Positions 1 through 64,000 of a DNA stretch of 64,000 nucleotides are shown piece by piece; the stretch's first letter is position 1; each line of letters opens with the position of its first letter. Source of the DNA: Levilactobacillus brevis (GTDB lineage: Bacteria > Bacillota > Bacilli > Lactobacillales > Lactobacillaceae); the NCBI GenBank assembly GCA_003666485.1, contig CP032931.1, positions 2,170,001 through 2,234,000 of the forward strand. Direction: 5' to 3'. The notes beneath the pieces were generated by a model, which saw nothing but the letters and a program-made list of their open reading frames with translations, searched no databases and was not told the origin of the DNA. A program made the translations under genes and the position numbers.

Positions 1-415
1 CGGTCGAAAAGCCGTTTTTCAACGGATAGGCCACGCCCACCCCGGTCAGGATGCCACCGAATAGCGCCGCCAACAACGAATTGTTAGAAATGTTGGCCAC
101 CGGGACCACGATGGCCAGCACCGAGGTCAACACGGCGACCATGATGGAGTAAATGGTGAAGCTACGGCCGACCTTGAACCAGCCCAGCAGGCCAATGGGG
201 ATGTTGAACAGCAAGATGAACCACCCGGTACTCAGGTGCACGCCCGTCATGGCTAACAGGGTGGAAATAATCTGAGAAATCCCATTGATTCCGGCACTAA
301 AAATCTTACCAGGCACTAAGAATTCATTCAGAGCAATCGCCGTAATCACGGCCGATCCGACTAAAATCATGAGATGTTTACCCAATTCTCGTTTATTTTT
401 TAATTTATTTCTCAT
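1..415 (-). CDS. YitT-family membrane protein, 3' end outside window
   Basis: The first 138 residues of a minus-strand protein are visible; the C-terminus lies beyond base 1. The start ATG (413-415) follows a GAGAGG ribosome binding site. The sequence begins MRNKLKNKRELGK and then shows four hydrophobic segments at about residues 16-33, 45-68, 74-92 and 105-125. Motifs such as FLVPGKIFSAGINGISQI and the glycine-rich segment GGILTGVGVAYPLKNG are typical of the YitT (DUF161) family of Firmicute integral membrane proteins. Family members usually carry a C-terminal DUF2179 domain, which would be in the missing part. The transport substrate of the family is not established. Divergent from the dipeptidase gene. 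Confidence 0.8.
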   Translation of the reverse strand, partial: MRNKLKNKRELGKHLMILVGSAVITAIALNEFLVPGKIFSAGINGISQIISTLLAMTGVHLSTGWFILLFNIPIGLLGWFKVGRSFTIYSIMVAVLTSVLAIVVPVANISNNSLLAALFGGILTGVGVAYPLKNGFST

Positions 416-831
416 TTTATCTGCCTCTCTCGGGAAAGTCATTTTACTTATTTAACCACATCCCCCCGCCGTTGACCAGCGATACCACGGGCTTGGCTGG
501 GTCAATTAACTGGCAAAACGCCGGAAAGCTTACATTTTTCCTGTATAAATATTTATTTTTATGAGAAATATAAACAAAATAATTAAAAACGCCCCCGAAA
601 TGAATCGTACTGAAACTAAACATGCTAAAATGGGCAATGAACGAGAGTGGGCCTACAGGCGATTAGCTGGCGAGCAGTCAGGCTGATTAGCGAATAATCC
701 CGGGTTGGGCGTGTTTGCTGATCAGTTTTAAGCGGAACCAGCTGCCTTTTGGTCCAAGTCTCAGCAAGATAAGTTCAGAAATACCAAATAGTTTGGACGT
801 TTTATCCCAAACCTTGAAAGGAGCGCTCCCA
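416..831. other. 416-nt gap upstream of the dipeptidase gene
   Basis: No convincing gene. The stretch 535-600 is AT-rich and could hold divergent promoters, but I could not fix -35/-10 boxes. A direct repeat GATTAGC occurs at 661-667 and 685-691. The dipeptidase frame is open back to a TTG at 715, but that extension has no family counterpart. I looked for a T-box or other leader and found no conserved core. Confidence 0.5.
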
Positions 832-2247
832 TTGAATTATTCCGCTTGTACCAGCATTTTAATTGGTCCCCAAGCCACGATGGACGGGTCGGTCATCATT
901 GGCCGTAACGAAGACGCCAAGGCCGCTTGGCCCAAACATTTCGTCGTTCACCCCGCCCAGACTGCGACCACCCCGCAACAATTCGTTAGCACGGATAACG
1001 GGTTTCACATGCCGTTGCCGCTGACGGCCGCCAAGTATACGGCGACCCCCGAATGGACCGATAAATTTGGTCTATTTGAAGAAGACGGCATCAATGAATA
1101 CGGTGTGGCCATGAGCGCCACCGAGAGTACCTACTCCAACGAGCGGGTCTTAGGCGCTGATCCACTGGTCAAGGACGGCATTGGCGAAGAAGCCATGGTC
1201 ACCGTCGTTCTCCCCTATGTCAAGACTGCACGTGAAGGGGTCAACCGCCTCGGCCAATTGGTCGAAACATACGGGACCTCGGAGTCCAACGGGATTCTCT
1301 TCGCCGACCAGCAGGAAGCTTGGTACCTGGAAACGGGGGCCGGCCACTACTGGGTCGCCCAACGCATTCCGGCCAACGGATACGCCGTGGTGGCCAATCA
1401 AATGGCGATTCAGGCCATTGACTTCCACGATGCCGACAACTTCCTGTTTGCCCATAATCTACGGGCCTTCGTGGCGGAGAATCATTTGAATCCGCACAGT
1501 GACCGCTTCATTTGGCGCGACATCTTCGGCACGCAGGATCAATCCGATCTGTACTATAATACGCCGCGGGTCTGGTACGGCCAACGACGGTTCACCCCAC
1601 AGGTCGCTCAGCAACCGCAATCATTTGATCTACCATTTATTCAGTATGCTGACCGCTTATTGTCCGTGGATGACGCTCAGGGCTACCTCAGCAGTCATTT
1701 CGAAGACACGCCCTACGATCCCGTGGGTTCTGGCAGTGAGGCCGACCGCAAACGTTTCCGGCCTATCAGTCTAGCCAAGACGCAAGAATCGCACGTCCTG
1801 CAGTTACGACCAGACATGGACCCCAGTCTCGCTGGTATCCAGTGGTTAGCCATGGGTGTGGCGGCCCAGAGTGTCTACGTACCGTTTTACGCGGGTATTG
1901 ACGAAACGCCGGCCGCCTACCATCTGGGCGAAGAGACCTACGACAGCCAGTCGGCCTACTGGGTCTACAAGCTCGTCAGTGTCTTATTAGACGCCCACTA
2001 CCACGACGCCTGGCCAACCGTGAGCGCCGTGCAAAAGGACTTGCGCATCGCCTTCAAGCAATCCGTGAAGCAAACGGATGCCGTGGGTCAGCGACTGTCC
2101 GGTATCGAACTGAACCATTACTTAACGCAACAGGCCGCGACCAACGCCGCATTGGGAATTCGACGTTATCGTGAGCTGGCGGCGACCTTGATCACGCAGG
2201 CCACCGACTTGGGCCCATTGAACTATCACCAGGACCTCAACTTATAA
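832..2247 (+). CDS. pepD: C69-family dipeptidase (PepD type)
   Basis: Cytoplasmic dipeptidase of the N-terminal nucleophile class (MEROPS C69), which releases amino acids from dipeptides taken up during growth on peptides. The TTG start at 832 is chosen over the open frame back to 715 because AAAGGAG (817-823) sits 8 nt upstream and the protein then begins MNYSACTSILIG. This puts the nucleophile at Cys6, as in lactobacillus PepD enzymes, and gives the usual length (471 aa). The family signature GSVIIGRNEDAK follows at about residues 20-31. The antiporter gene begins 56 nt downstream with no terminator between, so the pair may be co-transcribed, linking peptide breakdown to amino acid exchange (inference). 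Confidence 0.93.
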   Translation: MNYSACTSILIGPQATMDGSVIIGRNEDAKAAWPKHFVVHPAQTATTPQQFVSTDNGFHMPLPLTAAKYTATPEWTDKFGLFEEDGINEYGVAMSATESTYSNERVLGADPLVKDGIGEEAMVTVVLPYVKTAREGVNRLGQLVETYGTSESNGILFADQQEAWYLETGAGHYWVAQRIPANGYAVVANQMAIQAIDFHDADNFLFAHNLRAFVAENHLNPHSDRFIWRDIFGTQDQSDLYYNTPRVWYGQRRFTPQVAQQPQSFDLPFIQYADRLLSVDDAQGYLSSHFEDTPYDPVGSGSEADRKRFRPISLAKTQESHVLQLRPDMDPSLAGIQWLAMGVAAQSVYVPFYAGIDETPAAYHLGEETYDSQSAYWVYKLVSVLLDAHYHDAWPTVSAVQKDLRIAFKQSVKQTDAVGQRLSGIELNHYLTQQAATNAALGIRRYRELAATLITQATDLGPLNYHQDLNL

Positions 2248-2303
2248 CTACGGCTGAGATTAGCCACCACGACTAGTCTCCACCAATTTTGGGAGATAAA
2301 AAA

Positions 2304-3815
2304 ATGAATAAGCAAAAAAAGATCGGCTTGTTTAGCCTGATCTTAATGATTTTCACGGCCATTTACGGCTTCGCCAATACGACGGTCGCCTATGACCAAA
2401 TGGGCTATGCCAGTATCATTTGGTACGTCTTAGCGGCCCTTCTGTTCTTCTTGCCTAGCGCCTTGATGCTGGCGGAATACGGGTCATCGTTTAAGGAGGC
2501 TAAGGGGGGCATCTACTCCTGGTTAGCCGGCTCGATCGGTGAAAAATGGGCCTTCATTGGGACCTTCATCTGGCTGTCCTCATGGATCATCTGGATGTTG
2601 TCGACCTCGACTAAAGTCTGGATTCCGCTGTCCACGCTGATTTCCGGTTCTGACCAAACACAGACTTGGTCCTTTCTCGGCCTGAGCTCCACGCAAACGG
2701 TCGGCCTGCTGGGAATCTTCTGGATCCTGGCAGTCACCTTCTTTGCCACGCGCGGGGTCAACTCCATCGCCAAGATTTCTTCATTAGGCGGTATCTTCGT
2801 GATGGTCCTGACCGGCGTCTTCTTCGTCGCCAGCATCGTCATCGTGATTTTAAATCACGGCCAACTGGCTGAACCCATCAACGGGATCCACAGCTTCATC
2901 GCCTCACCGAACCCGCAATTCTCATCCCCAATGGCCCTATTGTCCTTCGTGACGTACGCGGTCTTTGCCTACGCCGGGATGGAATCCATGGGTGGCATCA
3001 CCGATAGTATGGACAAGCCAGAAAAGACCTTCCCCAAGGGACTGATCATTTCAACGATTGCCATTACCATCATGTATTCCCTGTCGATCTTCCTTTGGGG
3101 GATCAGCACCAACTGGAGCCAGGTCTTGGGCAAGAGCCAAGTCAACCTGGGAAATATCACCTACGTTTTGATGAACAACTTAGGGTTAGTCTTGGGTAAA
3201 GCCATGGGATTGACCGGTGCCGCTTCTGTCACGATGGGCCACGTCTTAGCCCGGTTGACCGGGTTGAGCATGTTCATGGCTTACCTGGGATCATTCTTCG
3301 TGTTGGTTTACTCACCACTGAAGTCCTTCATCGTCGGCTCTTCACCAAAGCTGTGGCCGGCTAAAATGACCAAGTTGAACAAGGCTGGCATGCCCGGCTT
3401 TGCCATGTGGGTCCAAGCCATCGTGGTCGCCGTCTTCATCTTCTTGGTAGCCTTCGGGGGCAACGCAGCCAACCAGTTCTACTTGATCTTGACGGACATG
3501 GGGAACGTGTCCACGTCCTTCCCGTACCTCTTCTTGATTGGTGCCTTTCCGTTCTTCAAACGCCGGACTGATCTGGAACGGCCATTTGTCATCTTCAAGA
3601 GTCGTCTGTGGACCAACGTCATCGTAACGGTCGTCCTCATCATCTTGGTCGGCGGTATCGGCTTCACCTGCCTGCAACCAATCTTGGATCACGACTACAT
3701 GACGGCCTTCTGGACCATCATCGGCCCAATCTTCTTCGGGGCCGTGGCGTGGATCTTCTACCACAACGCCCAAAAGCGTTCGGCTAAGGAAGAAACACCC
3801 GCTAACGAAAACTAA
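2304..3815 (+). CDS. yjeM: YjeM-type amino acid permease / antiporter (APC superfamily)
   Basis: A 503-residue integral membrane transporter with about 12 hydrophobic segments. From memory it resembles E. coli YjeM along its whole length: the start motif LILMIFTAIYGFAN, the GGIYSWL loop near residue 75, IFLWGISTNWSQVL, SLF/YSPLK in the middle and RPFVIFK near residue 430. YjeM belongs to the glutamate:GABA antiporter-like branch of the APC superfamily; its substrate is not firmly known, so amino acid exchange is a family-level call. The ATG at 2304 is preferred over the upstream TTG at 2289 because GGGAG (2291-2295) lies between them at the right spacing. A strong terminator follows the stop. 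Confidence 0.88.
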   Translation: MNKQKKIGLFSLILMIFTAIYGFANTTVAYDQMGYASIIWYVLAALLFFLPSALMLAEYGSSFKEAKGGIYSWLAGSIGEKWAFIGTFIWLSSWIIWMLSTSTKVWIPLSTLISGSDQTQTWSFLGLSSTQTVGLLGIFWILAVTFFATRGVNSIAKISSLGGIFVMVLTGVFFVASIVIVILNHGQLAEPINGIHSFIASPNPQFSSPMALLSFVTYAVFAYAGMESMGGITDSMDKPEKTFPKGLIISTIAITIMYSLSIFLWGISTNWSQVLGKSQVNLGNITYVLMNNLGLVLGKAMGLTGAASVTMGHVLARLTGLSMFMAYLGSFFVLVYSPLKSFIVGSSPKLWPAKMTKLNKAGMPGFAMWVQAIVVAVFIFLVAFGGNAANQFYLILTDMGNVSTSFPYLFLIGAFPFFKRRTDLERPFVIFKSRLWTNVIVTVVLIILVGGIGFTCLQPILDHDYMTAFWTIIGPIFFGAVAWIFYHNAQKRSAKEETPANEN

Positions 3816-3833
3816 GCACGCACGATCATTTCG

Positions 3834-3865
3834 GGAAACCTTTAATCTTAAGGTTTCCTTTTTTG
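3834..3865 (+). terminator. Intrinsic terminator after yjeM
   Basis: A 9-bp stem GGAAACCTT/AAGGTTTCC (3834-3842 with 3850-3858), 7-nt loop, then a T tract. It closes the pepD-yjeM unit. Confidence 0.9.
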
Positions 3866-3967
3866 TTGGACAATAGTTTGCACGTTAAGCCATTTATCTG
3901 ATACGCTTGATTGGCTCTTGGCAAAAATCTTCGGTAACATGAGCAGTAACAGGAGGGGGAGATCAGT

Positions 3968-4903
3968 ATGCGAAACCTGTTGAAATGGGGTTGGGGAACC
4001 CTACTTATTTTTGGTGTCTTGCTCGCGGGATGCACCGCGATCGACGGCCAGCGATCGGTCGCCCACAGTCGGGTGCGCACCCGCAAAGTGACCCGTTTGG
4101 ATCGGGTCAAGGTCAACCGAACACGGGCTAAGAAGAGCCAAACGCGGTTACATCAGGTCGGCTACACCACGCCCACACTATTCATGCATGGGTTTGGCGG
4201 CAATGCCGGCTCGACCAATCACTTAATTGATGAGGCGCAAGCGGACGGCTATGCTAACCGGACGCTCCTGGCGACGGTCAGTCCCAACGGTCACGTCACT
4301 TGGAGTGGGACCTGGCCTAAGGGCACCCGCCACCCGGAAGTGCAGATCGTCTTTCAGGACAACCGTAACCGTAATTACCACCAGGACGCCCGCTGGCTCA
4401 AACGCGTCATCAAGCAGCTTCAGCGGCGTTATGGCATCACCAAATTCAATTACGTCGGGCACTCGATGGGCAATACGGATATCATGATGTACGAAACGCT
4501 ATTCGGTCAACGCAAACGCTTGCCACAGCTCCAAAAGTACGTTGCTATTGCCCCACCAATGCTGGGTAACATTGTCATGAATCCCTGGTCAGTCCACACG
4601 ACTAACGCGGCCAATGGTCGTCCCAGCCGTTTCTCACCGACTTTCCAGCAACTTGTCAATCATCGGCAGAACATTCCCAACAATCAGCTCCAGGTCCTCA
4701 GTATTTACGGTGACTTAGGCAACGGCGCCAACACTGACGGCACCATTTCAGTTGCTTCCGCCCGCGCACTCAAGTACCTGGTCGGCAGCCGTGCGAAGTC
4801 CTTTAAGGAAATTGAGCTCACCGGCGATGACGCCGCCCACGGCGCTCTACCACGGCGGAACCCTGAAGTTGTACAGGATATGGAAGAGTTTTTGTGGGGG
4901 TAG
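3968..4903 (+). CDS. DUF915-family alpha/beta hydrolase, probable lipoprotein
   Basis: A 311-residue alpha/beta-hydrolase of the DUF915 cell-surface hydrolase family common in lactobacilli. The N-terminus is a lipoprotein-type signal: MRNLLKW, a hydrophobic stretch, and the lipobox LLAGC with the acylated Cys at residue 22. A basic linker (about 30-60) precedes the catalytic domain. Visible catalytic features are the oxyanion motif HGFGG (about residue 74), the nucleophile elbow GHSMG with Ser166, and a late His in DDAAHGALP. The substrate is unknown; esterase or lipase activity on an extracellular ester is the family expectation. An AGGAGGGGGAG ribosome binding site (from 3949) supports the start. 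A terminator follows at 4935-4966. Confidence 0.87.
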   Translation: MRNLLKWGWGTLLIFGVLLAGCTAIDGQRSVAHSRVRTRKVTRLDRVKVNRTRAKKSQTRLHQVGYTTPTLFMHGFGGNAGSTNHLIDEAQADGYANRTLLATVSPNGHVTWSGTWPKGTRHPEVQIVFQDNRNRNYHQDARWLKRVIKQLQRRYGITKFNYVGHSMGNTDIMMYETLFGQRKRLPQLQKYVAIAPPMLGNIVMNPWSVHTTNAANGRPSRFSPTFQQLVNHRQNIPNNQLQVLSIYGDLGNGANTDGTISVASARALKYLVGSRAKSFKEIELTGDDAAHGALPRRNPEVVQDMEEFLWG

Positions 4904-4934
4904 TTGTTTAGCTCGTATTATGGTATACGAAAGG

Positions 4935-4966
4935 CCCACCAGCAAATCAATGCTGGTGGGTTTTTG
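4935..4966 (+). terminator. Intrinsic terminator after the DUF915 hydrolase
   Basis: A perfect 10-bp stem CCCACCAGCA/TGCTGGTGGG with a 6-nt loop followed by TTTTTG. It separates the hydrolase gene from the CRISPR array 19 nt further on. Confidence 0.92.
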
Positions 4967-4984
4967 TACTGAAAATTATTTTTT

Positions 4985-5378
4985 AGAATACCCCCACACC
5001 TGTGGGGAATACATAAAAGCCCAGTTAAGGGCAGTTCAACGCGGGGGATCACCCCCACACCTGTGGGGAATACGGAAACCCGCCGCTTTCCAGTGTTTGT
5101 TGCAGAGGATCACCCCCACACCTGTGGGGAATACTTTTGAAGAAGTCAATAATCTATTAGACGTTGAGGATCACCCCCACACCTGTGGGGAATACTGACT
5201 AGCATGGGTGACATGCATGGCACGAGCAGGATCACCCCCACACCTGTGGGGAATACTAAATGAAAATTGAACTGAAAAATCAGCTACTGGGATCACCCCC
5301 ACACCTGTGGGGAATACTCATTATCACGCTGGTAATCACGATTTACCCGAGGATCACCCCCACACCTGTGGGGAATAC
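4985..5378 (-). CRISPR. Type I-E-like CRISPR array, 7 repeats and 6 spacers, no cas genes
   Basis: Seven 28-nt repeats start at 4985, 5046, 5107, 5168, 5229, 5290 and 5351. They are separated by six unique spacers of exactly 33 nt (5013-5045, 5074-5106, 5135-5167, 5196-5228, 5257-5289, 5318-5350), giving a 61-nt period. Repeats 2-7 are identical and begin GGATCACCCCC on the plus strand. On the minus strand they begin GTATTCCCCAC, carry a short palindrome and end GTGATCC, the class seen in type I-E systems of lactobacilli and comparable to the E. coli repeat. The first repeat (4985-5012) differs at three of its first five bases, marking the old, trailer end. Transcription is therefore from the right, on the minus strand. 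No cas gene lies anywhere else in the window. Confidence 0.96.
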
Positions 5379-5575
5379 ACTAAACAAACGCCGCCACACC
5401 GGGATCCTGAAATTGGAAAAGTCTGGTTTTCATTTAACTTGAATTTAGCATACACTAGCTGCCTGACTTTGGCAATCCATTTTCTAGGACCAAAAAGGCG
5501 CTTGGAAAAACAGCCAAACGCATTAGTATCTCTTAACTTAAATTGTTGAAATGCGGAACAAAAGGCCACCTGGTT
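5379..5575 (-). promoter_or_regulatory. Putative CRISPR leader between kup and the array
   Basis: The 197 nt on the leader side of the array, deduced from repeat orientation and from the degenerate repeat lying at the opposite end. No clear promoter or terminator hairpin is visible between the kup stop and the first repeat, so kup transcripts could run into the array in the crRNA-sense direction. A 71-codon open frame on the minus strand here runs into the repeat and resembles no Cas protein I know. Confidence 0.5.
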
Positions 5576-7570
5576 TCACTCACGCCGTTTCAAACTCCGG
5601 TCCGGATGCTGGCCGATAAACAGCGGTACCCGTTCCTCGACGACATCGCTGAAGGCTAAGCCGTACCAGCGTTGTGGCGATAGCGAGATTCGTTGTAGCA
5701 ATAGCCGACCACCAATCAACAGGCGGTCTAACACTGGCAAGTCCTCTTGGGCACCCAGGTCTTGGAACTGTTGATTCAACATAACAAACTTAAAGTTCCC
5801 CACCCGGCGACCTGGAATACTGGAGTAGCGTGGCGTTTGATCATCCAACGCCCCTGTCTTCAGCAAATCATTAACGATTTGGCGCAAGTAGACATTTAAT
5901 CTTTGAGGTTTCTTGAATCCCAGGTACAACTGCACGTCCATGACACTGCGAGCCAGCTGTTGCACCGTATAAGAACATTCATAAGGCGTGTCCGTCTCAT
6001 TGACCGTGACGAACCAGTAGACCTTGGCGCGCTTGGGTTGCTGGTCTAGAATCGAATAGACCGTCGCCCGTTTCACAGCGTAGTCGCGACCCACATGGCC
6101 GATGTACACCAGGTTCGTGGCAAACGACGGTACTTGATCATCTTGGCTCAGCGCGGCCAACTGCGGTACGAAGTCCAGTAATGACACGTTTTCCGTATTG
6201 GCCAAATGCGCATCCCGCCGCAAGTTACCCACGTGCCAGAAGACCATGACCGTGAGAATCGCCAGCGTGAGCAAGACGGTCACGTACCCGCCGTGGATAA
6301 ATTTAGCCAGACTGGCCAGCAAGAAAAGACTCTCCAAGAGGCCAAAGGCGACGACGTAAATATTGGCCAGAACCCGGTGCCCGCGCTGCCGGAGAAAGGC
6401 GTGCAATAACAGCGTGGTCATCAGCATGGTGATCGTAATCGCTAGGCCGTAAGCCGCCTCCATGTGACTCGACGTCTGGAAGTACCAGACGATGGACAAC
6501 GTAATCCCACACAACAACCAGTTCACGGCACCCACGTACAACTGACTCTTGACGTTGCCGGGAAATTTGATGCGTAACCGTGGCAAAAGTTTCAAGCCAA
6601 TGGCCTCGTGAACCAGCGTATAAGACCCGGTGATCAACGCCTGCGACGCAATGATAGCGGCGATGGTGGCAATCACAATGGCGAACATCCGCCAGTGCAC
6701 CGGCACCATGGCATAAAACGGATTGAGTGGGTGCATCCCCGCAATCAAGGCACCGTGTTGAATCACCCAAGCACCCTGGCCCAGATAACTCAGCATCAGC
6801 ATCGCGTAGACAAACGGCCAGGTGCCATAAATATTTCGTTTGCCTACTTGACCCATGTCCGAATAAAGTGCCTCGGCCCCGGTGGTCGCCAGGAAGATAC
6901 TGCCCAGGATAAAAATGCCTTGGCGGTTCTCAGGACTCAACAAAAATTGGACTGCGTAGACTGGTGATAAGGCCCGTAGCATTAACGGCACCTGAACCAG
7001 ATTGTGCAACCCGACCAGGCCGATAAACGTAAACCAAATCAACATCAATGGGCCAAACGACCAGCCAATCAGTTGCGTACCGAAACGTTGAACGAGAAAC
7101 AGAATCAGTAAAATGCCGGTCACAACCAGCAAGACCCAGCTTTGCGACGTACTAAAATGCAATGGCCCCACAACTTGGCCCTTTAACCCTTCAATCGCCG
7201 AGGTGACCGTCACGGCTGGGGTCAACGTCCCGTCCGCCAGAATCGCCGCACCACCGACCAAGGCAGGCACGATCAACCATTTGGCCTGGTTACGGACCAA
7301 GGCATACAGCGCAAAAATCCCGCCCTCATCGCGGTTATCTGCCCGCATGGCCAGTAAAATATATTTCAACGTCGTAATCAACATCAGGGTCCAAAAGATC
7401 AAAGAGATGCTCCCCAGCATCATCGGCGCCAATTCGGTGGGTTTCTGTGGCCCGGCCGCACCGATAATTGCGTTCATGACGTACAGCGGCGAGGTGCCAA
7501 TATCCCCGTAAACGATGCCTAGGGTAATGATCATCCCTAATCCTGATAGCGTTCGTGTCGTGGTTTTCAT
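5576..7570 (-). CDS. kup: KUP-type potassium uptake protein
   Basis: A 664-residue K+ transporter of the KUP/HAK/KT family, importing K+ driven by the proton gradient across the cytoplasmic membrane. The signature GDIGTSPLY falls at residues 22-30 in the first membrane segment. About 12 hydrophobic segments span roughly residues 10-440, followed by a cytoplasmic C-terminal domain of about 220 residues, which is the usual layout and length. The start at 7570 ([12 protein letters not shown]) is chosen because AAAGGGGG stands 9 nt upstream; the open frame reaches back to 7630. It is divergent from the XRE regulator gene. I saw no c-di-AMP riboswitch core in the 170-nt upstream gap. Confidence 0.94.
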
Positions 7571-7742
7571 GGCTTGCGTCCCCCTTTGGATTCTGGCACC
7601 CATGATACCCATTCCCGACAACATTGCCAACGAATACGCCGTGATTTAGTAAGTCATTAACCGAATTAAGGGGTAACACGATAGTTCTAGGCGAACACCC
7701 CCTTTCTCTGGTATCATCAAGGATAACTTAGGGGGGACGAAC

Positions 7743-8564
7743 ATGGACAATCAGTTGGGGACGATTTTAAAGGAAACGCGCTTACAGCAGCATCTGTCGC
7801 AGCAGGCAGTGGCCACGGGTATTTGTGCGCAATCAATGTTGTCAGCCATCGAGACGGGGCAGGCCACACCGAATGCCAAATTATTGATTCAGTTGTGTCA
7901 GCGGCTAAATATTAGTTTGAACGCCATTTCCTTGGCACACGATTTTGATGTCAGTAACCGGGAAAATTTCAACACCCGCGTCAGTGACCTGTGCGCGCAG
8001 CACGACTACCGGCAATTACGCGATTATCTGAACAGTGAAGCCGTCCTGTCCGCAATTGAAACGGCAGATCAAACGCAGGCCTATTACTATTACCTGGGCG
8101 TTACTGACTTTCAGCTGGGCAGTCTGACCGCGGCCCAACAAAATTTCCGCCTCGCGCTCGCCAGTGCGGCAACCAAACGACCTACGGCGTTGACACGACT
8201 CTGTTACGGCTCACTAGGGCTGGTCGCCGCTTGCGAACAAAAACGACAAACGGCCACGACCGCTATTCAAGCAGCCCTGGCCTACCTTGATGAAACACCC
8301 TATGAGGAAAATCTCAACTGTCTCTTTTATTTGGCCGCCTATGCCCATGAAAAACTGGGAGATTCTGCCATTGCGGCGACCTATCTGAATCAAGGCATCG
8401 CTTTTGCCAGTGACCACAACTCTCACTACATGCTGGCCAACGACTACCACTTGTTGGCGCTGTTAAGTACGCACGCGGCAACCCCCACGTCGCCACTGAT
8501 GGCCAAGCAATACGAAACCATGTTAACGACCCTATTTCACGAAAAAGTCTACGACGACTTTTAA
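7743..8564 (+). CDS. XRE-type HTH regulator with TPR-like C-terminal domain
   Basis: A 273-residue regulator. Residues about 5-60 form an XRE helix-turn-helix (LGTILKETRLQQHLSQQAVA, then SMLSAIETGQATPN). The rest is alpha-helical with TPR-like pairs, for example AYYYYLGVTDFQLGSLTAAQQNF and LFYLAAYAHEKLGDSAIAATYLNQG. This layout matches the Rgg/PlcR-like (RRNPP-like) regulators of Firmicutes, many of which bind a short peptide. No obvious peptide pheromone gene is visible nearby, so the ligand is unknown. The start has an AGGGGGG ribosome binding site. It converges with the small membrane-protein gene, with 3 nt between the two stop codons, so their 3' ends may interfere. Confidence 0.82.
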   Translation: MDNQLGTILKETRLQQHLSQQAVATGICAQSMLSAIETGQATPNAKLLIQLCQRLNISLNAISLAHDFDVSNRENFNTRVSDLCAQHDYRQLRDYLNSEAVLSAIETADQTQAYYYYLGVTDFQLGSLTAAQQNFRLALASAATKRPTALTRLCYGSLGLVAACEQKRQTATTAIQAALAYLDETPYEENLNCLFYLAAYAHEKLGDSAIAATYLNQGIAFASDHNSHYMLANDYHLLALLSTHAATPTSPLMAKQYETMLTTLFHEKVYDDF

Positions 8565-8567
8565 CTT

Positions 8568-8852
8568 TCAAGGAATCAACCGGTGTCTGAGTTCTAGCAA
8601 GGTAAATAACGCCACACTCCCACCCAGCCAAACTAGGCTCATTCCCTGATTTAAGGTCTGCCCACTCACTTGACCGGCCGTTCGGCTAAGGTGATAGAAA
8701 ACTAGACCAAAGACGCGTAAATTCATTACAGCGGCGGGCCCCATGCGAATCGTCGCGTAGGCGGCCGAAATCACGACTGACAGTAGGCCCGCTATCACAC
8801 ACAAGCTGATCAGACTTTCCAAACACCAACGCCGCGCATTTACCTTAAACAT
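8568..8852 (-). CDS. Small two-helix membrane protein, function unknown
   Basis: A 94-residue protein with two clear hydrophobic segments, about residues 11-33 (LESLISLCVIAGLLSVVISA) and 70-86 (GMSLVWLGGSVALFTLL), joined by a loop containing RTAGQVSGQTLNQ. The C-terminus LLELRHRLIP is basic. AGAGGGGG lies 8 nt before the ATG, which supports a real gene. I recognise no family. It ends 3 nt from the stop of the convergent XRE/TPR regulator. A functional link with that regulator is possible but has no direct support. Confidence 0.65.
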   Translation of the reverse strand: MFKVNARRWCLESLISLCVIAGLLSVVISAAYATIRMGPAAVMNLRVFGLVFYHLSRTAGQVSGQTLNQGMSLVWLGGSVALFTLLELRHRLIP

Positions 8853-8955
8853 GATGGTACCCCCTCTTTTAGCGGTAATCCTAGCACAGACCGCCCTAAG
8901 CAGTGACCCTCACAACCAAGTTAGGGCACATGATTAACTAAAATGCGGTTAAAAA

Positions 8956-8990
8956 AATCACCCGCCATTCCTGCGAATGGGCGAGTGATT
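8956..8990. terminator. Terminator-like hairpin in the gap before the YhgE gene
   Basis: An imperfect 14-15 bp stem (8956-8970 with 8975-8990, 4-nt loop) with seven As on its left and TTTT on its right. It could act on both strands; the longer T tract is on the minus strand, where no gene lies immediately upstream. Confidence 0.6.
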
Positions 8991-9183
8991 TTGATTCCAT
9001 GGTTTTATAATTTTTTTATGCTCGCAAAAAACACGGTTACTCAATATCACCTTGACCACATCTATTCCGCCATTCCACGAAAAAAATTAACTGGCCAAAT
9101 GCCCAGTCAAATAAGACTTGGCTAACAGTTCATCAAAAATAAATCTTGCAATCTAAAACCTAGACGAGTAAGCTCCAAAGTAT

Positions 9184-9207
9184 GGCTGAATTTTCAGCCT
9201 GTTTTTT
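9184..9207 (+). terminator. Orphan plus-strand terminator
   Basis: Stem GGCTGA/TCAGCC with loop ATTT, followed by TGTTTTTTAA. No plus-strand gene lies between 8990 and this site, so it may end a short untranslated transcript. Confidence 0.55.
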
Positions 9208-9227
9208 AACGCAATTGCGACATGCCC

Positions 9228-9284
9228 TATACTAATTTCTCGGGGTGGACACAGATTAGTGTCAGGGCCTGCATTGTAATACAA
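9228..9284 (+). promoter_or_regulatory. Possible promoter and operator palindromes upstream of the YhgE/Pip gene
   Basis: TATACT at 9228-9233 is a plausible -10 box, with only a weak -35. Downstream lie GACAC-6nt-GTGTC (9248-9263) and the perfect 11-nt palindrome TTGTAATACAA (9274-9284), both placed where a repressor could block transcription. Placement is seen directly; function is inferred. Confidence 0.4.
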
Positions 9285-9326
9285 CATGCCATATACATTT
9301 TATGGTGTCACTGAGGAGTGTGGAAC

Positions 9327-12300
9327 ATGAAACATAAGTTTTTAACCGGCGGTGTCTTAACCGCCGGACTCGTACTACCCGTCGTTTGTGCCGGAATCGT
9401 CATCCATTCACTTTGGGACCCGTTCGGTCAGACAAGTCACTTACCAGTAGCCGTCGTGAATGAGGATCGCCCGGTTACATTTCAAGGCAAGCGCTTAGCA
9501 GTTGGTCAGCAAGTCGTGGACCAGCTCAAACACAACCACAAGCTGGGCTGGAAATTCCTCTCCGCTAAGGATGCCGCCGCGGGAATGCGCCACAATCGGT
9601 ATTATACCGTCGTCACCATCCCCGCTAATTTCTCACAACACGCCACGACCGTGTCCACTAGTCATCCCCAAAAGATGCGCCTAGCCTACAAGACCAACGA
9701 TTCGTTGAACTATATCGGGGAGATCATTAGCCAATCAGGCGCCGCTGAACTAAACACCGCCGTCAAACGGGCTGTGACCAAAGCGTACGCGCTGAGTATG
9801 TTTAAACAGATCAAATCCAGCGGACGTGGCTTTCAAACGGCCGCCAACGGCGCCACACAGCTCAAGGATGGCACCGTCACGCTGGCAGACGGCATGAATG
9901 TCTACACGACAGGTGTCACGAAGGTCAACAACGGCCTGCTCCAGCTGTCGACGAAGGTCCAGCAATTGCCAACTGGTGTTCAACGACTATCCGCGGGCGC
10001 TGATCAGTTATCGACCGGCCTCCAGACCCTTCAGGCCAAGACCCAGCCACTAGCCAGCGGTGTCACGCAACTGGCTACCGGGGCTAACCAAGTCGCGACC
10101 GGGTCTACGACACTCTCTGGTGGCCTGCAGCAACTGGCCACTAAGACACACCCACTGGCCAATGGCGTTACCCAGTTGGATAACGGTTCCGCCCAGGTCA
10201 CGGCCGGGTTGAAAAAGCTCAATCGCCAGACTGGCGCGCTTGCCTCTGGCGTGGTCCAACTGGCCGATGGCAGTCAGGTGCTGGCCACGAGTACCGCTAA
10301 GTACGTCAACGGCGTTTATCAGGTCCATACGGGGATACAACAGCTGGATACGAATGGCCAAACGCTAGCTGGCGCCGTCTCCAAGCTAAGTGATGGCTCC
10401 TCGTCATTGGCCAATCAAGTGGCTGCGGGACAGGCTGACGTCAACAAGTTGGGAACAGCCGTGACTGACTTAAAGACTAAAGCTGCCAGTGGTGCCACCG
10501 ACCTGCAGTCTCAGGGGGCCACGTTGCAGCAGGCTCTTCAGGCCCATTTAGGTGCTTTAGATAAGGCAATCGCCGGTAGCGCATCAGCCGCTAAATTGCA
10601 GGCCGTCCAAACCACGCTGACCAAACTGCAAGGCGCTTCCACAGCCAGCACCCCCGAGGCCACCCAAGCCGCAGCAAAACTAAAAACCGCGGTCGCCCAG
10701 TTGGATCATTCCCAAGAAGCATCGTCTTCGACTGGAATGACGCAAGCCGAAATCGACGCCAAAGTGAACGCCGTGGCCAAGGATACGCAAATGACCGCGG
10801 CACAAAAGTCTGCCATGACGGCGGCCCTAGCGGATGCTGGACAAAGTCAATCAGCCACCACAACGACTACGACCGCGGCCAAGTCAGCAGTCACGGCAGC
10901 GGCCAATGATCTCGTCTCGGCAAGTGCCACCGCAACACCGGATACGGCAACCACGCAAAAGACGGTAGCCACCCTAAAACGCGAGGTTGCGGCGTTAGCA
11001 CCAACCAGCGAGGCAACGACCATGAGTGCCCTGCAACAGGTCACGCAAGATGTCCAACAACTCGGCACTTTATTCGCGACTATCACGAAAACAACGTCCG
11101 AACAAAATGAGGCCCTAAACCAACTCAACGGTGCCGTCAACACCGACAACAAGTCCCTCGTCAAACGGTACGGCGCCCTAGTCAGTGGCACCCAAGCCCT
11201 TTCAACCGGCCTGACGCAGGTCAATCAAAAGGTTCCAGCATTTACAGCAGGCGTGCAGCAATTGCTTGCCGGCAGCCAGCAGCTCGCCACCAACGGGCCA
11301 GCGCTGGTCACCGGTTCGCAACAATTGGCAGCCGGCACAGCCAAGTTCAAAGGCGGATTGCCAGCATTGACTGGTGGGGTAACGCAACTGCTCAATGGCT
11401 CACTCACCCTCACCAACGGGTTAGACCTCTTAAATGGCCAGCTACCGGCATTAACCGGTGGGATTGGCCGGTTGGTCGCTGGTGCCGGTCAGTTGACCAC
11501 GGGCACCCACCAACTCTCTAACGGATTGACCCAACTCAACGGTCAGGTCCCTGCCTTGACTACCGGTGTTTCGCAGCTGGCTAACGGCGGGACTCAACTA
11601 AAAGGTGGGCTGCAAACGCTGAACCAGCAGGCACCCCAATTAGTCGCTGGTGTCGATCAATTAGCGACTGGTTCGCAAAAGTTAGCCGCCAATTCGCCTA
11701 AGCTGATGGCGGGAACCCAGAAGCTTCAACGGGGCAATGGCAAACTAGCCACGGCATTACAAGGCGGTGCTGATCAGGTGAAGGCCACGCCATTGACGGC
11801 CCAAACAGCCGACATGTTCGCTTCACCTTCTACCTTGGCCCATGAACGTTTCAGCTACGTTCCCAACTTCGGTCACGCCATCGCACCATTCGTGGTCTCG
11901 CTCCTCACTTTCTTAGGACTGACCGGCTTGGTCGTCTGGTTCGACTACCGTAAGCAGTTACAAACGCCACGGCAATTGGCCAACTTAACGGGATGGGTTC
12001 TGTTACAATCCCTGATTACCAGTGCCGGTATGGCTGTCATGCTCCAGGCGGCCCAACCATTTACGTTCATGGCCTTAACCGGACTGTTTGCCCTAGCCGT
12101 CCTAGTCGTTGAACTCGTGTTACGGTTCTTCATCGGTCGCCTGGCAGTTCTGGTAATCGGCGTCCTGTTCTTCTTACAGCTCTGCGTCGCCAATGGAATC
12201 TTCCCTGTCCAAACCGTGAAGACCCTCTACGCACCGCTAGCCAAGTTTTTACCCATCACGTACGCCAACCTGGGACTGACGCAAGCGCTCAGTGGGACTG

Positions 12301-12428
12301 GCATTAGTCCCGCGGTCCTGACCATGGGCATCAGCGCCGCAGTCGTCATCATTCTGATTGGTGGCGCGCTGATTGGGTTCAAGCTTATGCAACTCCAGAC
12401 AGCGGCAACTGACGAACCTGGCAAATAA
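9327..12428 (+). CDS. YhgE/Pip-type membrane protein with long repeat-rich extracellular region
   Basis: A 1033-residue protein of the YhgE/Pip (phage infection protein / EsaA-like) type. An N-terminal membrane segment (about residues 5-27) is followed by the YhgE N-terminal domain (motifs PVAVVNEDRPV and YYTVVTIPANFS). Next come two long blocks of short helical repeats, about residues 175-360 and 620-820, with units such as LATGANQVATGS and LSNGLTQLNGQVPAL. Between them is an Ala/Thr/Gln-rich segment, about 380-600. The C-terminus has five or six membrane segments (about 850-1025), as in ABC-2-type permease domains. Relatives act as phage receptors (Pip of Lactococcus) or in secretion. The ATG at 9327 is chosen from GAGGAG 8 nt upstream. 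The gene stands alone, and a strong terminator follows. Confidence 0.87.
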   Translation: MKHKFLTGGVLTAGLVLPVVCAGIVIHSLWDPFGQTSHLPVAVVNEDRPVTFQGKRLAVGQQVVDQLKHNHKLGWKFLSAKDAAAGMRHNRYYTVVTIPANFSQHATTVSTSHPQKMRLAYKTNDSLNYIGEIISQSGAAELNTAVKRAVTKAYALSMFKQIKSSGRGFQTAANGATQLKDGTVTLADGMNVYTTGVTKVNNGLLQLSTKVQQLPTGVQRLSAGADQLSTGLQTLQAKTQPLASGVTQLATGANQVATGSTTLSGGLQQLATKTHPLANGVTQLDNGSAQVTAGLKKLNRQTGALASGVVQLADGSQVLATSTAKYVNGVYQVHTGIQQLDTNGQTLAGAVSKLSDGSSSLANQVAAGQADVNKLGTAVTDLKTKAASGATDLQSQGATLQQALQAHLGALDKAIAGSASAAKLQAVQTTLTKLQGASTASTPEATQAAAKLKTAVAQLDHSQEASSSTGMTQAEIDAKVNAVAKDTQMTAAQKSAMTAALADAGQSQSATTTTTTAAKSAVTAAANDLVSASATATPDTATTQKTVATLKREVAALAPTSEATTMSALQQVTQDVQQLGTLFATITKTTSEQNEALNQLNGAVNTDNKSLVKRYGALVSGTQALSTGLTQVNQKVPAFTAGVQQLLAGSQQLATNGPALVTGSQQLAAGTAKFKGGLPALTGGVTQLLNGSLTLTNGLDLLNGQLPALTGGIGRLVAGAGQLTTGTHQLSNGLTQLNGQVPALTTGVSQLANGGTQLKGGLQTLNQQAPQLVAGVDQLATGSQKLAANSPKLMAGTQKLQRGNGKLATALQGGADQVKATPLTAQTADMFASPSTLAHERFSYVPNFGHAIAPFVVSLLTFLGLTGLVVWFDYRKQLQTPRQLANLTGWVLLQSLITSAGMAVMLQAAQPFTFMALTGLFALAVLVVELVLRFFIGRLAVLVIGVLFFLQLCVANGIFPVQTVKTLYAPLAKFLPITYANLGLTQALSGTGISPAVLTMGISAAVVIILIGGALIGFKLMQLQTAATDEPGK

Positions 12429-12468
12429 GTTTTAACAGTACGCACGACACTAACACTTATGACTAAAT

Positions 12469-12515
12469 AAAGCAGGCCTACCGGTGACATTCTCACTGGT
12501 GGGCCTGCTTTATTT
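12469..12515 (+). terminator. Intrinsic terminator after the YhgE/Pip gene
   Basis: A 19-bp stem with one mismatch (AAAGCAGGCCTACCGGTGA against its complement at 12493-12511), 5-nt loop, then TTTATTT. Confidence 0.9.
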
Positions 12516-12603
12516 GGGTAGCTTAAATTTTTTGCGCTGATTGACAGCCATCTTCGCGTTCAAATGCTTTGGTGACCACGACCTGATGCAATCCTTTGTT
12601 ATA

Positions 12604-12636
12604 AAAAAACCAACCACCGAAGTGATTGGTTTTTTA
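12604..12636 (-). terminator. Terminator after rplS
   Basis: Stem ACCAATCAC/GTGGTTGGT around a TTCG loop on the minus strand, flanked by As and then seven Ts. It lies 10 nt past the rplS stop. Confidence 0.88.
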
Positions 12637-12645
12637 AGACGCAAA

Positions 12646-13002
12646 TTAGTTGCGACGGCGTTCTGGGATCCGCGCTGCCTTACCGTTAAGTTCACGGAGG
12701 TAGTACAGCTTAGCACGACGTACACGACCTTGACGAATAACGTCAATCTTAGCAACACGTGGGGAGTGTAATGGGAAGATCCGTTCCACACCGACACCGT
12801 TACTGATCTTACGTACCGTGTAAGTTGCTTGGATGCCAGCACCCTTACGCTTGATTACGACACCTTCGAACAATTGGATACGTTCGCGGGTACCTTCGAC
12901 GATACGGGCGTGAACCCGAACAGTGTCTCCGGCACGGAAGTCTGGAACATCGTCCCGTAATTGTTCTTGGTTGATCTTAGCAATTAAATTGTTTTGGCGC
13001 AT
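12646..13002 (-). CDS. rplS: 50S ribosomal protein L19
   Basis: A 118-residue L19 of the large ribosomal subunit, located at the subunit interface. The whole protein is recognisable: [16 protein letters not shown] at the start, the SH3-like core with [16 protein letters not shown], the [10 protein letters not shown] motif, and the basic C-terminus ending PERRRN. The ATG at 13002 is used because GAAAGGA lies upstream and family proteins begin there; the frame is open 10 codons further. It has its own promoter and leader and follows trmD, the standard gene order. Confidence 0.98.
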
Positions 13003-13077
13003 AATATATTCTATCCTTTCGCCAACATTCATTCTCAGGAGCGACAGCGGAATGTTGTTTCTGTGGCTAAACAGCCA
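13003..13077 (-). promoter_or_regulatory. 5' leader of rplS (probable L19 leader)
   Basis: A 75-nt leader between the predicted start site and rplS. It can form a short hairpin TGGCTG/TAGCCA-type near its 5' end and a larger one closed by AACATT/AATGTT next to the ribosome binding site. Firmicutes carry a described L19 leader at this position that is thought to mediate autoregulation. Assignment rests on position and hairpins only. Confidence 0.5.
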
Positions 13078-13083
13078 AAATTA

Positions 13084-13112
13084 AGTGTACCATATCTGAA
13101 AATGCCTGTAAA
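13084..13112 (-). promoter_or_regulatory. Promoter of rplS
   Basis: -35 TTTACA (13107-13112), 17-nt spacer, -10 TACACT (13084-13089) on the minus strand, placed downstream of the trmD stop. Confidence 0.8.
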
Positions 13113-13114
13113 GG

Positions 13115-13894
13115 TTATTTTCTTGACTCCTGTTTGGCGGCTTGCCGTTCTTCCTCTTCAATACGGACATCGGCCAGTAAATGCTTCTGTTGCGCGGTCA
13201 ACTTGTGGTGGTCGATCAAATCCGGCCGCCGCAGATAAGTCCGCCGCAGCGCTTCTTTTTGCCGCCACTCGTCGATTTTACCGTGGTTGCCACTGATCAA
13301 CACGTCTGGGACCTTCATCCCCCGGAATTCAGCCGGTCGTGTGTATTGCGGGTATTCCAGCAAGCCCGAAGAAAAGGAATCACCTGGGGCCGACTCTGCG
13401 TTACCCAAGACACCCGGCAACAGCCGCACCGTCGCATCGATCATCACCATTGACGCCAATTCGCCCCCGGTCAAGACGAAGTCCCCCAAGGAGACCTCAT
13501 CCGTCACCAGCGTGCGAATGCGCTCGTCATAGCCTTCATAATGCCCGCACAGGAAGGTTAGATGCTCTTCATGGGCAAATTCCTCGGCCACGTGCTGATC
13601 AAAGGTCACGCCGGCAGGATCGAGCAAAATGACCCGCCCCTTCGGCAAGCCTTCCGCTGCCGCTTGTTCTTCGGTGGCCTTGAGCGCATCGAAAATGGGT
13701 TGTGGTTGGAGCAACATACCAGCTCCGCCGCCAAACGGATAGTCGTCGACGTTACCGTGCTTATTGGTCGAATAATCACGGAAATTCGTCACGGGCATGG
13801 TCAAATGGCCGTTTTCAATGGCCTTGCCGACGATTGAGTCGTGCATTGGCCCTGAGAACATGTCGGGAAATAAACTTAACACATCGATTCGCAT
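13115..13894 (-). CDS. trmD: tRNA (guanine-37-N1)-methyltransferase TrmD
   Basis: A 259-residue SPOUT-class methyltransferase that makes m1G37 in tRNAs reading CNN codons, preventing frameshifts. It begins [13 protein letters not shown] and contains the S-adenosylmethionine-binding trefoil-knot motifs [12 protein letters not shown] (about 139-150) and LTGGELASM, plus YTRPAEFRG and [10 protein letters not shown]. Its ATG overlaps the rimM stop by one base (TAATG), indicating translational coupling. Length is slightly above the usual 240-250 because of a charged C-terminal tail ([14 protein letters not shown]). Confidence 0.97.
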
Positions 13895-14412
13895 TACTCG
13901 AGTCCCTCCATCAATTCGACCGTGACTTGGCCGGCATCTAAGTCGACCTTCTTGACCACGTCATCAATCTTCGGCAATAACAGGTCGTCCTTGTCCGGCC
14001 GTGCCACGACCCAAACGTCGTTAGCGCCCGGCGACAGGATCTCTTTGATCTGGCCGAGTTCCTCACCGTCAACCGTGACGACCGTTAAGCCCACGATTTG
14101 GTGGTAGTAGTATTCACCCGGTTGTAAGTCGCTGGTCTCTAACTCATTGTCCGTGACCTTGAGCGTGCTCTGCTTGTAGATCTCCACGTCGTTAATGGAC
14201 GGTTTGCCGGTGAACCCTAACAAGTAGAAGTTTTTGTGCTTGCGCATGGTCGCGACCGTCAATTGTACGGGTTGCGTTTGGCCCTTTTGAAAGGCGTAGA
14301 GCGTGGACCCGACCGCAAAGCGACTCTCCGGAAAATCCGTGGTCGCCACGACCCGGACCTCGCCCTTGATTCCATGGGTGTTCACAATGGTCCCTACCGT
14401 ATAGTAAGCCAT
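13894..14412 (-). CDS. rimM: Ribosome maturation factor RimM
   Basis: A 172-residue 30S maturation factor that binds S19 and assists folding of the 16S 3' domain. An N-terminal RimM domain ([19 protein letters not shown]) is followed by a PRC-barrel (about 95-170, with [12 protein letters not shown] and [10 protein letters not shown]). The ATG at 14412 is chosen over an upstream ATG in frame because AAGGAGG lies 8 nt before it and the family begins here. It is translationally coupled to trmD. Confidence 0.96.
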
Positions 14413-14470
14413 GTCAGTCGCCTCCTTTTTCATTCGTAATTTTTTAAAGTTTCCTAATTAATTGGGTAAC

Positions 14471-14508
14471 AAAAAACTCGAGGAAACGTTGCCGCCTCAC
14501 TCGAGTTT
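14471..14508 (-). terminator. Terminator overlapping the 3' end of khpA
   Basis: Stem AAACTCGAG/CTCGAGTTT with an inner GAGG/CCTC extension, followed by six Ts. The 5' arm contains the last codons of khpA, so the coding end and the terminator share sequence. It would attenuate transcription from rpsP-khpA into rimM-trmD. Confidence 0.82.
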
Positions 14509-14757
14509 CTTTGCTGGGCGGTCATCAATGATGAGCCGGACCCGCTTGTTGCCTTGTACGCGCACGCTATAGACAATCGTCCGGATAGCCTGTGCGACAC
14601 GGCCTTGTTTACCAATCACCCGTCCGACATCATCGGGGTGAACGGCTAACCGATATTCGTAGAAGCGTTCCGTTTCGACCGGCGTCACCACCAAGTCTTC
14701 GGGATGCTCCACGAGGGGGCTAACAATCGCTAGAATTAATGCCTTAAAATCGGTCAT
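14497..14757 (-). CDS. khpA: KH-domain RNA-binding protein KhpA (YlqC)
   Basis: An 86-residue single KH-domain protein. The GxxG loop appears as VIGKQGRVAQAIRTIV (about 49-64). The family (KhpA/YlqC) binds RNA, often as a partner of KhpB/Jag, and affects cell size and envelope synthesis in streptococci and lactobacilli. It lies 9 nt behind rpsP, the standard position. The last codons form one arm of a terminator. Confidence 0.95.
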   Translation of the reverse strand: MTDFKALILAIVSPLVEHPEDLVVTPVETERFYEYRLAVHPDDVGRVIGKQGRVAQAIRTIVYSVRVQGNKRVRLIIDDRPAKKLE

Positions 14758-14766
14758 TGCTAATCA

Positions 14767-15042
14767 CTACTTTTTAGTGTACTTAGCTTCATGGTATTGC
14801 TTCATGATCCCTGCGTTAGAGAGCAAAGTCTTAACCGTATCTGAAGGTTGAGCACCATTGTTCAACCAGTTCAAGATAGATTCTTCCTTTAACGTCACTT
14901 GGGCAGGTTGGGTAACTGGGTTGTAGGTCCCAACTTGTTCGATGAACCGACCATCACGAGGGCTCCGTGAATCGGCAACCACGACCCGGTAGAATGGGCG
15001 CTTCTTAGAACCCATCCGCTTTAAACGAATCTTAACTGACAT
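14767..15042 (-). CDS. rpsP: 30S ribosomal protein S16
   Basis: A 91-residue S16, an early-binding protein of the small subunit. It begins [35 protein letters not shown], which is diagnostic, and ends in a basic tail. GGAGGTG precedes the ATG. A consensus promoter starts the unit 37 nt upstream of the ATG. In most relatives rpsP follows ffh directly; here the two are separated by the MoxR/VWA cluster and the ATPase. Confidence 0.98.
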
Positions 15043-15078
15043 GTAGACACCTCCTGTATTTCTTTCAACGTGTAATAA

Positions 15079-15107
15079 TATACCAGTTTCTGGATATGAT
15101 GTAAAGG
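15079..15107 (-). promoter_or_regulatory. Promoter of the rpsP unit
   Basis: -35 TTTACA (15102-15107), 17-nt spacer, -10 TATATT (15079-15084) on the minus strand. The -35 also forms one arm of a small GTAAAG/CTTTAC hairpin. Confidence 0.85.
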
Positions 15108-15129
15108 GTTTTTTCTTTACACCTTGAAA

Positions 15130-15420
15130 TTATTCAAAATTCCGTTGTAACCAGGCAATATCGTTCGGCGTTAATGACTGTCGATGGGCACCGATCCACG
15201 ACTGAACCGCCGCGTAATTCGTGAAGTCGACAGTACTGTCGGCGACCCCCGCCGCTTGTAGGTCCTGAGCAAATTTCAAATCCGCAATCGTCATGGGTGC
15301 CTGAAACAACGGGTTTTCTTCGGCCCGCGCCGCCCACTCATCGGCCAAAATGGCCCGGGCGTTGCGAAAGGCCGCGTCTTGTTTGAGTAATGATCGTAAT
15401 TCGCTGGGTGTCAATGTCAT
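15130..15420 (-). CDS. Small protein of the MoxR/VWA cluster, function unknown
   Basis: A 96-residue soluble protein beginning MTLTPSELRSLLKQDAAF and ending DIAWLQRNFE. It is rich in Ala, Asp and Gln, looks all-helical, and has no signal or membrane segment. Its ATG overlaps the stop of the VWA gene (ATGA), with GGAGGG upstream, so it is translationally coupled to it and probably works with it. The frame is open 36 codons upstream, but that part only shadows the VWA gene. I do not recognise the family. A third small partner, adaptor or substrate of the AAA/VWA pair is the natural inference. Confidence 0.75.
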   Translation of the reverse strand: MTLTPSELRSLLKQDAAFRNARAILADEWAARAEENPLFQAPMTIADLKFAQDLQAAGVADSTVDFTNYAAVQSWIGAHRQSLTPNDIAWLQRNFE

Positions 15421-16742
15421 GATTGCGCCCTCCTTAAGGCTTGCCACTGCGGGTCGGCCGTCAGACTCACGACGGTTCCCGGGGCCTGCGTAACGGAAAA
15501 TTCGGCGACAGGACTGGTCAGTAGCCATAGAACCGTGGCCGGCAACGTCGATTGGACCCGGTCTTCGCCATACCCATCCGTCAAGATGATCACGAGCGGC
15601 TGGCCTTGCCCAGCAAACAATCGCGGTAGGCTGTCAAACACCGCCTGGAACCGGGTGCCCCCGCCGCCCGTGCGCATGAGGCGCTGGGGGCGTTTCTCCA
15701 AGCGAAAGCCGGCCGTCTCGTCTACGACCGTATCAAACGGGTAAACGGTCACCTGCGCTGGATAAACGGCCAATAACGTGGCCATTTGCCCCAACAGGTA
15801 GCTGATCTCCTGGTTGCCCATTGACCCCGACTCATCGACGAAGACCGCCACCCGTTGCCAGGTCCGCACGATTTGACCAGGTAAGTCCATCCTGACCGGC
15901 TGGCGGCGGTTGAAGCGCCCGTAAGCCGCTTGCCGACCCGCGGGGACCTGACTAAGGCCGCGCTTTAAGACCGCCCGCCAATCCAGCGTTGGTCGCTGGG
16001 AGGCCACCGGCTGTAGAGCTGCTTGGACATGGCCCGGCAACGTCCCCCGTTGCTTAGCTGACAGCGTCGTGGCCACCGTTTGAAAGAGCTGTTGGCGCCA
16101 CTGTTCACGCGTCTCTGCGGCGGCATCCGTCGCCGTTTGCCAGCCCGTGTGACCGTCAGCAATCGGCGTTGTTTCCCCAGCCGCGGGGCCGCCCGGTGTT
16201 AACGCTTGGTCCGTTATCTCTTGTTGGGCTTGCCAGTGGCGTAACTGGCGCAGATAGACGGCCGAATCCTGACGTGGTTCGACCGGTTCTTGAAGCAGCT
16301 CGCCCAACCGCCGACTGGTCACGGCATTGCGCGGCAAGTCGGTGAGATAGTCATTGACGGCCGCGTCGGTCGCCCAGCGGACCAAACCGGCCTGCGCGCT
16401 GGTCTGTACAGCCGTTGCGTAGCGTTGCGGGTGACGCCACAACAGGTGCAACACCGTGTGCCGCAACATGTCCAGGAACTGGGCACCCGTCCAGTCCGTT
16501 TGGGCCAATGCCCCCGGTTGGAGCTGGAGTTGCCACTCTTGCGGCGTCGCGGTCAGTCCCAGTGGGGCTTGCTGCTGCGGTGTCGCAGGGACCACCCGCA
16601 GCCGACTGAGCACGTGTCCGTAAAAGGCGTCGTGTTGCAACAAATACAGCACGCCATGCCGGTATGCCGTCTCCGTCAAACGGGGTTGGTCCGCCACTGT
16701 GGCTTGACGCACCCGATTGAGGTCTTCGGTCAAACTGCTCAT
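15417..16742 (-). CDS. VWA-domain protein with putative metallopeptidase-like N-terminus
   Basis: A 441-residue protein. The N-terminal half resembles the putative metallopeptidase domain of DUF2201 proteins, with the pocket MLRHTVLHLLWRHPQRYA (His at about 91 and 95). A Gln/Thr/Pro-rich linker follows (about 150-260). The C-terminal third is a VWA-like domain with the MIDAS motif DESGS near residue 302 and an ILTDGYGED strand near 385. VWA proteins of this kind are partners of MoxR AAA+ ATPases, encoded here 3 nt upstream. Together they are expected to act as a metal-dependent chaperone or maturation machine; the target is unknown. The stop overlaps the next small gene. Confidence 0.85.
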   Translation of the reverse strand: MSSLTEDLNRVRQATVADQPRLTETAYRHGVLYLLQHDAFYGHVLSRLRVVPATPQQQAPLGLTATPQEWQLQLQPGALAQTDWTGAQFLDMLRHTVLHLLWRHPQRYATAVQTSAQAGLVRWATDAAVNDYLTDLPRNAVTSRRLGELLQEPVEPRQDSAVYLRQLRHWQAQQEITDQALTPGGPAAGETTPIADGHTGWQTATDAAAETREQWRQQLFQTVATTLSAKQRGTLPGHVQAALQPVASQRPTLDWRAVLKRGLSQVPAGRQAAYGRFNRRQPVRMDLPGQIVRTWQRVAVFVDESGSMGNQEISYLLGQMATLLAVYPAQVTVYPFDTVVDETAGFRLEKRPQRLMRTGGGGTRFQAVFDSLPRLFAGQGQPLVIILTDGYGEDRVQSTLPATVLWLLTSPVAEFSVTQAPGTVVSLTADPQWQALRRAQS

Positions 16743-16745
16743 GGG

Positions 16746-17921
16746 CTACACCTCGATTTCGCTACTGCGTTTGCCAATCAGCGTCAACTGTTGATAGAGC
16801 TGGGCCACGGCCGGCCGCTCAGTCTGCACCGCGGCCAACTGTTCCAACAAGTCTTCCTGGTCAGCCAGGCGTTGGGCGATGGCAAATTGTCCATCCGGTG
16901 GACAGGCCGCCAACAGCGCACTAAATCGCGCCGCGGTCGTGGCGGTGGTCAGCGGCCAAGCACTATCCGCCAGACAATTTTGTAGAATCGTCTGCTGCTG
17001 AGCTGGCGTCAGTGTTTGAAACGTCGCGACGGCGTCCGGTGCGCCCAGGGCCTGGGCTACCGTCAATCCCGGATGTTGACGCAAAATTTCACTGGCAAAC
17101 GCGGTCCCCACACTGACGCCCAAGTTACCTTGCATCAGGGCAGTCACCACCGCCGTTTGCCCCCAGAGGCCCTGGGCCGTCAGTTCACGTAGCGCTCGTG
17201 AGACCCGTTCCCAGGCCCGTGGCGTCGGTTGGAGGTCATCGTCCACGGCGTTGGCCGTTGCCGTGACCTGTAAGTCGGCCGGATGCTCTTGTAAATACGC
17301 CGTCACCAACGGGTCGATGCGCGGTTGTCCCGCCACGGTCGCCGTCGCCCATTTCAGCCAGGTCGGCGTATCGGCCTGTAAGATCAAACGGGTGGTCCGG
17401 TCGGCGATTGCCGCATCCCCCGGCGTCACCCCGTAATGGCTCTGGGAAAAGCCGGCCATCGTGGCGTCCGGGTTCTCTGCTAAGATCAAGTGGACCTGTG
17501 GCGGTAAGGTCAGCGTATTGATCTGCCGCTGTAATACCAGGTTCATGAGCTCACTTTGCACGGCCTGGGTGCCACGGTTGAATTCGTCCAAGAACCAAAT
17601 GATTTCCTGATCAGGGTGGGCCTCGGCGTAGCGAATCATGGCCACCAGCGTATGGGAATAACCGAATTGCACATCGGCCAATGACCCGTATTTCGCCGTT
17701 TGGACGAACGAATCACTGGTCAGTGGCGGCACCGGAATGACCAGGTCACCCTTCTCAACCAGGCTGACCACGGTCGTAAATAACTTGGCCTGCCGCTGCT
17801 GCGCGAGATCAGCCACCAGAGCGGACTTGCCGATCCCCGCCTCACCCACGATGGTGGGCACGGCGCCGCTAGCCAAGACCACCGCCGTCGCCTGTAAACA
17901 CGCTTGATACGTTAATGCCAT
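16746..17921 (-). CDS. MoxR-type AAA+ ATPase
   Basis: A 391-residue cytoplasmic AAA+ ATPase. Walker A is GEAGIGKS (residues about 26-33) and Walker B lies in IIWFLDEFNRG (about 110). The sensor region ILAENPDATMAG and the arginine-finger region ADRTTRLIL follow. The C-terminal third (about 260-391) is helical and less conserved. MoxR ATPases pair with VWA proteins to mature or assemble other proteins, and the VWA gene follows after 3 nt. The ATG at 17921 is chosen from AAGGAGG 9 nt upstream; the longer frame back to 17960 lies over a terminator. Confidence 0.88.
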   Translation of the reverse strand: MALTYQACLQATAVVLASGAVPTIVGEAGIGKSALVADLAQQRQAKLFTTVVSLVEKGDLVIPVPPLTSDSFVQTAKYGSLADVQFGYSHTLVAMIRYAEAHPDQEIIWFLDEFNRGTQAVQSELMNLVLQRQINTLTLPPQVHLILAENPDATMAGFSQSHYGVTPGDAAIADRTTRLILQADTPTWLKWATATVAGQPRIDPLVTAYLQEHPADLQVTATANAVDDDLQPTPRAWERVSRALRELTAQGLWGQTAVVTALMQGNLGVSVGTAFASEILRQHPGLTVAQALGAPDAVATFQTLTPAQQQTILQNCLADSAWPLTTATTAARFSALLAACPPDGQFAIAQRLADQEDLLEQLAAVQTERPAVAQLYQQLTLIGKRSSEIEV

Positions 17922-17948
17922 ACGCACATTCCTCCTTTTCAGCCCACA

Positions 17949-17980
17949 AGAAAACCCCACCGCACCTGCGAATGGGGTTC
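17949..17980 (-). terminator. Terminator between the ATPase gene and the MoxR cluster
   Basis: Stem AACCCCAT...GTGGGGTT on the minus strand followed by TTTTC, 34 nt past the ATPase stop. It separates the riboswitch-controlled ATPase from the MoxR/VWA genes at least partly. Confidence 0.7.
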
Positions 17981-18013
17981 TATCAGACTAGTCAGCCAGT
18001 TCGCAAGTTAGTC

Positions 18014-20662
18014 TTATTTTAACATGCGTCGCTGAAAGAATTTAACAATTTCCACGATAACGATCATCATGAACGAAGCCGCCAAGACGATCCCCCATTG
18101 GAACAGGTCCAGATGGGCCACGTGGAACATGCTGTTCAAGCCAGGCACCAAGATCGTCATGGCCAGTAAGGCAAAGGCAATCAGGATGGCCCAGTTGAAG
18201 AATTTGTTTTTGAACAAACCAACGGTAAAGATTGACCCATGAATCGACTTAGAGTTGAAAGCGTGGAACAGCTGAATCAGCCCCAGTGTGGCAAACGCCA
18301 TGGTCAAGGCGTCGGCGTGGATCAGACTGGTCGTTGCGTGCACCGGATACGTCAGTGCCAGCCAGTAGACGAACAGGGTGATGCCTCCCTCTAGCAGGCC
18401 CTGGTAGATGATGCCGCCCAAGACCCCACCGGAAAAGAAGTTCGACTTGCGGCCCCGCGGCGGCTGTTTCATAATGTTGCGCTCCATGGGTTCAACACCC
18501 AATGCAATGGCGGGCAGCGTATCAGTCACCAGGTTGATCCACAGGATGTGGACCGGTGCTAAGATCTGCCAGCCCAACATGGTCATCATGAACAGCGTGA
18601 GGACTTCCCCCAGGTTGGCGGACAACAGGTACTGGATGGCCTTTTGAATGTTGGCAAAGACCTTCCGTCCCTCTTCGACCGCTACCACGATGGTCGAGAA
18701 ATTATCATCGGCTAAGACCATATCACTGGCCCCCTTGGAGACCTCGGTCCCGGTGATCCCCATGCCGATACCGATATCAGCGGCCTTGAGGGCGGGGGCA
18801 TCGTTGACCCCATCCCCGGTCATGGCCACGACCTTGCCGCGCTTTTGCCAGGCGTTCACGATTCGCACCTTGTGTTCGGGGGCGACCCGAGCATAGACGG
18901 CGTAATCACTGACCTTTTTGGCAAATGTGGCGTCGTCCATGGCGTCTAACTCGGCCCCGGTGATCACGGACTGGGTCTCGCCTTTTTCAATGATTCCCAA
19001 CCGCGCCGCAATGGCTGCCGCCGTATCCCGGTGGTCCCCGGTGATCATCATTGGCCGAATCCCGGCTGATTTGGCATCAGCCACCGCCTGGGCAACTTCT
19101 GGCCGTTCAGGGTCGATCATGCCGACCATCCCGGCCAAGATCAAGTCATTTTCCACGGCTTGGCTGGTCAACTCAGCCGGCACTTGGTCTACGATGCGGT
19201 AGGCAAAGGCCAAGACCCGCAGCGCTTGCGTGGCCATCTGGTGATTGGTGTCTAAGATCTGTTGCCGGTCGCCATCGCTCAGTGGCGCCACCGCGTCCAC
19301 CTGAGCCAAGCGTGTGACCCGTTTGAGCAACTCATCCGGCGCGCCCTTCACGGCGATCAGGAAACGACCGTCGGCTAATGGGTGCACCGTTGACATCAAT
19401 TTTCGTTCGGAATCAAACGGAATTTCGGCAACCCGTGGCATCGCTGCCAGGACCTTTTCGACGGGGTACTGCCGGTCCATTTGGTACTGAACCAGCGCCG
19501 TTTCGGTCGGGTCACCCGCCAGGCCGTCCGTTGTAATCTTGGTGTCGTTACTTAGAATCATGACTTGGGCCAATCGATTCTCCTGGTCAAAATCGACCGT
19601 ATGGGCATCGGTCAGTTGCAAGTTTTCATAAACCTTTTCGACCGTCATCTTGTTTTGCGTCAGCGTCCCGGTCTTATCCGAGGCGATGATGTCGGTACTC
19701 CCCAGTGTTTCCACCGCCGGCAGCTTGCGGACGATGGCGTGCCGCTTAGCCATACGTTGCGTCCCTAAGGCCAAGGTGATTGTCACGATGGCCGGCAAGC
19801 CTTCTGGAATGGCCGCCACGGCTAAGGAAATGGCCGTCAGCAGCATGTCGATCAGGCTCTCGGCCTGGCGCCACATTCCCATGGCAAAGACGATGGCCGC
19901 AATCACTAAGATCAAGATGGTCAGCGACTTCCCCAGTTGCGTCAGATTCGCCTGCAGCGGTGTGGTGGTCTCGTCGGCGGCTTCGATCATTCCGGCGATC
20001 CGGCCAACCTCCGTCTGCATGCCCGTGGCCACAACGACCCCGGTTGCCCGACCATAGGTGACGTTAGAATTCATAAACGCCATGTTGTGGCGGTCACCGA
20101 TGGGCAGGTCACTGCCAGTCAGGGTGCCTTCCGCCTTTTCCACTGGTACAGATTCCCCAGTCAACGCGGATTCCTCGACCTTCAGTGAGGCCACGTCGAT
20201 CAAACGCAAATCGGCGGGGATAATGTCGCCCGCTTCCAACAAGACGATGTCTCCCACGACCAACTCGTCGCTTTTGACCGTCATGACCTGATTGTCCCGT
20301 CGAATCGTGGCGTTGGGTGCGGACATTTCCTTCAGGGCATTAATCGCTTCCTCGGCTTTGGCCTCCTGGAAGACCCCGAAGACGGCGTTTAAGACCACCA
20401 CGATCAAGATGATCACGGCATCGACGACTTCCCCGGTCAACCCGGCAATCAACGCCGCGACCAGTAAAACGATGATCATGAAGTCCTTGAACTGGGCAAT
20501 GAACTTCTGTAGCAGTGACGTGGTTTTCTGTTGGTTCAAGGCGTTACGCCCATTTTGTGCGAGCCGCTCCTGCGCGGTGGCTGAGCTCAGCCCTTGTTCC
20601 CCCGTCTGAAACCGCTGATACAAAGCGGTGACGGTTTCCTGATAAAACGGTAATTTGGCCAT
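18014..20662 (-). CDS. P-type cation-transporting ATPase (type II), probably Mn2+/Ca2+ efflux
   Basis: An 882-residue P-type ATPase with the full set of motifs: TGES in [11 protein letters not shown] (actuator, about 165), PEGLP in M4 (about 289), the phosphorylation site DKTGTLT (about 331), TGDHRDTA and [11 protein letters not shown] (about 620), and C-terminal membrane segments M5-M10. The type resembles SERCA/PMR1-like calcium pumps (YloB, LMCA1). Relatives in Lactococcus and Streptococcus that stand behind a yybP-ykoY riboswitch export manganese. The same riboswitch precedes this gene, so Mn2+ detoxification is more likely than simple Ca2+ export (inference). AGGAGG 9 nt upstream fixes the start. 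Transcription begins about 215 nt upstream. Confidence 0.92.
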
Positions 20663-20718
20663 TGGCGCTTTTCCTCCTATGATGTGCCGTGCAGCCCATC
20701 TTCGACCATTTAGAAGTC

Positions 20719-20771
20719 AAAAAAGAGGCTTACGCGTGCGCACAAAAAATTTGTGCTCACACATAAGTCTC
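20719..20771 (-). terminator. Riboswitch-controlled terminator upstream of the ATPase gene
   Basis: A long imperfect hairpin in the leader (arms 20725-20746 and 20751-20771, with the inner run GCACAAA/TTTGTGC), followed by six Ts (20719-20724). Its 5' arm starts GAGACTTATG, which contains the CTTATG strand that closes the upstream aptamer. The two structures therefore exclude each other. Confidence 0.85.
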
Positions 20772-20870
20772 ACTATTTAAGGCAATCCCGGATTGACCCA
20801 CATCACCGGGCCAAAAGCATCTTGCTGACGGGTATTGCCGCAGAAATATTCTGCTAGTTACTCCCTTATG
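20762..20870 (-). promoter_or_regulatory. yybP-ykoY manganese riboswitch aptamer
   Basis: A 109-nt element read on the minus strand. It opens with CATAAGGGAGTAAC and closes with AGTGAGACTTATG; CATAAG pairs with CTTATG to form P1. The conserved GGGAGTA and GTGAGAC elements, an internal stem-loop TAGCAGAA/TTCTGCGG, and CCCGGTGATGTGGGTCAATCCGGG-type arms (written here as two paired G/C runs around 20785-20812) match the yybP-ykoY class. That class binds Mn2+ and turns genes on. When P1 forms, the terminator arm is sequestered and the ATPase is transcribed. Confidence 0.85.
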
Positions 20871-20884
20871 GTTGCTTTAGGGGT

Positions 20885-20913
20885 AGTATACCGGAATAAT
20901 TGCTCGCCGTCTA
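20885..20913 (-). promoter_or_regulatory. Promoter of the riboswitch-ATPase unit
   Basis: -35 TAGACG (20908-20913), 17-nt spacer, -10 TATACT (20885-20890), minus strand. The start site would fall near 20877, just before the aptamer. Confidence 0.75.
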
Positions 20914-21058
20914 CCCAAAAGTCATCAAAAAGTTAATAGTGTTGGTAAGTTTTCGCTAAATTATTCCCAGCTATTACCCGTTTGGACTGGCACGTGATCG
21001 GTGAATCTGGACAGGAAACGACTGCCACCTTACGCGTAGAGTTGGCAGTTGTCTGCAT

Positions 21059-21091
21059 CAAAAAGCAGCGCTGACCTTATGCCAGCACTGC
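21059..21091 (-). terminator. Terminator after ffh
   Basis: A 9-bp stem GCAGTGCTG/CAGCGCTGC (one G-T pair) with a 9-nt loop, then TTTTT, 14 nt past the ffh stop. The gap 20914-21058 holds nothing else I recognise apart from a weak ACTGCCA/TGGCAGT inverted repeat at 21020-21051. Confidence 0.9.
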
Positions 21092-21104
21092 CCTTCACTA
21101 ACGC

Positions 21105-22562
21105 CTAACGCCGCTTTTTGCGCTTCAGCCGTTTCTTTTTATTCTTTTTCATTTGCCGCGTCATCCGGTTCATGGCCATCTTTTGCATCCGGCCACCGAT
21201 GCCGCCGCCCATGCCAGAGTTGCCCATGAGCTGCTCCATCCCGGACATGTTGCCCTTGGAGACTTGATTCATCATTTTCTTCATTTGGTTGAACTGCTTG
21301 ATCATCCGGTTCACCTCATGAATCGGTCGACCAGAACCAGCCGCAATCCGTCGCCGCCGTGAAGGGTTCAACACGTCGGGGTTGGTCCGTTCTTGGGGCG
21401 TCATCGAGTAGACGACGGCCTTCAAATGATTCATATCCTTGGGGTCGACCTGGGCGTTTTTCAGCGCCGGGTTATTGGCCATTCCGGGAATCATCTTCAT
21501 CAGCTCATCCATTGGCCCCATCTTTTGGATCTGTTCGATCTGGTCCAAGAAGTCGTTGAAGTCAAAGGAATTTTCCTGAATCTTTTCGGTCAGTTCCTTG
21601 GCTTGCTTCTCGTCGTATTCCTTTTGGGTCTTTTCAATCAGGGAGAGCATGTCGCCCATGCCCAAGATCCGTGACGCCATCCGGTCGGGGTGGAAGACGT
21701 CTAAGTCGGTCATCTTTTCCCCTTGCCCGATGAACTTGATTGGCTTGCCAGTGACGGAGCGAATCGACAATGCGGCCCCACCACGGGTGTCACCATCTAA
21801 CTTGGTCAAAACGACCCCGGTCACGTCGAGCTTACCGTTAAACCCTTCGGCGGTGGCCACGGCGTTTTGCCCCGTCATGGCATCGACCGTCAACAGGATT
21901 TCGTCTGGGTGCGCTAGTTCCTTGATGTTGGCCAGCTCATCCATCAGTTGCTCGTCGATCTGTAAACGACCAGCCGTATCGATGATGACGTAATCGTTGT
22001 GGTCCTTTTCCGCCTGGGCTAACCCTTGGCGAACGATTTCCACGGGATCCACGTCGGTCCCCAGCTGGAAGACGGGAACGTCAATGCCGGCAGCCACTTG
22101 AACCAATTGGTCAATGGCGGCTGGCCGGTAAACGTCGCCCGCAATCATTAACGGTCGCGCGTTTTCTTCATTTTTCAACTTCAGGGCCAATTTACCAGCG
22201 GTCGTCGTTTTCCCGGCCCCTTGGAGCCCGACCATCATGATGATCGTTGGAATCTTGGCGGACTTGTTCAACGGAACTGCTTCGTCCCCCATAGTCTTGG
22301 TCAACTCTTCGTCAACGATCTTGACGATTTGTTGGGCAGGGTTCAAGCCTTCTAAGACATCGGCCCCCATGGCCCGGTCACGAACCTGCTTCACAAAGTC
22401 CTTGACCACGGTAAAGTTAACGTCAGCTTCCAGTAAGGCCAGTCGAATCTCTCGCATGGTTTCGCGCAGGTCACTTTCAGAGACTTTACCTTTGCCTCGA
22501 AGCTTGCGCATTGCGTTTTGTAGTCGTTCAGTTAATCCTTCAAACGCCATTCGTTTTGCCAC
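21105..22562 (-). CDS. ffh: Signal recognition particle protein Ffh
   Basis: A 485-residue SRP GTPase that binds 4.5S/6S RNA and signal sequences and docks with FtsY for co-translational membrane targeting. The N domain begins MAFEGLTERLQNAMRKLRGKG. The G domain has GLQGAGKTTTAGKLA (about 107), DTAGRLQ (about 190) and TKLDGDTRGG (about 248). The methionine-rich M domain (about 325-460) contains SRRRRIAAGSG. The C-terminus ends in a Gly/Met stretch and a very basic tail (KKNKKKRLKRKKRR). It follows ylxM after 7 nt and is closed by a terminator. Confidence 0.98.
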   Translation of the reverse strand: MAKRMAFEGLTERLQNAMRKLRGKGKVSESDLRETMREIRLALLEADVNFTVVKDFVKQVRDRAMGADVLEGLNPAQQIVKIVDEELTKTMGDEAVPLNKSAKIPTIIMMVGLQGAGKTTTAGKLALKLKNEENARPLMIAGDVYRPAAIDQLVQVAAGIDVPVFQLGTDVDPVEIVRQGLAQAEKDHNDYVIIDTAGRLQIDEQLMDELANIKELAHPDEILLTVDAMTGQNAVATAEGFNGKLDVTGVVLTKLDGDTRGGAALSIRSVTGKPIKFIGQGEKMTDLDVFHPDRMASRILGMGDMLSLIEKTQKEYDEKQAKELTEKIQENSFDFNDFLDQIEQIQKMGPMDELMKMIPGMANNPALKNAQVDPKDMNHLKAVVYSMTPQERTNPDVLNPSRRRRIAAGSGRPIHEVNRMIKQFNQMKKMMNQVSKGNMSGMEQLMGNSGMGGGIGGRMQKMAMNRMTRQMKKNKKKRLKRKKRR

Positions 22563-22569
22563 CTAACTT

Positions 22570-22911
22570 TCATTGTTCTTCTAGATTTTCGAGTCCCGCG
22601 ACCAACCGATTGAGCTTGGCATCTTGCGGGTATTTGGCCGCCACGTAGACCTGAATCTCGTCAGCCTGCGCATTGCGTGCCGTAAATTCTTGATAAAGGT
22701 GCAGCTTGGCTTCATAATCCTCGAGAATTTTTTCCGTTCGCCGAAGATTATCGTAAACCGCCTGGCGACTCACGTTAAACTCTTCTGCAATTTCGCCCAG
22801 TGAATAATCATCACCGTAATATAACTGCATATAATTATTCTGCTTTGCGGTCAGTAGCGGCTGGTAGAACGCAAATAAGGAATTAATCCGATAATTTTTT
22901 TCAATTTCCAT
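22570..22911 (-). CDS. ylxM: YlxM-family DNA-binding protein
   Basis: A 113-residue helix-turn-helix protein of the UPF0122/YlxM family, always found before ffh in Firmicutes and thought to modulate expression or function of the SRP unit. The HTH resembles sigma-factor region 4: [23 protein letters not shown] (about 36-58). The ATG at 22911 is chosen from GGAGG 6 nt upstream and from the family start [17 protein letters not shown]. The frame is open 20 codons further, but that part runs over the promoter. Confidence 0.95.
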
Positions 22912-22942
22912 GATGGTCCTCCAGTTCGTGTCACACTCTACC

Positions 22943-22971
22943 AGAATACCGATTTTTCGCGGTTTCGTCAA
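22943..22971 (-). promoter_or_regulatory. Promoter of ylxM-ffh
   Basis: -35 TTGACG (22966-22971), 17-nt spacer, -10 TATTCT (22943-22948), minus strand, 31 nt before the ylxM start codon. Confidence 0.85.
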
Positions 22972-22980
22972 TTTTTTTAG

Positions 22981-23008
22981 CTGATTTCACTGGTAAACGT
23001 GAAATCAG
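22981..23008. repeat. Perfect 10-bp inverted repeat upstream of the ylxM promoter
   Basis: CTGATTTCAC and its exact complement GTGAAATCAG, separated by 8 nt, lie 9 nt upstream of the -35 box. No T tract follows on either strand in a terminator position, so a protein-binding site or cruciform is more likely than a terminator. Confidence 0.7.
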
Positions 23009-23031
23009 TTGGTATGTTCAACATGGTTGGC

Positions 23032-23145
23032 GCTGGCCGCCTACCGTTCGCCAAATATGGGTCGGTTCGCTGTGGGCGGACGGGTCGAGCCAAAGACCGG
23101 TCTCGACACCTCGGCTGAACCCATATTTGGCGAACTCTCGGCTAC
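23032..23145 (+). repeat. Intergenic structured repeat, copy A (short form)
   Basis: A 114-nt short copy of the repeat family described under findings. End arms CGCCAAATATGGG/CCCATATTTGGCG form the closing stem. One internal hairpin, GTCGAG/CTCGAC around the conserved CCAAAG...GGT loop, is kept; the other two hairpins are missing. It lies between ftsY and ylxM. The remaining gap (23146-23315) shows nothing I recognise. Confidence 0.85.
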
Positions 23146-23315
23146 AATAGTACTTTCACATGACCAACCGTTTAGCCCTTATCAGACTGATTGCCCAGTT
23201 AACTCCAAGCTGACATAACGTCTAACAAGGTTACTTCAGGGCATTCCCCAGCTGGTTCCAGATTCCAACGGTTACCGATGCCGCCCAAGCCTAAACTGCA
23301 AACCTGACGCTAACC

Positions 23316-23350
23316 AAAAAACGACCACCCGCCAATATCAGCGTCGGTCG
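23316..23350 (-). terminator. Terminator after ftsY
   Basis: Stem CGACC..CGC/GCG..GGTCG on the minus strand followed by TTTTTTGG, 16 nt past the ftsY stop. Confidence 0.8.
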
Positions 23351-23365
23351 CTTCCAGTAAAAAAA

Positions 23366-24850
23366 TTAAGCCTTTTTCTCCAAAGCATTGACATCAATTA
23401 AGCCCTTAAACAAGCCGTAGACAAACTCATTCGGATCAAATGGCCGTAAGTCTGAAATCTGTTCGCCCAGGCCAATGAACTTCACGGGTACGTGGAGCTC
23501 GTTGCGAATCGCCAACACGATTCCCCCACGCGCCGTTCCGTCCAGCTTGGTCAAGACAATTCCGGTCACGTCCGTGGATTCCTTGAACAGCTTGGCCTGC
23601 GTCAAGGCATTTTGCCCCGTCGTTGCGTCCAAGACTAACAAGACTTCGTGCGGCGCGTCCGGAATTTCTCGGGTGATGATTCGCTTCATCTTCTCCAACT
23701 CGTTCATCAGGTTGACCTTATTTTGCAGCCGGCCCGCGGTATCCACGAATAGGATGTCGTAGTCTTCCTGCTTAGCCTTTTGCACGGCGTCAAAGACCAC
23801 CGCGGCGGGATCGGATTGTGGCTTACCCGTCACAATGTCCACGTCAGCCCGTTTCGCCCAGACGTCCAATTGCTCGGTCGCCCCGGCCCGGAATGTATCG
23901 GCCGCCGCCAACAAGACCTTCTTACCGTCTTGATGGAACCGGTTGGCCATCTTCCCAATGGTCGTGGTCTTGCCGACACCGTTGACCCCGACAAATAGGA
24001 TCACGGTTGGCCCCTCACTGGCCATATTCAACGCGGTACTTTCGTTATTGCCAGCCGCATCATAAATCTCGACTAGTTTTTCCACCACCACATTTTGCAC
24101 GTCCGCGGACTTCTTAGCATTTTGCAACTTGACCTCGTCACGCAACTCATCGCTGAGCTTAACGGCCATGTCAAAGCCAACATCGGCGCCAATCAGGGTC
24201 TCCTCCAAGTCATCGAAGAAGCCTTCATCCACGTGCCGGAAGTTCGCCAATAAGGCGTTCAGTCGTTGGCCAAATGTGGTCCGAGTCTTTTCCAATCCCT
24301 TGTCGTAGAGCTGTTCGTCCGTCTTCTCGGCGGATTCAGCGGCTTTTTCCGCTGGCGCTGCTGGTGCCGCAGCCGGTGTTTCTGTTGCGGCCGACGTCGT
24401 GGTTGGTGCCTCACTGGCAGCTGCGGGTTCAGCCGCCGCACTGACTGGTGCTTCACTTTCAGCCATTGGTGCTTCACTGGCCACCGACGTTGGTGCCACC
24501 GAGGTTGCCGGTGCACTGGACTCTGCCGCGCTAGAAGCCGCCTCACTGGTGGAGACGGATTCGGCAGCTGACTCGGCTTCAGTAGCAGATTCGGCTACCG
24601 CTGAAGATTGGGGCGTGGCCTCACTGGCTACCGATTCCGGAGCGCTAGATTTTGCCACTGCACTACTGGCGTCGCTGCTAGGTGCCACCTCGCTAGTCGC
24701 CGCACTGCTAGCGACGGGTGTTTCACTGGCACTGTCCGGTGTAGGTGTAGCCTCACTGGCCGCAGAAGAGACCGCCGCTTCACTACTAGCCGGCGCCTCG
24801 CTGGTGGGTTCCTTTTTGGCACGCCGACGAAAAATATCAAATAATCCCAT
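23366..24850 (-). CDS. ftsY: SRP receptor FtsY
   Basis: A 494-residue SRP receptor GTPase that brings ribosome-SRP complexes to the Sec translocon at the membrane. The NG domain occupies about residues 185-490, with [15 protein letters not shown] (about 296), DTAGRLQ (about 380) and [10 protein letters not shown] (about 440). Residues about 15-175 are a low-complexity acidic A domain of Ser, Ala, Glu, Pro and Thr with recurring SEAP and SSAA units, unusually long for a Gram-positive FtsY. The basic N-terminus [12 protein letters not shown] may contact lipids. The ATG overlaps the smc stop by one base (TAATG). Confidence 0.97.
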
Positions 24851-27800
24851 TAGGATTGCTTCCTTTCCTGAGTGGTTTCTTGGTCCAAATCAACGGCGAC
24901 CATTTTTGAGACGCCGGATTCTTGCATCGTGACCCCGTAAAGGATATCGGCTTGCACCATGGTTTCCTTTCGGTGGGTGATCACGATAAATTGGGTCTGG
25001 TCCTGGAATTGGTGGATGTAGCGGGCAAACCGGGTCACGTTGGCCGGGTCAAGGGCCGCCTCCACCTCATCCAAAATACAGAACGGAACGGGTTGAACTT
25101 GTAAGATAGCAAATAATAAGGTGATGGCCGTCAACGCCCGCTCGCCCCCGGAAAGTAAGCCCATGTTCTGGAACTTCTTGCCCGGTGGCTGGGCCATGAT
25201 GTCCACGCCAGTCGTCAAGAGATCATGCGGGTCAGTCAAGACCAATTCGGCCTTGCCACCGCCAAACATCTGCTTGAAGGTCGCGGTGAATTTCGCCGCC
25301 ACTTGGTCGAAGCTGGCCTTGAACCGACTCTTGACTTGACCATCGAGTTCGGTCATGGTGGCCGTCAATTGTTCCTTGGCCGTGACCAAGTCATCGCGTT
25401 GCTGGGTCAAGAAGTCGTAGCGTTCCTTGACCTCACGATACTCATCGATGGCGTTCACGTTGACCGTCCCAATCTCGTCTAAGCCCTTCTTCAAGAGCTT
25501 CAACTGCACGGCCAGTTCATCGGCCGGCAAATCGCTGACATCCTGTTCGGCCGCCGCCAAACTCAGCTGATACTTCTCAGCCAACTGATTTTGTTGCTGG
25601 TCGATCAGTGCCGCCAGACGCGTCTGCTGGACCTGGGCCGCTTGGAAATCATCATTGGCCAGTTGCAGTAAGCCGCTGGTCCGTTGATTGGCCGTCTCGG
25701 CGGTTGCCAACTGATCATTGACCGTAGTCAACTGCTCATCGGTCGCCGTCAACGATTGTTGGACGGTCTCCCGGTCCGCTTGCGCCTGGGCCAATTGTTG
25801 CTTGGCCGCAGCCGGCGTGAGGGCCGTTTGCTGGGTCACCTCAGTCAGCTGGGCGGACACCTGTGCCACCTGCTGCTGATCTGCGGAAATGTCGGCCAGC
25901 AACGACTTGACCGTGTCACGCTGTTGTTGATGGCGTTCCTTGGCACCGGCCAGCCAGGTCTGTTTGGCCGTTAAAGCCGTTTGCTTTTGTGACTGCTCCG
26001 CCGTGACCATGGTGATCTTTTGTTGTAACGCTGTGATGGCCTTTTCCGTAGTGGTTACCTGGGCCTCGCCGGCTTGAATCTGTTGGGCCAGCTGACTGCT
26101 CTGGTCATCGGCGTCACTGGCCTGAGCCTGCTGAATTTCTAGCTCAGCGGCCTTGACCTGTCGATTGGCCTGGTCCAACGTCGTCTTGGCGCTGGCCAAC
26201 TGGTCGTCCAATTGCCGACACTTGGGTTGTAGGTCATTGATGGTGCTCTGTAAGTCTTGGCTTTTCTGCTCGCTGGTCGCCAATGCCGCCCGTTGCGCCT
26301 TGATCTTGGCTTCCTGGGCGTTTAGCGACTGCTGCATTTGCGCAATGCTGGCCTGGAGCTGTTGGAGCTCTTGTTGTTGGCGGAGCACGCTACTGTGAGT
26401 CTGCCGCGTTTGTCCCCCCGTGATGGCCCCACTGGCACTAACCACGTCACCGGCCAGGCTCACCACGCGATACCGGTGGTGAATCCGCTGGCTGATGGCC
26501 ACGGCCGTATCTAGATTGGCCGCAAAAATGGTGGTGCCCAATAGGTAGCCTAAAATCGTTTCGGCGGCCTGGTCGATCTTGACCAGATCACTCCCAACTC
26601 CCAAGAAGCCCGGCAAATTGCGGACCTGCTGTAAGGTGTTGTGATCCAGTTGCCGCCCATGCACCGTGCTTAGGGGCAGGAACGTTGCCCGCCCAGCCCG
26701 GTGCTCACGCAGGTATCCGACCGCGGCCTTGGCCGTCGTTTCATCATCGACCACGACCTGTTGTAGTTGGCCGCCCAAGGCGTATTCCACCGCGGTGGTG
26801 TAGCGTTCGGGCACTGTCAGGAGTTCTGAGACCGCCCCGAGGAGTCCCCGGAAATGGTCCCGTTGCTTCAAGATGGCCCGGACGCCTTGATAAAAGCCGC
26901 CGTATTCCGCGGAAGACGCCTGTTGGCTCGCCGCCTTGGTCTGCGCGCGTTGGTAGACCTCGAGGGCTGCTTGCCAGTTGTGCTGGAGCGTTTGGTACTG
27001 TTGCTGGTGCTGTTGGTACGCGCCGGCTTCGGTATCCAAGGCCTGTTCCGCTTGGTTTAACGCGGCCTTTTGCGTCGTGGCCTGAGCATCTAGCTCAGTG
27101 ACCGCCTGTTGGGCCGCTTTGGCTTGGTCCTGTAACGTGGCCAATTGTTCGGCCACCCGCTTGCCTTGTTGCTGCATGCGTTCTTGATTCTGTTGTAAAT
27201 ATTGGCGTTGGTTACGCCAGTTGGCAACGGCCTGTTTCTGGTCGAAATACGTTGCGCGCTGGTCTTCCAGCTGTTGACGCAGGTCCGCAATCGTCTGGGG
27301 ATCCGTGGCCGCCGTCAGTTCGCGGGCTTCACGTTTTGCCGTCTTCATCGCCGCCGTCAACTCATCGATGGACGCCTGAGCCTGGGTCAACGCGTCTTGA
27401 TTTTCCGCCAACTGGGCCTTCAGGGTGGCCAGTTGGTCTTCTAACCGTTGACGTTGTTCGTCTTGGTGCTTTTGTTGCTCGCCGGACAGATTGACCTGGC
27501 CTTGCCGTTGCTCGACCAATTGGGTGGCTTGCACCAGCTGTGCCTGTAACGCATCCTTTTGGGTGAGCAGCTCGGTCTGTTGGCGTTTTAACGCCGTGAC
27601 CGTCTCCGTTTGGGTCTTTTCTGCCGCCTGGTGTTGGGCCACCTGCTGTTGCTTGTCGGTGACCTGCGCATCAGCCGTCTGCTTTTGGGTCATCTCGGTG
27701 TGTAATTGCCGCACCAGTTGGGTTCGGTCCAGCAGTGCGAATTTCTGCTGCTGGTCCAAATAATCCTGAGCCAGATTGCTCTGCTCTTCCAGCGGCTGCA

Positions 27801-28404
27801 CACGGCCTTCCAGCTCCGCGATGATGTCTTCGACCCGGTGCAGGTACGCCATGGTGTCGTCCAGTTCACGCTGGGCCTTTTCCTTGTGCTTCCGGTACTT
27901 GTAAACGCCGGCCACTTCTTCAATGATATTGCGCCGGTCTTCTGGCTTACTGTTGAAAATGGCCTCGACGCGCCCCTGAGAAATAATGGAGAAAGAATCT
28001 TGCCCCATCCCCGAATCCATCAGGAGTTCCGTAATATCCTTGAGTCGACAGCTCTGCCCGTTCAGTTGGTAATCCGAATCACCCGAGCGATACAAGATCC
28101 GACTGATGGTCAGCTCCGTGTAATCGCTCTTCAGGTAGTGATCGCTATTGTCCAACGTAATCGACACGGCGGCCCGATTCAACGGGTGCCGGTCAGCCGA
28201 ACCCGCAAAGATCACGTCGGGCATCTTACTTCCCCGCAAGCTTTTGGCGGATTGTTCCCCCAAGACCCACCGAACGGCTTCGGAAATGTTACTCTTACCG
28301 CTCCCATTTGGGCCGACGATGCCAGTCATCCCCGGCAAAAAGTCAATTCGGGTTTTATCCGCAAAGGACTTGAACCCGCTAATTTCTAATGTCTTTAACC
28401 GCAT
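24850..28404 (-). CDS. smc: Chromosome segregation ATPase Smc
   Basis: An 1184-residue structural-maintenance-of-chromosomes protein that, with ScpA and ScpB, compacts and segregates the nucleoid. Walker A is GPNGSGKSNISEAV (about 32-45). Two long Gln/Ala-rich coiled coils (about 165-500 and 675-1010) flank the hinge (about 510-660, with GRATFLPLS). The ABC signature LSGGERALTA and Walker B FCILDEVEAALDPANV lie near 1090-1130. The length is typical. The rnc stop lies 12 nt upstream, and smc is coupled to ftsY, the standard rnc-smc-ftsY operon. Confidence 0.98.
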   Translation of the reverse strand: MRLKTLEISGFKSFADKTRIDFLPGMTGIVGPNGSGKSNISEAVRWVLGEQSAKSLRGSKMPDVIFAGSADRHPLNRAAVSITLDNSDHYLKSDYTELTISRILYRSGDSDYQLNGQSCRLKDITELLMDSGMGQDSFSIISQGRVEAIFNSKPEDRRNIIEEVAGVYKYRKHKEKAQRELDDTMAYLHRVEDIIAELEGRVQPLEEQSNLAQDYLDQQQKFALLDRTQLVRQLHTEMTQKQTADAQVTDKQQQVAQHQAAEKTQTETVTALKRQQTELLTQKDALQAQLVQATQLVEQRQGQVNLSGEQQKHQDEQRQRLEDQLATLKAQLAENQDALTQAQASIDELTAAMKTAKREARELTAATDPQTIADLRQQLEDQRATYFDQKQAVANWRNQRQYLQQNQERMQQQGKRVAEQLATLQDQAKAAQQAVTELDAQATTQKAALNQAEQALDTEAGAYQQHQQQYQTLQHNWQAALEVYQRAQTKAASQQASSAEYGGFYQGVRAILKQRDHFRGLLGAVSELLTVPERYTTAVEYALGGQLQQVVVDDETTAKAAVGYLREHRAGRATFLPLSTVHGRQLDHNTLQQVRNLPGFLGVGSDLVKIDQAAETILGYLLGTTIFAANLDTAVAISQRIHHRYRVVSLAGDVVSASGAITGGQTRQTHSSVLRQQQELQQLQASIAQMQQSLNAQEAKIKAQRAALATSEQKSQDLQSTINDLQPKCRQLDDQLASAKTTLDQANRQVKAAELEIQQAQASDADDQSSQLAQQIQAGEAQVTTTEKAITALQQKITMVTAEQSQKQTALTAKQTWLAGAKERHQQQRDTVKSLLADISADQQQVAQVSAQLTEVTQQTALTPAAAKQQLAQAQADRETVQQSLTATDEQLTTVNDQLATAETANQRTSGLLQLANDDFQAAQVQQTRLAALIDQQQNQLAEKYQLSLAAAEQDVSDLPADELAVQLKLLKKGLDEIGTVNVNAIDEYREVKERYDFLTQQRDDLVTAKEQLTATMTELDGQVKSRFKASFDQVAAKFTATFKQMFGGGKAELVLTDPHDLLTTGVDIMAQPPGKKFQNMGLLSGGERALTAITLLFAILQVQPVPFCILDEVEAALDPANVTRFARYIHQFQDQTQFIVITHRKETMVQADILYGVTMQESGVSKMVAVDLDQETTQERKQS

Positions 28405-28416
28405 CGTTAGTCATCC

Positions 28417-29112
28417 TTACTCTTCTTTCAAATTCGCCAACGCGTGGCGCGCGGCATTTTGTTCCGCGTGTTTCTTCGAGTGGCCGTGGCCCTCGCCCAA
28501 TAACTTGTCATCCACGTACACGGCGACCTTGAAGGCCCGGTCATTGTCGGGCCCCTCTTCGTCTAACAAGCGGTAGTCGATGTCGACCGGACCGTTTTGT
28601 TGGACCAGTTCTTGCAATTCGGTCTTGTGATCGAAGAACTCGTCGAAGCGGCCCTCATCGAGCTTGGGGAAGACGACCTTCGTGACGAACGGCACGACCT
28701 TCTCCAATCCCTGATCCATGTACAAAGCACCGATGAATGATTCAAAAATATCGCACAACAGGGAATCCCGTTGCCGAGCCTGAGCCTTTTCTTCGCCCTT
28801 GCCCAAGCGAATGTACTTGTCAAAATGGCATTCGCGAGCAAAGCTGGCAAAGCTCTGTTCATTGACCATGGCGGCCCGTAGCCGCGTCAAACGTCCCTGG
28901 GGCATCTTGGGGTAACGCCGGAAGATGTAGTTGGAGACGACCAGCTGCATCACGGCATCCCCTAAGAACTCGATGCGCTCATAAAATTTCAACCCCTGAT
29001 TGGGATGTTCGTTGACGTACGAAGCTTGGGTAAACGCTTCGTCGAGTAACGATTGATCTTTAAAATGAATATCAAAATTTTCTGCTAACTCTTGATTTAA
29101 TCCAGCAATCAC
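28417..29112 (-). CDS. rnc: Ribonuclease III
   Basis: A 231-residue RNase III that cleaves double-stranded RNA, including rRNA precursors. The nuclease domain carries the signature ERIEFLGDAVMQLVV (about 45-59) and the second metal-site region DIFESFIGALYMDQG (about 120-134). A double-stranded RNA binding domain follows (about 160-229, with GHGHSKKHAEQNAARHAL). The start codon is GTG at 29112, preceded by GAGGG at 9 nt. It heads rnc-smc-ftsY. Confidence 0.97.
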   Translation of the reverse strand: MIAGLNQELAENFDIHFKDQSLLDEAFTQASYVNEHPNQGLKFYERIEFLGDAVMQLVVSNYIFRRYPKMPQGRLTRLRAAMVNEQSFASFARECHFDKYIRLGKGEEKAQARQRDSLLCDIFESFIGALYMDQGLEKVVPFVTKVVFPKLDEGRFDEFFDHKTELQELVQQNGPVDIDYRLLDEEGPDNDRAFKVAVYVDDKLLGEGHGHSKKHAEQNAARHALANLKEE

Positions 29113-29180
29113 GCGCTAATTCCCTCATTTCTTCTGTAACTCTATCAGTACCTATCGTTCATTTAAAGACATACATGCCT

Positions 29181-29186
29181 ATTATA
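29181..29186 (-). promoter_or_regulatory. Likely -10 box of the rnc-smc-ftsY operon
   Basis: A perfect TATAAT on the minus strand 69 nt before the rnc start. The -35 is weak (TTGTGG with short spacing), so only the -10 is annotated. Confidence 0.55.
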
Positions 29187-29215
29187 CCTGAACCCGGTCA
29201 CCACAACGGCGATTT

Positions 29216-29300
29216 GCCAAAAATTTTCGGCGAATCGCCGAAATTTGCCCCATCTAAAGCGTGAAAGAGCCCGGGACGACGTAATCGACGGCCCGGACTC
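29216..29300 (-). terminator. Tandem terminator-like hairpins after acpP
   Basis: First hairpin on the minus strand: GAGTCCGGG/CCCGGGCTC (29267-29300), with a weak CTTTC tail. Second: TTTCGGCG-ATT-CGCCGAAA (29225-29243), followed by ATTTTTGG. Together they would end the plsX-acpP transcript before the rnc promoter. Confidence 0.65.
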
Positions 29301-29309
29301 GCTCAGTGT

Positions 29310-29561
29310 TTATTTTTCTTGGTTTTGGTGAGCGTCGATGTAATCAACGACTTCGCCAATCGTGTTTAGCTTTTCGGCATCTTCATCCGAAATCTCAGCG
29401 CCAAACGTGTCTTCCAATTCCAACACGAATTCCACGAAATCAATGGAATCGGCGTCAAGGTCTTGCTTGAAGTTCAGTTGGTCGTTGATGGCATCCCAGT
29501 CGGTTTCAAACCGGTCGGCGATGATGTCCGCAATCTTGTCAAAAATTTCTGCTTTTGTCAT
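29310..29561 (-). CDS. acpP: Acyl carrier protein
   Basis: An 83-residue acidic acyl carrier protein for fatty acid and phospholipid synthesis. The phosphopantetheine attachment serine is Ser39 in DADSIDFVEF, a slight variant of the common DSLD motif. The helices MTKAEIFDKIADIIADRF and EDAEKLNTIGEVVDYI flank it. It follows plsX by 75 nt, as in many Firmicutes, and its operon ends at two hairpins before rnc. Confidence 0.95.
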   Translation of the reverse strand: MTKAEIFDKIADIIADRFETDWDAINDQLNFKQDLDADSIDFVEFVLELEDTFGAEISDEDAEKLNTIGEVVDYIDAHQNQEK

Positions 29562-29636
29562 TGTAATCCCTCACTCACAGTATTCAATAAGTAGTCTAAC
29601 CGTTTTGCCGGTCCTTGTCTAGCCAATTATAGCTGG

Positions 29637-30671
29637 CTACTTCAAGGATTCCTTCAACGCCGCCATCTGGTCACCGTGTTCGGCAAAATACGTGACTAAC
29701 TGGTCGGCACTCTTGCTGGCAAGTAGCTCCCTGATCTGACCGATGGTGTTCTTCACGGTTGGTGCCTTCGTGGAACCATGCGTCTTGACCACGGGTGCTT
29801 TCAAGCCCAGCAGGACCGCCCCACCATACTGCGAGTAATCCATGGCACTCTGAACATTTTTGAAGACGGGTTTCAACAGGCCGGCCCCCAACTTACCGCC
29901 GAGACCGCCGCTCATGATTTCCCCTTTGATCAGCTTTAACATGGACAGGGCCGTGCCTTCAATGGCCTTGAGCGTCGCGTTACCAGTAAAGCCATCGGTC
30001 ACGACCACGTCGGCGGCCCCATTTAACAATTCACGCGATTCCACGTTGCCGACAAAATTAATTTCGTCCATGGCTGATAAGGCGTCGTGAATGGCCCGGT
30101 GCGCCTTGTCACCCTTGTCCGCTTCGGTCCCGTTGTTCAAGAGGCCCACCCGGGGATTAGCCACGTGCATCACGGATTGGGCGTAATACTGCCCCATGAT
30201 GGCGTATTGGACCACGTTAAATGGCTTGGTATCGGCGTTAGCCCCCACATCGAGCATGACGAAGCTGGACTGGTCTGGCTTGCGCAAAACGGGCAAAGTC
30301 GTGGTCAACCCGGGCCGGTCGATGCCCTTGATCCGGCCGACGATCAACAGGCCCGCCGCCAACACGGCCCCAGTATTGCCGGCAGAAAAGAACGCGTCGG
30401 CCTGGCCTTCACGCACGGCCGTAGCGGCCAGTACGATGCTGGATTGTTTCTTGCGGCGAACGGCGCGTACCGGTTCGTCTTCCATGGCAATGACTTCCGG
30501 TGCCGAGATCAGCTCGATGCGCGTGCTGTCCTGCAGCAGCGGCTTGACCTGTTCTTCTTGACCATAGAGTAAAAATTCCAGGTCCGGATAAGCATCCCGG
30601 GCCAATTCGATGCCCTTAACGATTTCTGCGGGGGCGTAATCGCCACCCATTGCGTCTACGGCAATTTTCAT
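29637..30671 (-). CDS. plsX: Phosphate acyltransferase PlsX
   Basis: A 344-residue enzyme making acyl-phosphate from acyl-ACP, the first step of the PlsX/PlsY/PlsC route to phosphatidic acid. It begins MKIAVDAMGGDYAP, the family signature, with FFSAGNTGAVLAAGL (about 95), MLDVGANAD (about 140) and VVTDGFTGNATLKAIEG (about 225). AGGAAGG precedes the ATG. Upstream is a 1-kb gap packed with the structured repeats, so its promoter must sit in or just after copy B. Confidence 0.96.
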   Translation of the reverse strand: MKIAVDAMGGDYAPAEIVKGIELARDAYPDLEFLLYGQEEQVKPLLQDSTRIELISAPEVIAMEDEPVRAVRRKKQSSIVLAATAVREGQADAFFSAGNTGAVLAAGLLIVGRIKGIDRPGLTTTLPVLRKPDQSSFVMLDVGANADTKPFNVVQYAIMGQYYAQSVMHVANPRVGLLNNGTEADKGDKAHRAIHDALSAMDEINFVGNVESRELLNGAADVVVTDGFTGNATLKAIEGTALSMLKLIKGEIMSGGLGGKLGAGLLKPVFKNVQSAMDYSQYGGAVLLGLKAPVVKTHGSTKAPTVKNTIGQIRELLASKSADQLVTYFAEHGDQMAALKESLK

Positions 30672-30762
30672 GAGTACCCTTCCTTTGCATCACGTCTACG
30701 TGCTCAGACGGTATTTTTTGGTTTGATTCATTGTTTTAAAATGGCTGACGAGATTGATGGGA

Positions 30763-30948
30763 GCTGGCCGCCTACCGTTCACTAAATATGAGCCGGTTCG
30801 CTGTGGGCGGACGGGGCGAGCCAAAGAGCGGTCTCGCCGCCTCGCCTTTGAGCCGAAACCCACGTCTCAAAGACGCCAGTTTTCTAAGCGCCTTTGCCAC
30901 TTAGAAAACTCCCACGGCTGAGCTCATATTTAGTGAACTCACGGCTAC
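30763..30948 (+). repeat. Intergenic structured repeat, copy B (full)
   Basis: A 186-nt full copy. The closing stem is a perfect 17 bp, GTTCACTAAATATGAGC with its complement. Internal hairpins are GGCGAG/CTCGCC, CTTTGAG/CTCAAAG and AGTTTTCTAAG/CTTAGAAAACT. It lies 91 nt upstream of plsX, opposite to it. Confidence 0.9.
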
Positions 30949-31034
30949 TATCACAGTCCAACCACAACGCTGGCTAATGCGCAAATTACATAGTGACAGG
31001 CTACCACGACCATCGTGCTGGGGGTTAGTGTTAA

Positions 31035-31216
31035 CTGGCCGCCTGCCGTTACGCGAAATTCTAGGCTGGAACGCTGGGGAAGGACCGGGCGAGCCACAGT
31101 ACGGTCTCGCCCTTGCTTTAAGCCGGAAACCCACCGTCTTAAAGTCACCAATTTCGTAGCAAAGTACGCTACGAAATTCCCCGGCTGAGCCTAGATTTCA
31201 CTTCACTCTCGGCTTA
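31035..31216 (+). repeat. Intergenic structured repeat, copy C (second subfamily)
   Basis: A 182-nt copy whose ends carry GAAATTCTAGGCT/AGCCTAGATTTC (one bulge) instead of the CCAAATATG arms. Internal hairpins: GGGCGAG/CTCGCCC, CTTTAAG/CTTAAAG and AATTTCGTAGC/GCTACGAAATT. Confidence 0.88.
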
Positions 31217-31480
31217 GGTGGTCCTCGTCAGCAATACTGACTTAAACCATCCTCGACCACTGAGTCATCGACAGATTCACTCCCACAGTGGCAGTAAAAC
31301 ACTGACCTAGCTGCCAAGGCTACCACCACCGTAGCCGATAGTTCGGCAAAGATGGGCTAGACTTCCCAACCACAAACGTGGCTAGGCGCACACCCCCATG
31401 TAACATCACAGACAACACACATCCGTGAACCTTAAACACACCATGAATCACCAACTGACGGTCGTGGACACCCACCACGT
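31217..31480. other. Spacer between inverted repeat copies C and D, with a decayed repeat end
   Basis: No gene. At 31331-31362 the sequence GTAGCCGATAGTTCGGCAAA continues into GATGGGCTAG and matches the terminal arm of the repeat family in minus orientation with several changes, so it looks like a truncated, decayed copy (J). The word CAGTAAAACAC (31294-31304) also occurs beside copy I near 59677. Confidence 0.55.
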
Positions 31481-31659
31481 CAGCCGTGAGTGGAGCAAAA
31501 CTAGGCTCAGCCGGGGAATTTATCTGCGGTCTTTGCTGATAAATTGGTGTCTTTGAGACGTGTTCTTTCGGCTCAAAGCAAGGTCCGAGACCGCATTTTG
31601 GCTCGGGCCGTCCTCCCCAGCGTTCCAGTCCTAGTTTTGCGGAACGGCAAGGCGGTCAG
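31481..31659 (-). repeat. Intergenic structured repeat, copy D (second subfamily)
   Basis: A 179-nt copy in the opposite orientation to C. In its own sense the closing stem is GCAAAACTAGG/CCTAGTTTTGC, different in sequence from every other copy but paired. Internal hairpins: CCGAG/CTCGG, CTTTGAG/CTCAAAG and AATTTATC/GATAAATT. It ends 34 nt from the recG stop. Confidence 0.87.
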
Positions 31660-31693
31660 TCCCCGCCATGTCGCCAACCACGACCAATAACGT

Positions 31694-33727
31694 CTAGTCC
31701 ATGGTCGTGTTTTGGTGAGCGGTGGTGCTGAGGAAGGCGGCGAGGGCCAGATTGGCATCCTTGTCCGCCCAATCAGGTGCGGCCACCGTTTCCTTTGCGG
31801 CCTGTTGTGCGGCGCTCAAGATGTTCAGGTCCGCCACGGGATCGCCCACCTTGAAGTCGGGCACCCCAGACTGCTTTCTCCCTAGAATATCACCTGGGCC
31901 CCGCAATTCCAAATCCTTTTGCGATAACACGAACCCATCATTGGTACTGGTCATGGTCGTCATCCGTTCCACGGCCAACTGGTTCTTGGGGTCCGCAATC
32001 AAAATACAAGCCGACGCGCGCGTCCCCCGACCGACCCGGCCCCGCAACTGGTGCAGTTGTGCCAAGCCAAAGTGATCGGCGTCATAAATCATCATCAACG
32101 TCGCGTTGGGCACGTCGACCCCGACTTCAATCACGGTCGTGGCGACTAACACCTGGAATTCATTGGCTTTAAACGCCGCCATAATGGCATTTTTCTCGTC
32201 GTCTTTCATTCGGCCGTGTAGGAGACCGACCTTGTACTCGGGTTCAAATTCTTCTTTGAACCGCGCGTAAATGGCCTCGGCGTTTTTCATATCCACGGCC
32301 TCCGACTCCTCAATCAAGGGGGTGACCACGTAGGCTTGCGACCCCGTGCTCAGCTCCGCCTTGACCTGCCGGAGCGTGGCATCGACCTGATTACTACGAA
32401 TCCAGGTGGTCTTGATGGGTTGCCGGCCGGCTGGCAGTTCATTGATGACCGACACGTCCATTTCGCCGTACGCCGTAATGGCCAGCGTCCGCGGAATCGG
32501 CGTTGCCGTCATGGCCAAGACGTCGGGTTGTTGGCCCTTCTCACGCAAGGCTTGACGTTGGTTGACCCCGAAACGGTGTTGCTCATCGATCACGGCCAAC
32601 CCCAACTGATGATAGGTCACTTCCGGTTGAATCAAGGCGTGGGTCCCAATCAAGAGGTCGACGCCGCCTTGGGCAATCTGTGGCAGTAACGTCTTGCGCG
32701 CACTGGCCTTGGTGGCCCCCGTTAGTAAGGCGACGTTGACCGGAAAGTCGGCAAACAGCTTGGCCAAATTATTGGCGTGTTGCTCGGCCAGAATTTCCGT
32801 TGGCGCCATCAAAGCGGCCTGGGCACCCGCGGTAATCGCGGCGTACATGGCGATGGCCGCCACGACGGTCTTCCCACTACCGACATCCCCCTGTAACAGG
32901 CGATTCATGTGGACCGGTCGTTTCAAATCGAAACAGATCTCGTTGACGACCTTCTTTTGGGCGCCCGTCAATTCGTATGGGAGTGAATCGATGAAGGCCT
33001 TGAGCTTGGGCAAATCGTAATGCAACGCCTGACCGTGTAGCGTGTGGTCTTGTTGGCGCACGATTTGTAACCGCAACTCAAATAAGTAAAATTCCTCAAA
33101 CTTCGCCGTCCGCCGCGCGGCTTGGGCGGCCGCACCGTCCGCTGGAAAATGCATGTCGTGGATCATTTGCTTGCGGTGTAACAGGCGGTACTGTTCGCGC
33201 AGGGGTTCGGGAATCAGGTCGACGATCACGGGTTCATAGGCCTCGTAGGCCGACGTTACCAACTTTTGAATCGTGCCCTGACGAATCTCCTTATTGGCCG
33301 GGTAGATCGACCCCATGCCGCTGTCGGCGCTGGCCAAGATCTTCATCCCCGCCAGCGACTGCCGTTTGGCATCAAAGCGACCGTAGACCACGATATCATT
33401 GCCGACTTCCAGCTTGTCCTTCAACCACGGCTGATTGAAGAAGGTCACCGGGATCACGTTGTGTTCGTCCAGCAACAGCCGAAAGTTCAACCGATTTTTC
33501 TTGCGGCCAAAGCGCGTCAAGACAGGCGCACCAGCCACCGTTCCCTTAAGTGTGACCTTAGCTTGGTCGCTCAGTTCTGCCGGATCCTTGGCCTGCAGAT
33601 CCTCGTAACGGAAGGGAAAGTACGTCAAAAGGTCATTGATATTTTCAATCTCCAGGCTGTTTAGCGCCTGAACCCGCTTGGGGCCGACTCCGGCCAATGC
33701 CGCCACGCTATCACTTAAACTTGTCAT
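31694..33727 (-). CDS. recG: ATP-dependent DNA helicase RecG
   Basis: A 677-residue superfamily 2 helicase that reverses stalled forks and migrates Holliday junctions. The N-terminal wedge/OB domain (about 1-230) includes DLLTYFPFRYEDL. The helicase core has LLQGDVGSGKTVVAA (Walker A, about 279), AVIDEQHRFGVNQR (DEQH box, about 382), MTATPIPRTLA, TTVIEVGVDVPNA and QLRGRVGRG. GGGAGG lies upstream of the ATG. It follows fakA in the same direction after a terminator. Confidence 0.97.
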   Translation of the reverse strand: MTSLSDSVAALAGVGPKRVQALNSLEIENINDLLTYFPFRYEDLQAKDPAELSDQAKVTLKGTVAGAPVLTRFGRKKNRLNFRLLLDEHNVIPVTFFNQPWLKDKLEVGNDIVVYGRFDAKRQSLAGMKILASADSGMGSIYPANKEIRQGTIQKLVTSAYEAYEPVIVDLIPEPLREQYRLLHRKQMIHDMHFPADGAAAQAARRTAKFEEFYLFELRLQIVRQQDHTLHGQALHYDLPKLKAFIDSLPYELTGAQKKVVNEICFDLKRPVHMNRLLQGDVGSGKTVVAAIAMYAAITAGAQAALMAPTEILAEQHANNLAKLFADFPVNVALLTGATKASARKTLLPQIAQGGVDLLIGTHALIQPEVTYHQLGLAVIDEQHRFGVNQRQALREKGQQPDVLAMTATPIPRTLAITAYGEMDVSVINELPAGRQPIKTTWIRSNQVDATLRQVKAELSTGSQAYVVTPLIEESEAVDMKNAEAIYARFKEEFEPEYKVGLLHGRMKDDEKNAIMAAFKANEFQVLVATTVIEVGVDVPNATLMMIYDADHFGLAQLHQLRGRVGRGTRASACILIADPKNQLAVERMTTMTSTNDGFVLSQKDLELRGPGDILGRKQSGVPDFKVGDPVADLNILSAAQQAAKETVAAPDWADKDANLALAAFLSTTAHQNTTMD

Positions 33728-33753
33728 TTCGTTCCCTCCCGTCAGTTAGATAG

Positions 33754-33790
33754 CGAAAAAAAGACTGGACGGTCAGCCCAATCTTTTTTC
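33754..33790 (-). terminator. Terminator after fakA
   Basis: A long A/T-rich stem, AAAAAAGATTGG/CCAGTCTTTTTT on the minus strand, ending in a T tract, 10 nt past the fakA stop. Confidence 0.8.
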
Positions 33791-33799
33791 GTTTACCGG

Positions 33800-35491
33800 T
33801 TATTCAACCGAAATCAAGAATGGGTAAACCGGTTGGTCCCCTTCATGAACTTCTGTTTCTAGTTCGTCATCTAAGGCCGCGACCTGTTGTTGCAGTTGGT
33901 CGGCCACGTCTGCCGTGGTATCGGCACCATAAATGATCGTCACAATTTCACTGTCGTCATCAAGCATGGCCTTAACGGTCGCCACTGCGGTCGTTAAGAG
34001 GTCAGCGTCGGTCACCTTGATCGTGCCGTCGACGATGCCCATGTAATTGCCTTCCTTGATGTCAAAGCCATCCAATTGCGTGTCGCGAATGGCGTGGGTG
34101 ATCTGCCCACTCTTCACGGCGCTCAAATTGTCTTCCATGGCTGCTTGGTTTTCGTCCAATTCAGCGTCCGGATTGTACCCGAGCATCGCGGTCATCCCTT
34201 GTGAAACCGTCTTGGCATGCACAATCACAGTGGGAATGTCGGCGACCTTAGCGGCTTGTTCTGCGGCTAAGAAAATATTCTTGTTGTTGGGCAACACGAT
34301 GGCGCGTTTGGCTTGGCTCTGGTTGATAGCATCCACGATATCCTGCGTACTTGGATTCATGGTTTGACCACCGTTGACCACGTGGGTCACACCCAGGCTC
34401 TTGAACAGCGTTCCCAGGCCTTCACCGGCCGCAATCGCAATGATGGCCGTGTCAGCTGGGGCTTCTTCAGGCGCCGTTGCAACAGGTGCGTTGCCGGCCT
34501 CTTCATCGTGTTCCATGATGGTTTCTTGTTGCATCCGCATGTTGTCGACCTTGACCTTAGCCAGGTCACCGAATTCTTGGCCCCAAGCAATGACCTTGCC
34601 GGGGTGTTCCGTGTGGACGTGGACCTTGACGATTTCCTCGTCGTTCACGACCAGCAGAGAATCCCCTAAGTCAGCCAGGTACTTGTAGAAAGTGTCGTAG
34701 TCAAAGTCGTGCTTGACTTGCTTCCCACGGCCGATACGGACCATGATTTCTGTACAGTAACCGTACTTGATGCTGTTGGGGTCCAGCTTCCCTTGCACGC
34801 TTTGGTGGTGGGCAGCATCGATCATTTCGTCCATTTCAGCATCGTCTGGCTTGTAGTCGCCCTCTTCAGCCACGCGACCGTTCAATGAGTCGTTAAAGGC
34901 TTCGAGCACAAACGTCAACCCTTGACCACCGGAATCCACGACACCGACTTGTTTCAAGACGGGCAGTAAGTCTGGTGTCTTGGCCAAAGCCGCCTTGGCC
35001 GCCTCAAACACGGCATCCATCACGGCTAAGACGTCGTCGGATTGCTTAGCCGTGTTTAAACCGGCCTGAGCCCCTTCACGGACGACGGTGAGGATAGTTC
35101 CTTCAGTTGGCTTCATAACCGCCTTATAGGCCGTTTCTGCGCCCGCTGCGAAGCCATCCGCCAAATCCTGTGCGGTCAACACTTGCTTGTCGGCTAATTT
35201 TTTGGAAAAGCCGCGGAAGATTTGGGACAAGATGACCCCGGAATTTCCCCGAGCGCCCATCAGTAAGCCCTTGGCCAAAGCAACGGCCAGAACCCCGACG
35301 GCCGTACTATCGGCATCGCGTTCGTACTTGGCCCCACTTTGAAGTGAAAGGCTCATGTTGGTCCCCGTGTCCCCATCTGGAACCGGGAAAACATTGAGTG
35401 AGTTAATAAAATCAGCGTTTTGGTTTAGCTTTTGCGAGGCGGCTTGGACCATCTTACCAAACTCAAGATTAGTAATTTCTGTTACTTTCAA
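33800..35491 (-). CDS. fakA: Fatty acid kinase subunit FakA / YloV-type DhaL-domain protein
   Basis: A 563-residue protein of the DAK2/YloV family. The N-terminal DhaL-like ATP-binding domain begins near residue 8 and has NVFPVPDGDTGTNMSLSL (about 30-47) and GARGNSGVILSQI (about 79-91). A central domain and a C-terminal DegV-associated domain (about 240-560) follow. In Firmicutes FakA phosphorylates fatty acids presented by FakB (DegV) proteins, feeding PlsX. Having plsX and acpP two genes downstream fits this pathway. No fakB gene is in the window. It is preceded by an Asp23-family gene, the standard order. Confidence 0.92.
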   Translation of the reverse strand: MKVTEITNLEFGKMVQAASQKLNQNADFINSLNVFPVPDGDTGTNMSLSLQSGAKYERDADSTAVGVLAVALAKGLLMGARGNSGVILSQIFRGFSKKLADKQVLTAQDLADGFAAGAETAYKAVMKPTEGTILTVVREGAQAGLNTAKQSDDVLAVMDAVFEAAKAALAKTPDLLPVLKQVGVVDSGGQGLTFVLEAFNDSLNGRVAEEGDYKPDDAEMDEMIDAAHHQSVQGKLDPNSIKYGYCTEIMVRIGRGKQVKHDFDYDTFYKYLADLGDSLLVVNDEEIVKVHVHTEHPGKVIAWGQEFGDLAKVKVDNMRMQQETIMEHDEEAGNAPVATAPEEAPADTAIIAIAAGEGLGTLFKSLGVTHVVNGGQTMNPSTQDIVDAINQSQAKRAIVLPNNKNIFLAAEQAAKVADIPTVIVHAKTVSQGMTAMLGYNPDAELDENQAAMEDNLSAVKSGQITHAIRDTQLDGFDIKEGNYMGIVDGTIKVTDADLLTTAVATVKAMLDDDSEIVTIIYGADTTADVADQLQQQVAALDDELETEVHEGDQPVYPFLISVE

Positions 35492-35523
35492 CTAAGTTTC
35501 CTCCTTGATTTCAGTACGTCTGG

Positions 35524-35886
35524 CTAATCAGCCAACACCCGCACCCCTTGGACAATCACGTTAACTGAGTTTGCGGTAACCCCCAGCATGGTTTCCAGGT
35601 TATATTTGACTTTAGCTTGCACGCTACGAGACACTTCAGAGATCTTCGTGCCATAGCTGGCAATGATGTACACGTCAATGGCCACGCCGTTTTCTTCCTG
35701 ACGTACGACCACACCGCGGGCGAAATTCTCCCGCCGTAAAATATCATTAACGTTATCACGAATCTGATTCTTACTTGCCATGCCCACGACACCATAATTA
35801 TCAGTCGCGGCACCCCCAACTACGGTCGCAATTACTTCATTGGTAATATCAATTGTTCCGTACTGAGTCTTAATCTTAACGGCCAT
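35524..35886 (-). CDS. Asp23/Gls24-family envelope stress protein (YloU)
   Basis: A 120-residue member of the Asp23/Gls24 (DUF322) family, small proteins linked to envelope stress and found beside fakA in Firmicutes. It begins MAVKIKTQYGTIDITNEVIA and carries VGGAATDNYGVVGMASKNQ and VDVYIIASYGTKISEVSRSVQ, the family core. The ATG at 35886 is used because AAGGAGG stands 8 nt upstream; the frame open to 36003 runs into the divergent rpmB promoter region. A second paralogue lies at 60396-60839. Confidence 0.93.
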   Translation of the reverse strand: MAVKIKTQYGTIDITNEVIATVVGGAATDNYGVVGMASKNQIRDNVNDILRRENFARGVVVRQEENGVAIDVYIIASYGTKISEVSRSVQAKVKYNLETMLGVTANSVNVIVQGVRVLAD

Positions 35887-36026
35887 GGAAATAGCCTCCT
35901 TGTCTGGATATAGAATCTTAACAGAAATTAATCTTACCACAACCCACGCAAAAATAGAAATAGGAAGACCAAAATGCGTGTTCTGACGGTAAATAAGTGT
36001 CAAGCAAAATTACTTGAAAGAAAACA

Positions 36027-36055
36027 TTGCGTTCGACAAAAGAGTATGGTAAATT
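36027..36055 (+). promoter_or_regulatory. Promoter of rpmB
   Basis: -35 TTGCGT (36027-36032), 17-nt spacer, -10 TAAATT (36050-36055). It starts transcription about 55 nt before rpmB, divergent from asp23-fakA. Confidence 0.65.
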
Positions 36056-36118
36056 AGTCAGGTGAGTGAAAAGCACTGCTTTTTAAAAGTAATGAATCCA
36101 TAAAGGAGGGTTTACGCC

Positions 36119-36304
36119 ATGGCAAAGGATTTTATCAACGGTAAGCGGACGCGCTTCGGTAACAAGCGTTCTCACGCTTTGAATTCAAGTCGTCGCGCTT
36201 GGAAGCCGAACTTGCAAAAGGTTCGCATCTTAGTGGACGGTAAGCCAAAGAAGGTCTGGGTTTCAGCTCGGACTTTGAAATCAGGCAAGGTCACTCGCGT
36301 CTAG
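36119..36304 (+). CDS. rpmB: 50S ribosomal protein L28
   Basis: A 61-residue L28 of the large subunit, beginning [22 protein letters not shown] and ending [11 protein letters not shown]. This is the short, zinc-ligand-free form common in lactobacilli. AAGGAGGG lies upstream of the ATG. It is the only essential plus-strand gene in the 12.6-64 kb region, divergent from asp23, and closed by a good terminator. Confidence 0.97.
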
Positions 36305-36327
36305 TTAACGACACGATGAATCTTAAG

Positions 36328-36362
36328 AGCACTAACCAGTTTTTGCTGGTCGGTGCTTTTTT
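36328..36362 (+). terminator. Terminator after rpmB
   Basis: Stem AGCACTAACCAG/CTGGTCGGTGCT with a TTTTTG loop, then six Ts. Confidence 0.9.
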
Positions 36363-36378
36363 ATTGGCCTTAAATCAT

Positions 36379-36561
36379 GCTGGCCGCCTACCGTTACGTG
36401 AAAGTCTAGGCTGGAACGCTGGGGGAGGACGGCCCGAGCCAAAGTTCGGTCTCGAGCCTTGCTTTGAGCCGAAAATTCACGTCTCAAAGTCACCAATTTA
36501 GTAGCCAAAATCGCTACTAAATTCCCCGGCTGAGCCTAGATTTCACTTCACTCACGGCTGA
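36379..36561 (+). repeat. Intergenic structured repeat, copy E (second subfamily)
   Basis: A 183-nt copy starting 17 nt after the rpmB terminator. Closing arms GTGAAAGTCTAGGCT/AGCCTAGATTTCAC (one bulge). Internal hairpins: CGAG/CTCG with the conserved loop, CTTTGAG/CTCAAAG and AATTTAGTAGC/GCTACTAAATT. The 170 nt after it (36562-36731) hold nothing I recognise. Confidence 0.9.
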
Positions 36562-36731
36562 CACAGACTATTTCAACTAAAAGTTGTAAGTTGATAATAC
36601 TCAGCCGACAAGGATTGTGAACACTAAAGTAGTCCACACCGCCACCTGTGACTGTCGGAGATTACCCACAAAACTTGCAAGAAATCGCTGAAATGGCAAC
36701 GTTCGTCCACACTAGTGGGTAACCTGTCACA

Positions 36732-36911
36732 TAGCCGAGAGTGAGCTGAATTTGGACTCAGCCGTGGGCGTTTTCAAGTGGTCTGCTTGGAAACTGGCGT
36801 CTTCGAGACGCGATTTTCGGCTCGAAGCGAGGTTGAAGACCGATTTTTGGCTTCGACCGGTCCTTCCCACAGCGTCACGGTCCAAATTTGGCGAACGGTA
36901 AGGCGACCAGC
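36732..36911 (-). repeat. Intergenic structured repeat, copy F
   Basis: A 180-nt copy in inverted orientation relative to E. In its own sense: closing arms AATTTGGAC/GTCCAAATT, internal hairpins GAAG/CTTC, CTTCGAG/CTCGAAG and GTTTCCAAG/CTTGAAAAC (one mismatch). Confidence 0.87.
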
Positions 36912-37082
36912 ACCGATCACATGACATTCAAAGACTCATTTTGTCCCCGTAAACCCTGGTGTCACCATAAAAATCAAATTTTTTTCGTATCTAGTCACTC
37001 ATTGGTTAAACAAATCAACCATCTCTTCTATAAGATAGTTTACCAGAAGATACCACTACCTGCTGGTATGACACCTTCAGCG

Positions 37083-37143
37083 ACACCAAAACAGAGCCAG
37101 CCCGACGCCTTGCGTCGGGCTGGCTCTGTTTTGGTGTTTTTTT
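37083..37143 (+). terminator. Exceptionally long perfect terminator hairpin
   Basis: Arms 37083-37108 and 37112-37137 pair perfectly over 26 bp around a 3-nt loop (CTT), and a run of seven Ts follows at 37137-37143. On the minus strand no T tract follows, so it works on plus-strand transcripts. The only plus-strand gene upstream, rpmB, already has its own terminator at 36328. It may therefore end a separate short transcript from the 36930-37080 stretch, which contains TATAAG at 37030 but no open reading frame worth calling. Confidence 0.85.
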
Positions 37144-37161
37144 AAGTCACCATGCCTGTGA

Positions 37162-37836
37162 CTACTCGTGCCGGGCCTCGTACGTGTCGCAGCTTTGGAT
37201 CACGCACAATACGCCGGTGTCGAACTGAAACTCCCCCGTCTCGCCCACAAACTCGTTGCTGGCCAATGAGATGGGATACGGAATCGGCTCGTCGTGTAGC
37301 TGGTATTTTTCGTCAATCAGGCTCAGATGGTCGATGGACGTCAGCGGAATAAAGGCCAGATAATTTTTATCTGGTTCTTTACGCAGCTGGTAGTGACCGG
37401 GCAGGTAAAATGAAATCGTGTTTTGCTTATCGATCAAGCGAATGCGATTGGCATACCGCTTGTACTGAGGTTCCAGCACGATAAACAGGTTCGCTAAAAA
37501 GTGGTCGAGGCGGCCACCCGTCGCGCCGTAAATATCGACCCGTTCGGCGCCGTAGTCACCAAAGGCCACGGACACCGCCATTTGGGTATCAGTAAAATCT
37601 TTTTCGGGTTGCGACTGCCGAATATCTTTGACACTTCGCCGGACACGTTGCAGCTCCGGTGCGGCCAGGGAATCAAAATCCCCAATGGCTGCTACCGGTT
37701 GAACATTGTGTTCGATCAACCGCAAGGTCCCCCGATCAACGCCAATCCAGGGGCCAACGATTTTTTCAGTGAGGTCCGCTGGCCAATCCGCCTTCGGGCC
37801 CCCCACCAATAAATTAAACGTTCCGCCCCGAGGCAT
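37162..37836 (-). CDS. thiN: Thiamine diphosphokinase
   Basis: A 224-residue thiamine pyrophosphokinase converting thiamine and ATP to thiamine diphosphate. The catalytic motifs are VDRGT (about 33), AAIGDFDSL (about 49-57) and PEKDFTDTQMA (about 77-87); GATGGRLDHFLANL (about 104) follows. The C-terminal domain is a beta-rich thiamine-binding fold. The ATG overlaps the rpe stop (TAATG). It is the last gene of the pknB-rsgA-rpe-thiN run, the usual order in lactobacilli. Confidence 0.95.
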   Translation of the reverse strand: MPRGGTFNLLVGGPKADWPADLTEKIVGPWIGVDRGTLRLIEHNVQPVAAIGDFDSLAAPELQRVRRSVKDIRQSQPEKDFTDTQMAVSVAFGDYGAERVDIYGATGGRLDHFLANLFIVLEPQYKRYANRIRLIDKQNTISFYLPGHYQLRKEPDKNYLAFIPLTSIDHLSLIDEKYQLHDEPIPYPISLASNEFVGETGEFQFDTGVLCVIQSCDTYEARHE

Positions 37837-38489
37837 TATTTTGTTGCGTCCTTCAGGGCTTGAATCCGGGCAGCTGGGTCGTCGGCGTTGAAGACGTATG
37901 AACCAGCTACAGCAACCGTGGCACCGGCGTTTGCGCAGTCAACAACGGTTTGATCGTTGACCCCACCATCGACTTCGATATCAAAATCATACCCCTTGGC
38001 CTTCTTGATGGCATCCAGTTCAGCGATCTTAGCGACCGTGCTGTGTAAGAACTTCTGACCACCAAAGCCAGGGTTGACCGTCATGACCAAGACTTGACCG
38101 ACCATGTCCAAGACAGGTTCAATCATCGCCACTGGCGTCCCCGGGTTGATCACAACTTCTGGGGTAGCCCCAGCGTTTTGGATCATTTGTAAAGCCCGGT
38201 GAATGTGTGGCGTTGCTTCAACGTGGACCCCGATGATGTCGGCGCCGGCCTTGGCAAAGTCTTCAACGTAGCGTTCTGGGTTTTGAACCATCATGTGAAC
38301 ATCCAAGACCATCTTCGTAATTGGCCGAATTGCCTTGACCCAACCGGGGCCGTAAGACAATGCTGGGACGAAGTTGCCGTCCATGATGTCGATGTGTAAG
38401 ACCTCGGCACCCGCCTGGTCGACCTTTTCGATATCTGGTTGTAGGTTCACGTAATCCGCACTTAAAATTGATGGCGCTACTTTAATCAT
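37836..38489 (-). CDS. rpe: Ribulose-phosphate 3-epimerase
   Basis: A 217-residue TIM-barrel epimerase interconverting ribulose-5-phosphate and xylulose-5-phosphate in the pentose phosphate and phosphoketolase routes. Metal and catalytic residues appear in HIDIMDGNFVPALSYGP (about 33), LDVHMMVQNPERYV (about 65), MTVNPGFGGQKF (about 137) and IEVDGGVN (about 172). It lies 12 nt after rsgA and is coupled to thiN. Confidence 0.97.
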   Translation of the reverse strand: MIKVAPSILSADYVNLQPDIEKVDQAGAEVLHIDIMDGNFVPALSYGPGWVKAIRPITKMVLDVHMMVQNPERYVEDFAKAGADIIGVHVEATPHIHRALQMIQNAGATPEVVINPGTPVAMIEPVLDMVGQVLVMTVNPGFGGQKFLHSTVAKIAELDAIKKAKGYDFDIEVDGGVNDQTVVDCANAGATVAVAGSYVFNADDPAARIQALKDATK

Positions 38490-38501
38490 AAAATCTCTTC
38501 C

Positions 38502-39398
38502 TCATTTCTTCTTGTTATAAATTGGTTTTTGATTCTTTAACAACGTGAGTAATTGTAAATAATTGTCGTACCGGCTCTGCATGATGTCACCAGCAGCCAA
38601 CGCCGCCTTGACAGCACAGCCTGGCTCATTGACGTGCACACAGCCGCGGAACCGACAATCGGCAGCCAAGGCCATGAATTCTGGGAAATAATGGCACAGC
38701 TCGCGATAATCCAGCGTCAGCGTCTCGTAAGATGAGAAGCCCGGCGTGTCGGCCACTAAGCCACCCGCGATGGGCATCAGACTGACTTTCCGTGTGGTAT
38801 GCCGCCCACGATTCAGTGCCGTGGAGATCTCACCCGTCGCCAGCTCTAAGTCTGGCGCAATGTGATTCAACAACGTCGACTTACCGGCCCCGGTCTGGCC
38901 CATGATCACCGTTTCCTTATCTGCTAAGGTCGCCTTGAATTGGTCCAACCCCGCTGTCGAGAACGGCTCACGACTCAAGATCACCGGATAGCCAACCTGT
39001 CGATACCCCGCCGCCAATTTTTCAAAATACTGGTAACGGTCATCATCGATCAAATCGGTCTTCGTGAAGTAAATAACGGGCGCAATGCCACTCACTTCTA
39101 GGGCAATCAGCTGGCGATCCAACAGACCAGTCGAAAATTCCGGCTGGGCCACGGCGGTCACGACGACCCCCTGGTCAATGTTGGCCACGGGCGGGCGCGT
39201 CAGTGAATTGTCACGCGGCAAGATCTCTAAAATGTAGCCTTCCTGCGGTGTCGAGCTTTCAAAGGTCACGCGATCCCCGACCAGCGGTGTAATCTTGCGT
39301 TTCCGAAAGTTCCCCCGTGCTCGGGTCCGATACATCTGACCGTCGCTAAACACATCGTAGAAGCCACTAAGCGATTGACGAATCTGTCCTTCTGACAT
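38502..39398 (-). CDS. rsgA: Ribosome small-subunit-dependent GTPase RsgA
   Basis: A 298-residue circularly permuted GTPase that checks late 30S assembly. An OB fold at the N-terminus precedes the G motifs in permuted order: FTKTDLID (G4, about 115), GQTGAGKSTLLNH (G1, about 166) and DTPGFSSYE (G3, about 215). A zinc site CRFRGCVHVNEPGC lies near 248-261. The length is typical. The 3' end overlaps nothing, and rpe follows after 12 nt. Confidence 0.96.
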   Translation of the reverse strand: MSEGQIRQSLSGFYDVFSDGQMYRTRARGNFRKRKITPLVGDRVTFESSTPQEGYILEILPRDNSLTRPPVANIDQGVVVTAVAQPEFSTGLLDRQLIALEVSGIAPVIYFTKTDLIDDDRYQYFEKLAAGYRQVGYPVILSREPFSTAGLDQFKATLADKETVIMGQTGAGKSTLLNHIAPDLELATGEISTALNRGRHTTRKVSLMPIAGGLVADTPGFSSYETLTLDYRELCHYFPEFMALAADCRFRGCVHVNEPGCAVKAALAAGDIMQSRYDNYLQLLTLLKNQKPIYNKKK

Positions 39399-39645
39399 GC
39401 AACGCCTCCTTTATGGGTTTGTTTCCAGTTTACACTACTTTTCAGGCTGGCACTAGTTTTACTGTAGTTGTGTTAAATATCACAACTAAGCCAGTCGTCT
39501 GACAACACATCCCGCAACGCGTTCCTCAGAGCAGGCGGAACCCCTGGCAGCCGCAGGTAACTGACACGTTCAGTACGGCAATTTGACGAGTGGTCGTCAA
39601 TCAATATGCGCTTAACCATTGGCACGGCCGTTTTCCCATCCACGA
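39399..39645. other. Gap between pknB and rsgA
   Basis: About 250 nt without a supported gene. A 61-codon minus frame (39473-39658) overlaps the pknB terminator and lacks a ribosome binding site, so I do not call it. The rsgA promoter should lie here; TGTAGTTGTG...CACAACTA (39463-39489) forms an inverted repeat, GTTGTG/CACAAC. Confidence 0.5.
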
Positions 39646-39682
39646 CAAAAAAGCCCAATTCCCATTATACCGAGAATTGCGC
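39646..39682 (-). terminator. Terminator after pknB
   Basis: Stem GCGCAATTC/GAATTGGGC (one mismatch) on the minus strand, followed by seven Ts, 19 nt past the pknB stop. Confidence 0.85.
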
Positions 39683-39700
39683 TTGATTTGCAGCACTTTC

Positions 39701-41731
39701 TTAATTTTTCGTCACGTGGCTATCCGACGCAATCACGTGACCGTCACGCACCACCTTGTACGCCCCGGCCTTGCCGGAAGCGACGGTGAATGGCAACGTC
39801 ACGCTGGTGTCTGAGGTGATCGTCATTTGCTTGTAGATGGTGCTGAGTGAGTGGTCTTGGTCCTTCAAGTAGATCTGGACCAGGTTTGAGGCCGACGAGC
39901 TACTACTGCTACTGCTGTCGTCATCACTGTCCGAGTCACTGGAACTTTCGCTAGCACTATCGTCAAACGGAATCTTCACGTTAACGCTGAACTGATCGAC
40001 GCTAGAACTGCTTTGACTCTCCATGCCCCGTGACATGGTCAACGTAACCTCGTCACCTTCTTGGACCACGGCCCCCTCACCCGGCGACTGCTTGATGACG
40101 CGGCCCTTGGTCACGTCATTTGAGTAGGCGTAGTCAAATGCCAGGTTCAAGTTGTGGTTGGTGGCGTAGCTTTGCGCCTGGGCCTTGGTCTTGTTAGTCA
40201 AATCAGCCAAGGTGACCGTTGCCGACCCCGTGGAGACCGTAAACGTGATATCCGTTCGAGACGGAACGACGTTTTTTCCGGACGGCACGCTTTGTTGCAT
40301 GATGCGCCCAGCCGGTACACTGGTCGAGTGGACCGATTCGCGGTGGACCGTAAAGCCCAACGCCTCCAGCTTAGCAGCGGTGCTGGCGTACGCATCCCCC
40401 TGGTAATCGGCCAACCGGTACCGCTTAGGCCCAGTACTGATCCACAGATCAACGACCGTGTGGCGTTTCAGCTGGGTCCCCGAGCGTGGTTCGGTACGAA
40501 CGGCCCGGTGAATCTTGACTGTCCCGCTCGCCGTCTTGTGCACCTTGCCCACCGTTAAGTAGGCATCGGCTAGCCGGCTCTTGGCCACCTTTTCCGTGCG
40601 ACCTGCCACGCTAGGCACACTGGTCATCTGTGGCCGAAAGAGGGCCATCCCAATCAAGATGCCTGCCACCAACAGGAGGACGACCAACCCGGCCAACAAG
40701 AACTTGCGCCGCCGGGGATGGCGGGTCTTCTTTCGACCCTTTTTCCCGGTGGGTTTGGTCTTTGCACTGGCCTGGTCCGCGGATGTCGAAGCATCCGTCG
40801 TCGCCGCCTTGGCGTCAGTAGGCTGTGACAGATTCAAGGCGCTCAACGGCAAGACCTTGGTCTCCCCATCGTCGTCTTGGACCGGCGTGAATTTGACTTC
40901 GCCCGCCCGCTTTGGCGACAGCGACGTCTTTAGATCCGCCGCCATACTCGCCGCGTCGGCGTAACGGTCTTCGGGCCGTTTGGCCGTAGCTTTGAGCACC
41001 ACGTTTTCCAATGCTTGGGGAATCCGGGGGTCAATTTCACGGACCGAGGGAATCTCTGATTGGAAATGCTTCAGGGCAATGGAGACCGCCGTTTCGCCTT
41101 CAAACGGGACCGTGCCCGTCAGGAGTTCGTAGAGGATGATCCCCAACGAATAGATATCGGACTTCTTGGTCGCCATCCCCCCACGGGCCTGTTCCGGCGA
41201 CAGATAGTGCACGGAACCCAGCACCGTGTTGGTCTGCGTCAGGCTATGCTCTGACAAGGCCACGGCGATTCCAAAGTCGGTGATCTTGGCGACCTTGTGC
41301 TGGTCAATCAAAATATTTTGTGGCTTCAGATCCCGGTGAATGATGTTGTGTTCATGCGCCGTTTGCACCGCACTGAGAATCTGTTCCATGATGTGAATGA
41401 CTTCTTGATAGGCAATGGGGAAATGGGCCTTGATGTACGCCTTGAGGTCGGTCCCCTCGACGTATTCCATGACCAGATACTGCATCCCATTTTCTTCGCC
41501 GACGTCATACACCTGCACGATGTTGGGATTGACCAGCTCAGTCGCGGCCAACGCCTCACGTTGAAAGCGCCGAATCGTGCTGGGGTCATCCCGCAGATCG
41601 AGTCGTAATAATTTTACCGAAACATCACGGTCTAAGATCAGATCGTGTGCTAAATACACGTTGGCCATACCACCCTCACCGAGCGCGCGAATGATGCGGT
41701 ACCGGCCACTTAACGTATAACCCGTCCGCAT
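39701..41731 (-). CDS. pknB: PASTA-domain Ser/Thr protein kinase (PknB/PrkC/Stk)
   Basis: A 676-residue membrane kinase that senses muropeptides or lipid II and phosphorylates cell-wall and division proteins. The kinase domain (about 11-270) has LGEGGMANVYLA, HRDLKPQN with Asp134, TDFGIA and LSPEQARGG. A basic linker and one membrane segment (about 345-366) follow, then three extracellular PASTA domains (about 370-575). A Ser/Asp-rich stretch (about 592-615) and a C-terminal domain complete it. Its ATG overlaps the stop of the cognate phosphatase gene (TAATG), so the two are made together. Confidence 0.97.
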   Translation of the reverse strand: MRTGYTLSGRYRIIRALGEGGMANVYLAHDLILDRDVSVKLLRLDLRDDPSTIRRFQREALAATELVNPNIVQVYDVGEENGMQYLVMEYVEGTDLKAYIKAHFPIAYQEVIHIMEQILSAVQTAHEHNIIHRDLKPQNILIDQHKVAKITDFGIAVALSEHSLTQTNTVLGSVHYLSPEQARGGMATKKSDIYSLGIILYELLTGTVPFEGETAVSIALKHFQSEIPSVREIDPRIPQALENVVLKATAKRPEDRYADAASMAADLKTSLSPKRAGEVKFTPVQDDDGETKVLPLSALNLSQPTDAKAATTDASTSADQASAKTKPTGKKGRKKTRHPRRRKFLLAGLVVLLLVAGILIGMALFRPQMTSVPSVAGRTEKVAKSRLADAYLTVGKVHKTASGTVKIHRAVRTEPRSGTQLKRHTVVDLWISTGPKRYRLADYQGDAYASTAAKLEALGFTVHRESVHSTSVPAGRIMQQSVPSGKNVVPSRTDITFTVSTGSATVTLADLTNKTKAQAQSYATNHNLNLAFDYAYSNDVTKGRVIKQSPGEGAVVQEGDEVTLTMSRGMESQSSSSVDQFSVNVKIPFDDSASESSSDSDSDDDSSSSSSSSASNLVQIYLKDQDHSLSTIYKQMTITSDTSVTLPFTVASGKAGAYKVVRDGHVIASDSHVTKN

Positions 41732-42477
41732 TAGTCCGCCACCTCCCGTGAGAAGTTGGTCAGGAGCAACACGGTAATGTTATCGAGGCCCCCGGCGTCA
41801 TTGGCCAATTCAATCAAGTAATCACATTTTTCCTCGGCCGACCGGTCACTGGTCAAGACGGCTTGAATCGTCTGGTCATCGACCATGTTGGTCAAGCCAT
41901 CCGTACACATCAACAGCTGATCATTTAAGACCAGTGGGTAGGTGTTGAGGTCAAACCGGGCATCGTCAGAAATGCCCAACGACCGGATGATGACGTTTTT
42001 TTGCGGGTGATGGCGCGCCGCTTGACGACTGATCTCACCGCGTTTGACCAATTCATTGACCAACGAATGGTCCTCGGTCAGCTGGCGCAGTTGCCCGTCC
42101 CGTAACAGGTAGGCCCGGGAATCGCCAATGCTGGCAATGACGACTTCTTCGGTAAAGTACAGCGCCGCCACCAGTGTGGTGCCCATGCCGTTCAGGTCCG
42201 CAAACTGGTTAGACTTGTCGATGATCGACTGGTTTTCCGCGGTAATCTGTTGCGTGATCCACTCACTGGCCGTCGTCGGCGTGGTGAGCTTCGTTTGCTC
42301 AAACTCGTGGCCCAAATGCGAAACGGCCATGGCACTTGCCACGTCGCCGCCTTGGTGCCCACCGATGCCATCGGCAATGATGGCCAGATGCTGGCCGGCT
42401 AAGTTCGTGAAAACATCGACATAATCCTCGTTGTCATTGCGCTGCTTGCCAATGGACGTGCGGTATGCCACTTTCAT
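41731..42477 (-). CDS. stp: PP2C-type protein phosphatase Stp/PrpC
   Basis: A 248-residue PPM-family Ser/Thr phosphatase that reverses the action of the PASTA kinase encoded next. Metal-binding motifs are visible: NEDYVDVF (about 15), IADGIGGHQGGDVAS (about 35-49), SIGDSRAYLLRDG (about 115), MCTDGLTNMV (about 190) and GGLDNITVLLL (about 228). It lies 12 nt after rsmB and is coupled to pknB. Cytoplasmic. Confidence 0.97.
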   Translation of the reverse strand: MKVAYRTSIGKQRNDNEDYVDVFTNLAGQHLAIIADGIGGHQGGDVASAMAVSHLGHEFEQTKLTTPTTASEWITQQITAENQSIIDKSNQFADLNGMGTTLVAALYFTEEVVIASIGDSRAYLLRDGQLRQLTEDHSLVNELVKRGEISRQAARHHPQKNVIIRSLGISDDARFDLNTYPLVLNDQLLMCTDGLTNMVDDQTIQAVLTSDRSAEEKCDYLIELANDAGGLDNITVLLLTNFSREVAD

Positions 42478-42489
42478 GACTGGTCACCC

Positions 42490-43833
42490 CTACTTCTTCT
42501 TCCGAAAGGCACTCACGAAGAACCCATCTGAATCGAAATCATCCGGATAGATGTTCAACGTGTCCGTGGTCCGGTCAGCCTTAACGTCTAAGGCCGTTTG
42601 CACCCGCATGGATTCGAAATCCGGATGGGCAGCCAAGAACTTGGCCGCCACGTCCGCGTTTTCCGTGTCTAAAATGGTGCAGGTACTGTAGACCAGGATA
42701 CCGTTCGGCTTTAATTTTTCACTCACTGTGTCCAAGATGCCCAGCTGTACTCGCTGTAACTGTTGAATATCTTGGGCAGTCTTTTCATAACGAATCTCTG
42801 GTTTCCGGCGAATCAAACCCAACCCAGAGCACGGTGCATCGACCAAGATCCGGTCAAATTGCTTCTTGGGGAACTTGTCGTTGATCTTCCGGGCGTCTAA
42901 CGCCACGGCGTCGACCCGGTCGTCCACGTGCAGGCGTTCTGCGTTGGCTTCAATCAGGTTGACCTTCTTGGGATGCAGATCTAGCGCCGTGACCTTCCCA
43001 CCAGAATGGGCGTCTAACAACGCCGCAATCTGGGTGGTCTTGCCCCCAGGCGCCGCACAGGCATCTAAGACCTGGTCGCCAGGCCGGACCTGCAGCGCTT
43101 CGACCGGCAACATGGCACTCTCGTCTTGAATCGTCAGCTCACCGGTCTCAAAGACGTTGCTTTGGTTGGCCGCTTTGTCATCCAAGCGAAAGGCATTGGC
43201 AGCGACCACACTTGGCGTTACCGTGTAGCCTTGATCCGTCAGGGATTGGGCCACTTCTTCTTTAGTCGCCACCGCCGTGTTGACCCGTACGGATTGCGCG
43301 GCCGGTTGGTTGATGGTTTCTAAAATGCTGACGGCCTTGTCGTCGCCCACCTGCTTTTGAATCGCCGTTACCAGCCATTCAGGCACGGAGTATTGCAGGC
43401 TCAACCGCTGTGTCGGGTCCTGAATCTTGCTTAGATCTGGTAAGCCTTGACGGTCAATGGCGTGCAAGACACCCGTCACAAAGCGCCGAATGCCTTCGTG
43501 ACCCCGGTCTTTGGCCAATTGAATGGCCTCGTTGAAGATGGCTCGTTTAGGCACCCGGTCCAGGTAAAGTTCCTGGTACAGCGCCACGAGTAGCGTCATC
43601 TTGACCCAAGGCAAGACCTTTTGATTTGGCTTGACGAAGCCTTCTAAGTAATATTCCAACGTTAATTGGTGTTGGATCGTTCCGTAGACCAAATTGGTCA
43701 CGAAACGCCGGTCCACGTCACTTAAATTGTGACTCTCTAACGTCTGTTCCAGTTGTAAATTTGAGTAAGCCCCGTTTGCGACTCGGGTCAATGCTTCGAC
43801 CGCTAAAGCCCGCGGTGTCGTGTTTTTTGTCAT
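42490..43833 (-). CDS. rsmB: 16S rRNA (cytosine-967-C5)-methyltransferase RsmB
   Basis: A 447-residue m5C methyltransferase. The N-terminal NusB-like RNA-binding domain (about 1-135) is followed by the Rossmann domain with DACAAPGGKTTQIA (about 258), DAPCSGLGLIRRKPEI (catalytic region, about 328) and LVYSTCTI with the nucleophile Cys (about 385). The start overlaps the fmt stop by one base (TAATG), as usual in fmt-rsmB-stp-pknB. Confidence 0.96.
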   Translation of the reverse strand: MTKNTTPRALAVEALTRVANGAYSNLQLEQTLESHNLSDVDRRFVTNLVYGTIQHQLTLEYYLEGFVKPNQKVLPWVKMTLLVALYQELYLDRVPKRAIFNEAIQLAKDRGHEGIRRFVTGVLHAIDRQGLPDLSKIQDPTQRLSLQYSVPEWLVTAIQKQVGDDKAVSILETINQPAAQSVRVNTAVATKEEVAQSLTDQGYTVTPSVVAANAFRLDDKAANQSNVFETGELTIQDESAMLPVEALQVRPGDQVLDACAAPGGKTTQIAALLDAHSGGKVTALDLHPKKVNLIEANAERLHVDDRVDAVALDARKINDKFPKKQFDRILVDAPCSGLGLIRRKPEIRYEKTAQDIQQLQRVQLGILDTVSEKLKPNGILVYSTCTILDTENADVAAKFLAAHPDFESMRVQTALDVKADRTTDTLNIYPDDFDSDGFFVSAFRKKK

Positions 43834-44777
43834 TATTCAGCCACCTGTTCGCCAATTGTCAATGCGTCGCTCGTCCCGTTCAGAAAGTCCGTGATACTTA
43901 GCTTGGGCTTGCCAGCCGGTTGAATCTCGTCTAATCCTAATACACCGTGTTCCCCGGTCGCAATCGCCAAGTGGTGTTTGTCATGGCTGACCAATGATCC
44001 CGGCTTGAGGTCGGTCGTTTGGTCCAAGACCGTGACCTGCCACAGCTTGGTCCGCACGCCGTTTAAGTAAATGTGGGCGATTGGTGCTGGCCGCAATGCG
44101 CGGACCTTGCAGTCGATCAGGTGCGCACTGAGCGTCAAGTCAATGCGTTCCTCGTCAGACTTGATGGTCGGCGAGAAGGTCACCAGCTCTTCATCCTGTG
44201 GTACCGGCGTGATCTCACCAGCTAGTAGCTTTGGCAACGTCTCCAATAAGAGGTCGCGGCCCAAGTCGCTGAGCTTGTCAAACATGGTGCCCACGTCGTC
44301 TTGGTCCGTAATCGGAATAGCCCGTTGCGCTAGGACATCCCCGGCATCCATCTTCTTTTCCATGAACATGATGGACACGCCGGTCTCCTTGTCGCCATTC
44401 ATGATGGCGTAATGCACGGGCGCGCCACCACGGTACTTTGGCAGTAAGGAGGCGTGCACGTTAACGGCTGCGACCTTGGCTGCCTTGAGCAACTTGGTCG
44501 GCAAAAATTGACCAAAGGCCGCCGTCACGATCAGATCCGGCGCCAGTTCAATCGCCCGCGCCATCTCGGGACTCCCCGAGATTTTCTGTGGTTGGAGCAC
44601 TTCAATGTCGTGGGCAACCGCGACTTCCTTAACGGGGGAAGCGGTCAACACGTGTTTCCGTCCCACGCGCCGATCTGGTTGCGTCACCACGGCCAAGACG
44701 TCATAGCCATGGTCGATTAAACTACTAAGGATGGGTGCCGAGAATTTCGGCGTGCCCATAAAGATTACTGAAGTCAT
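43833..44777 (-). CDS. fmt: Methionyl-tRNA formyltransferase
   Basis: A 314-residue enzyme that formylates initiator Met-tRNA from 10-formyl-tetrahydrofolate. It begins MTSVIFMGTPKFSAPIL, the family start. The catalytic motif HASLLPKYRGGAPVHYAI (about 107-124) and the C-terminal tRNA-binding domain (about 205-310) are present. Two ATGs in frame are possible, 44777 and 44789; neither has a strong ribosome binding site. I prefer 44777 because relatives begin there. Structured-repeat copy G lies upstream, separating fmt from priA. Confidence 0.95.
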   Translation of the reverse strand: MTSVIFMGTPKFSAPILSSLIDHGYDVLAVVTQPDRRVGRKHVLTASPVKEVAVAHDIEVLQPQKISGSPEMARAIELAPDLIVTAAFGQFLPTKLLKAAKVAAVNVHASLLPKYRGGAPVHYAIMNGDKETGVSIMFMEKKMDAGDVLAQRAIPITDQDDVGTMFDKLSDLGRDLLLETLPKLLAGEITPVPQDEELVTFSPTIKSDEERIDLTLSAHLIDCKVRALRPAPIAHIYLNGVRTKLWQVTVLDQTTDLKPGSLVSHDKHHLAIATGEHGVLGLDEIQPAGKPKLSITDFLNGTSDALTIGEQVAE

Positions 44778-44838
44778 GTACTGCACCATACTTTCTGATA
44801 GTTTTTACTGAATTACTTGTTCGATTAGATTAGTGGTA

Positions 44839-45057
44839 GCTGTCCGCCTTGCCGTTACGTGAAACTCTGTCCGCCTACCGTTCGCCAAATATGGGCCGGA
44901 ACGCTGTGGGCGGACGGGTCGAGCCAAAGCGCGGTCTCGACACCTCGCCTTTGAGCCGAAAATCACGTCTCAAAGACGCCAGTTGCCTAAGCGGCATGAA
45001 TCGCGCCGCTAAGACAACTCCCACGGCTGAGCCCATACTTGGCGAACTCTCGGCTAC
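44839..45057 (+). repeat. Intergenic structured repeat, copy G (mosaic)
   Basis: A full copy at 44869-45057 preceded by an extra 30-nt fragment (44839-44868) matching the 5' end of the second subfamily (TGCCGTTACGTGAAA-like). The copy therefore looks like a mosaic or an insertion of one repeat into another. Main closing arms CGCCAAATATGGGC/GCCCATACTTGGCG (one mismatch). Internal hairpins: GTCGAG/CTCGAC, CTTTGAG/CTCAAAG and AGTTG-CTAAGCGGC/GCCGCTAAG-CAACT. The remainder of the gap (45058-45264) holds nothing I recognise. Confidence 0.88.
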
Positions 45058-45264
45058 GTTAGCAGTTGCCAGCAACGATGCCTACTCACACCGACAATAA
45101 CTGTCAGCGTTTTAGTGAGCACCGCCACTGTTGCTGGTGAACTAGCAGGAATGACACCGGCATAGAACGCTCAAGCGTCTAATTACTACCGACTATCCCG
45201 CTAACGATCAACAACCCGTTTTACCTCTTGGCAACAACCGCCGGAGACAACTGACATGCTCTTG

Positions 45265-47682
45265 TTACATAAAGTTCATCGGCTCGGGGTCGATGGTGAT
45301 GGTCAGGCCGTGGCGGGCCGGGATTTGGGCCGCTTGGCGGATCTTTTCCAGCACCGCCTTGAGCTGCGGTTCCTTTTTATATTTGATCACAACTTGATAA
45401 TAATACTTCCGCTTGACCCGCGCAATCGCCTTGGGCGTCGGCCCTAAGATAATTGCGTTGTCGCTGAGACCCTTTTGCAGTTGACCCACGATTTGATACA
45501 TCGCCTTGGCCGCCTTCGCCTCGTCCTCGTGACTGGCCGTCAGCTGGACCGCGAAGTAATACGGCGGGTAATTGCCCTGATGCCGCATGTGCATCTCCGT
45601 GACGAAGAAGCGCTCGTAGTCCTGTTGCTGGGCCAGTTCGATAGCGTAATGGTCCGGGTTGAAGGTCTGGATGAACACCTCACCTGGCTTTTGCGCCCGC
45701 CCGGCTCGACCACTGACCTGCGTTAACAGCTGGAAGGTCCGCTCACTCGCCCGAAAATCAGGTAGGCCGAGCGCCGTGTCGGCGTTTAACACGCCCACCA
45801 GCGTGACGTTAGGAAAGTCCAGCCCCTTGGCAATCATTTGCGTGCCCAGTAAAATATCAGCTTGGTGTTGGCCAAACTGCCGCAGGATCTTTTCGTGGGC
45901 CCCCTTGCGCCGCGTTGAATCCACGTCCATCCGCAAGATACGAGCTGTGGGAAATTCCTTTTGCAAAGCCGTTTCCACCTTCTGGGTCCCGGTGCCGTAG
46001 TACCGAATCTTACGGCTATGGCAGTTGGGGCAAACGTGAGGAATGGCTTCTTCGTGGCCGCAGTAGTGGCACTTCATGGTGTGGGTATCCATGTGAAGTG
46101 TCAGGGAAATATCGCAGTTGGGGCATTTCAGCACAAAGCCACAGTCCCGACACATGACAAACGACGAGTATCCCCGCCGATTGAGCATCAAGACCATTTG
46201 TTCTTGCCGGTCCAAGCGCGTTTGAATCGCGTTGATCAGCGGCTGGGAGAAATCCCCTTCGCTGCGTTGCTTGACCTCTTCGCGCATGTCAACGATGTGG
46301 ACCGTCGGCAGCGGGTGGTCGTTGACCCGTTTGGCCAAAACCAGCCGCGTGTACAGGCCCTTGGCTGCGCGGGCCCGTGTTTCCAGGGACGGCGTGGCGC
46401 TGCCCAACACGACGGGACAGTGGTTGTAGCGGCCCCGCCACAGGGCCACGTCTCGAGCGTGGTAACGCGGATTTTCATCTTGTTTATAACTACTTTCATG
46501 TTCCTCATCCATGATAATAATCCCGAGGTTGCGGACGGGGGCAAACACGGCTGAGCGCGCCCCCACGACCACAGTGGCTTCCCCGCGGTCGATGCGGCGC
46601 CACTCGTCGTACTGCTCACCCTTGGACAGGCCACTGTGTAACACGGCAACCTGGTGGCCAAAGCGGGCCTTGACCCGGTTGACCATTTGCGGCGTTAGGG
46701 CAATTTCTGGGACCAGCATCAAGGCCGTGCGCTGTTGTTGGAGCGCTACCGCGATACTTTGCAGGTAGACCTCCGTCTTCCCACTCCCGGTGACCCCTTC
46801 GACCAGAAAATTCTCGGTGCGCTGGTCATCAACGGCACTGGTGATTGCCGTCACGGCCGTCTGTTGCTCGACATTGAGTTGTAAAGGCTGCGTCGGCTTG
46901 ACCGGTTGATGGAACGGATCACGGTAGACTTCTAACGGCTGTTTGACCAGCCACCCCTTATCCGCAGCGGTTGAAATGACCGCCGTGCTGACATCAGCGG
47001 CGTGACTGACTTGGCTTTGGGCCACTAATTTGTCCGGTGCCATCGTCTGTAAATACGCCAATAACTCGGCTTGCTTCGGCGCCTTCTTGGCAACCGTTGC
47101 CTGAATCTCCTGAAGCTTGGCGACCGGTAACGCCGGCTTGATGCCCGTCGTGGTCTTGGCGGCCGCCTTGCTGGTCACTTGGTAGACCACCTCGACCTTG
47201 CCGGCGCGTTGCAGGCGTAACAGCCCGGCCAACGTACTGGCATCTAATTTGCTAGTATCAAAGTCCCGCGGCGCCCCATCTGGGAAATACGTCTGCATGT
47301 CAGCCGCAGACAACGGTTCGGTCGGTTGAATCTGCCGTTCCGTTTGGGCCTTCAAGAGGTTCGGTAACATGGTCTGGATACAGGTGATGCGAAAGGCATA
47401 GGTCGTGTCTGCCAGCCATTTGGCCAGCTGTTGGAGCTCATCATCTAAGACGGGCGCCAGGTCCAAGACAGACTGAATCGGCTTCAGTTCGCCATCAAAA
47501 GTCGTTGCGTCGCTAAGACCGACCACGACGCCTGACACCACGCGATGACCGCGACCAAACGGCACCGTGACCCGCATCCCCAGCTGTACTTGATGTTCTA
47601 ATTCGGCTGGAATGGCGTAGGAATAAGGTTCATTCGTCTGCATGGTTGGCACATCAACGATAATTTGGCCAATCTGGGCCAT
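45265..47682 (-). CDS. priA: Primosomal protein N' (replication restart helicase PriA)
   Basis: An 805-residue helicase that reloads the replisome at forks outside oriC. The 3'-end-binding N-terminal domain (about 1-105) is followed by the helicase core with GVTGSGKTEVYLQSI (about 293), IIMDEEHESSYKQDE (DEEH, about 395) and GSATPSLET. A zinc module of paired cysteines (about 515-560, with CRDCGFVLKCPNC and CHYCG) and motifs QMIAKGLDFPNV and SGRAGRA follow. It ends 475 nt before fmt and follows coaBC by 11 nt. Confidence 0.97.
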   Translation of the reverse strand: MAQIGQIIVDVPTMQTNEPYSYAIPAELEHQVQLGMRVTVPFGRGHRVVSGVVVGLSDATTFDGELKPIQSVLDLAPVLDDELQQLAKWLADTTYAFRITCIQTMLPNLLKAQTERQIQPTEPLSAADMQTYFPDGAPRDFDTSKLDASTLAGLLRLQRAGKVEVVYQVTSKAAAKTTTGIKPALPVAKLQEIQATVAKKAPKQAELLAYLQTMAPDKLVAQSQVSHAADVSTAVISTAADKGWLVKQPLEVYRDPFHQPVKPTQPLQLNVEQQTAVTAITSAVDDQRTENFLVEGVTGSGKTEVYLQSIAVALQQQRTALMLVPEIALTPQMVNRVKARFGHQVAVLHSGLSKGEQYDEWRRIDRGEATVVVGARSAVFAPVRNLGIIIMDEEHESSYKQDENPRYHARDVALWRGRYNHCPVVLGSATPSLETRARAAKGLYTRLVLAKRVNDHPLPTVHIVDMREEVKQRSEGDFSQPLINAIQTRLDRQEQMVLMLNRRGYSSFVMCRDCGFVLKCPNCDISLTLHMDTHTMKCHYCGHEEAIPHVCPNCHSRKIRYYGTGTQKVETALQKEFPTARILRMDVDSTRRKGAHEKILRQFGQHQADILLGTQMIAKGLDFPNVTLVGVLNADTALGLPDFRASERTFQLLTQVSGRAGRAQKPGEVFIQTFNPDHYAIELAQQQDYERFFVTEMHMRHQGNYPPYYFAVQLTASHEDEAKAAKAMYQIVGQLQKGLSDNAIILGPTPKAIARVKRKYYYQVVIKYKKEPQLKAVLEKIRQAAQIPARHGLTITIDPEPMNFM

Positions 47683-47693
47683 GGTGACTCACC

Positions 47694-48905
47694 TCACTTT
47701 TCTGCTAATAATTGGGCGACCCGGTCGACTAATGCCCGGGCAATCAAAACTTTGCTGGTCTTAGGCGTCTGGTCGGTCACGCCATCTGGCATGATGAAGG
47801 TGACCTGATTGTCATCCCCGTTAAAGCCGATGTCGGTTCGAGAGACGTCGTTGGCGGCCAATAGGTCTAGTGACTTGCTTTCAAGCTTCTTTTGCCCGTT
47901 TGCCAGCAAATTTTGCGTCTCAGCGGCAAAGCCCACCGTTACCTGGCCAGGGTGCTTGATGGCTGCCACTTGTTTTAAAATATCGGGTGTTTTCTTGAGT
48001 TTTAAAATAAATTCATCGTTGTCAGCCGTCTTTTTGATCTTCTGGTCAGCCGTAACTTCCGGTTGGAAATCGGCAACGGCCGCGGCCATGACCAGTGCAT
48101 CGGCCTTAGGGAAGGCGGACAGAACTGCTTGTGAGAGATCCGTGGTACTTTGAATCGGCACCACGGTCACGCCAGCGGGGACCGTCAGCTTAGTGGGGGC
48201 TGTGATCAGCGTCACGTCAGCACCCGCCTGTCGTGCGGCGGCGGCCACGGCGTATCCCATTTTGCCGGACGAGTCGTTGGTCAAAAAGCGCACGGGATCG
48301 AGGCGTTCGCGCGTCCCCCCCGCCGTGACGATGACCCGTTTGCCGGTTAAGGTTTGGGGCGTGAAGAGTCCCAGTTGACTGACCTGAGCAACGATCTCGG
48401 CGGGTTCTAAGAAACGCCCCTGTCCCGAATAGCCTTCAGCCAGTTGGCCGGTCGCCGGCGTGAGCACATGGGTCCCATCGGTTTGTAACAACTGGACGTT
48501 GCGCTGAGTTGCCGGGGCCTGCCACATGTGGCTGTTCATGGCCGGTACGACGACCTTGGGTGCAGCGGTCGCTAGCCAGGTGGCACTAGCGGCGTCGTTG
48601 GCCAAGCCGTTGGCCAGTTGGGCCATCAGGTTGGCCGAGGCCGGGGCCGCAATCGCCAGGTCCGTCCAGTCTGCCAGTTCTACGTGGGCGATCTGTCCTT
48701 GGGCCTGCCACCAATTTTCATCCGTCATGACTGGCGCCTTGGTCAACGCCGCAAAGGTCGCCGCCGTCACAAACTGGGCCGCCCCCGCGGTCAACACGAT
48801 GCGTACCGTGGCCCCCGCGCGTTCCAACTCCCGCGCCAACAAGGCGGCTTTGTACGCCGCGACACTACCACTGACGGTCAAGGTGATGTGTTTATCTGCA
48901 AACAT
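47694..48905 (-). CDS. coaBC: Bifunctional phosphopantothenoylcysteine decarboxylase / phosphopantothenate-cysteine ligase
   Basis: A 403-residue fused CoaC-CoaB enzyme catalysing two steps of coenzyme A synthesis. The N-terminal flavoprotein (about 1-180) has the GSVAAYKAA start, ELADWTDLAIAAPASAN (about 75) and PAMNSHMW (about 125). The C-terminal synthetase (about 185-400) has ITAGGTRERLDPVRFLTN-like sequence (about 190) and MAAAVADFQP (about 278). It lies between rpoZ and priA, the common order gmk-rpoZ-coaBC-priA; a terminator separates it from rpoZ. Confidence 0.97.
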   Translation of the reverse strand: MFADKHITLTVSGSVAAYKAALLARELERAGATVRIVLTAGAAQFVTAATFAALTKAPVMTDENWWQAQGQIAHVELADWTDLAIAAPASANLMAQLANGLANDAASATWLATAAPKVVVPAMNSHMWQAPATQRNVQLLQTDGTHVLTPATGQLAEGYSGQGRFLEPAEIVAQVSQLGLFTPQTLTGKRVIVTAGGTRERLDPVRFLTNDSSGKMGYAVAAAARQAGADVTLITAPTKLTVPAGVTVVPIQSTTDLSQAVLSAFPKADALVMAAAVADFQPEVTADQKIKKTADNDEFILKLKKTPDILKQVAAIKHPGQVTVGFAAETQNLLANGQKKLESKSLDLLAANDVSRTDIGFNGDDNQVTFIMPDGVTDQTPKTSKVLIARALVDRVAQLLAEK

Positions 48906-48941
48906 TGCGTTCCCTCCAATTCAACTTGCCACTACCTTGAT

Positions 48942-48977
48942 AAAAAAGGCCAGATTACCCAACGGCAACCTGGTCTT
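48942..48977 (-). terminator. Terminator after rpoZ
   Basis: Stem AGACCAGGTTGCC/GGTAATCTGGCCT-type (G-T pairs) on the minus strand, followed by TTTTTTA, 16 nt past the rpoZ stop. Confidence 0.75.
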
Positions 48978-48993
48978 TCCTGAACCGCCAAAC

Positions 48994-49209
48994 TTAGGCG
49001 TCCAGATCCTTTTCGTCCGGATCGATCATTAAAGCACCGGCAGCGATTTCTTCCAATGCCCGACCAATCGTCTTGGGCGACTTGTAATCGGTCAAGAGTG
49101 GCTTGGCACCGGCGTCCAACTCGTGGGCCCGCTTACTAGCCAGCATAATCAAAGAGTAACGGGAATCAACTTGTGCTAATAAATCATCAACTGAGGGATA
49201 AAGTAACAT
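48994..49209 (-). CDS. rpoZ: DNA-directed RNA polymerase subunit omega
   Basis: A 71-residue omega subunit that helps assemble RNA polymerase by holding the beta' subunit. Recognised from [27 protein letters not shown] and the downstream [10 protein letters not shown]-like motif [13 protein letters not shown]. It lies 3 nt behind gmk, the standard position, and has a typical length. Confidence 0.95.
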
Positions 49210-49212
49210 CTT

Positions 49213-49827
49213 TTATTCGTCTCCAATCATTTGTTCGTAATCCGGCATGACCCGGGTTACCCGTAAACGTTCACTGCGGATAATCATCTGGATGCGGTCA
49301 ACAGCCTTGCTGACCTCGTCGTTGACCACGGCATAGTCGTAGTTACGCATCATCCGAATCTCACCAACAGCCTTCTTGATACGCTTGTTAATGACGTCCA
49401 TGGCATCTGTGCCCCGACCGATCAGGCGGTGTTTTAATTCCATCAAGTCCGGTGGCGTCAGGAAAACGAACACAGCGTCTGGGCAGTTGGCCCGAACCTG
49501 CATGGCCCCATTGACTTCAATTTCCAAGAAAACATCTTTTCCCTGATCAAGGGTCTCATTTACATATTTTAACGGGGTACCGTAGTAGTTGTCAACATAC
49601 TTGGCGTACTCCAGCATTTCCCCATTACGAATGTTCTCTTCAAATTCTTCCTTCGAGACAAAGTAGTAGTCGACACCATTGACTTCGCCTTCCCGCGGTT
49701 TCCGGGTGGTCATTGAAATCGAGTACGAAAAGTCGGTCGCCCCCGTTTCAAATAGCGCCTTACGAACCGTTCCCTTACCAACTCCGGAAGGACCCGAGAG
49801 CACAATGAGCATTCCACGTTTAGCCAT
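49213..49827 (-). CDS. gmk: Guanylate kinase
   Basis: A 204-residue kinase converting GMP to GDP. The P-loop [16 protein letters not shown] lies at about 9-24. The GMP-binding region contains [21 protein letters not shown] (seen at 38-58) and GTPLKYV follows; the lid and C-terminal helix are intact. It heads gmk-rpoZ-coaBC-priA. The operon promoter should lie in 49830-49990; a TATAGT is visible near 49933 on the minus strand. Confidence 0.97.
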
Positions 49828-50170
49828 CGTTTAAAAATCCCTTCATCACAAAATTTAATTAATCCGCCGTTCCCCAAATTCAGGTCGACGGTTAGCACCA
49901 GATTGCTTGGCGCGAACTATAATCTATAGGTTACTATATTACCACTATTCAGCGGTAAATACTGCATATCCGGCCTATTTCTCGAAAAAAACCGGTGCGG
50001 ACTGCCTACGCTGGGATTGGGAAACGTCAGTCACCGCTACTCGGCTTGGCGAACAGGTCACCACTAACGGTAAAAACGGTCCGAGAAAAAATAAGTAGTC
50101 GTCTTAAGGCAGCCAAAGCCAGTTGGACCGGGATGTTCCCGTAATGAGCAAAATAATCGAACAAAAAGGC
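49828..50170. other. Gap between gmk and the SOS-controlled gene
   Basis: About 340 nt without a supported gene. The yicC/yloC gene often found before gmk in Firmicutes is absent. Frames here are short and lack ribosome binding sites. Confidence 0.5.
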
Positions 50171-50220
50171 TTGCAATCTCAAACAAACGTTCGTATAATA
50201 AAAATACAAACAAACGTTCG
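50171..50220 (+). promoter_or_regulatory. SOS promoter with two LexA (DinR) boxes
   Basis: -35 TTGCAA (50171-50176), 17-nt spacer, -10 TATAAT (50194-50199). Two identical 14-nt boxes CAAACAAACGTTCG lie at 50180-50193 (inside the spacer) and 50207-50220 (start of the transcript). Their complement CGAACGTTTGTTTG matches the Gram-positive LexA consensus CGAACRNRYGTTYG at 13 of 14 positions. A repressor bound at either site would block the promoter. Confidence 0.85.
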
Positions 50221-50231
50221 AGGTGATCAGC

Positions 50232-50558
50232 ATGCAAAATTCAATCGCAAAACGCGTTACCCTGTCTGATCGGGTAGCCACCATGTCACAGGAGCTTTTC
50301 AGTCCGTTACCGGTCATTGATGGCCAAGTCATTTACGCCCAGATGCCTGACTTCCAGTTGGCGATGTTTATTCAGCAAGCCATGGACCGCCATTACCTGG
50401 TCCGGCTCCAATTCAAGGCCGCTCCAGACGTCGCCCCTGCCACAGTTATTGGCCAGCTAAAAGAAGACGCCGCTGGTCACCTCATTTTAAAACAAACTAA
50501 ACAGCTCGCCACCATTGTGACCCCCGCCCTGTTGCGGTCGGTCCAACGCGTGAAGTAA
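50232..50558 (+). CDS. YolD-like protein under SOS control
   Basis: A 108-residue protein, MQNSIAKRVTLSDRVATMSQ to LLRSVQRVK. The layout, a helical N-terminus (about 38-55, AMFIQQAMDRHY) followed by a small beta domain (VRLQFKAAP..., ATVIGQLKEDAAGHLILKQ, LATIVTPALLRSV), resembles the YolD-like family. YolD proteins usually accompany Y-family polymerase genes (umuC/uvrX), and none is adjacent here. The ATG at 50232 follows GAGGTG at 6-8 nt; a GTG at 50223 is less likely. Two LexA boxes at the promoter place it in the DNA-damage response. The family call is moderate; the SOS control is well supported. Confidence 0.7.
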   Translation: MQNSIAKRVTLSDRVATMSQELFSPLPVIDGQVIYAQMPDFQLAMFIQQAMDRHYLVRLQFKAAPDVAPATVIGQLKEDAAGHLILKQTKQLATIVTPALLRSVQRVK

Positions 50559-50562
50559 GTCA

Positions 50563-50606
50563 AACGACCATGATAGAATTTTGGATTCTACCGTGGTCGT
50601 TTTTTA
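50563..50606 (+). terminator. Terminator after the YolD-like gene
   Basis: A long stem, AACGACCA..GAAT/ATTC..TGGTCGTT, followed by TTTTTT. On the opposite strand it lies just past the stop of the LPXTG protein gene and could serve both. Confidence 0.88.
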
Positions 50607-50614
50607 GACCTATT

Positions 50615-52675
50615 TTAATTTTTCCGGGTGCGGCGGTATTGCCAGAGGCTGAGGCCACTGCCAAGTAATAACAGCCCACCAATTGCGCCATAAATAGTCT
50701 TGGCTTCGTTGGTCTTAGGCAATACCTGGTCAGCCAAGCTGTGATGGTGTCGACTTGATCCTGAGTCTTGGTGGGTTGGCGTGTTCTGATTACCCGCAGT
50801 GTTCAAATCGTCAGAAGAGCCATTTGACGACGAACTAAAACTAGTCTTATCTGCCTGGCTTTCCTTATTATCGGTCGAACTCTCAGAGCTACTGGATGTG
50901 ACCGAGTACACGTTATGGCTGCTATCAACCGAGGAGACAGCTGATTGTGAACTCTCCGACGAATAACTCAGAGAATTACTTGAAACGCTCGGGTTGCTCG
51001 AATCACTTATTTTGCTAGAACTGCCACTTTCAACAATCGAATTAGACGACGTCAAACTATCACTATTCTCCGAACTGCTAGTAGACTCATTATTCGGCTC
51101 GTCTTCCTGTTCAACCGAAACTGTATTCTCAGCCTGCTGTGTCTCATCAATGGTGAACGGAATCGGTGTTCGATTTAATTGATAGCTCGTTGGTGCTTGT
51201 TCCTCAACGAATTCGTAGTCTCCTGGTGCGAGCCCCATAACTGTCAAGGTACCATCAGTACCCGTTGTGTATGACTCTGTCGTGACTAGCGAATTGGCCT
51301 TGTGATCATCCCATCCTGAATCATACGCTAGTTGATACTGAGCACCTTGCAATTTTTCCTGAGACTGCTTATCTACTTTCGTTAATTTAACAGACCCCTT
51401 AGTGTCTACTTGCTGAACTGATTGTTGAGCAGAGGCATCGGTAGGACTGATTGTAAACGCAACTGGGGTGAGATTAATTTGATAACCGCTGGGCGCCTTA
51501 GTCTCAATAAATTGATAGGTACCCACTGGTAAGCCATAATCATTGAGGACCCCTTCACCTTCAGACGTGCTTTCAGTTGTCAGTTTGGTCTGGTAATCTT
51601 CAAACATCTTCGTACTTTCATTTAGTTTTTGCAGTTTATATTCAGCACCATTCAGCCTCGTACCGTCAGACGCCGACTTCGTCAATTTAACGTTACCGAT
51701 ATAAGTCCCATCAATTTCCGCAGAACCACCCCACTGAACATTCTTATGTGAATCTCCAGTTATGGTCGGGTTATCTGGATTAGTTCCTGAACCTGGGTCC
51801 GTGCCTGCACTACCTGTTTCACCATTTTCGGCTACTAAATTAACACTATTACTGAGAAAACCACTTGTCGTCCCACTGAAATGATCAACGTCCACTTTTG
51901 TATAGTAACTCAATGTTATCTTACTGGTAACCTTGGCAAAAGTAATGGTTAACTTTGAACCGTCAACACTAACTGTTGGTTTTAATATTTCCCCGGTTGC
52001 ATCATCTGTTGCTTTAAAACCATCGGCATAAGACTGATAAGCGCCCAACGTGTCAGTTAAGGTCACGGTACCCATATTGTTAGCCGCTGGATTAAGGACA
52101 ATTTGCCAGACCGCTTGCGTAGGAATACCAGCCGCATTGAAATCACTATCCTGAATCCAACCATTCTTAGCAACAACATAATCATCATTGTCAGAACTAG
52201 TATCATCTGCAGTTCCTGTTACATTAAAGCTTAAACTTCCTTGATGGTAAACATTGGCATTAGCTAACGCGTCGTTGAATTGAATAGTTGCAGTATGACC
52301 CGAATCCGAATCTAACTTAAACTGACCAACTACAGTATGATTCTGATCACTGGTTGTCACCGGGAAGGTCACCATTCCATGACTCGCCGACTCAGGTAGC
52401 GTTACTGTCGTTGTGTCACCATCACTAACCTTGGACCCATCGGTCACCGTCCAAGAATAGGTCAACCTGTAATTCTGCCCCGACTTCAGCGGCGCCGTCT
52501 TGTCCGTAACTTCTGTATAAGTATTGTTCCCAGTCTCCTCTTCAATTTTGCTTGGTGCATCCAACCCCGTCACGTGACTGTCTATGTTGTCTGCACTAGC
52601 TTTAATCTGAAATCCCCACAACATTAAAAATGCGACACCCAAGCTCAGTAAACCCAACCCTATCCGTTTTAACAT
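50615..52675 (-). CDS. LPXTG-anchored surface protein with two CnaB/SpaA-like domains
   Basis: A 686-residue wall-anchored protein. A signal peptide (1-28, cleavage after ASA) is followed by an adhesin-like region (about 30-290) resembling collagen-binding A-type folds. Two SpaA/CnaB repeats at about 328-410 and 427-510 carry candidate isopeptide partners: Lys330 with Glu391 (FIETKAPSGYQ) and Lys430 with Glu491 (FVEEQAPTSYQ). A Ser-rich stalk (about 528-640) follows. The sorting signal LPKTNE at 652, a hydrophobic helix and RRTRKN end the protein. Sortase would link it to peptidoglycan. No sortase or second pilin is nearby, so it is probably a stand-alone adhesin. Its base composition looks more AT-rich than its neighbours, which hints at transfer. 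Confidence 0.92.
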   Translation of the reverse strand: MLKRIGLGLLSLGVAFLMLWGFQIKASADNIDSHVTGLDAPSKIEEETGNNTYTEVTDKTAPLKSGQNYRLTYSWTVTDGSKVSDGDTTTVTLPESASHGMVTFPVTTSDQNHTVVGQFKLDSDSGHTATIQFNDALANANVYHQGSLSFNVTGTADDTSSDNDDYVVAKNGWIQDSDFNAAGIPTQAVWQIVLNPAANNMGTVTLTDTLGAYQSYADGFKATDDATGEILKPTVSVDGSKLTITFAKVTSKITLSYYTKVDVDHFSGTTSGFLSNSVNLVAENGETGSAGTDPGSGTNPDNPTITGDSHKNVQWGGSAEIDGTYIGNVKLTKSASDGTRLNGAEYKLQKLNESTKMFEDYQTKLTTESTSEGEGVLNDYGLPVGTYQFIETKAPSGYQINLTPVAFTISPTDASAQQSVQQVDTKGSVKLTKVDKQSQEKLQGAQYQLAYDSGWDDHKANSLVTTESYTTGTDGTLTVMGLAPGDYEFVEEQAPTSYQLNRTPIPFTIDETQQAENTVSVEQEDEPNNESTSSSENSDSLTSSNSIVESGSSSKISDSSNPSVSSNSLSYSSESSQSAVSSVDSSHNVYSVTSSSSESSTDNKESQADKTSFSSSSNGSSDDLNTAGNQNTPTHQDSGSSRHHHSLADQVLPKTNEAKTIYGAIGGLLLLGSGLSLWQYRRTRKN

Positions 52676-52783
52676 TTCTCACACCTCATTCGACTTGTTA
52701 CATTTGTTTTAAGTATAACGCAACAAACGAATATAATCGTATGAAATTTGTTAATTAACTAAATAAACGCAATCTAACCTACT

Positions 52784-52823
52784 AAAATGACGTCGCCCCA
52801 AATTGCAGGCGACGTCATTTTTT
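52784..52823. terminator. Bidirectional terminator between recN and the surface protein gene
   Basis: A perfect 14-bp stem AAAATGACGTCGCC/GGCGACGTCATTTT with a 10-nt loop. Six Ts follow on the plus strand and four on the minus strand. It ends recN transcription (minus). Confidence 0.82.
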
Positions 52824-52826
52824 AAA

Positions 52827-54542
52827 TCATTTCTTTTTCTTCACATGTTTTGCCTTAACCTCATCAGCTAACCCCAGCAACTCATTGGCGTGTTCCAACG
52901 CCAGTTTCGTGACCTGGGTACCGGCCGACATGCGGGCGATTTCGCTGATACGGTCCTTTTCACTCAGCCGGGTCAACTTGGTCTCGGTACGGTTGCCCAC
53001 GATTTCTTTAGCGATGAAGTAGTGATGGTCGGCCATCGCGGCGACCTGGGGCAAATGCGTGATACATAACACTTGCGAGGCCCGTGCAATCCCGCTGATC
53101 TTCTCAGCGATGGCCTGTGCCACCCGGCCACTAACCCCGGTATCCACTTCGTCAAAGATAATCGACGTGATTCCTTGGGACTCGGAGAAAATCGTCTTCA
53201 AGGCCAACATGATCCGTGATAGTTCCCCACCGGACGCAATCTTGGCTAACGGCCGCATGGCTTCACCCGGATTGGTGCGCAGATAAAATTCGACATGGTC
53301 CAACCCCGTACTCAAAATCGGTTGGGACTTGGAACGGGTGAAGTGCACGGCAAAGACCGTCTTATCCATGTACAGATCAGCCAGTTCACCGTGAATCGCT
53401 GCTTCCAGCTTTTCGGCCGCTTGTTGGCGTGCCTTGCTGAGCTGTTCACCCAGCTTTAACAACGTCGTGCGTTGGGTGGCCACTTGACCTTCCAAATCAT
53501 CGGCCGTCTCATCGGTGGCTTGCATCTGCTTCAATTCAGTCGCAATCTTGTCAAAGTACTTCAAGACCTGGGCTTCGGAGTCGCCGTATTTACGCTTTAA
53601 CTGGTTGATGACGTCCAAGCGCCGTTCAATCTCGTCTAAGCGGCCCTCGTCCCATTCCAGCAGGTCCAATTGTGACGACACATCACCCACCGCGTCGCTC
53701 AACGCGTAGTAGGCCGTTTCCAAACTGCTGGCAATCTGTTTGAAGGCCGGATCAAAGTCCGCAATGCCTTGCATCGCCTGCATGGCGCCACTGATCTGGT
53801 CGGTCGCACCTGGTGCAGTATCTTCGCCCGTAAGTGTGACTTGGACCAGCTGTAGTGCATCATTGATTTTTTGAAAGTTGTCCAACCGGTCGCGTTCCGC
53901 AACCAAGTTGTCCTCTTCCCCCGGTTCAAGCTGAGCGGACTCAATTTCATTGACCTGAAATTTAAGCATGTCTAGGTGCTGTGCCCACTCCTTTTCATTC
54001 GCCCGCTTATTTTCCAGCGTCGCCCGCAGCTGCGTGTATTGTTCGTAGACTGCTTGGTACCGCTGCCGCAGCTTGGCCACCGTGGCGCCGGCAAATTCGT
54101 CCAGCATCCCCAGGTGTTTTTCTGGCTGCATGAGCTCCTGATGTTCATTTTGACCGTGAATATCCACGGCCGTTTCACCAATGCGCTTGAGCGTGTTGGT
54201 ATTGACCAGCATCCCGTTGACCCGACAGGTATTGCGCCCGTTTTGATGAATCTCGCGTTGTAAGATGACACTCCCATCGTCATGATCGATGCCCAGGTCG
54301 TCTAAGACCTGATACGTGGTGCCACCTTCAGGAAACACGAAGCTCCCTTGAATGACGGCCTTATCGGTCCCGGTCCGCACAAAATTCGCCGACCCGCGGC
54401 CGCCAGCCAATAAGCCCACGGCGTCGATGATGATTGATTTTCCGGCACCCGTTTCCCCAGTGAGAACGGTCATGCCATTTTTAAACGCCACGTCGAGTTG
54501 GTCGATGATGGCAAAATTTTTAATAGACAGCTCTTGTAACAC
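52827..54542 (-). CDS. recN: DNA repair protein RecN
   Basis: A 571-residue SMC-like ATPase acting early in double-strand break repair. Walker A is GETGAGKSIIIDAVGLL (about 30-46). Coiled coils span about 155-400. The C-terminal ATPase half has LARIASGGELSRIMLALK-like sequence (about 425) and Walker B IIFDEVDTGVSGRVAQAI (about 455). The GTG start at 54542 (MLQELSIKNFAII) is chosen because AGGGGG lies 7 nt upstream and the family begins there; the frame is open 9 codons further. It is the last gene of folD-xseAB-ispA-tlyA-argR-recN. I saw no LexA box upstream. Confidence 0.96.
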   Translation of the reverse strand: MLQELSIKNFAIIDQLDVAFKNGMTVLTGETGAGKSIIIDAVGLLAGGRGSANFVRTGTDKAVIQGSFVFPEGGTTYQVLDDLGIDHDDGSVILQREIHQNGRNTCRVNGMLVNTNTLKRIGETAVDIHGQNEHQELMQPEKHLGMLDEFAGATVAKLRQRYQAVYEQYTQLRATLENKRANEKEWAQHLDMLKFQVNEIESAQLEPGEEDNLVAERDRLDNFQKINDALQLVQVTLTGEDTAPGATDQISGAMQAMQGIADFDPAFKQIASSLETAYYALSDAVGDVSSQLDLLEWDEGRLDEIERRLDVINQLKRKYGDSEAQVLKYFDKIATELKQMQATDETADDLEGQVATQRTTLLKLGEQLSKARQQAAEKLEAAIHGELADLYMDKTVFAVHFTRSKSQPILSTGLDHVEFYLRTNPGEAMRPLAKIASGGELSRIMLALKTIFSESQGITSIIFDEVDTGVSGRVAQAIAEKISGIARASQVLCITHLPQVAAMADHHYFIAKEIVGNRTETKLTRLSEKDRISEIARMSAGTQVTKLALEHANELLGLADEVKAKHVKKKK

Positions 54543-54616
54543 GTTGTGACCCCCTAAATAAAAGACCACTGCTGCTTCGTCAGCTCTTGCTGGTCGTCAG
54601 TCGTGGTCTGGTCTTG

Positions 54617-55072
54617 CTAATCCGCAAGCATGCGGTCAATCGTCTTTTCTAATTGTAAGGCACCCTGGTGAGAAACACAAACGGTCAAGACGGAACTGTC
54701 ATCGCCCACCGTGCCAAACACGAATTCATAACGCATCTGGTCCAGTAGTGACGCAATTACTGGGCCGTTACCGGGCAAGACCTTGAGAATCGTGAATTGG
54801 TCTTGGACCGCGAAGGATATGTAAGCGTTTTGTAAGGTGCGCTGCAACTTCTTTTGGGTATCGATTTTTTTCTGGACGGGTAGACTGTAGCGGTAACCCC
54901 CGGATTCTGCTGGGAGTTTGACCAGCTGCATCTCCTTGATATCCCGTGAAATAGTCGCCTGCGTCACGTGAATCCCATCCTCATCCAATAGCCGGACAAA
55001 ATCCTCTTGTCGTTCAATTTCTCGTGATGTCAGTAATCGTTTGAGCAATTGCTGGCGTTCCTGCTTCTTCAT
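54617..55072 (-). CDS. argR: Arginine repressor-type regulator ArgR
   Basis: A 151-residue ArgR/AhrC regulator, hexameric and arginine-responsive in characterised members. The winged HTH (about 1-70) reads LLTSREIERQEDFVRLL and VTQATISRDIKEMQL. The C-terminal oligomerisation and arginine-binding domain has GTVGDDSSVLTVC (about 122-134), a form of the GDD motif. It stands between tlyA and recN, the usual place for the ahrC copy in Firmicutes, so it is probably the housekeeping copy. Confidence 0.95.
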   Translation of the reverse strand: MKKQERQQLLKRLLTSREIERQEDFVRLLDEDGIHVTQATISRDIKEMQLVKLPAESGGYRYSLPVQKKIDTQKKLQRTLQNAYISFAVQDQFTILKVLPGNGPVIASLLDQMRYEFVFGTVGDDSSVLTVCVSHQGALQLEKTIDRMLAD

Positions 55073-55164
55073 ACCTAGCCCCCCTTATGTGATAAAAATG
55101 CATAATCTTATCATATACCAGACCTAAGTATTTGGAAAGTAAATTCTCATAAATTTCTCATAAT

Positions 55165-55980
55165 CTATTGCTTTAAGCCTTTGTAGGCGGCCGCAATCGT
55201 GTCAGCCACCGATACCGAACTTGCACAAACTGCATGTTTATCAACTGAGCGTAAATGAACGAGGAACTCAATATTGCCCTCTCCCCCACGAATCGGTGAG
55301 AAATCGAGGCCTAAAACGCTGTACCCGGTCGCCACGGCAAAGTCGATAATCATCTGTACCACTTGTGTATGCGCGTTGCGATCACGGACGATACCGTGAC
55401 TGCCCACGTCTTCGCGGTCGGCCTCAAATTGTGGCTTGATCAACGCTACCACGTCGCCATTTACCGCCAAAATCGCCTTCAGCGGTGGCAAAATCATTTT
55501 TAATGAAATAAACGACACGTCGATCGAGGCAAATGTCGGTTGGCCCTTGGTGAAGTCAGCTAACTTACTGTAGCGGAAATTGGTGTGCTCCATGACGATG
55601 ACGCGCGGATCTTGCCGGAGCTTCCAGACCAGCTGGTTACTGCCAACATCGAGCGCATAGCTAAGCTTGGCCCCGTTTTGCAACATCACGTCGGTGAAGC
55701 CCCCGGTCGACGAACCAATGTCCAAGACAATGCGGTCGGTCACGTCGATGTCGAAGGCCTTCAGTGCCTTGGCCAGCTTGAACCCGCCCCGTGACACGTA
55801 TGGCAAGGGATGACCCTTCAAATGCAACTCCGTATCAATCGGAATCAACGACCCTGGTTTATCCAGCCGTTCCTCGTTCGTCCCCAGAATTTCACCCGCC
55901 ATGACGGCCCGTTTGGCGTCATCTAAAGACGTATACAAGCCTTGTTCGACCAGTAGATCTGCGACCCGCTTCTTTTTCAT
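55165..55980 (-). CDS. tlyA: TlyA-family rRNA (cytidine-2'-O)-methyltransferase / S4-domain protein
   Basis: A 271-residue protein of the TlyA family, historically named hemolysin A; characterised members are 2'-O-methyltransferases acting on rRNA. An N-terminal S4 RNA-binding domain (about 3-65, VADLLVEQGLYTSLDDAKRAV) is followed by an FtsJ-like domain with VLDIGSSTGGFTDVMLQNGA (about 83-102), SIDVSFISLKMILP and ALIKPQFEA. The ATG immediately follows the ispA stop. Confidence 0.93.
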   Translation of the reverse strand: MKKKRVADLLVEQGLYTSLDDAKRAVMAGEILGTNEERLDKPGSLIPIDTELHLKGHPLPYVSRGGFKLAKALKAFDIDVTDRIVLDIGSSTGGFTDVMLQNGAKLSYALDVGSNQLVWKLRQDPRVIVMEHTNFRYSKLADFTKGQPTFASIDVSFISLKMILPPLKAILAVNGDVVALIKPQFEADREDVGSHGIVRDRNAHTQVVQMIIDFAVATGYSVLGLDFSPIRGGEGNIEFLVHLRSVDKHAVCASSVSVADTIAAAYKGLKQ

Positions 55981-56883
55981 TTATTTCACCCGTTTCGTAT
56001 CAAAGTAACTAAAGAACGCTGCCAACAGACTGGTATCTACCGTAGCTGGCAGGTCAGCTAGGGCGGCTTGCCCCTGCGCAATCGTCTTGATCAGCGCCTG
56101 ATTAGCCCCCGTCAAGCCCAGCTTACCCGGATAGGTATTCTTGGCCTCACCGGCGTCCTTCTGCGTGGCCTTCCCCAGCTCGGCTGGCGTGCTGACCACG
56201 TCTAAGATGTCATCGTAGATCTGAAAGGCCAGTCCAAAGGCATCCGCAAACCGCAATAAAGGTTCCCGCTGACTTTGCGGCGCACCGGCTAAGATTAAAC
56301 CAGCCTGTACGGCGTAATGGAGCAAAGCACCGGTCTTTTCACGGTGTAATACCCGCAACCGATCCATCGGTAGGTCCACGTGTTCATTTTGAATATCCTT
56401 GGCCTGACCCGCGACCATTCCGTGGGGACCAGCCGCCACGGCCAATGCTTGAACCAGTGCCGCGCTGGTCTCCGCCGGCAGATCCGTGGCCGTTAACCAC
56501 TGAAAGGCCAACGTTAACAGGCCATCCCCGGCCAGCGTGGCCATCCCAGCACCAAATTTCATGTGGTTGGTCGGCTCACCCCGGCGCAGGGCATCATTGT
56601 CCATCGCTGGCAGATCGTCGTGAATCAACGAATAAGTATGCAGCAGTTCCAGCGCCATGACCGGCCGCCAATCGCGGTCTTCGTCAAAGGTGGCGCCCAG
56701 CGTCTGCATCGTCGCCACGGTCAATAGTGGCCGCAAGCGTTTGCCCCCAGCTAAAACGGAGTAGCTCATGGCCTCGGCCAACCGCGCATCCCCACTGTCG
56801 GCCGCAATTGCATCCGCCAGTGGAGCATTTAGCCGCGGGACCCAGGTCGTCTCAAATGTTTGGAGCCGTGAATCAATCGGCAT
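55981..56883 (-). CDS. ispA: Polyprenyl (farnesyl/geranyl) diphosphate synthase
   Basis: A 300-residue short-chain trans-prenyltransferase that builds farnesyl or geranylgeranyl diphosphate for undecaprenyl and quinone synthesis. The first aspartate-rich motif is [11 protein letters not shown] (about 83) and the second is QIYDDILDV (about 226). The ATG at 56883 ([14 protein letters not shown]) is chosen because AAGGGGG lies 8-9 nt upstream; ATG 56889 is also possible. The start overlaps the xseB end. The product chain length cannot be read from sequence alone. Confidence 0.93.
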
Positions 56884-57121
56884 CCCCATTGCCCCCTTGT
56901 GGCGTTTCAAAGGCGACTTCTTGGTCAGAATCGTTCATCATGGTCGTCAACGTCTTTTCCGCATCCTGTAAAGTCGCTTGCAGGCTCTTGCTCAACGCCA
57001 CCCCTTTTTGAAATTGGTCGAGGGCTTGTTCCAAGGGAATGTCGCCTTGTTCCAGTTGGGACACGATGGTCTCTAAAGTGGTTAAATTTTCTTCAAAAGT
57101 TGGTTGTTTTTCCTCACTCAT
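56873..57121 (-). CDS. xseB: Exodeoxyribonuclease VII small subunit
   Basis: An 82-residue XseB, beginning [40 protein letters not shown], a diagnostic helical hairpin, with a short acidic C-terminal tail. It pairs with XseA to degrade single-stranded DNA into oligonucleotides. The start at 57121 overlaps the xseA stop by 8 nt, and its own end overlaps the ispA start, so the three genes are translationally linked. Confidence 0.95.
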
Positions 57122-58466
57122 GATTATCCTCCGTTGCTGGTGTGATTGTTTTGATGTCTGCTTCCGCCGTGCCGTCACTCAGGTGAATCGTGGCTGGGGC
57201 CGGCTTCAGGTCCGTAACGCTCTTAACCACGTGGTCATTTTGCGTCACGTAACTGTAGCCCCGGCCCATGATCTTCAGTGGACTTAAATAATCCAGTCCA
57301 TTGATCAGTTGGGCCACGTGCTCCTGTTTTGTCGTCAGGTAGCGCTTGGCTTCGGTGTTCAGCCGGGCCGTCGTCTGACTCACGGTCAACTGGTCACGGT
57401 GCACCCGTTCCAATGGCGATTGGCTCCGCAACCCTTGTTGGGCCAATTGGAATCGTTGCTTGCGCTGGCGCAGTTGCGTCTGCATCGTTTGTCCCAACGC
57501 CTGTTGTGCGCGGTCTAAACGCTGGACGTAGGTTTCGTACAGCCGTTGGGGCTGGCGGAACACGTAGGCCGTCATTAATTTATTCAAACGTTCTTGTTGG
57601 AAATTGATGCGGTTGTTCATCGCATTGTACAGCCGCGTGCGTTGCTGGCTGAGCTTAAGCAGTTCATCGTTTAGGACTGGCACCGCCAATTCAGCCGCTG
57701 CAGTGGGCGTTGCCGCCCGGACATCGGCTACCAAGTCAGCAATCGTGGTATCCGTCTCGTGCCCGACCGAAGAAATAATCGGCAAGCGACTGGCAGCGAT
57801 GGCCCGGGCCACGCTTTCCTCATTGAAGGGCCACAGGTCTTCGATCGACCCACCACCCCGGCCAATGATCAGCGTGTCAAACGACCCGTTGGCATTGGCC
57901 CGCTGAATCTGGCGGACGATGTCAGGTGCAGCCGCGTCACCCTGGACTACCGCTGGATATAACACAATCTGGGCGATGGGGTAACGCCGCCGAGTGGTCG
58001 TGATGATATCTCGAATCACGGCCCCACTCGGACTGGTCACCACGGCAATGCGTTTGGGAAAGCGGGGTAATGGCCGCTTGGGCGCGGTAAATAAGCCCTC
58101 ATCGGCCAATTTTTGTTTCAGCTGTTCATAAGCCTGGTACAGCTGACCAACCCCATCTGGTTCCATCCGTTCCACGTAGATTTGATAGTTACCAGTTGGT
58201 TCATACAGGGAAATACGGCCGGTCACCAGTACCTTCATCCCCGTTTCCGGGGTGAATTTCAACTTTTCAAAGGCCGACTTGAACATGATCGCGCTGATTT
58301 TGGCGTGGTCGTCCTTGAGGCTGAAATACTGGTGGGCGTGAGGCCGCAGCCGAAAATTAGAGATTTCCCCCGTTAGGTAGACTTTCCCCAGGTACGGGTC
58401 CACGTCGAATTTGCGCTTTAAATATTGGGTCAGCGCTGTGACCGTTAAATAATCAGTTTGTGCCAC
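57114..58466 (-). CDS. xseA: Exodeoxyribonuclease VII large subunit
   Basis: A 450-residue XseA with an N-terminal OB fold ([16 protein letters not shown], then [11 protein letters not shown]) and the nuclease core (about 130-330): [19 protein letters not shown] and [18 protein letters not shown], then [24 protein letters not shown]-terminal coiled coils complete it. The GTG at 58466 (MAQTDYLTV) is the likely start, with GAGG close upstream; in-frame starts up to 58493 lie inside folD and cannot be excluded. Confidence 0.95.
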
Positions 58467-59319
58467 GTTCCTCACTCCACTCACAAAGGTCAACCGTCTG
58501 TTGCATCAGGGTCGCAATCGTCATTGGCCCGACGCCACCGGGTACTGGCGTAATCGCGCCCGCCCGTTTCACGACGCCATCAAAGTCCACGTCGCCGGTC
58601 AATTTACCGTTCTCATCCCGGTCCATCCCAACGTCGATCACGATGGCACCAGGCTTCACGTCCGTTTCTTTAATCAGATGCGTGACCCCCGTGGCCACCA
58701 CCAAAACGTCCGCCTGTTGCGTCAGTTCGCTCAGATCCTTGGTGTACACGTGGGCGACGCTGACCGTCATATCGGCATTCAACAGCATGGATGCCATTGG
58801 CCGGCCAACAATCATACTGCGGCCGACCACCACCGCCCGTTTACCACGTAAATGCGTGTGCAGTGACTCCAGCATGGTCATGATGCCTCGCGGTGTGCAA
58901 GATACGGGATGGTGCCCCGGTAAATTTGCAAATAACTTGCCCACGTTCAGCGGGTGGAAGCCATCCACGTCCTTGTCCGGGTCGATGTGTGCCACCACGG
59001 CTTGTTCGTCCAGTCCAGCGGGTAATGGGGATTGCACCAGGATACCGTGAATCTTGGGGTCTTGGTTGTATTCGGCCACAACTTGTAAGAGTTCTGCTTG
59101 TGAAATCGTTGCGGGAAGCTGCCGTACGACTGAGTTGATGCCCAGTTGGCCGGCCTTCTTGTGCTTATTGCGCACGTAAATGGCGCTGGCGGGGTCCTCA
59201 CCCACGATAATGACTGCTAATCCGGGAATGATGCCCCGTTGTGCCAGGTTTGCCACCCGATCCTTAGTCTGCGCGTTGAGGTCCTTGGCCAGTTGTTTAC
59301 CGTCGATAATGGTCGTCAT
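58453..59319 (-). CDS. folD: Bifunctional methylenetetrahydrofolate dehydrogenase / cyclohydrolase FolD
   Basis: A 288-residue NADP-dependent enzyme interconverting 5,10-methylene- and 10-formyl-tetrahydrofolate, the cofactor used by Fmt. It has YVRNKHKKAGQLGI (catalytic Lys, about 50-63), VQSPLPAGLD (about 97), DVDGFHPLNVGKL, VVGRSMIVGRP (about 166) and PGGVGPMTIATLM (about 264). GGGAGGAAG lies upstream. Its 3' end overlaps xseA. It heads a DNA-repair and isoprenoid operon in the usual Firmicute order. Confidence 0.97.
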   Translation of the reverse strand: MTTIIDGKQLAKDLNAQTKDRVANLAQRGIIPGLAVIIVGEDPASAIYVRNKHKKAGQLGINSVVRQLPATISQAELLQVVAEYNQDPKIHGILVQSPLPAGLDEQAVVAHIDPDKDVDGFHPLNVGKLFANLPGHHPVSCTPRGIMTMLESLHTHLRGKRAVVVGRSMIVGRPMASMLLNADMTVSVAHVYTKDLSELTQQADVLVVATGVTHLIKETDVKPGAIVIDVGMDRDENGKLTGDVDFDGVVKRAGAITPVPGGVGPMTIATLMQQTVDLCEWSEERGTN

Positions 59320-59690
59320 GAAGTACTTCCTCCCGTAAATTTCAAGTTATCTTACATTTTAGCATAGTTGACCTGAAAACGGGACTGCATCACGTCGCAA
59401 AATGAACCGCACACTACCCGTTGAATGACTCAACTTTTTGTCGTTAAAATGGGCCGGCTAGGCGACAAGATTAGTCCGCGAACGTAAGATGGTCCGTGCT
59501 GGCCGCCTGACCGTTCGCCCACTAACGTAGTGAACGGTACCATTCCAGCGATATTCCCCTAACTGAGCCGACACAGGGGCACTAAATACTGGCGCCGGTA
59601 TTGCCACTTGTCAGTACTCCCGAATCAGGTCAGATCTGATTGCAGTTCACCTGTCACCAAGGATTAGCCCAATTACAGTAAAACACCCCC
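59320..59690. other. Gap upstream of folD with a decayed repeat fragment
   Basis: About 370 nt without a gene. GCTGGCCGCCTGACCGTTCG at 59498-59517 matches the outer end of the structured repeat, and weaker matches (CATTCCAGCG, then CTGAGCC) follow to about 59570, so this is a decayed copy (H) in plus orientation. CAGTAAAACAC near 59677 recurs at 31294. Confidence 0.5.
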
Positions 59691-59884
59691 GTAGCCGGGA
59701 GTCCGCCAAATATGAGCTCAGCCGTGGGAGTTCCCTTAGCGGCACGGTTCACGCCGGTTAGGGAACTGGCGACTTTGAGACGTGGTCTTCGGCTCAAAGT
59801 CGAGGAGACGAGACCGCTCTGTGGCTCGTCCCGCCGCCCACCGCGTTCCGGCTCATATTTGGCGGACGGACGGCGGCCAGCTAC
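59691..59884 (-). repeat. Intergenic structured repeat, copy I (full)
   Basis: A 194-nt full copy. In its own sense the closing stem is a perfect 17 bp, GTCCGCCAAATATGAGC with its complement. Internal hairpins: GACGAG/CTCGTC, CTTTGAG/CTCAAAG and AGTTCCCT/AGGGAACT extended by CGGC/GCCG-type pairs. Both ends read GTAGC outward, giving terminal inverted repeats. Confidence 0.9.
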
Positions 59885-59926
59885 TTATTACCAGGTGTTT
59901 TGGCATTCACAACCTTTAGTCAATAC

Positions 59927-59961
59927 AAAAAAGACCGACCACTAAATATTAGCAGTCAGTC
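59927..59961 (-). terminator. Terminator after nusB
   Basis: Stem GACTGAC..CTAA/TTAG..GTCGGTC on the minus strand, followed by TTTTTT, just past the nusB stop. Confidence 0.88.
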
Positions 59962-59970
59962 GATTTGTGA

Positions 59971-60399
59971 CTAGGATTGTGAATCCAAAGGTTCATCCAA
60001 CGTGTGCGCGAGCACCCCGTTGATGAACCGACGAGAACGGTCATCACTGAAGTTCTTGGCTAATTCCAAGGCTTCGTTGACGGCGACTCTGTTCGGCACG
60101 TCTTCCACGTAGTCAATTTCATAAAAAGCGATCCGCATGATCACCAAGTCAGTCTTGGCGATCCGCTTGAGTTGCCAGCCCGTGCTCAGGTACTGGTCGA
60201 TCTTGGCATCCAAGTCAGCTTGGTGTGCCAACACGCCAGTTACCAGCGTTTGGAGGTACTCAGGCACCGGAACGGTTTGGTCGGGGTCATCCGTCAAGAC
60301 ACGTTGATACAACGCATCGTGATCGGCATCAGGATTGGCATTCAGTGCAAAGAGCATTTGAAATGCACGTTCCCGAATTTGATGTCGTGTAAGTGTCAC
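59971..60399 (-). CDS. nusB: Transcription antitermination factor NusB
   Basis: A 142-residue all-helical NusB, which joins NusE (S10) at boxA for rRNA antitermination. It begins MTLTRHQIRERAFQMLFALN and contains IDQYLSTGWQLKRIAKTDLVIMRIAFYEI, VAVNEALELAKNFSDDRSRRFINGVL. The start codon is GTG, overlapping the stop of the Asp23-family gene (GTGA). It is the last gene of efp-asp23-nusB. Confidence 0.96.
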   Translation of the reverse strand: MTLTRHQIRERAFQMLFALNANPDADHDALYQRVLTDDPDQTVPVPEYLQTLVTGVLAHQADLDAKIDQYLSTGWQLKRIAKTDLVIMRIAFYEIDYVEDVPNRVAVNEALELAKNFSDDRSRRFINGVLAHTLDEPLDSQS

Positions 60400-60839
60400 T
60401 TTTGGTCACTGTCTCCTTCATCGCTCTGGTTAAACAGGTTATCAGGGTCGACCTGTTGCGCCGTCTTTTCGGGAATGACGCCCTCAACGTGCACGTTTAC
60501 TTCGCGCAGCTTGAGGTCCGTCATGAACAACAATTGTTGCTTCACGTTATCTTGAATGGCCAAGGCAACCTTGGGAACCGCTACCCCGTAGTTCAAGTAA
60601 ACGTAAACGTCAACTGCTAATTCGTCGCCGTCAAAGACCAGCTTCACGCCCTTACCATGTTGTTCCTTACGACCCAACAGTTCGGTGACGCTATTCGCTA
60701 AAGAACCCCGCATCCGAGCGACGCCTTCGGTTTGACTAGCCGCAATGCCGACGATGATTTCGAGGACTTGCGGTGCCACTTCGATTTTGCCCAAAGCAGG
60801 TTCCTTGGATTCTAAAATAATATTAGTATCTTCTGCCAT
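60396..60839 (-). CDS. Asp23/Gls24-family protein (second paralogue)
   Basis: A 147-residue Asp23/Gls24 (DUF322) protein of the YqhY type, which sits between efp and nusB in Firmicutes; YqhY is linked to control of fatty acid synthesis in Bacillus. The core reads IGKIEVAPQVLEIIVGIAASQTEG-like (seen at about 16-40), VDVYVYLNYGVAVPKVA and VNVHVEGVIPEK. It has an acidic C-terminal tail (NQSDEGDSDQK). The stop overlaps the nusB start. Confidence 0.93.
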   Translation of the reverse strand: MAEDTNIILESKEPALGKIEVAPQVLEIIVGIAASQTEGVARMRGSLANSVTELLGRKEQHGKGVKLVFDGDELAVDVYVYLNYGVAVPKVALAIQDNVKQQLLFMTDLKLREVNVHVEGVIPEKTAQQVDPDNLFNQSDEGDSDQK

Positions 60840-60878
60840 TCGTTGACCCTCCCTTACTGATTCAATGGATCGTAAAAC

Positions 60879-61439
60879 CTAGGCGCGAGAAATGTAAGTC
60901 CCATCGGTTGAGTTGATGGAGAGCTTGTCGCCTTCGTTAACGAAGAAAGGCACTTGAACAACCAAACCAGTGTTCATGGTAGCTGGCTTGGAACCACCAG
61001 AAGCGGTGTTGCCCTTGATACCAGGTTCAGTCGCAACGACTTCCAAAACGACCGTGTTTGGTACTTCGATACCGAGAACTTCGGAACCGTATTGGACCAA
61101 GTCAACGTTCATGTTTTCTTGTAAGTAAGGCAATTGATCCTTGATCTGTTCACCAGGCACTTCGATTTGTTCGAAGTTGTCGGTGTCCATGAAGACCCGG
61201 TTGTCGCCATCTTCGTACAGGTATTGCATCGAACGCGTTTGGATGTCCGCTTGTTCCATCTTAGCACCGGCACGGAAAGTCTTTTCTTGCACAGCACCCG
61301 TCCGTAAGTTCTTCAGCTTTGAACGAACGAAAGCGCCACCCTTACCAGGCTTAACGTGTTGGAATTCAATGATGCGCCAGATTGCGTGATCGACTTCAAT
61401 AGTTAAACCATTTTTAAAATCAGCAGTAGAAATTGCCAT
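60879..61439 (-). CDS. efp: Translation elongation factor P
   Basis: A 186-residue three-domain EF-P that relieves ribosome stalling at consecutive prolines. The tip loop [10 protein letters not shown] carries Lys33, the residue modified in many species; the modifying enzyme is not in this window. It begins [16 protein letters not shown], with AGGAGG 9-10 nt upstream, and ends [17 protein letters not shown]. It heads efp-asp23-nusB. Confidence 0.97.
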
Positions 61440-61515
61440 AATGTGTTAGCCTCCTAAAATATGTCCTCTTTATAATATCAATTCTTACCCATAAAAAGCA
61501 AGATTGGTGTGCCAC

Positions 61516-62580
61516 TTACAAAATAATTAAATTTCGTGGCACGGTCGTCAATACCTCGTGACCCGTATCCGTGACCAGCAGATCATCCTCAATCCGGATG
61601 CCACCCTTGCCAGTAAAGTAGACGCCAGGTTCGACAGTGATGACCTCATTGGCCGCTAAAACGTCCGGCCACCCCCGCCCAATGTTGGGCCCTTCATGGA
61701 TATCTAACCCAATGCCGTGGCCAGTCCCGTGAATAAAGGCTGGACCATAGCCGTGATCGGTCAAGTATTGCCGACCCACCACGTCGAGTTCATCGCCGGT
61801 GGCCCCAGGACGCACGGCCGCCATGATCTTTTCTTGAGCCGTTTGGACCGCATGGTAAGCCGCCGTCAGTTCGGTACCCGGATCACCTAACGCAACGGTA
61901 CGCGTCAGATCCGAGGTGTAGCCATCCACGTAAAAGCCACAGTCGATGGTGACCAGATCGCCGGTCGCTAAGACCTTATCGCTAGCCTGCCCATGAGGCC
62001 AAGCCGAACGCACGCCGCTGGCCACAATCGTGCCAAAACTAGGCCCCGTCGCGCCGTGATCTTGCATCCAGCGTTCCAGCCATTGGGCGGCCTGCCGTTC
62101 GGTCATCCCCGGTCGCAACACCTCCAGCAAAGCGAGAACGCCTTCACTGGTCAATGCCGTGGCCCGGCGAATCGCAGCCAGCTCAGCCGGGTCTTTCACC
62201 TGCCGCAGCGTGTCGATGACATCCTTGAGTGGGACGATATCCGTCATTAAATGCTCGTCTAGCCACTCAAATTCGGCCAAGGTTAAACTATCTTCAATTC
62301 CCAGTACCGTGGCACCAGCAGCCTCTAAGGCATCATCTACGGCTTGTAAGTAGTCGCGGGTAATGGTCTTAGGCACCGTTGGCATCGTGCTAGCCAGTTC
62401 TGCTTCATACCGGGCGTCTGTGATAAACACCGCGTCATGTTGCGTGACCAACAAATACCCGTCGCCGGGTTCGACACTGGTTCCCACCAGATAACGTTGA
62501 TTACTGGGGGAGGAAACTAAAAAACTATCAATGCTCAGTCCTGCAAATTTGGCCTGCAGGCGTTCGATTCTAGTCGTCAT
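61516..62580 (-). CDS. Xaa-Pro aminopeptidase / M24 metallopeptidase
   Basis: A 354-residue pita-bread metallopeptidase. The N-terminal creatinase-like domain (about 1-125) precedes the catalytic domain, whose metal ligands are visible in IDCGFYVDGYTSDLTRT (two Asp, about 215-226), GTGHGIGLDIHE (His, about 286), TVEPGVYF (Glu, about 318) and RIEDDLLV (Glu, about 332). Family members remove the N-terminal residue before proline (PepP/PepQ type); whether this is an aminopeptidase or a Xaa-Pro dipeptidase is uncertain. It lies beside efp, the usual place in Firmicutes, and only 28 nt after the rpmA-operon terminator, so readthrough may supply part of its mRNA. Confidence 0.93.
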   Translation of the reverse strand: MTTRIERLQAKFAGLSIDSFLVSSPSNQRYLVGTSVEPGDGYLLVTQHDAVFITDARYEAELASTMPTVPKTITRDYLQAVDDALEAAGATVLGIEDSLTLAEFEWLDEHLMTDIVPLKDVIDTLRQVKDPAELAAIRRATALTSEGVLALLEVLRPGMTERQAAQWLERWMQDHGATGPSFGTIVASGVRSAWPHGQASDKVLATGDLVTIDCGFYVDGYTSDLTRTVALGDPGTELTAAYHAVQTAQEKIMAAVRPGATGDELDVVGRQYLTDHGYGPAFIHGTGHGIGLDIHEGPNIGRGWPDVLAANEVITVEPGVYFTGKGGIRIEDDLLVTDTGHEVLTTVPRNLIIL

Positions 62581-62608
62581 TTAACCTCAGCCTCCTTAAA
62601 AATTGGGA

Positions 62609-62654
62609 GAAAAAAGAAGAACTCAAAGCGAATTGGTCTCGCCTCAAGCTCTTC
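62609..62654 (-). terminator. Terminator after rpmA
   Basis: A 16-bp stem with G-T pairs (62639-62654 with 62616-62631) followed by TTTTTT on the minus strand. A smaller ACGAGG/CCTCGT hairpin lies just before it. Confidence 0.85.
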
Positions 62655-62678
62655 AGTCGTTACGAGGAAAACCTCGTG

Positions 62679-62978
62679 TTATTTAGCTGCTTCTTCTGCA
62701 ACTGGGTATACGGATACTTGACGCTTGTCACGGCCAAGACGTTCGAATTTAACGACGCCAGCAGCCTTAGCAAACAACGTATCGTCACCACCGCGGCCTA
62801 CGTTCAAGCCTGGGTAGATGTGCGTCCCACGTTGGCGGTAAAGGATAGAACCAGTGGTAACCGTCGAACCATCAGCAGCCTTCGTCCCAAGACGACGACC
62901 AGCAGAGTCACGACCGTTAGCAGTGGACCCACCACCTTTATGGTGAGAGAAGAATTGTAAGTTCATGTTCATCAGCAT
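62679..62978 (-). CDS. rpmA: 50S ribosomal protein L27
   Basis: A 99-residue L27 of the peptidyl-transferase region. It starts [19 protein letters not shown]: a nine-residue N-terminal extension ending in the FF motif that Prp protease cleaves in Firmicutes before L27 can function, and the prp gene stands next to it. [11 protein letters not shown] and [23 protein letters not shown] identify the family. The ATG at 62978 is chosen from GGAGGTG upstream. Confidence 0.97.
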
Positions 62979-62997
62979 AAGTTTCACCTCCGCAATT

Positions 62998-63336
62998 TTA
63001 ATCTTTGATTTCAACGAATTCAACAAAATCCGCGTAATTTGTGGCGACATCTCTTAACCCATCCGCAAAACTCTGGAGGAGTGTTTGTCCCTTCAATTCG
63101 GTCGATGCTTCCAGCTTTGGTGGTAGGTGAACTTCCAGAAAGCCACCCGCCTGATCACGATTTTCGACTGACACCGGAATCTCAGCGACCCGCTGTAAGC
63201 CGTTAACTGTCGTAATCGCAAGCACCGAAACCGCAGCGCAAACAATGTCTTGACCATACTCACCTGAGTCAGCGTGGCCAGTGATTTGAAATGAGTTGAT
63301 TCGGTTCGCTCCATAATGGACCGTCGCATGAATCAT
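62998..63336 (-). CDS. prp: Ribosomal-processing cysteine protease Prp
   Basis: A 112-residue Prp (YsxB) cysteine protease, which removes the N-terminal extension of L27. The catalytic pair is visible as His21 in [18 protein letters not shown] and Cys33 in the same segment. It lies between rplU and rpmA, the diagnostic position, with GAGG 8 nt before the ATG. Its substrate site is present in the L27 encoded next. Confidence 0.96.
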
Positions 63337-63363
63337 CGAGATCGCCTCTTTTATTCGTTAGGC

Positions 63364-63672
63364 TTAAGCGTTGATAGCATCAACGACAACCTTAGTGTAT
63401 GGTTGTCGGTGACCCTTCTTCGTGTGTTGGCCCTTCTTGGCCTTGTACTTGAAAGTAACAACCTTCTTTTCCAGACCCTGCTTTTCAACAGTTCCAGTTA
63501 CGGTTGCACCAGCAACAGTTGGCGTCCCAATCTTAGGCGTGTCGCCACCGACAAAGACAACTTGGTCAAAAGTAACCTTTTCACCAGCTTCAACGTTCAA
63601 CTTTTCGACGTAAACAGCTTGGCCTGCTTCGACCTTGTACTGCTTGCCGCCAGTTACGATAATTGCGTACAT
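63364..63672 (-). CDS. rplU: 50S ribosomal protein L21
   Basis: A 102-residue L21 of the large subunit: [25 protein letters not shown] at the start and the RNA-binding [23 protein letters not shown] near the C-terminus. AAGGAGGTG precedes the ATG. First gene of rplU-prp-rpmA, with its own leader and a consensus promoter. Confidence 0.98.
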
Positions 63673-63789
63673 GTATGTGCACCTCCTTCATATAATTAGA
63701 CTTAGACTCGCCGAAAACGAGTGCTCCGCAAGCGGAAAACTTAAAACTCGTCCCGAGCGGTTGCAGCTGTGGAAGTCCACAAATACAAC
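63673..63789 (-). promoter_or_regulatory. 5' leader of rplU (probable L21 leader)
   Basis: A 117-nt leader with two visible hairpins on the minus strand, TCCGC-TTGC-GGA (about 63723-63735) and ACTCG/CGAGT (about 63706-63723). Firmicutes carry a described L21 leader here. Assignment rests on position and hairpins; I did not match a consensus. Confidence 0.5.
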
Positions 63790-63795
63790 ATGAAA

Positions 63796-63824
63796 ATTGT
63801 ACTTGATGGGGACCCTCGTGTCAA
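63796..63824 (-). promoter_or_regulatory. Promoter of rplU-prp-rpmA
   Basis: -35 TTGACA (63819-63824), 17-nt spacer, -10 TACAAT (63796-63801), minus strand. The stop codon of the upstream gene (TGA) lies inside the -35 hexamer. Confidence 0.9.
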
Positions 63825-64000
63825 GCTTTTTCTGCATTCACGGGAGAATCGATCCCCACCGGCGCGAACCAAGTCGCCAGAGGCGTGGTTTCTGGCGCCA
63901 ACAGCTGACAGAAAGTTCGGGCTAAAAATTCTGGCCGGTACCGCCGATTATCATTTAACCAATGGTGTACCAGCCCGGTAAATGCCGTGGCCAAATATGC
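63821..64000 (-). CDS. C-terminal fragment of a probable TetR-family regulator (5' end outside window)
   Basis: The last 59 residues and stop of a minus-strand gene entering from the right edge. The segment AYLATAFTGLVHHWLNDNRR followed by YRPEFLARTFCQLLAPE looks like the end of the ligand-binding domain of TetR/AcrR regulators (alternating helix pattern, a W-L-pair before an acidic or basic turn). This is a pattern judgement on a short piece. Its stop overlaps the rplU -35 box. Confidence 0.5.
   Translation of the reverse strand, partial: AYLATAFTGLVHHWLNDNRRYRPEFLARTFCQLLAPETTPLATWFAPVGIDSPVNAEKA

Follow-up and report, generated by a model that had tools for sequence, protein, structure and literature searches.

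Structured intergenic repeats in Levilactobacillus are probable arms of a MITE with IS4-like ends and a fold that seems to be kept after insertion

The window, a 64-kb stretch of a 3.1-Mb Levilactobacillus genome, contained eight full or near-full copies of a large structured repeat, together with fragments. The copies, termed arms or units here, were located with a covariance model of the arm (R1). The arm under study was on the plus strand at 44867-45056, and the features of the family in the window were as follows.

23033-23144, plus strand: truncated A2 arm, inner hairpins deleted (R1, 85.8 bits)
30764-30947, plus strand: A2-type arm in the recG-plsX insert (R1, 175.1 bits)
31035-31215, plus strand: A1-like arm (script label A'), left partner of 31481-31659 (R1, 177.8 bits)
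31331-31362, minus strand: inner-end fragment of an arm, assigned by eye
31481-31659, minus strand: A1-type arm, right arm, with the recG stop codon 35 nt from its outer end (R1, 170.1 bits)
36380-36560, plus strand: A1 arm, left arm of an inverted pair, with a same-site copy in L. angrenensis at L120:7159-7339 (R1, 199 bits)
36732-36910, minus strand: A' arm, right partner of 36380-36560 (R1, 150.6 bits)
39519-39557, plus strand: outer-end fragment of a B arm, 94.9% match to the B seed
44839-44866: start of a second, nested arm
44867-45056, plus strand: A2 arm, the feature under study (R1, 183.3 bits)
59498-59570, plus strand: fragment with the outer end of the left arm, from the decayed pair of 59692-59880, assigned by eye
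59692-59880, minus strand: A2-type arm, right arm of a decayed pair (R1, 166.3 bits)
59906-59919, minus strand: probable remnant of a terminal inverted repeat (CTAAAGGTTGTGAA), missed by the 2-mismatch scan

Eight full or near-full copies and two decayed pieces, all in gene-free DNA, had been described in a first-pass annotation of the window. R1 recovered all eight copies with limits within a few bases of those given earlier (199 to 85.8 bits), and the nested arm start explains why the unit under study had been begun at 44839. Two additional R1 matches in the window were antisense echoes of the listed units. Both decayed pieces were genuine when inspected by eye, 59498-59570 starting with the outer end of a plus-strand unit and 31331-31362 being the inner end of a minus-strand unit. 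No unit overlapped a called gene of at least 90 aa, with ORFs shorter than 150 aa lying mostly on units (for example, 44849-45100) set aside from this check. The earlier observation of a structured repeat family was confirmed. What it had missed was that each unit is one arm of a bigger inverted-pair element, of which further pieces are present in the window.

The fold was derived from an alignment of 55 units, which gave an RNAalifold consensus of 41 pairs, 24 of them changed on both sides, and from which R1 was built. The predicted fold of this arm (A) was composed of a long stem and three hairpins, and the loops were conserved across the alignment. Of the common plan proposed in the first-pass annotation, the long stem with three hairpins was modelled, whereas a fourth hairpin, which differs in length between subfamilies, was outside R1 and visible only in the alignment. 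Single copies folded better than their shuffles, with z values of -6.0 and -5.2 as RNA and -3.9 as DNA. Covariation was measured on the best 150 of 179 matches (145 distinct copies, which came from the own genome, from congeneric species, and from a single Lactiplantibacillus locus), in an alignment fitted to R1 and thus leaning towards structure. Standard pairs filled 97.6% of the paired cells, compared with 84.6% after shuffling and 32-52% when the columns were slid by 1-3 positions. Changes on both sides were found in 32 of the 41 pairs, a result equalled in none of 500 shuffles, and 687 cells carried double changes, compared with 158 in the control. The paired stem changes reported earlier were therefore above both the shuffled and the slid controls. 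Close copies showed single changes first, with 4 single and 0 double changes below 4% divergence and 32 and 6 at 4-8%, and about 80% of later changes were double. This order indicates that compensation was stepwise.

The units were often arranged as inverted pairs with their outer ends (CTGGCCGCC) pointing outward, as seen by flank alignment. Pairing was examined in the window and 20 stretches of the own genome, where 76 units above about 50 bits were kept from 103 matches; 16 of the 20 stretches were picked because they contained units, and the four at round positions contained 2 units. Among opposite-strand neighbours closer than 800 nt, 17 of 18 were in the plus/minus arrangement, and the single minus/plus case was located between two such pairs; three same-strand neighbours were equally close. 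An inverted A partner was present within 900 nt downstream for 38 of the 76 units. For 13 of the 38 units lacking one, a B end was found downstream (1 upstream). The B module, about 200 nt long, was found after masking A and occupied the position of the right arm. Its reverse complement had loop motifs similar to those of A by eye, a comparable multi-hairpin fold was predicted for it, and R1 scored it weakly (17-19 bits); the A and B arms are likely to be akin. Partners within a pair resembled each other less (0.728, n = 20) than did units drawn at random from the genome (0.765; p about 0.006 in a resampling that ignores relatedness). Outside the 36732-36910 arm, the subterminal sequence was similar to that of other copies when flanks were compared by eye.

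The window genome contained at least 150 units, and all 150 that were scored matched R1, the weakest with an E-value of 3.6e-34; Blast searches of the own genome with two of the window copies gave at least 47 and at least 41 matches. A strand bias by replichore was not found among the 150 own-genome matches listed, with the origin and terminus assumed. Building a covariance model and running it on related genomes had been proposed earlier, and the resulting R1 matched all eight window units and most Levilactobacillus genomes. Matches were obtained in 34 of 58 genomes, namely 33 of 35 from Levilactobacillus and one of another family, which had two weak matches. G021 and G031 were the only genus genomes with no R1 match, in a search whose filters lose weak matches and in which the best 46 candidates at most were scored. 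G021 carried a Y1 transposase. Among 80 named RecG loci, matches were also present in six Lactiplantibacillus species (L152, L154, L156, L158, L159, and L168) and in a Lactobacillus MAG (L163), the best of these scoring 128.8 bits. Plasmid and phage collections gave no match to queries of one arm each or of the whole element, and in viral contigs the loop motif occurred in two stretches, with no unit in either by R1. By RecG, the nearest named relatives were L. angrenensis (99%) and L. suantsaiihabitans (98%), the sister species represented by genomes G030 and G033.

When own-genome stretches were compared with these two sister species, dozens of near-uniform matches were obtained, each about 470 bp long and ending at fixed limits. 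In 33 aligned copies of 40 fetched, homology spanned CTGAAGGTTGAAAG to CTTTCAACCTTCAG and was lost beyond. The sister-species copies were thus bounded by 14-bp terminal inverted repeats, CTGAAGGTTGAAAG, of which a one-base variant, CTAAAGGTTGAAAG, was also frequent as a copy end. Both ends were present, with at most 3 mismatches each, in 22 of 35 copies examined, and these were 624-644 bp long. The intact layout was a 14-bp repeat, a subterminal stretch of about 65-80 nt, an A arm (about 190 nt) whose outer end faced outward, a linker of about 100 nt, an inverted B arm, subterminal sequence, and the second repeat, so that the ends began about 80-90 nt outside the arms. Exact repeats of 6-9 bp abutted the ends in 14 of the 22 two-ended copies, compared with 7 of 462 mismatched pairings; the duplications were 6 bp in two copies, 7 bp in five, 8 bp in six, and 9 bp in one. 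A stricter score fixed at 8 bp gave 7/22 and 4/462, respectively. Exact duplications were not found in 8 of the 22 copies. An intact copy of about 640 bp, with repeats and mostly 7-8 bp duplications, is thereby shown in two sister species. The left flank ended in TAA in 9 of the 22 copies, and in the own genome the outer ends of units were often 10-35 nt past a stop codon. The longest ORF overlapping the element was 82 aa in the one copy examined, and the element had no transposase gene of its own.

With at most one mismatch, the 14-mer was found 101 times in G030 and 86 times in G033, compared with 0-1 for the reversed control. Considering 100 of the 101 G030 ends, 20 pairs were less than 1 kb apart, 14 of them spanning 615-644 bp and six being deletion forms of 277-468 bp. 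The own genome had only 4 such matches. In the window, the 14-mer was absent at up to 2 mismatches, and none of the copies had its two ends or showed a target duplication. Looser remnants of the ends were detected beside 3 of the 76 sampled own units, with none for the reversed control; the one located in the window was at 59906-59919. The window copies therefore look old, with their ends mostly lost. Target duplications directly at the arm boundaries, considered for own-genome pairs, were absent because the true ends lie further out. The link of the window arms to the intact element rests on homology of the arms and subterminal sequences to the sister-species copies, and would place the repeats in a non-autonomous DNA transposon (MITE), as its arms. 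The earlier statement that no described family was recognised held in that no Rfam match was obtained, either at the gathering score or at E-values up to 5, and no description of the family was found in the literature searched, although a named IS or MITE entry may exist in ISfinder; it did not hold in that the repeats appear to be arms of a MITE with IS4-like ends.

In three copies from G030 and G033 (L336, L337, and L345), a further long imperfect palindrome (GTGCGCCAACAGGCAACTGG...) replaced part of the A arm; by eye, it may be another small element nested within the MITE. At G030:C34:158905-160966 (L335), considered as an autonomous copy, two MITE copies were instead seen by eye to flank two chromosomal genes, one like that of a PAP2 phosphatase and the other like that of a methyltransferase, and the whole might move as a composite.

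A source of the transposase was sought from the 60 unpaired ends of G030, from which 40 inward stretches were fetched. MITE-like sequence was present in 36 of the 40. In L503, the end adjoined a C-terminal transposase fragment broken by another IS, and L468 and L482 contained ordinary-looking ORFs. Of 35 genus genomes, 10 contained relatives of this transposase at E-values of 1e-10 or below. The seven closest (L507-L513) all had CTRAAGGTTGAAAG, at 0-1 mismatch, no more than about 200 nt from the stretch that matched, and four more distant relatives had the variant CTGAAACTTGAAAG or a sequence near it (2-3 mismatches). The element at L510 was complete, 1,559 bp long, with perfect CTAAAGGTTGAAAG ends, an 8-bp duplication (CTGATTAA), and a transposase of 450 aa assigned to the IS4 family (NF049925, E-value 5.6e-141). 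Its ends and duplication resemble those of the MITE, and the consensus ends of MITE and IS were one base apart. Unlike the MITE, the IS carries a transposase gene and lacks internal arms; R1 gave no match at 9 of 11 IS loci and two weak matches outside the ends. From these similarities, the IS4-family element is likely to be the mobiliser. Weighing against this, the two elements shared little past the 14 bp, and mobilisation in trans is putative. No transposase match was obtained in the own genome, which fits the old copies there, or in G033, and the transposase of G030 was a broken fragment. The many well-kept ends of G033 would then mean that the source was recently lost or that a relative was missed by the search.

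Inverted doublets could also be giant REPINs moved by a Y1/RAYT transposase. Terminal repeats and target duplications, both present here, do not fit Y1 transposition. No Y1 match was obtained in G002, G004, G011, or G016, which carried 37, 28, at least 46, and 36 units, respectively, and a Y1/RAYT partner was rejected accordingly. Excerpts of two reports (PMC3116915 and PMC3733652) describe REPINs and REP dimers with inverted doublets, remnant or decayed singlets, intergenic sites, and, in many families, dissimilar partners, as here. The REPs in an excerpt of PMC3733652 are 20-40 bp long and RAYT-linked, in contrast to arms of about 190 nt in an element with terminal repeats and duplications. 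Taken together, a REPIN origin is extremely improbable.

A comparison of loci for the presence or absence of the repeats had also been suggested, and it was made between species. Between recG and plsX, the aligned segments were separated by 1,007-1,027 nt in the window and by 2-32 nt in all 27 other comparable genus loci, which include two labelled Lactobacillus sp.; the insert was therefore present in the window and the site closed in 27/27. The window insert (30671-31694) was composed of three arms and one fragment. L. angrenensis also had a similar insert at this site (L120 12031-12820), and the contig of L. suantsaiihabitans stopped at the junction with a weak match. The stretch preceding plsX, at 30671-30760, might contain a new promoter. 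The plsX-acpP site was empty in the window, whereas differing remnants of elements, or short stretches of additional DNA, occupied it in L122-L124, L127, L128, L134, L135, and L138; it would be either a site targeted repeatedly or one from which an old insertion disappeared on several occasions. In L122-L124, the insert, a more distant member, seemed by eye to be bounded by GGGTTAA...TTAACCC, and more distant subfamilies may use other ends. Several inserts were considered as autonomous copies and rejected: L124 at 2.6-4.5 kb appeared, by eye, to be a disrupted MFS gene accompanied by a B-like arm, and the ORFs in L127, L131, L137, L138, and L147 resembled ordinary genes.

To measure divergence after insertion, arms at the same site in different species were compared in 13 cases, which involved 10 distinct own units (three used twice) picked by position and strand in syntenic stretches, with non-fitting pairs left out. 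The modelled pairs diverged by 9.9% per base (105/1060) and the other arm positions, an unpaired class that includes the variable hairpin, by 19.1% (250/1311). The inner spacer diverged by at least 22% (204/921 aligned bases, an underestimate as gaps were uncounted), and third codon positions of the same stretches were 69-72% identical (about 29% diverged). Since paired sites changed more slowly than unpaired sites, spacer, and third codon positions, the arms were apparently constrained after insertion. Of 527 pairs, 36 were changed on both sides, 32 of which were still Watson-Crick, and 31 on one side, including 13 G-U and 13 A-C. The three most diverged comparisons had 48/102, 26/89, and 28/106 unpaired changes, and another copy may have replaced the original in these. 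Leaving them out gave 148/1014 unpaired and 58/818 paired changes, with 18 double changes (17 kept) and 21 single. The constraint seemed to continue even where the ends are lost. The fold thus seems, on comparative grounds, to be kept after landing, an unusual behaviour that points to a possible second function.

Paired changes might also be produced by palindrome correction through template switching, with no selection on the fold. Double changes did occur between same-site copies, as correction would allow; this origin is nevertheless improbable, since close copies show single changes first and a slower change of paired than of unpaired sites is not predicted by correction alone. The first-pass annotation had proposed either selection on the fold or a mobility mechanism that needs it, and this interpretation was partly supported: constraint was found, apparently also at orthologous sites after insertion, whereas the 14-bp ends would by themselves explain mobility, and no result here demonstrates that mobility needs the fold.

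In order to ask in which strand and which nucleic acid the fold acts, wobble pairs were counted. RNase P and tmRNA from these and related genomes, counted on the same kind of fold, had G-U to A-C ratios of 414:15 (28-fold) and 339:6 (56-fold), respectively. In the A arm, both types together occupied only 162 of 5931 cells, with 100 A-C and 62 G-U on the modelled strand, or 99 and 37 when one junction pair was left out. With the same omission, 61 sequences had an A-C excess and 14 a G-U excess. The A-C to G-U counts by gene setting were similar for sense (17:5), antisense (20:8), and convergent (14:3) arms, with 2:4 for divergent ones, and the bias was uneven by helix, helix 4 being reversed. 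In 17 copies of the B arm, G-U and A-C numbered 38 and 5 on the outward strand and 5 and 25 when folded on the opposite strand. A minus-strand RNAalifold of the A arm gave 204 G-U to 7 A-C, much of it from pairs in the variable hairpin and a loop, and was not used as evidence. The wobble counts lean towards an outward RNA with strict pairing, short of proof.

It is tentatively possible that the arms are a functional RNA, such as a regulatory RNA or UTR element read from the outward strand, which the MITE merely spreads. The one-sided wobble of the B arm, the lean of the A arm in the same direction, the conserved loops, and the constraint after insertion all agree with such a role. It is less easily reconciled with an A-arm bias that is modest, uneven, and far below that of RNase P and tmRNA, with the equal numbers of G-U and A-C among one-sided same-site changes, and with flanking genes that showed no co-directional orientation bias (21 sense vs 27 antisense). 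No consistent promoter or terminator was found in the three copies scanned.

The strict Watson-Crick pairing of the A arm and the same-site wobble symmetry would be expected if the fold acted as DNA, as a cruciform or single-strand hairpin in transposition or replication. This reading is rather unlikely. IS4-type ends should suffice for movement, which counts against a need for the fold in transposition; the IS copies contain no R1 arm, the constraint seems to persist where the ends are lost, and the B-arm wobble is clearly one-sided. The dissimilarity of pair partners (0.728 vs 0.765) recalls many REP heterodimers in an excerpt of PMC3733652 and is in keeping with a DNA role.

The explanation that best accommodates these results is that the repeats are the arms of a Levilactobacillus MITE, probably IS4-mobilised, whose fold seems to be kept after insertion, and as a whole it is very probably correct. 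An IS4-family transposase of the NF049925 type, with ends one base different, would move or have moved the MITE by cut-and-paste. In the window species, the ends of most copies would have decayed with age, leaving the arms visible. The folded arm would then act after landing, most likely in gene-adjacent transcripts by insulating or stabilising them; this is the weakest step, its main alternative being that the fold acts in DNA. It is a more doubtful extension that the MITE seeded well over 100 structured arms, many kept by selection, as an RNA or DNA module that outlives a dead transposon. If true, the outward wobble of the B arm, and modestly that of the A arm, would mark two outward-reading folded RNAs per element.

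Covariation in repeated intergenic sequence is usually taken as evidence for RNA. Here, the covarying repeats appear to belong to a transposon, yet the fold seems to be maintained after insertion. Rfam structured RNAs likewise have covariation and conserved loops, and the arms match no Rfam model. In the excerpts of PMC10969869 and PMC3446304, bacterial MITEs such as bcr1-bcr3 of Bacillus cereus, SPRITE/BOX of pneumococcus, and QMITE2 of Coxiella are short, intergenic, and multicopy, with stable predicted folds, terminal repeats, and short duplications (7-9 bp in QMITE2). As far as these excerpts go, the Levilactobacillus element is likewise short, intergenic, and multicopy, with terminal repeats and short duplications, and adds two large multi-hairpin inverted arms in which strong compensatory change seemingly continues after insertion. 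A single genome of this food-fermentation genus carries at least 150 copies, and some sites are common to species, so that whether the arm benefits its host or itself can be tested.

Two other features were observed in the window. In a CRISPR array at 4988-5378, a repeat of about 28 bp (GGATCACCCCCACACCTGTGGGGAATAC) occurred seven times, with intervening spacers of about 33 bp, and a similar array was present elsewhere in the own genome (L207, about 1822-2619). A ribosomal protein L21 leader (RF00559) was located at 63694-63772 with a score of 63 bits.
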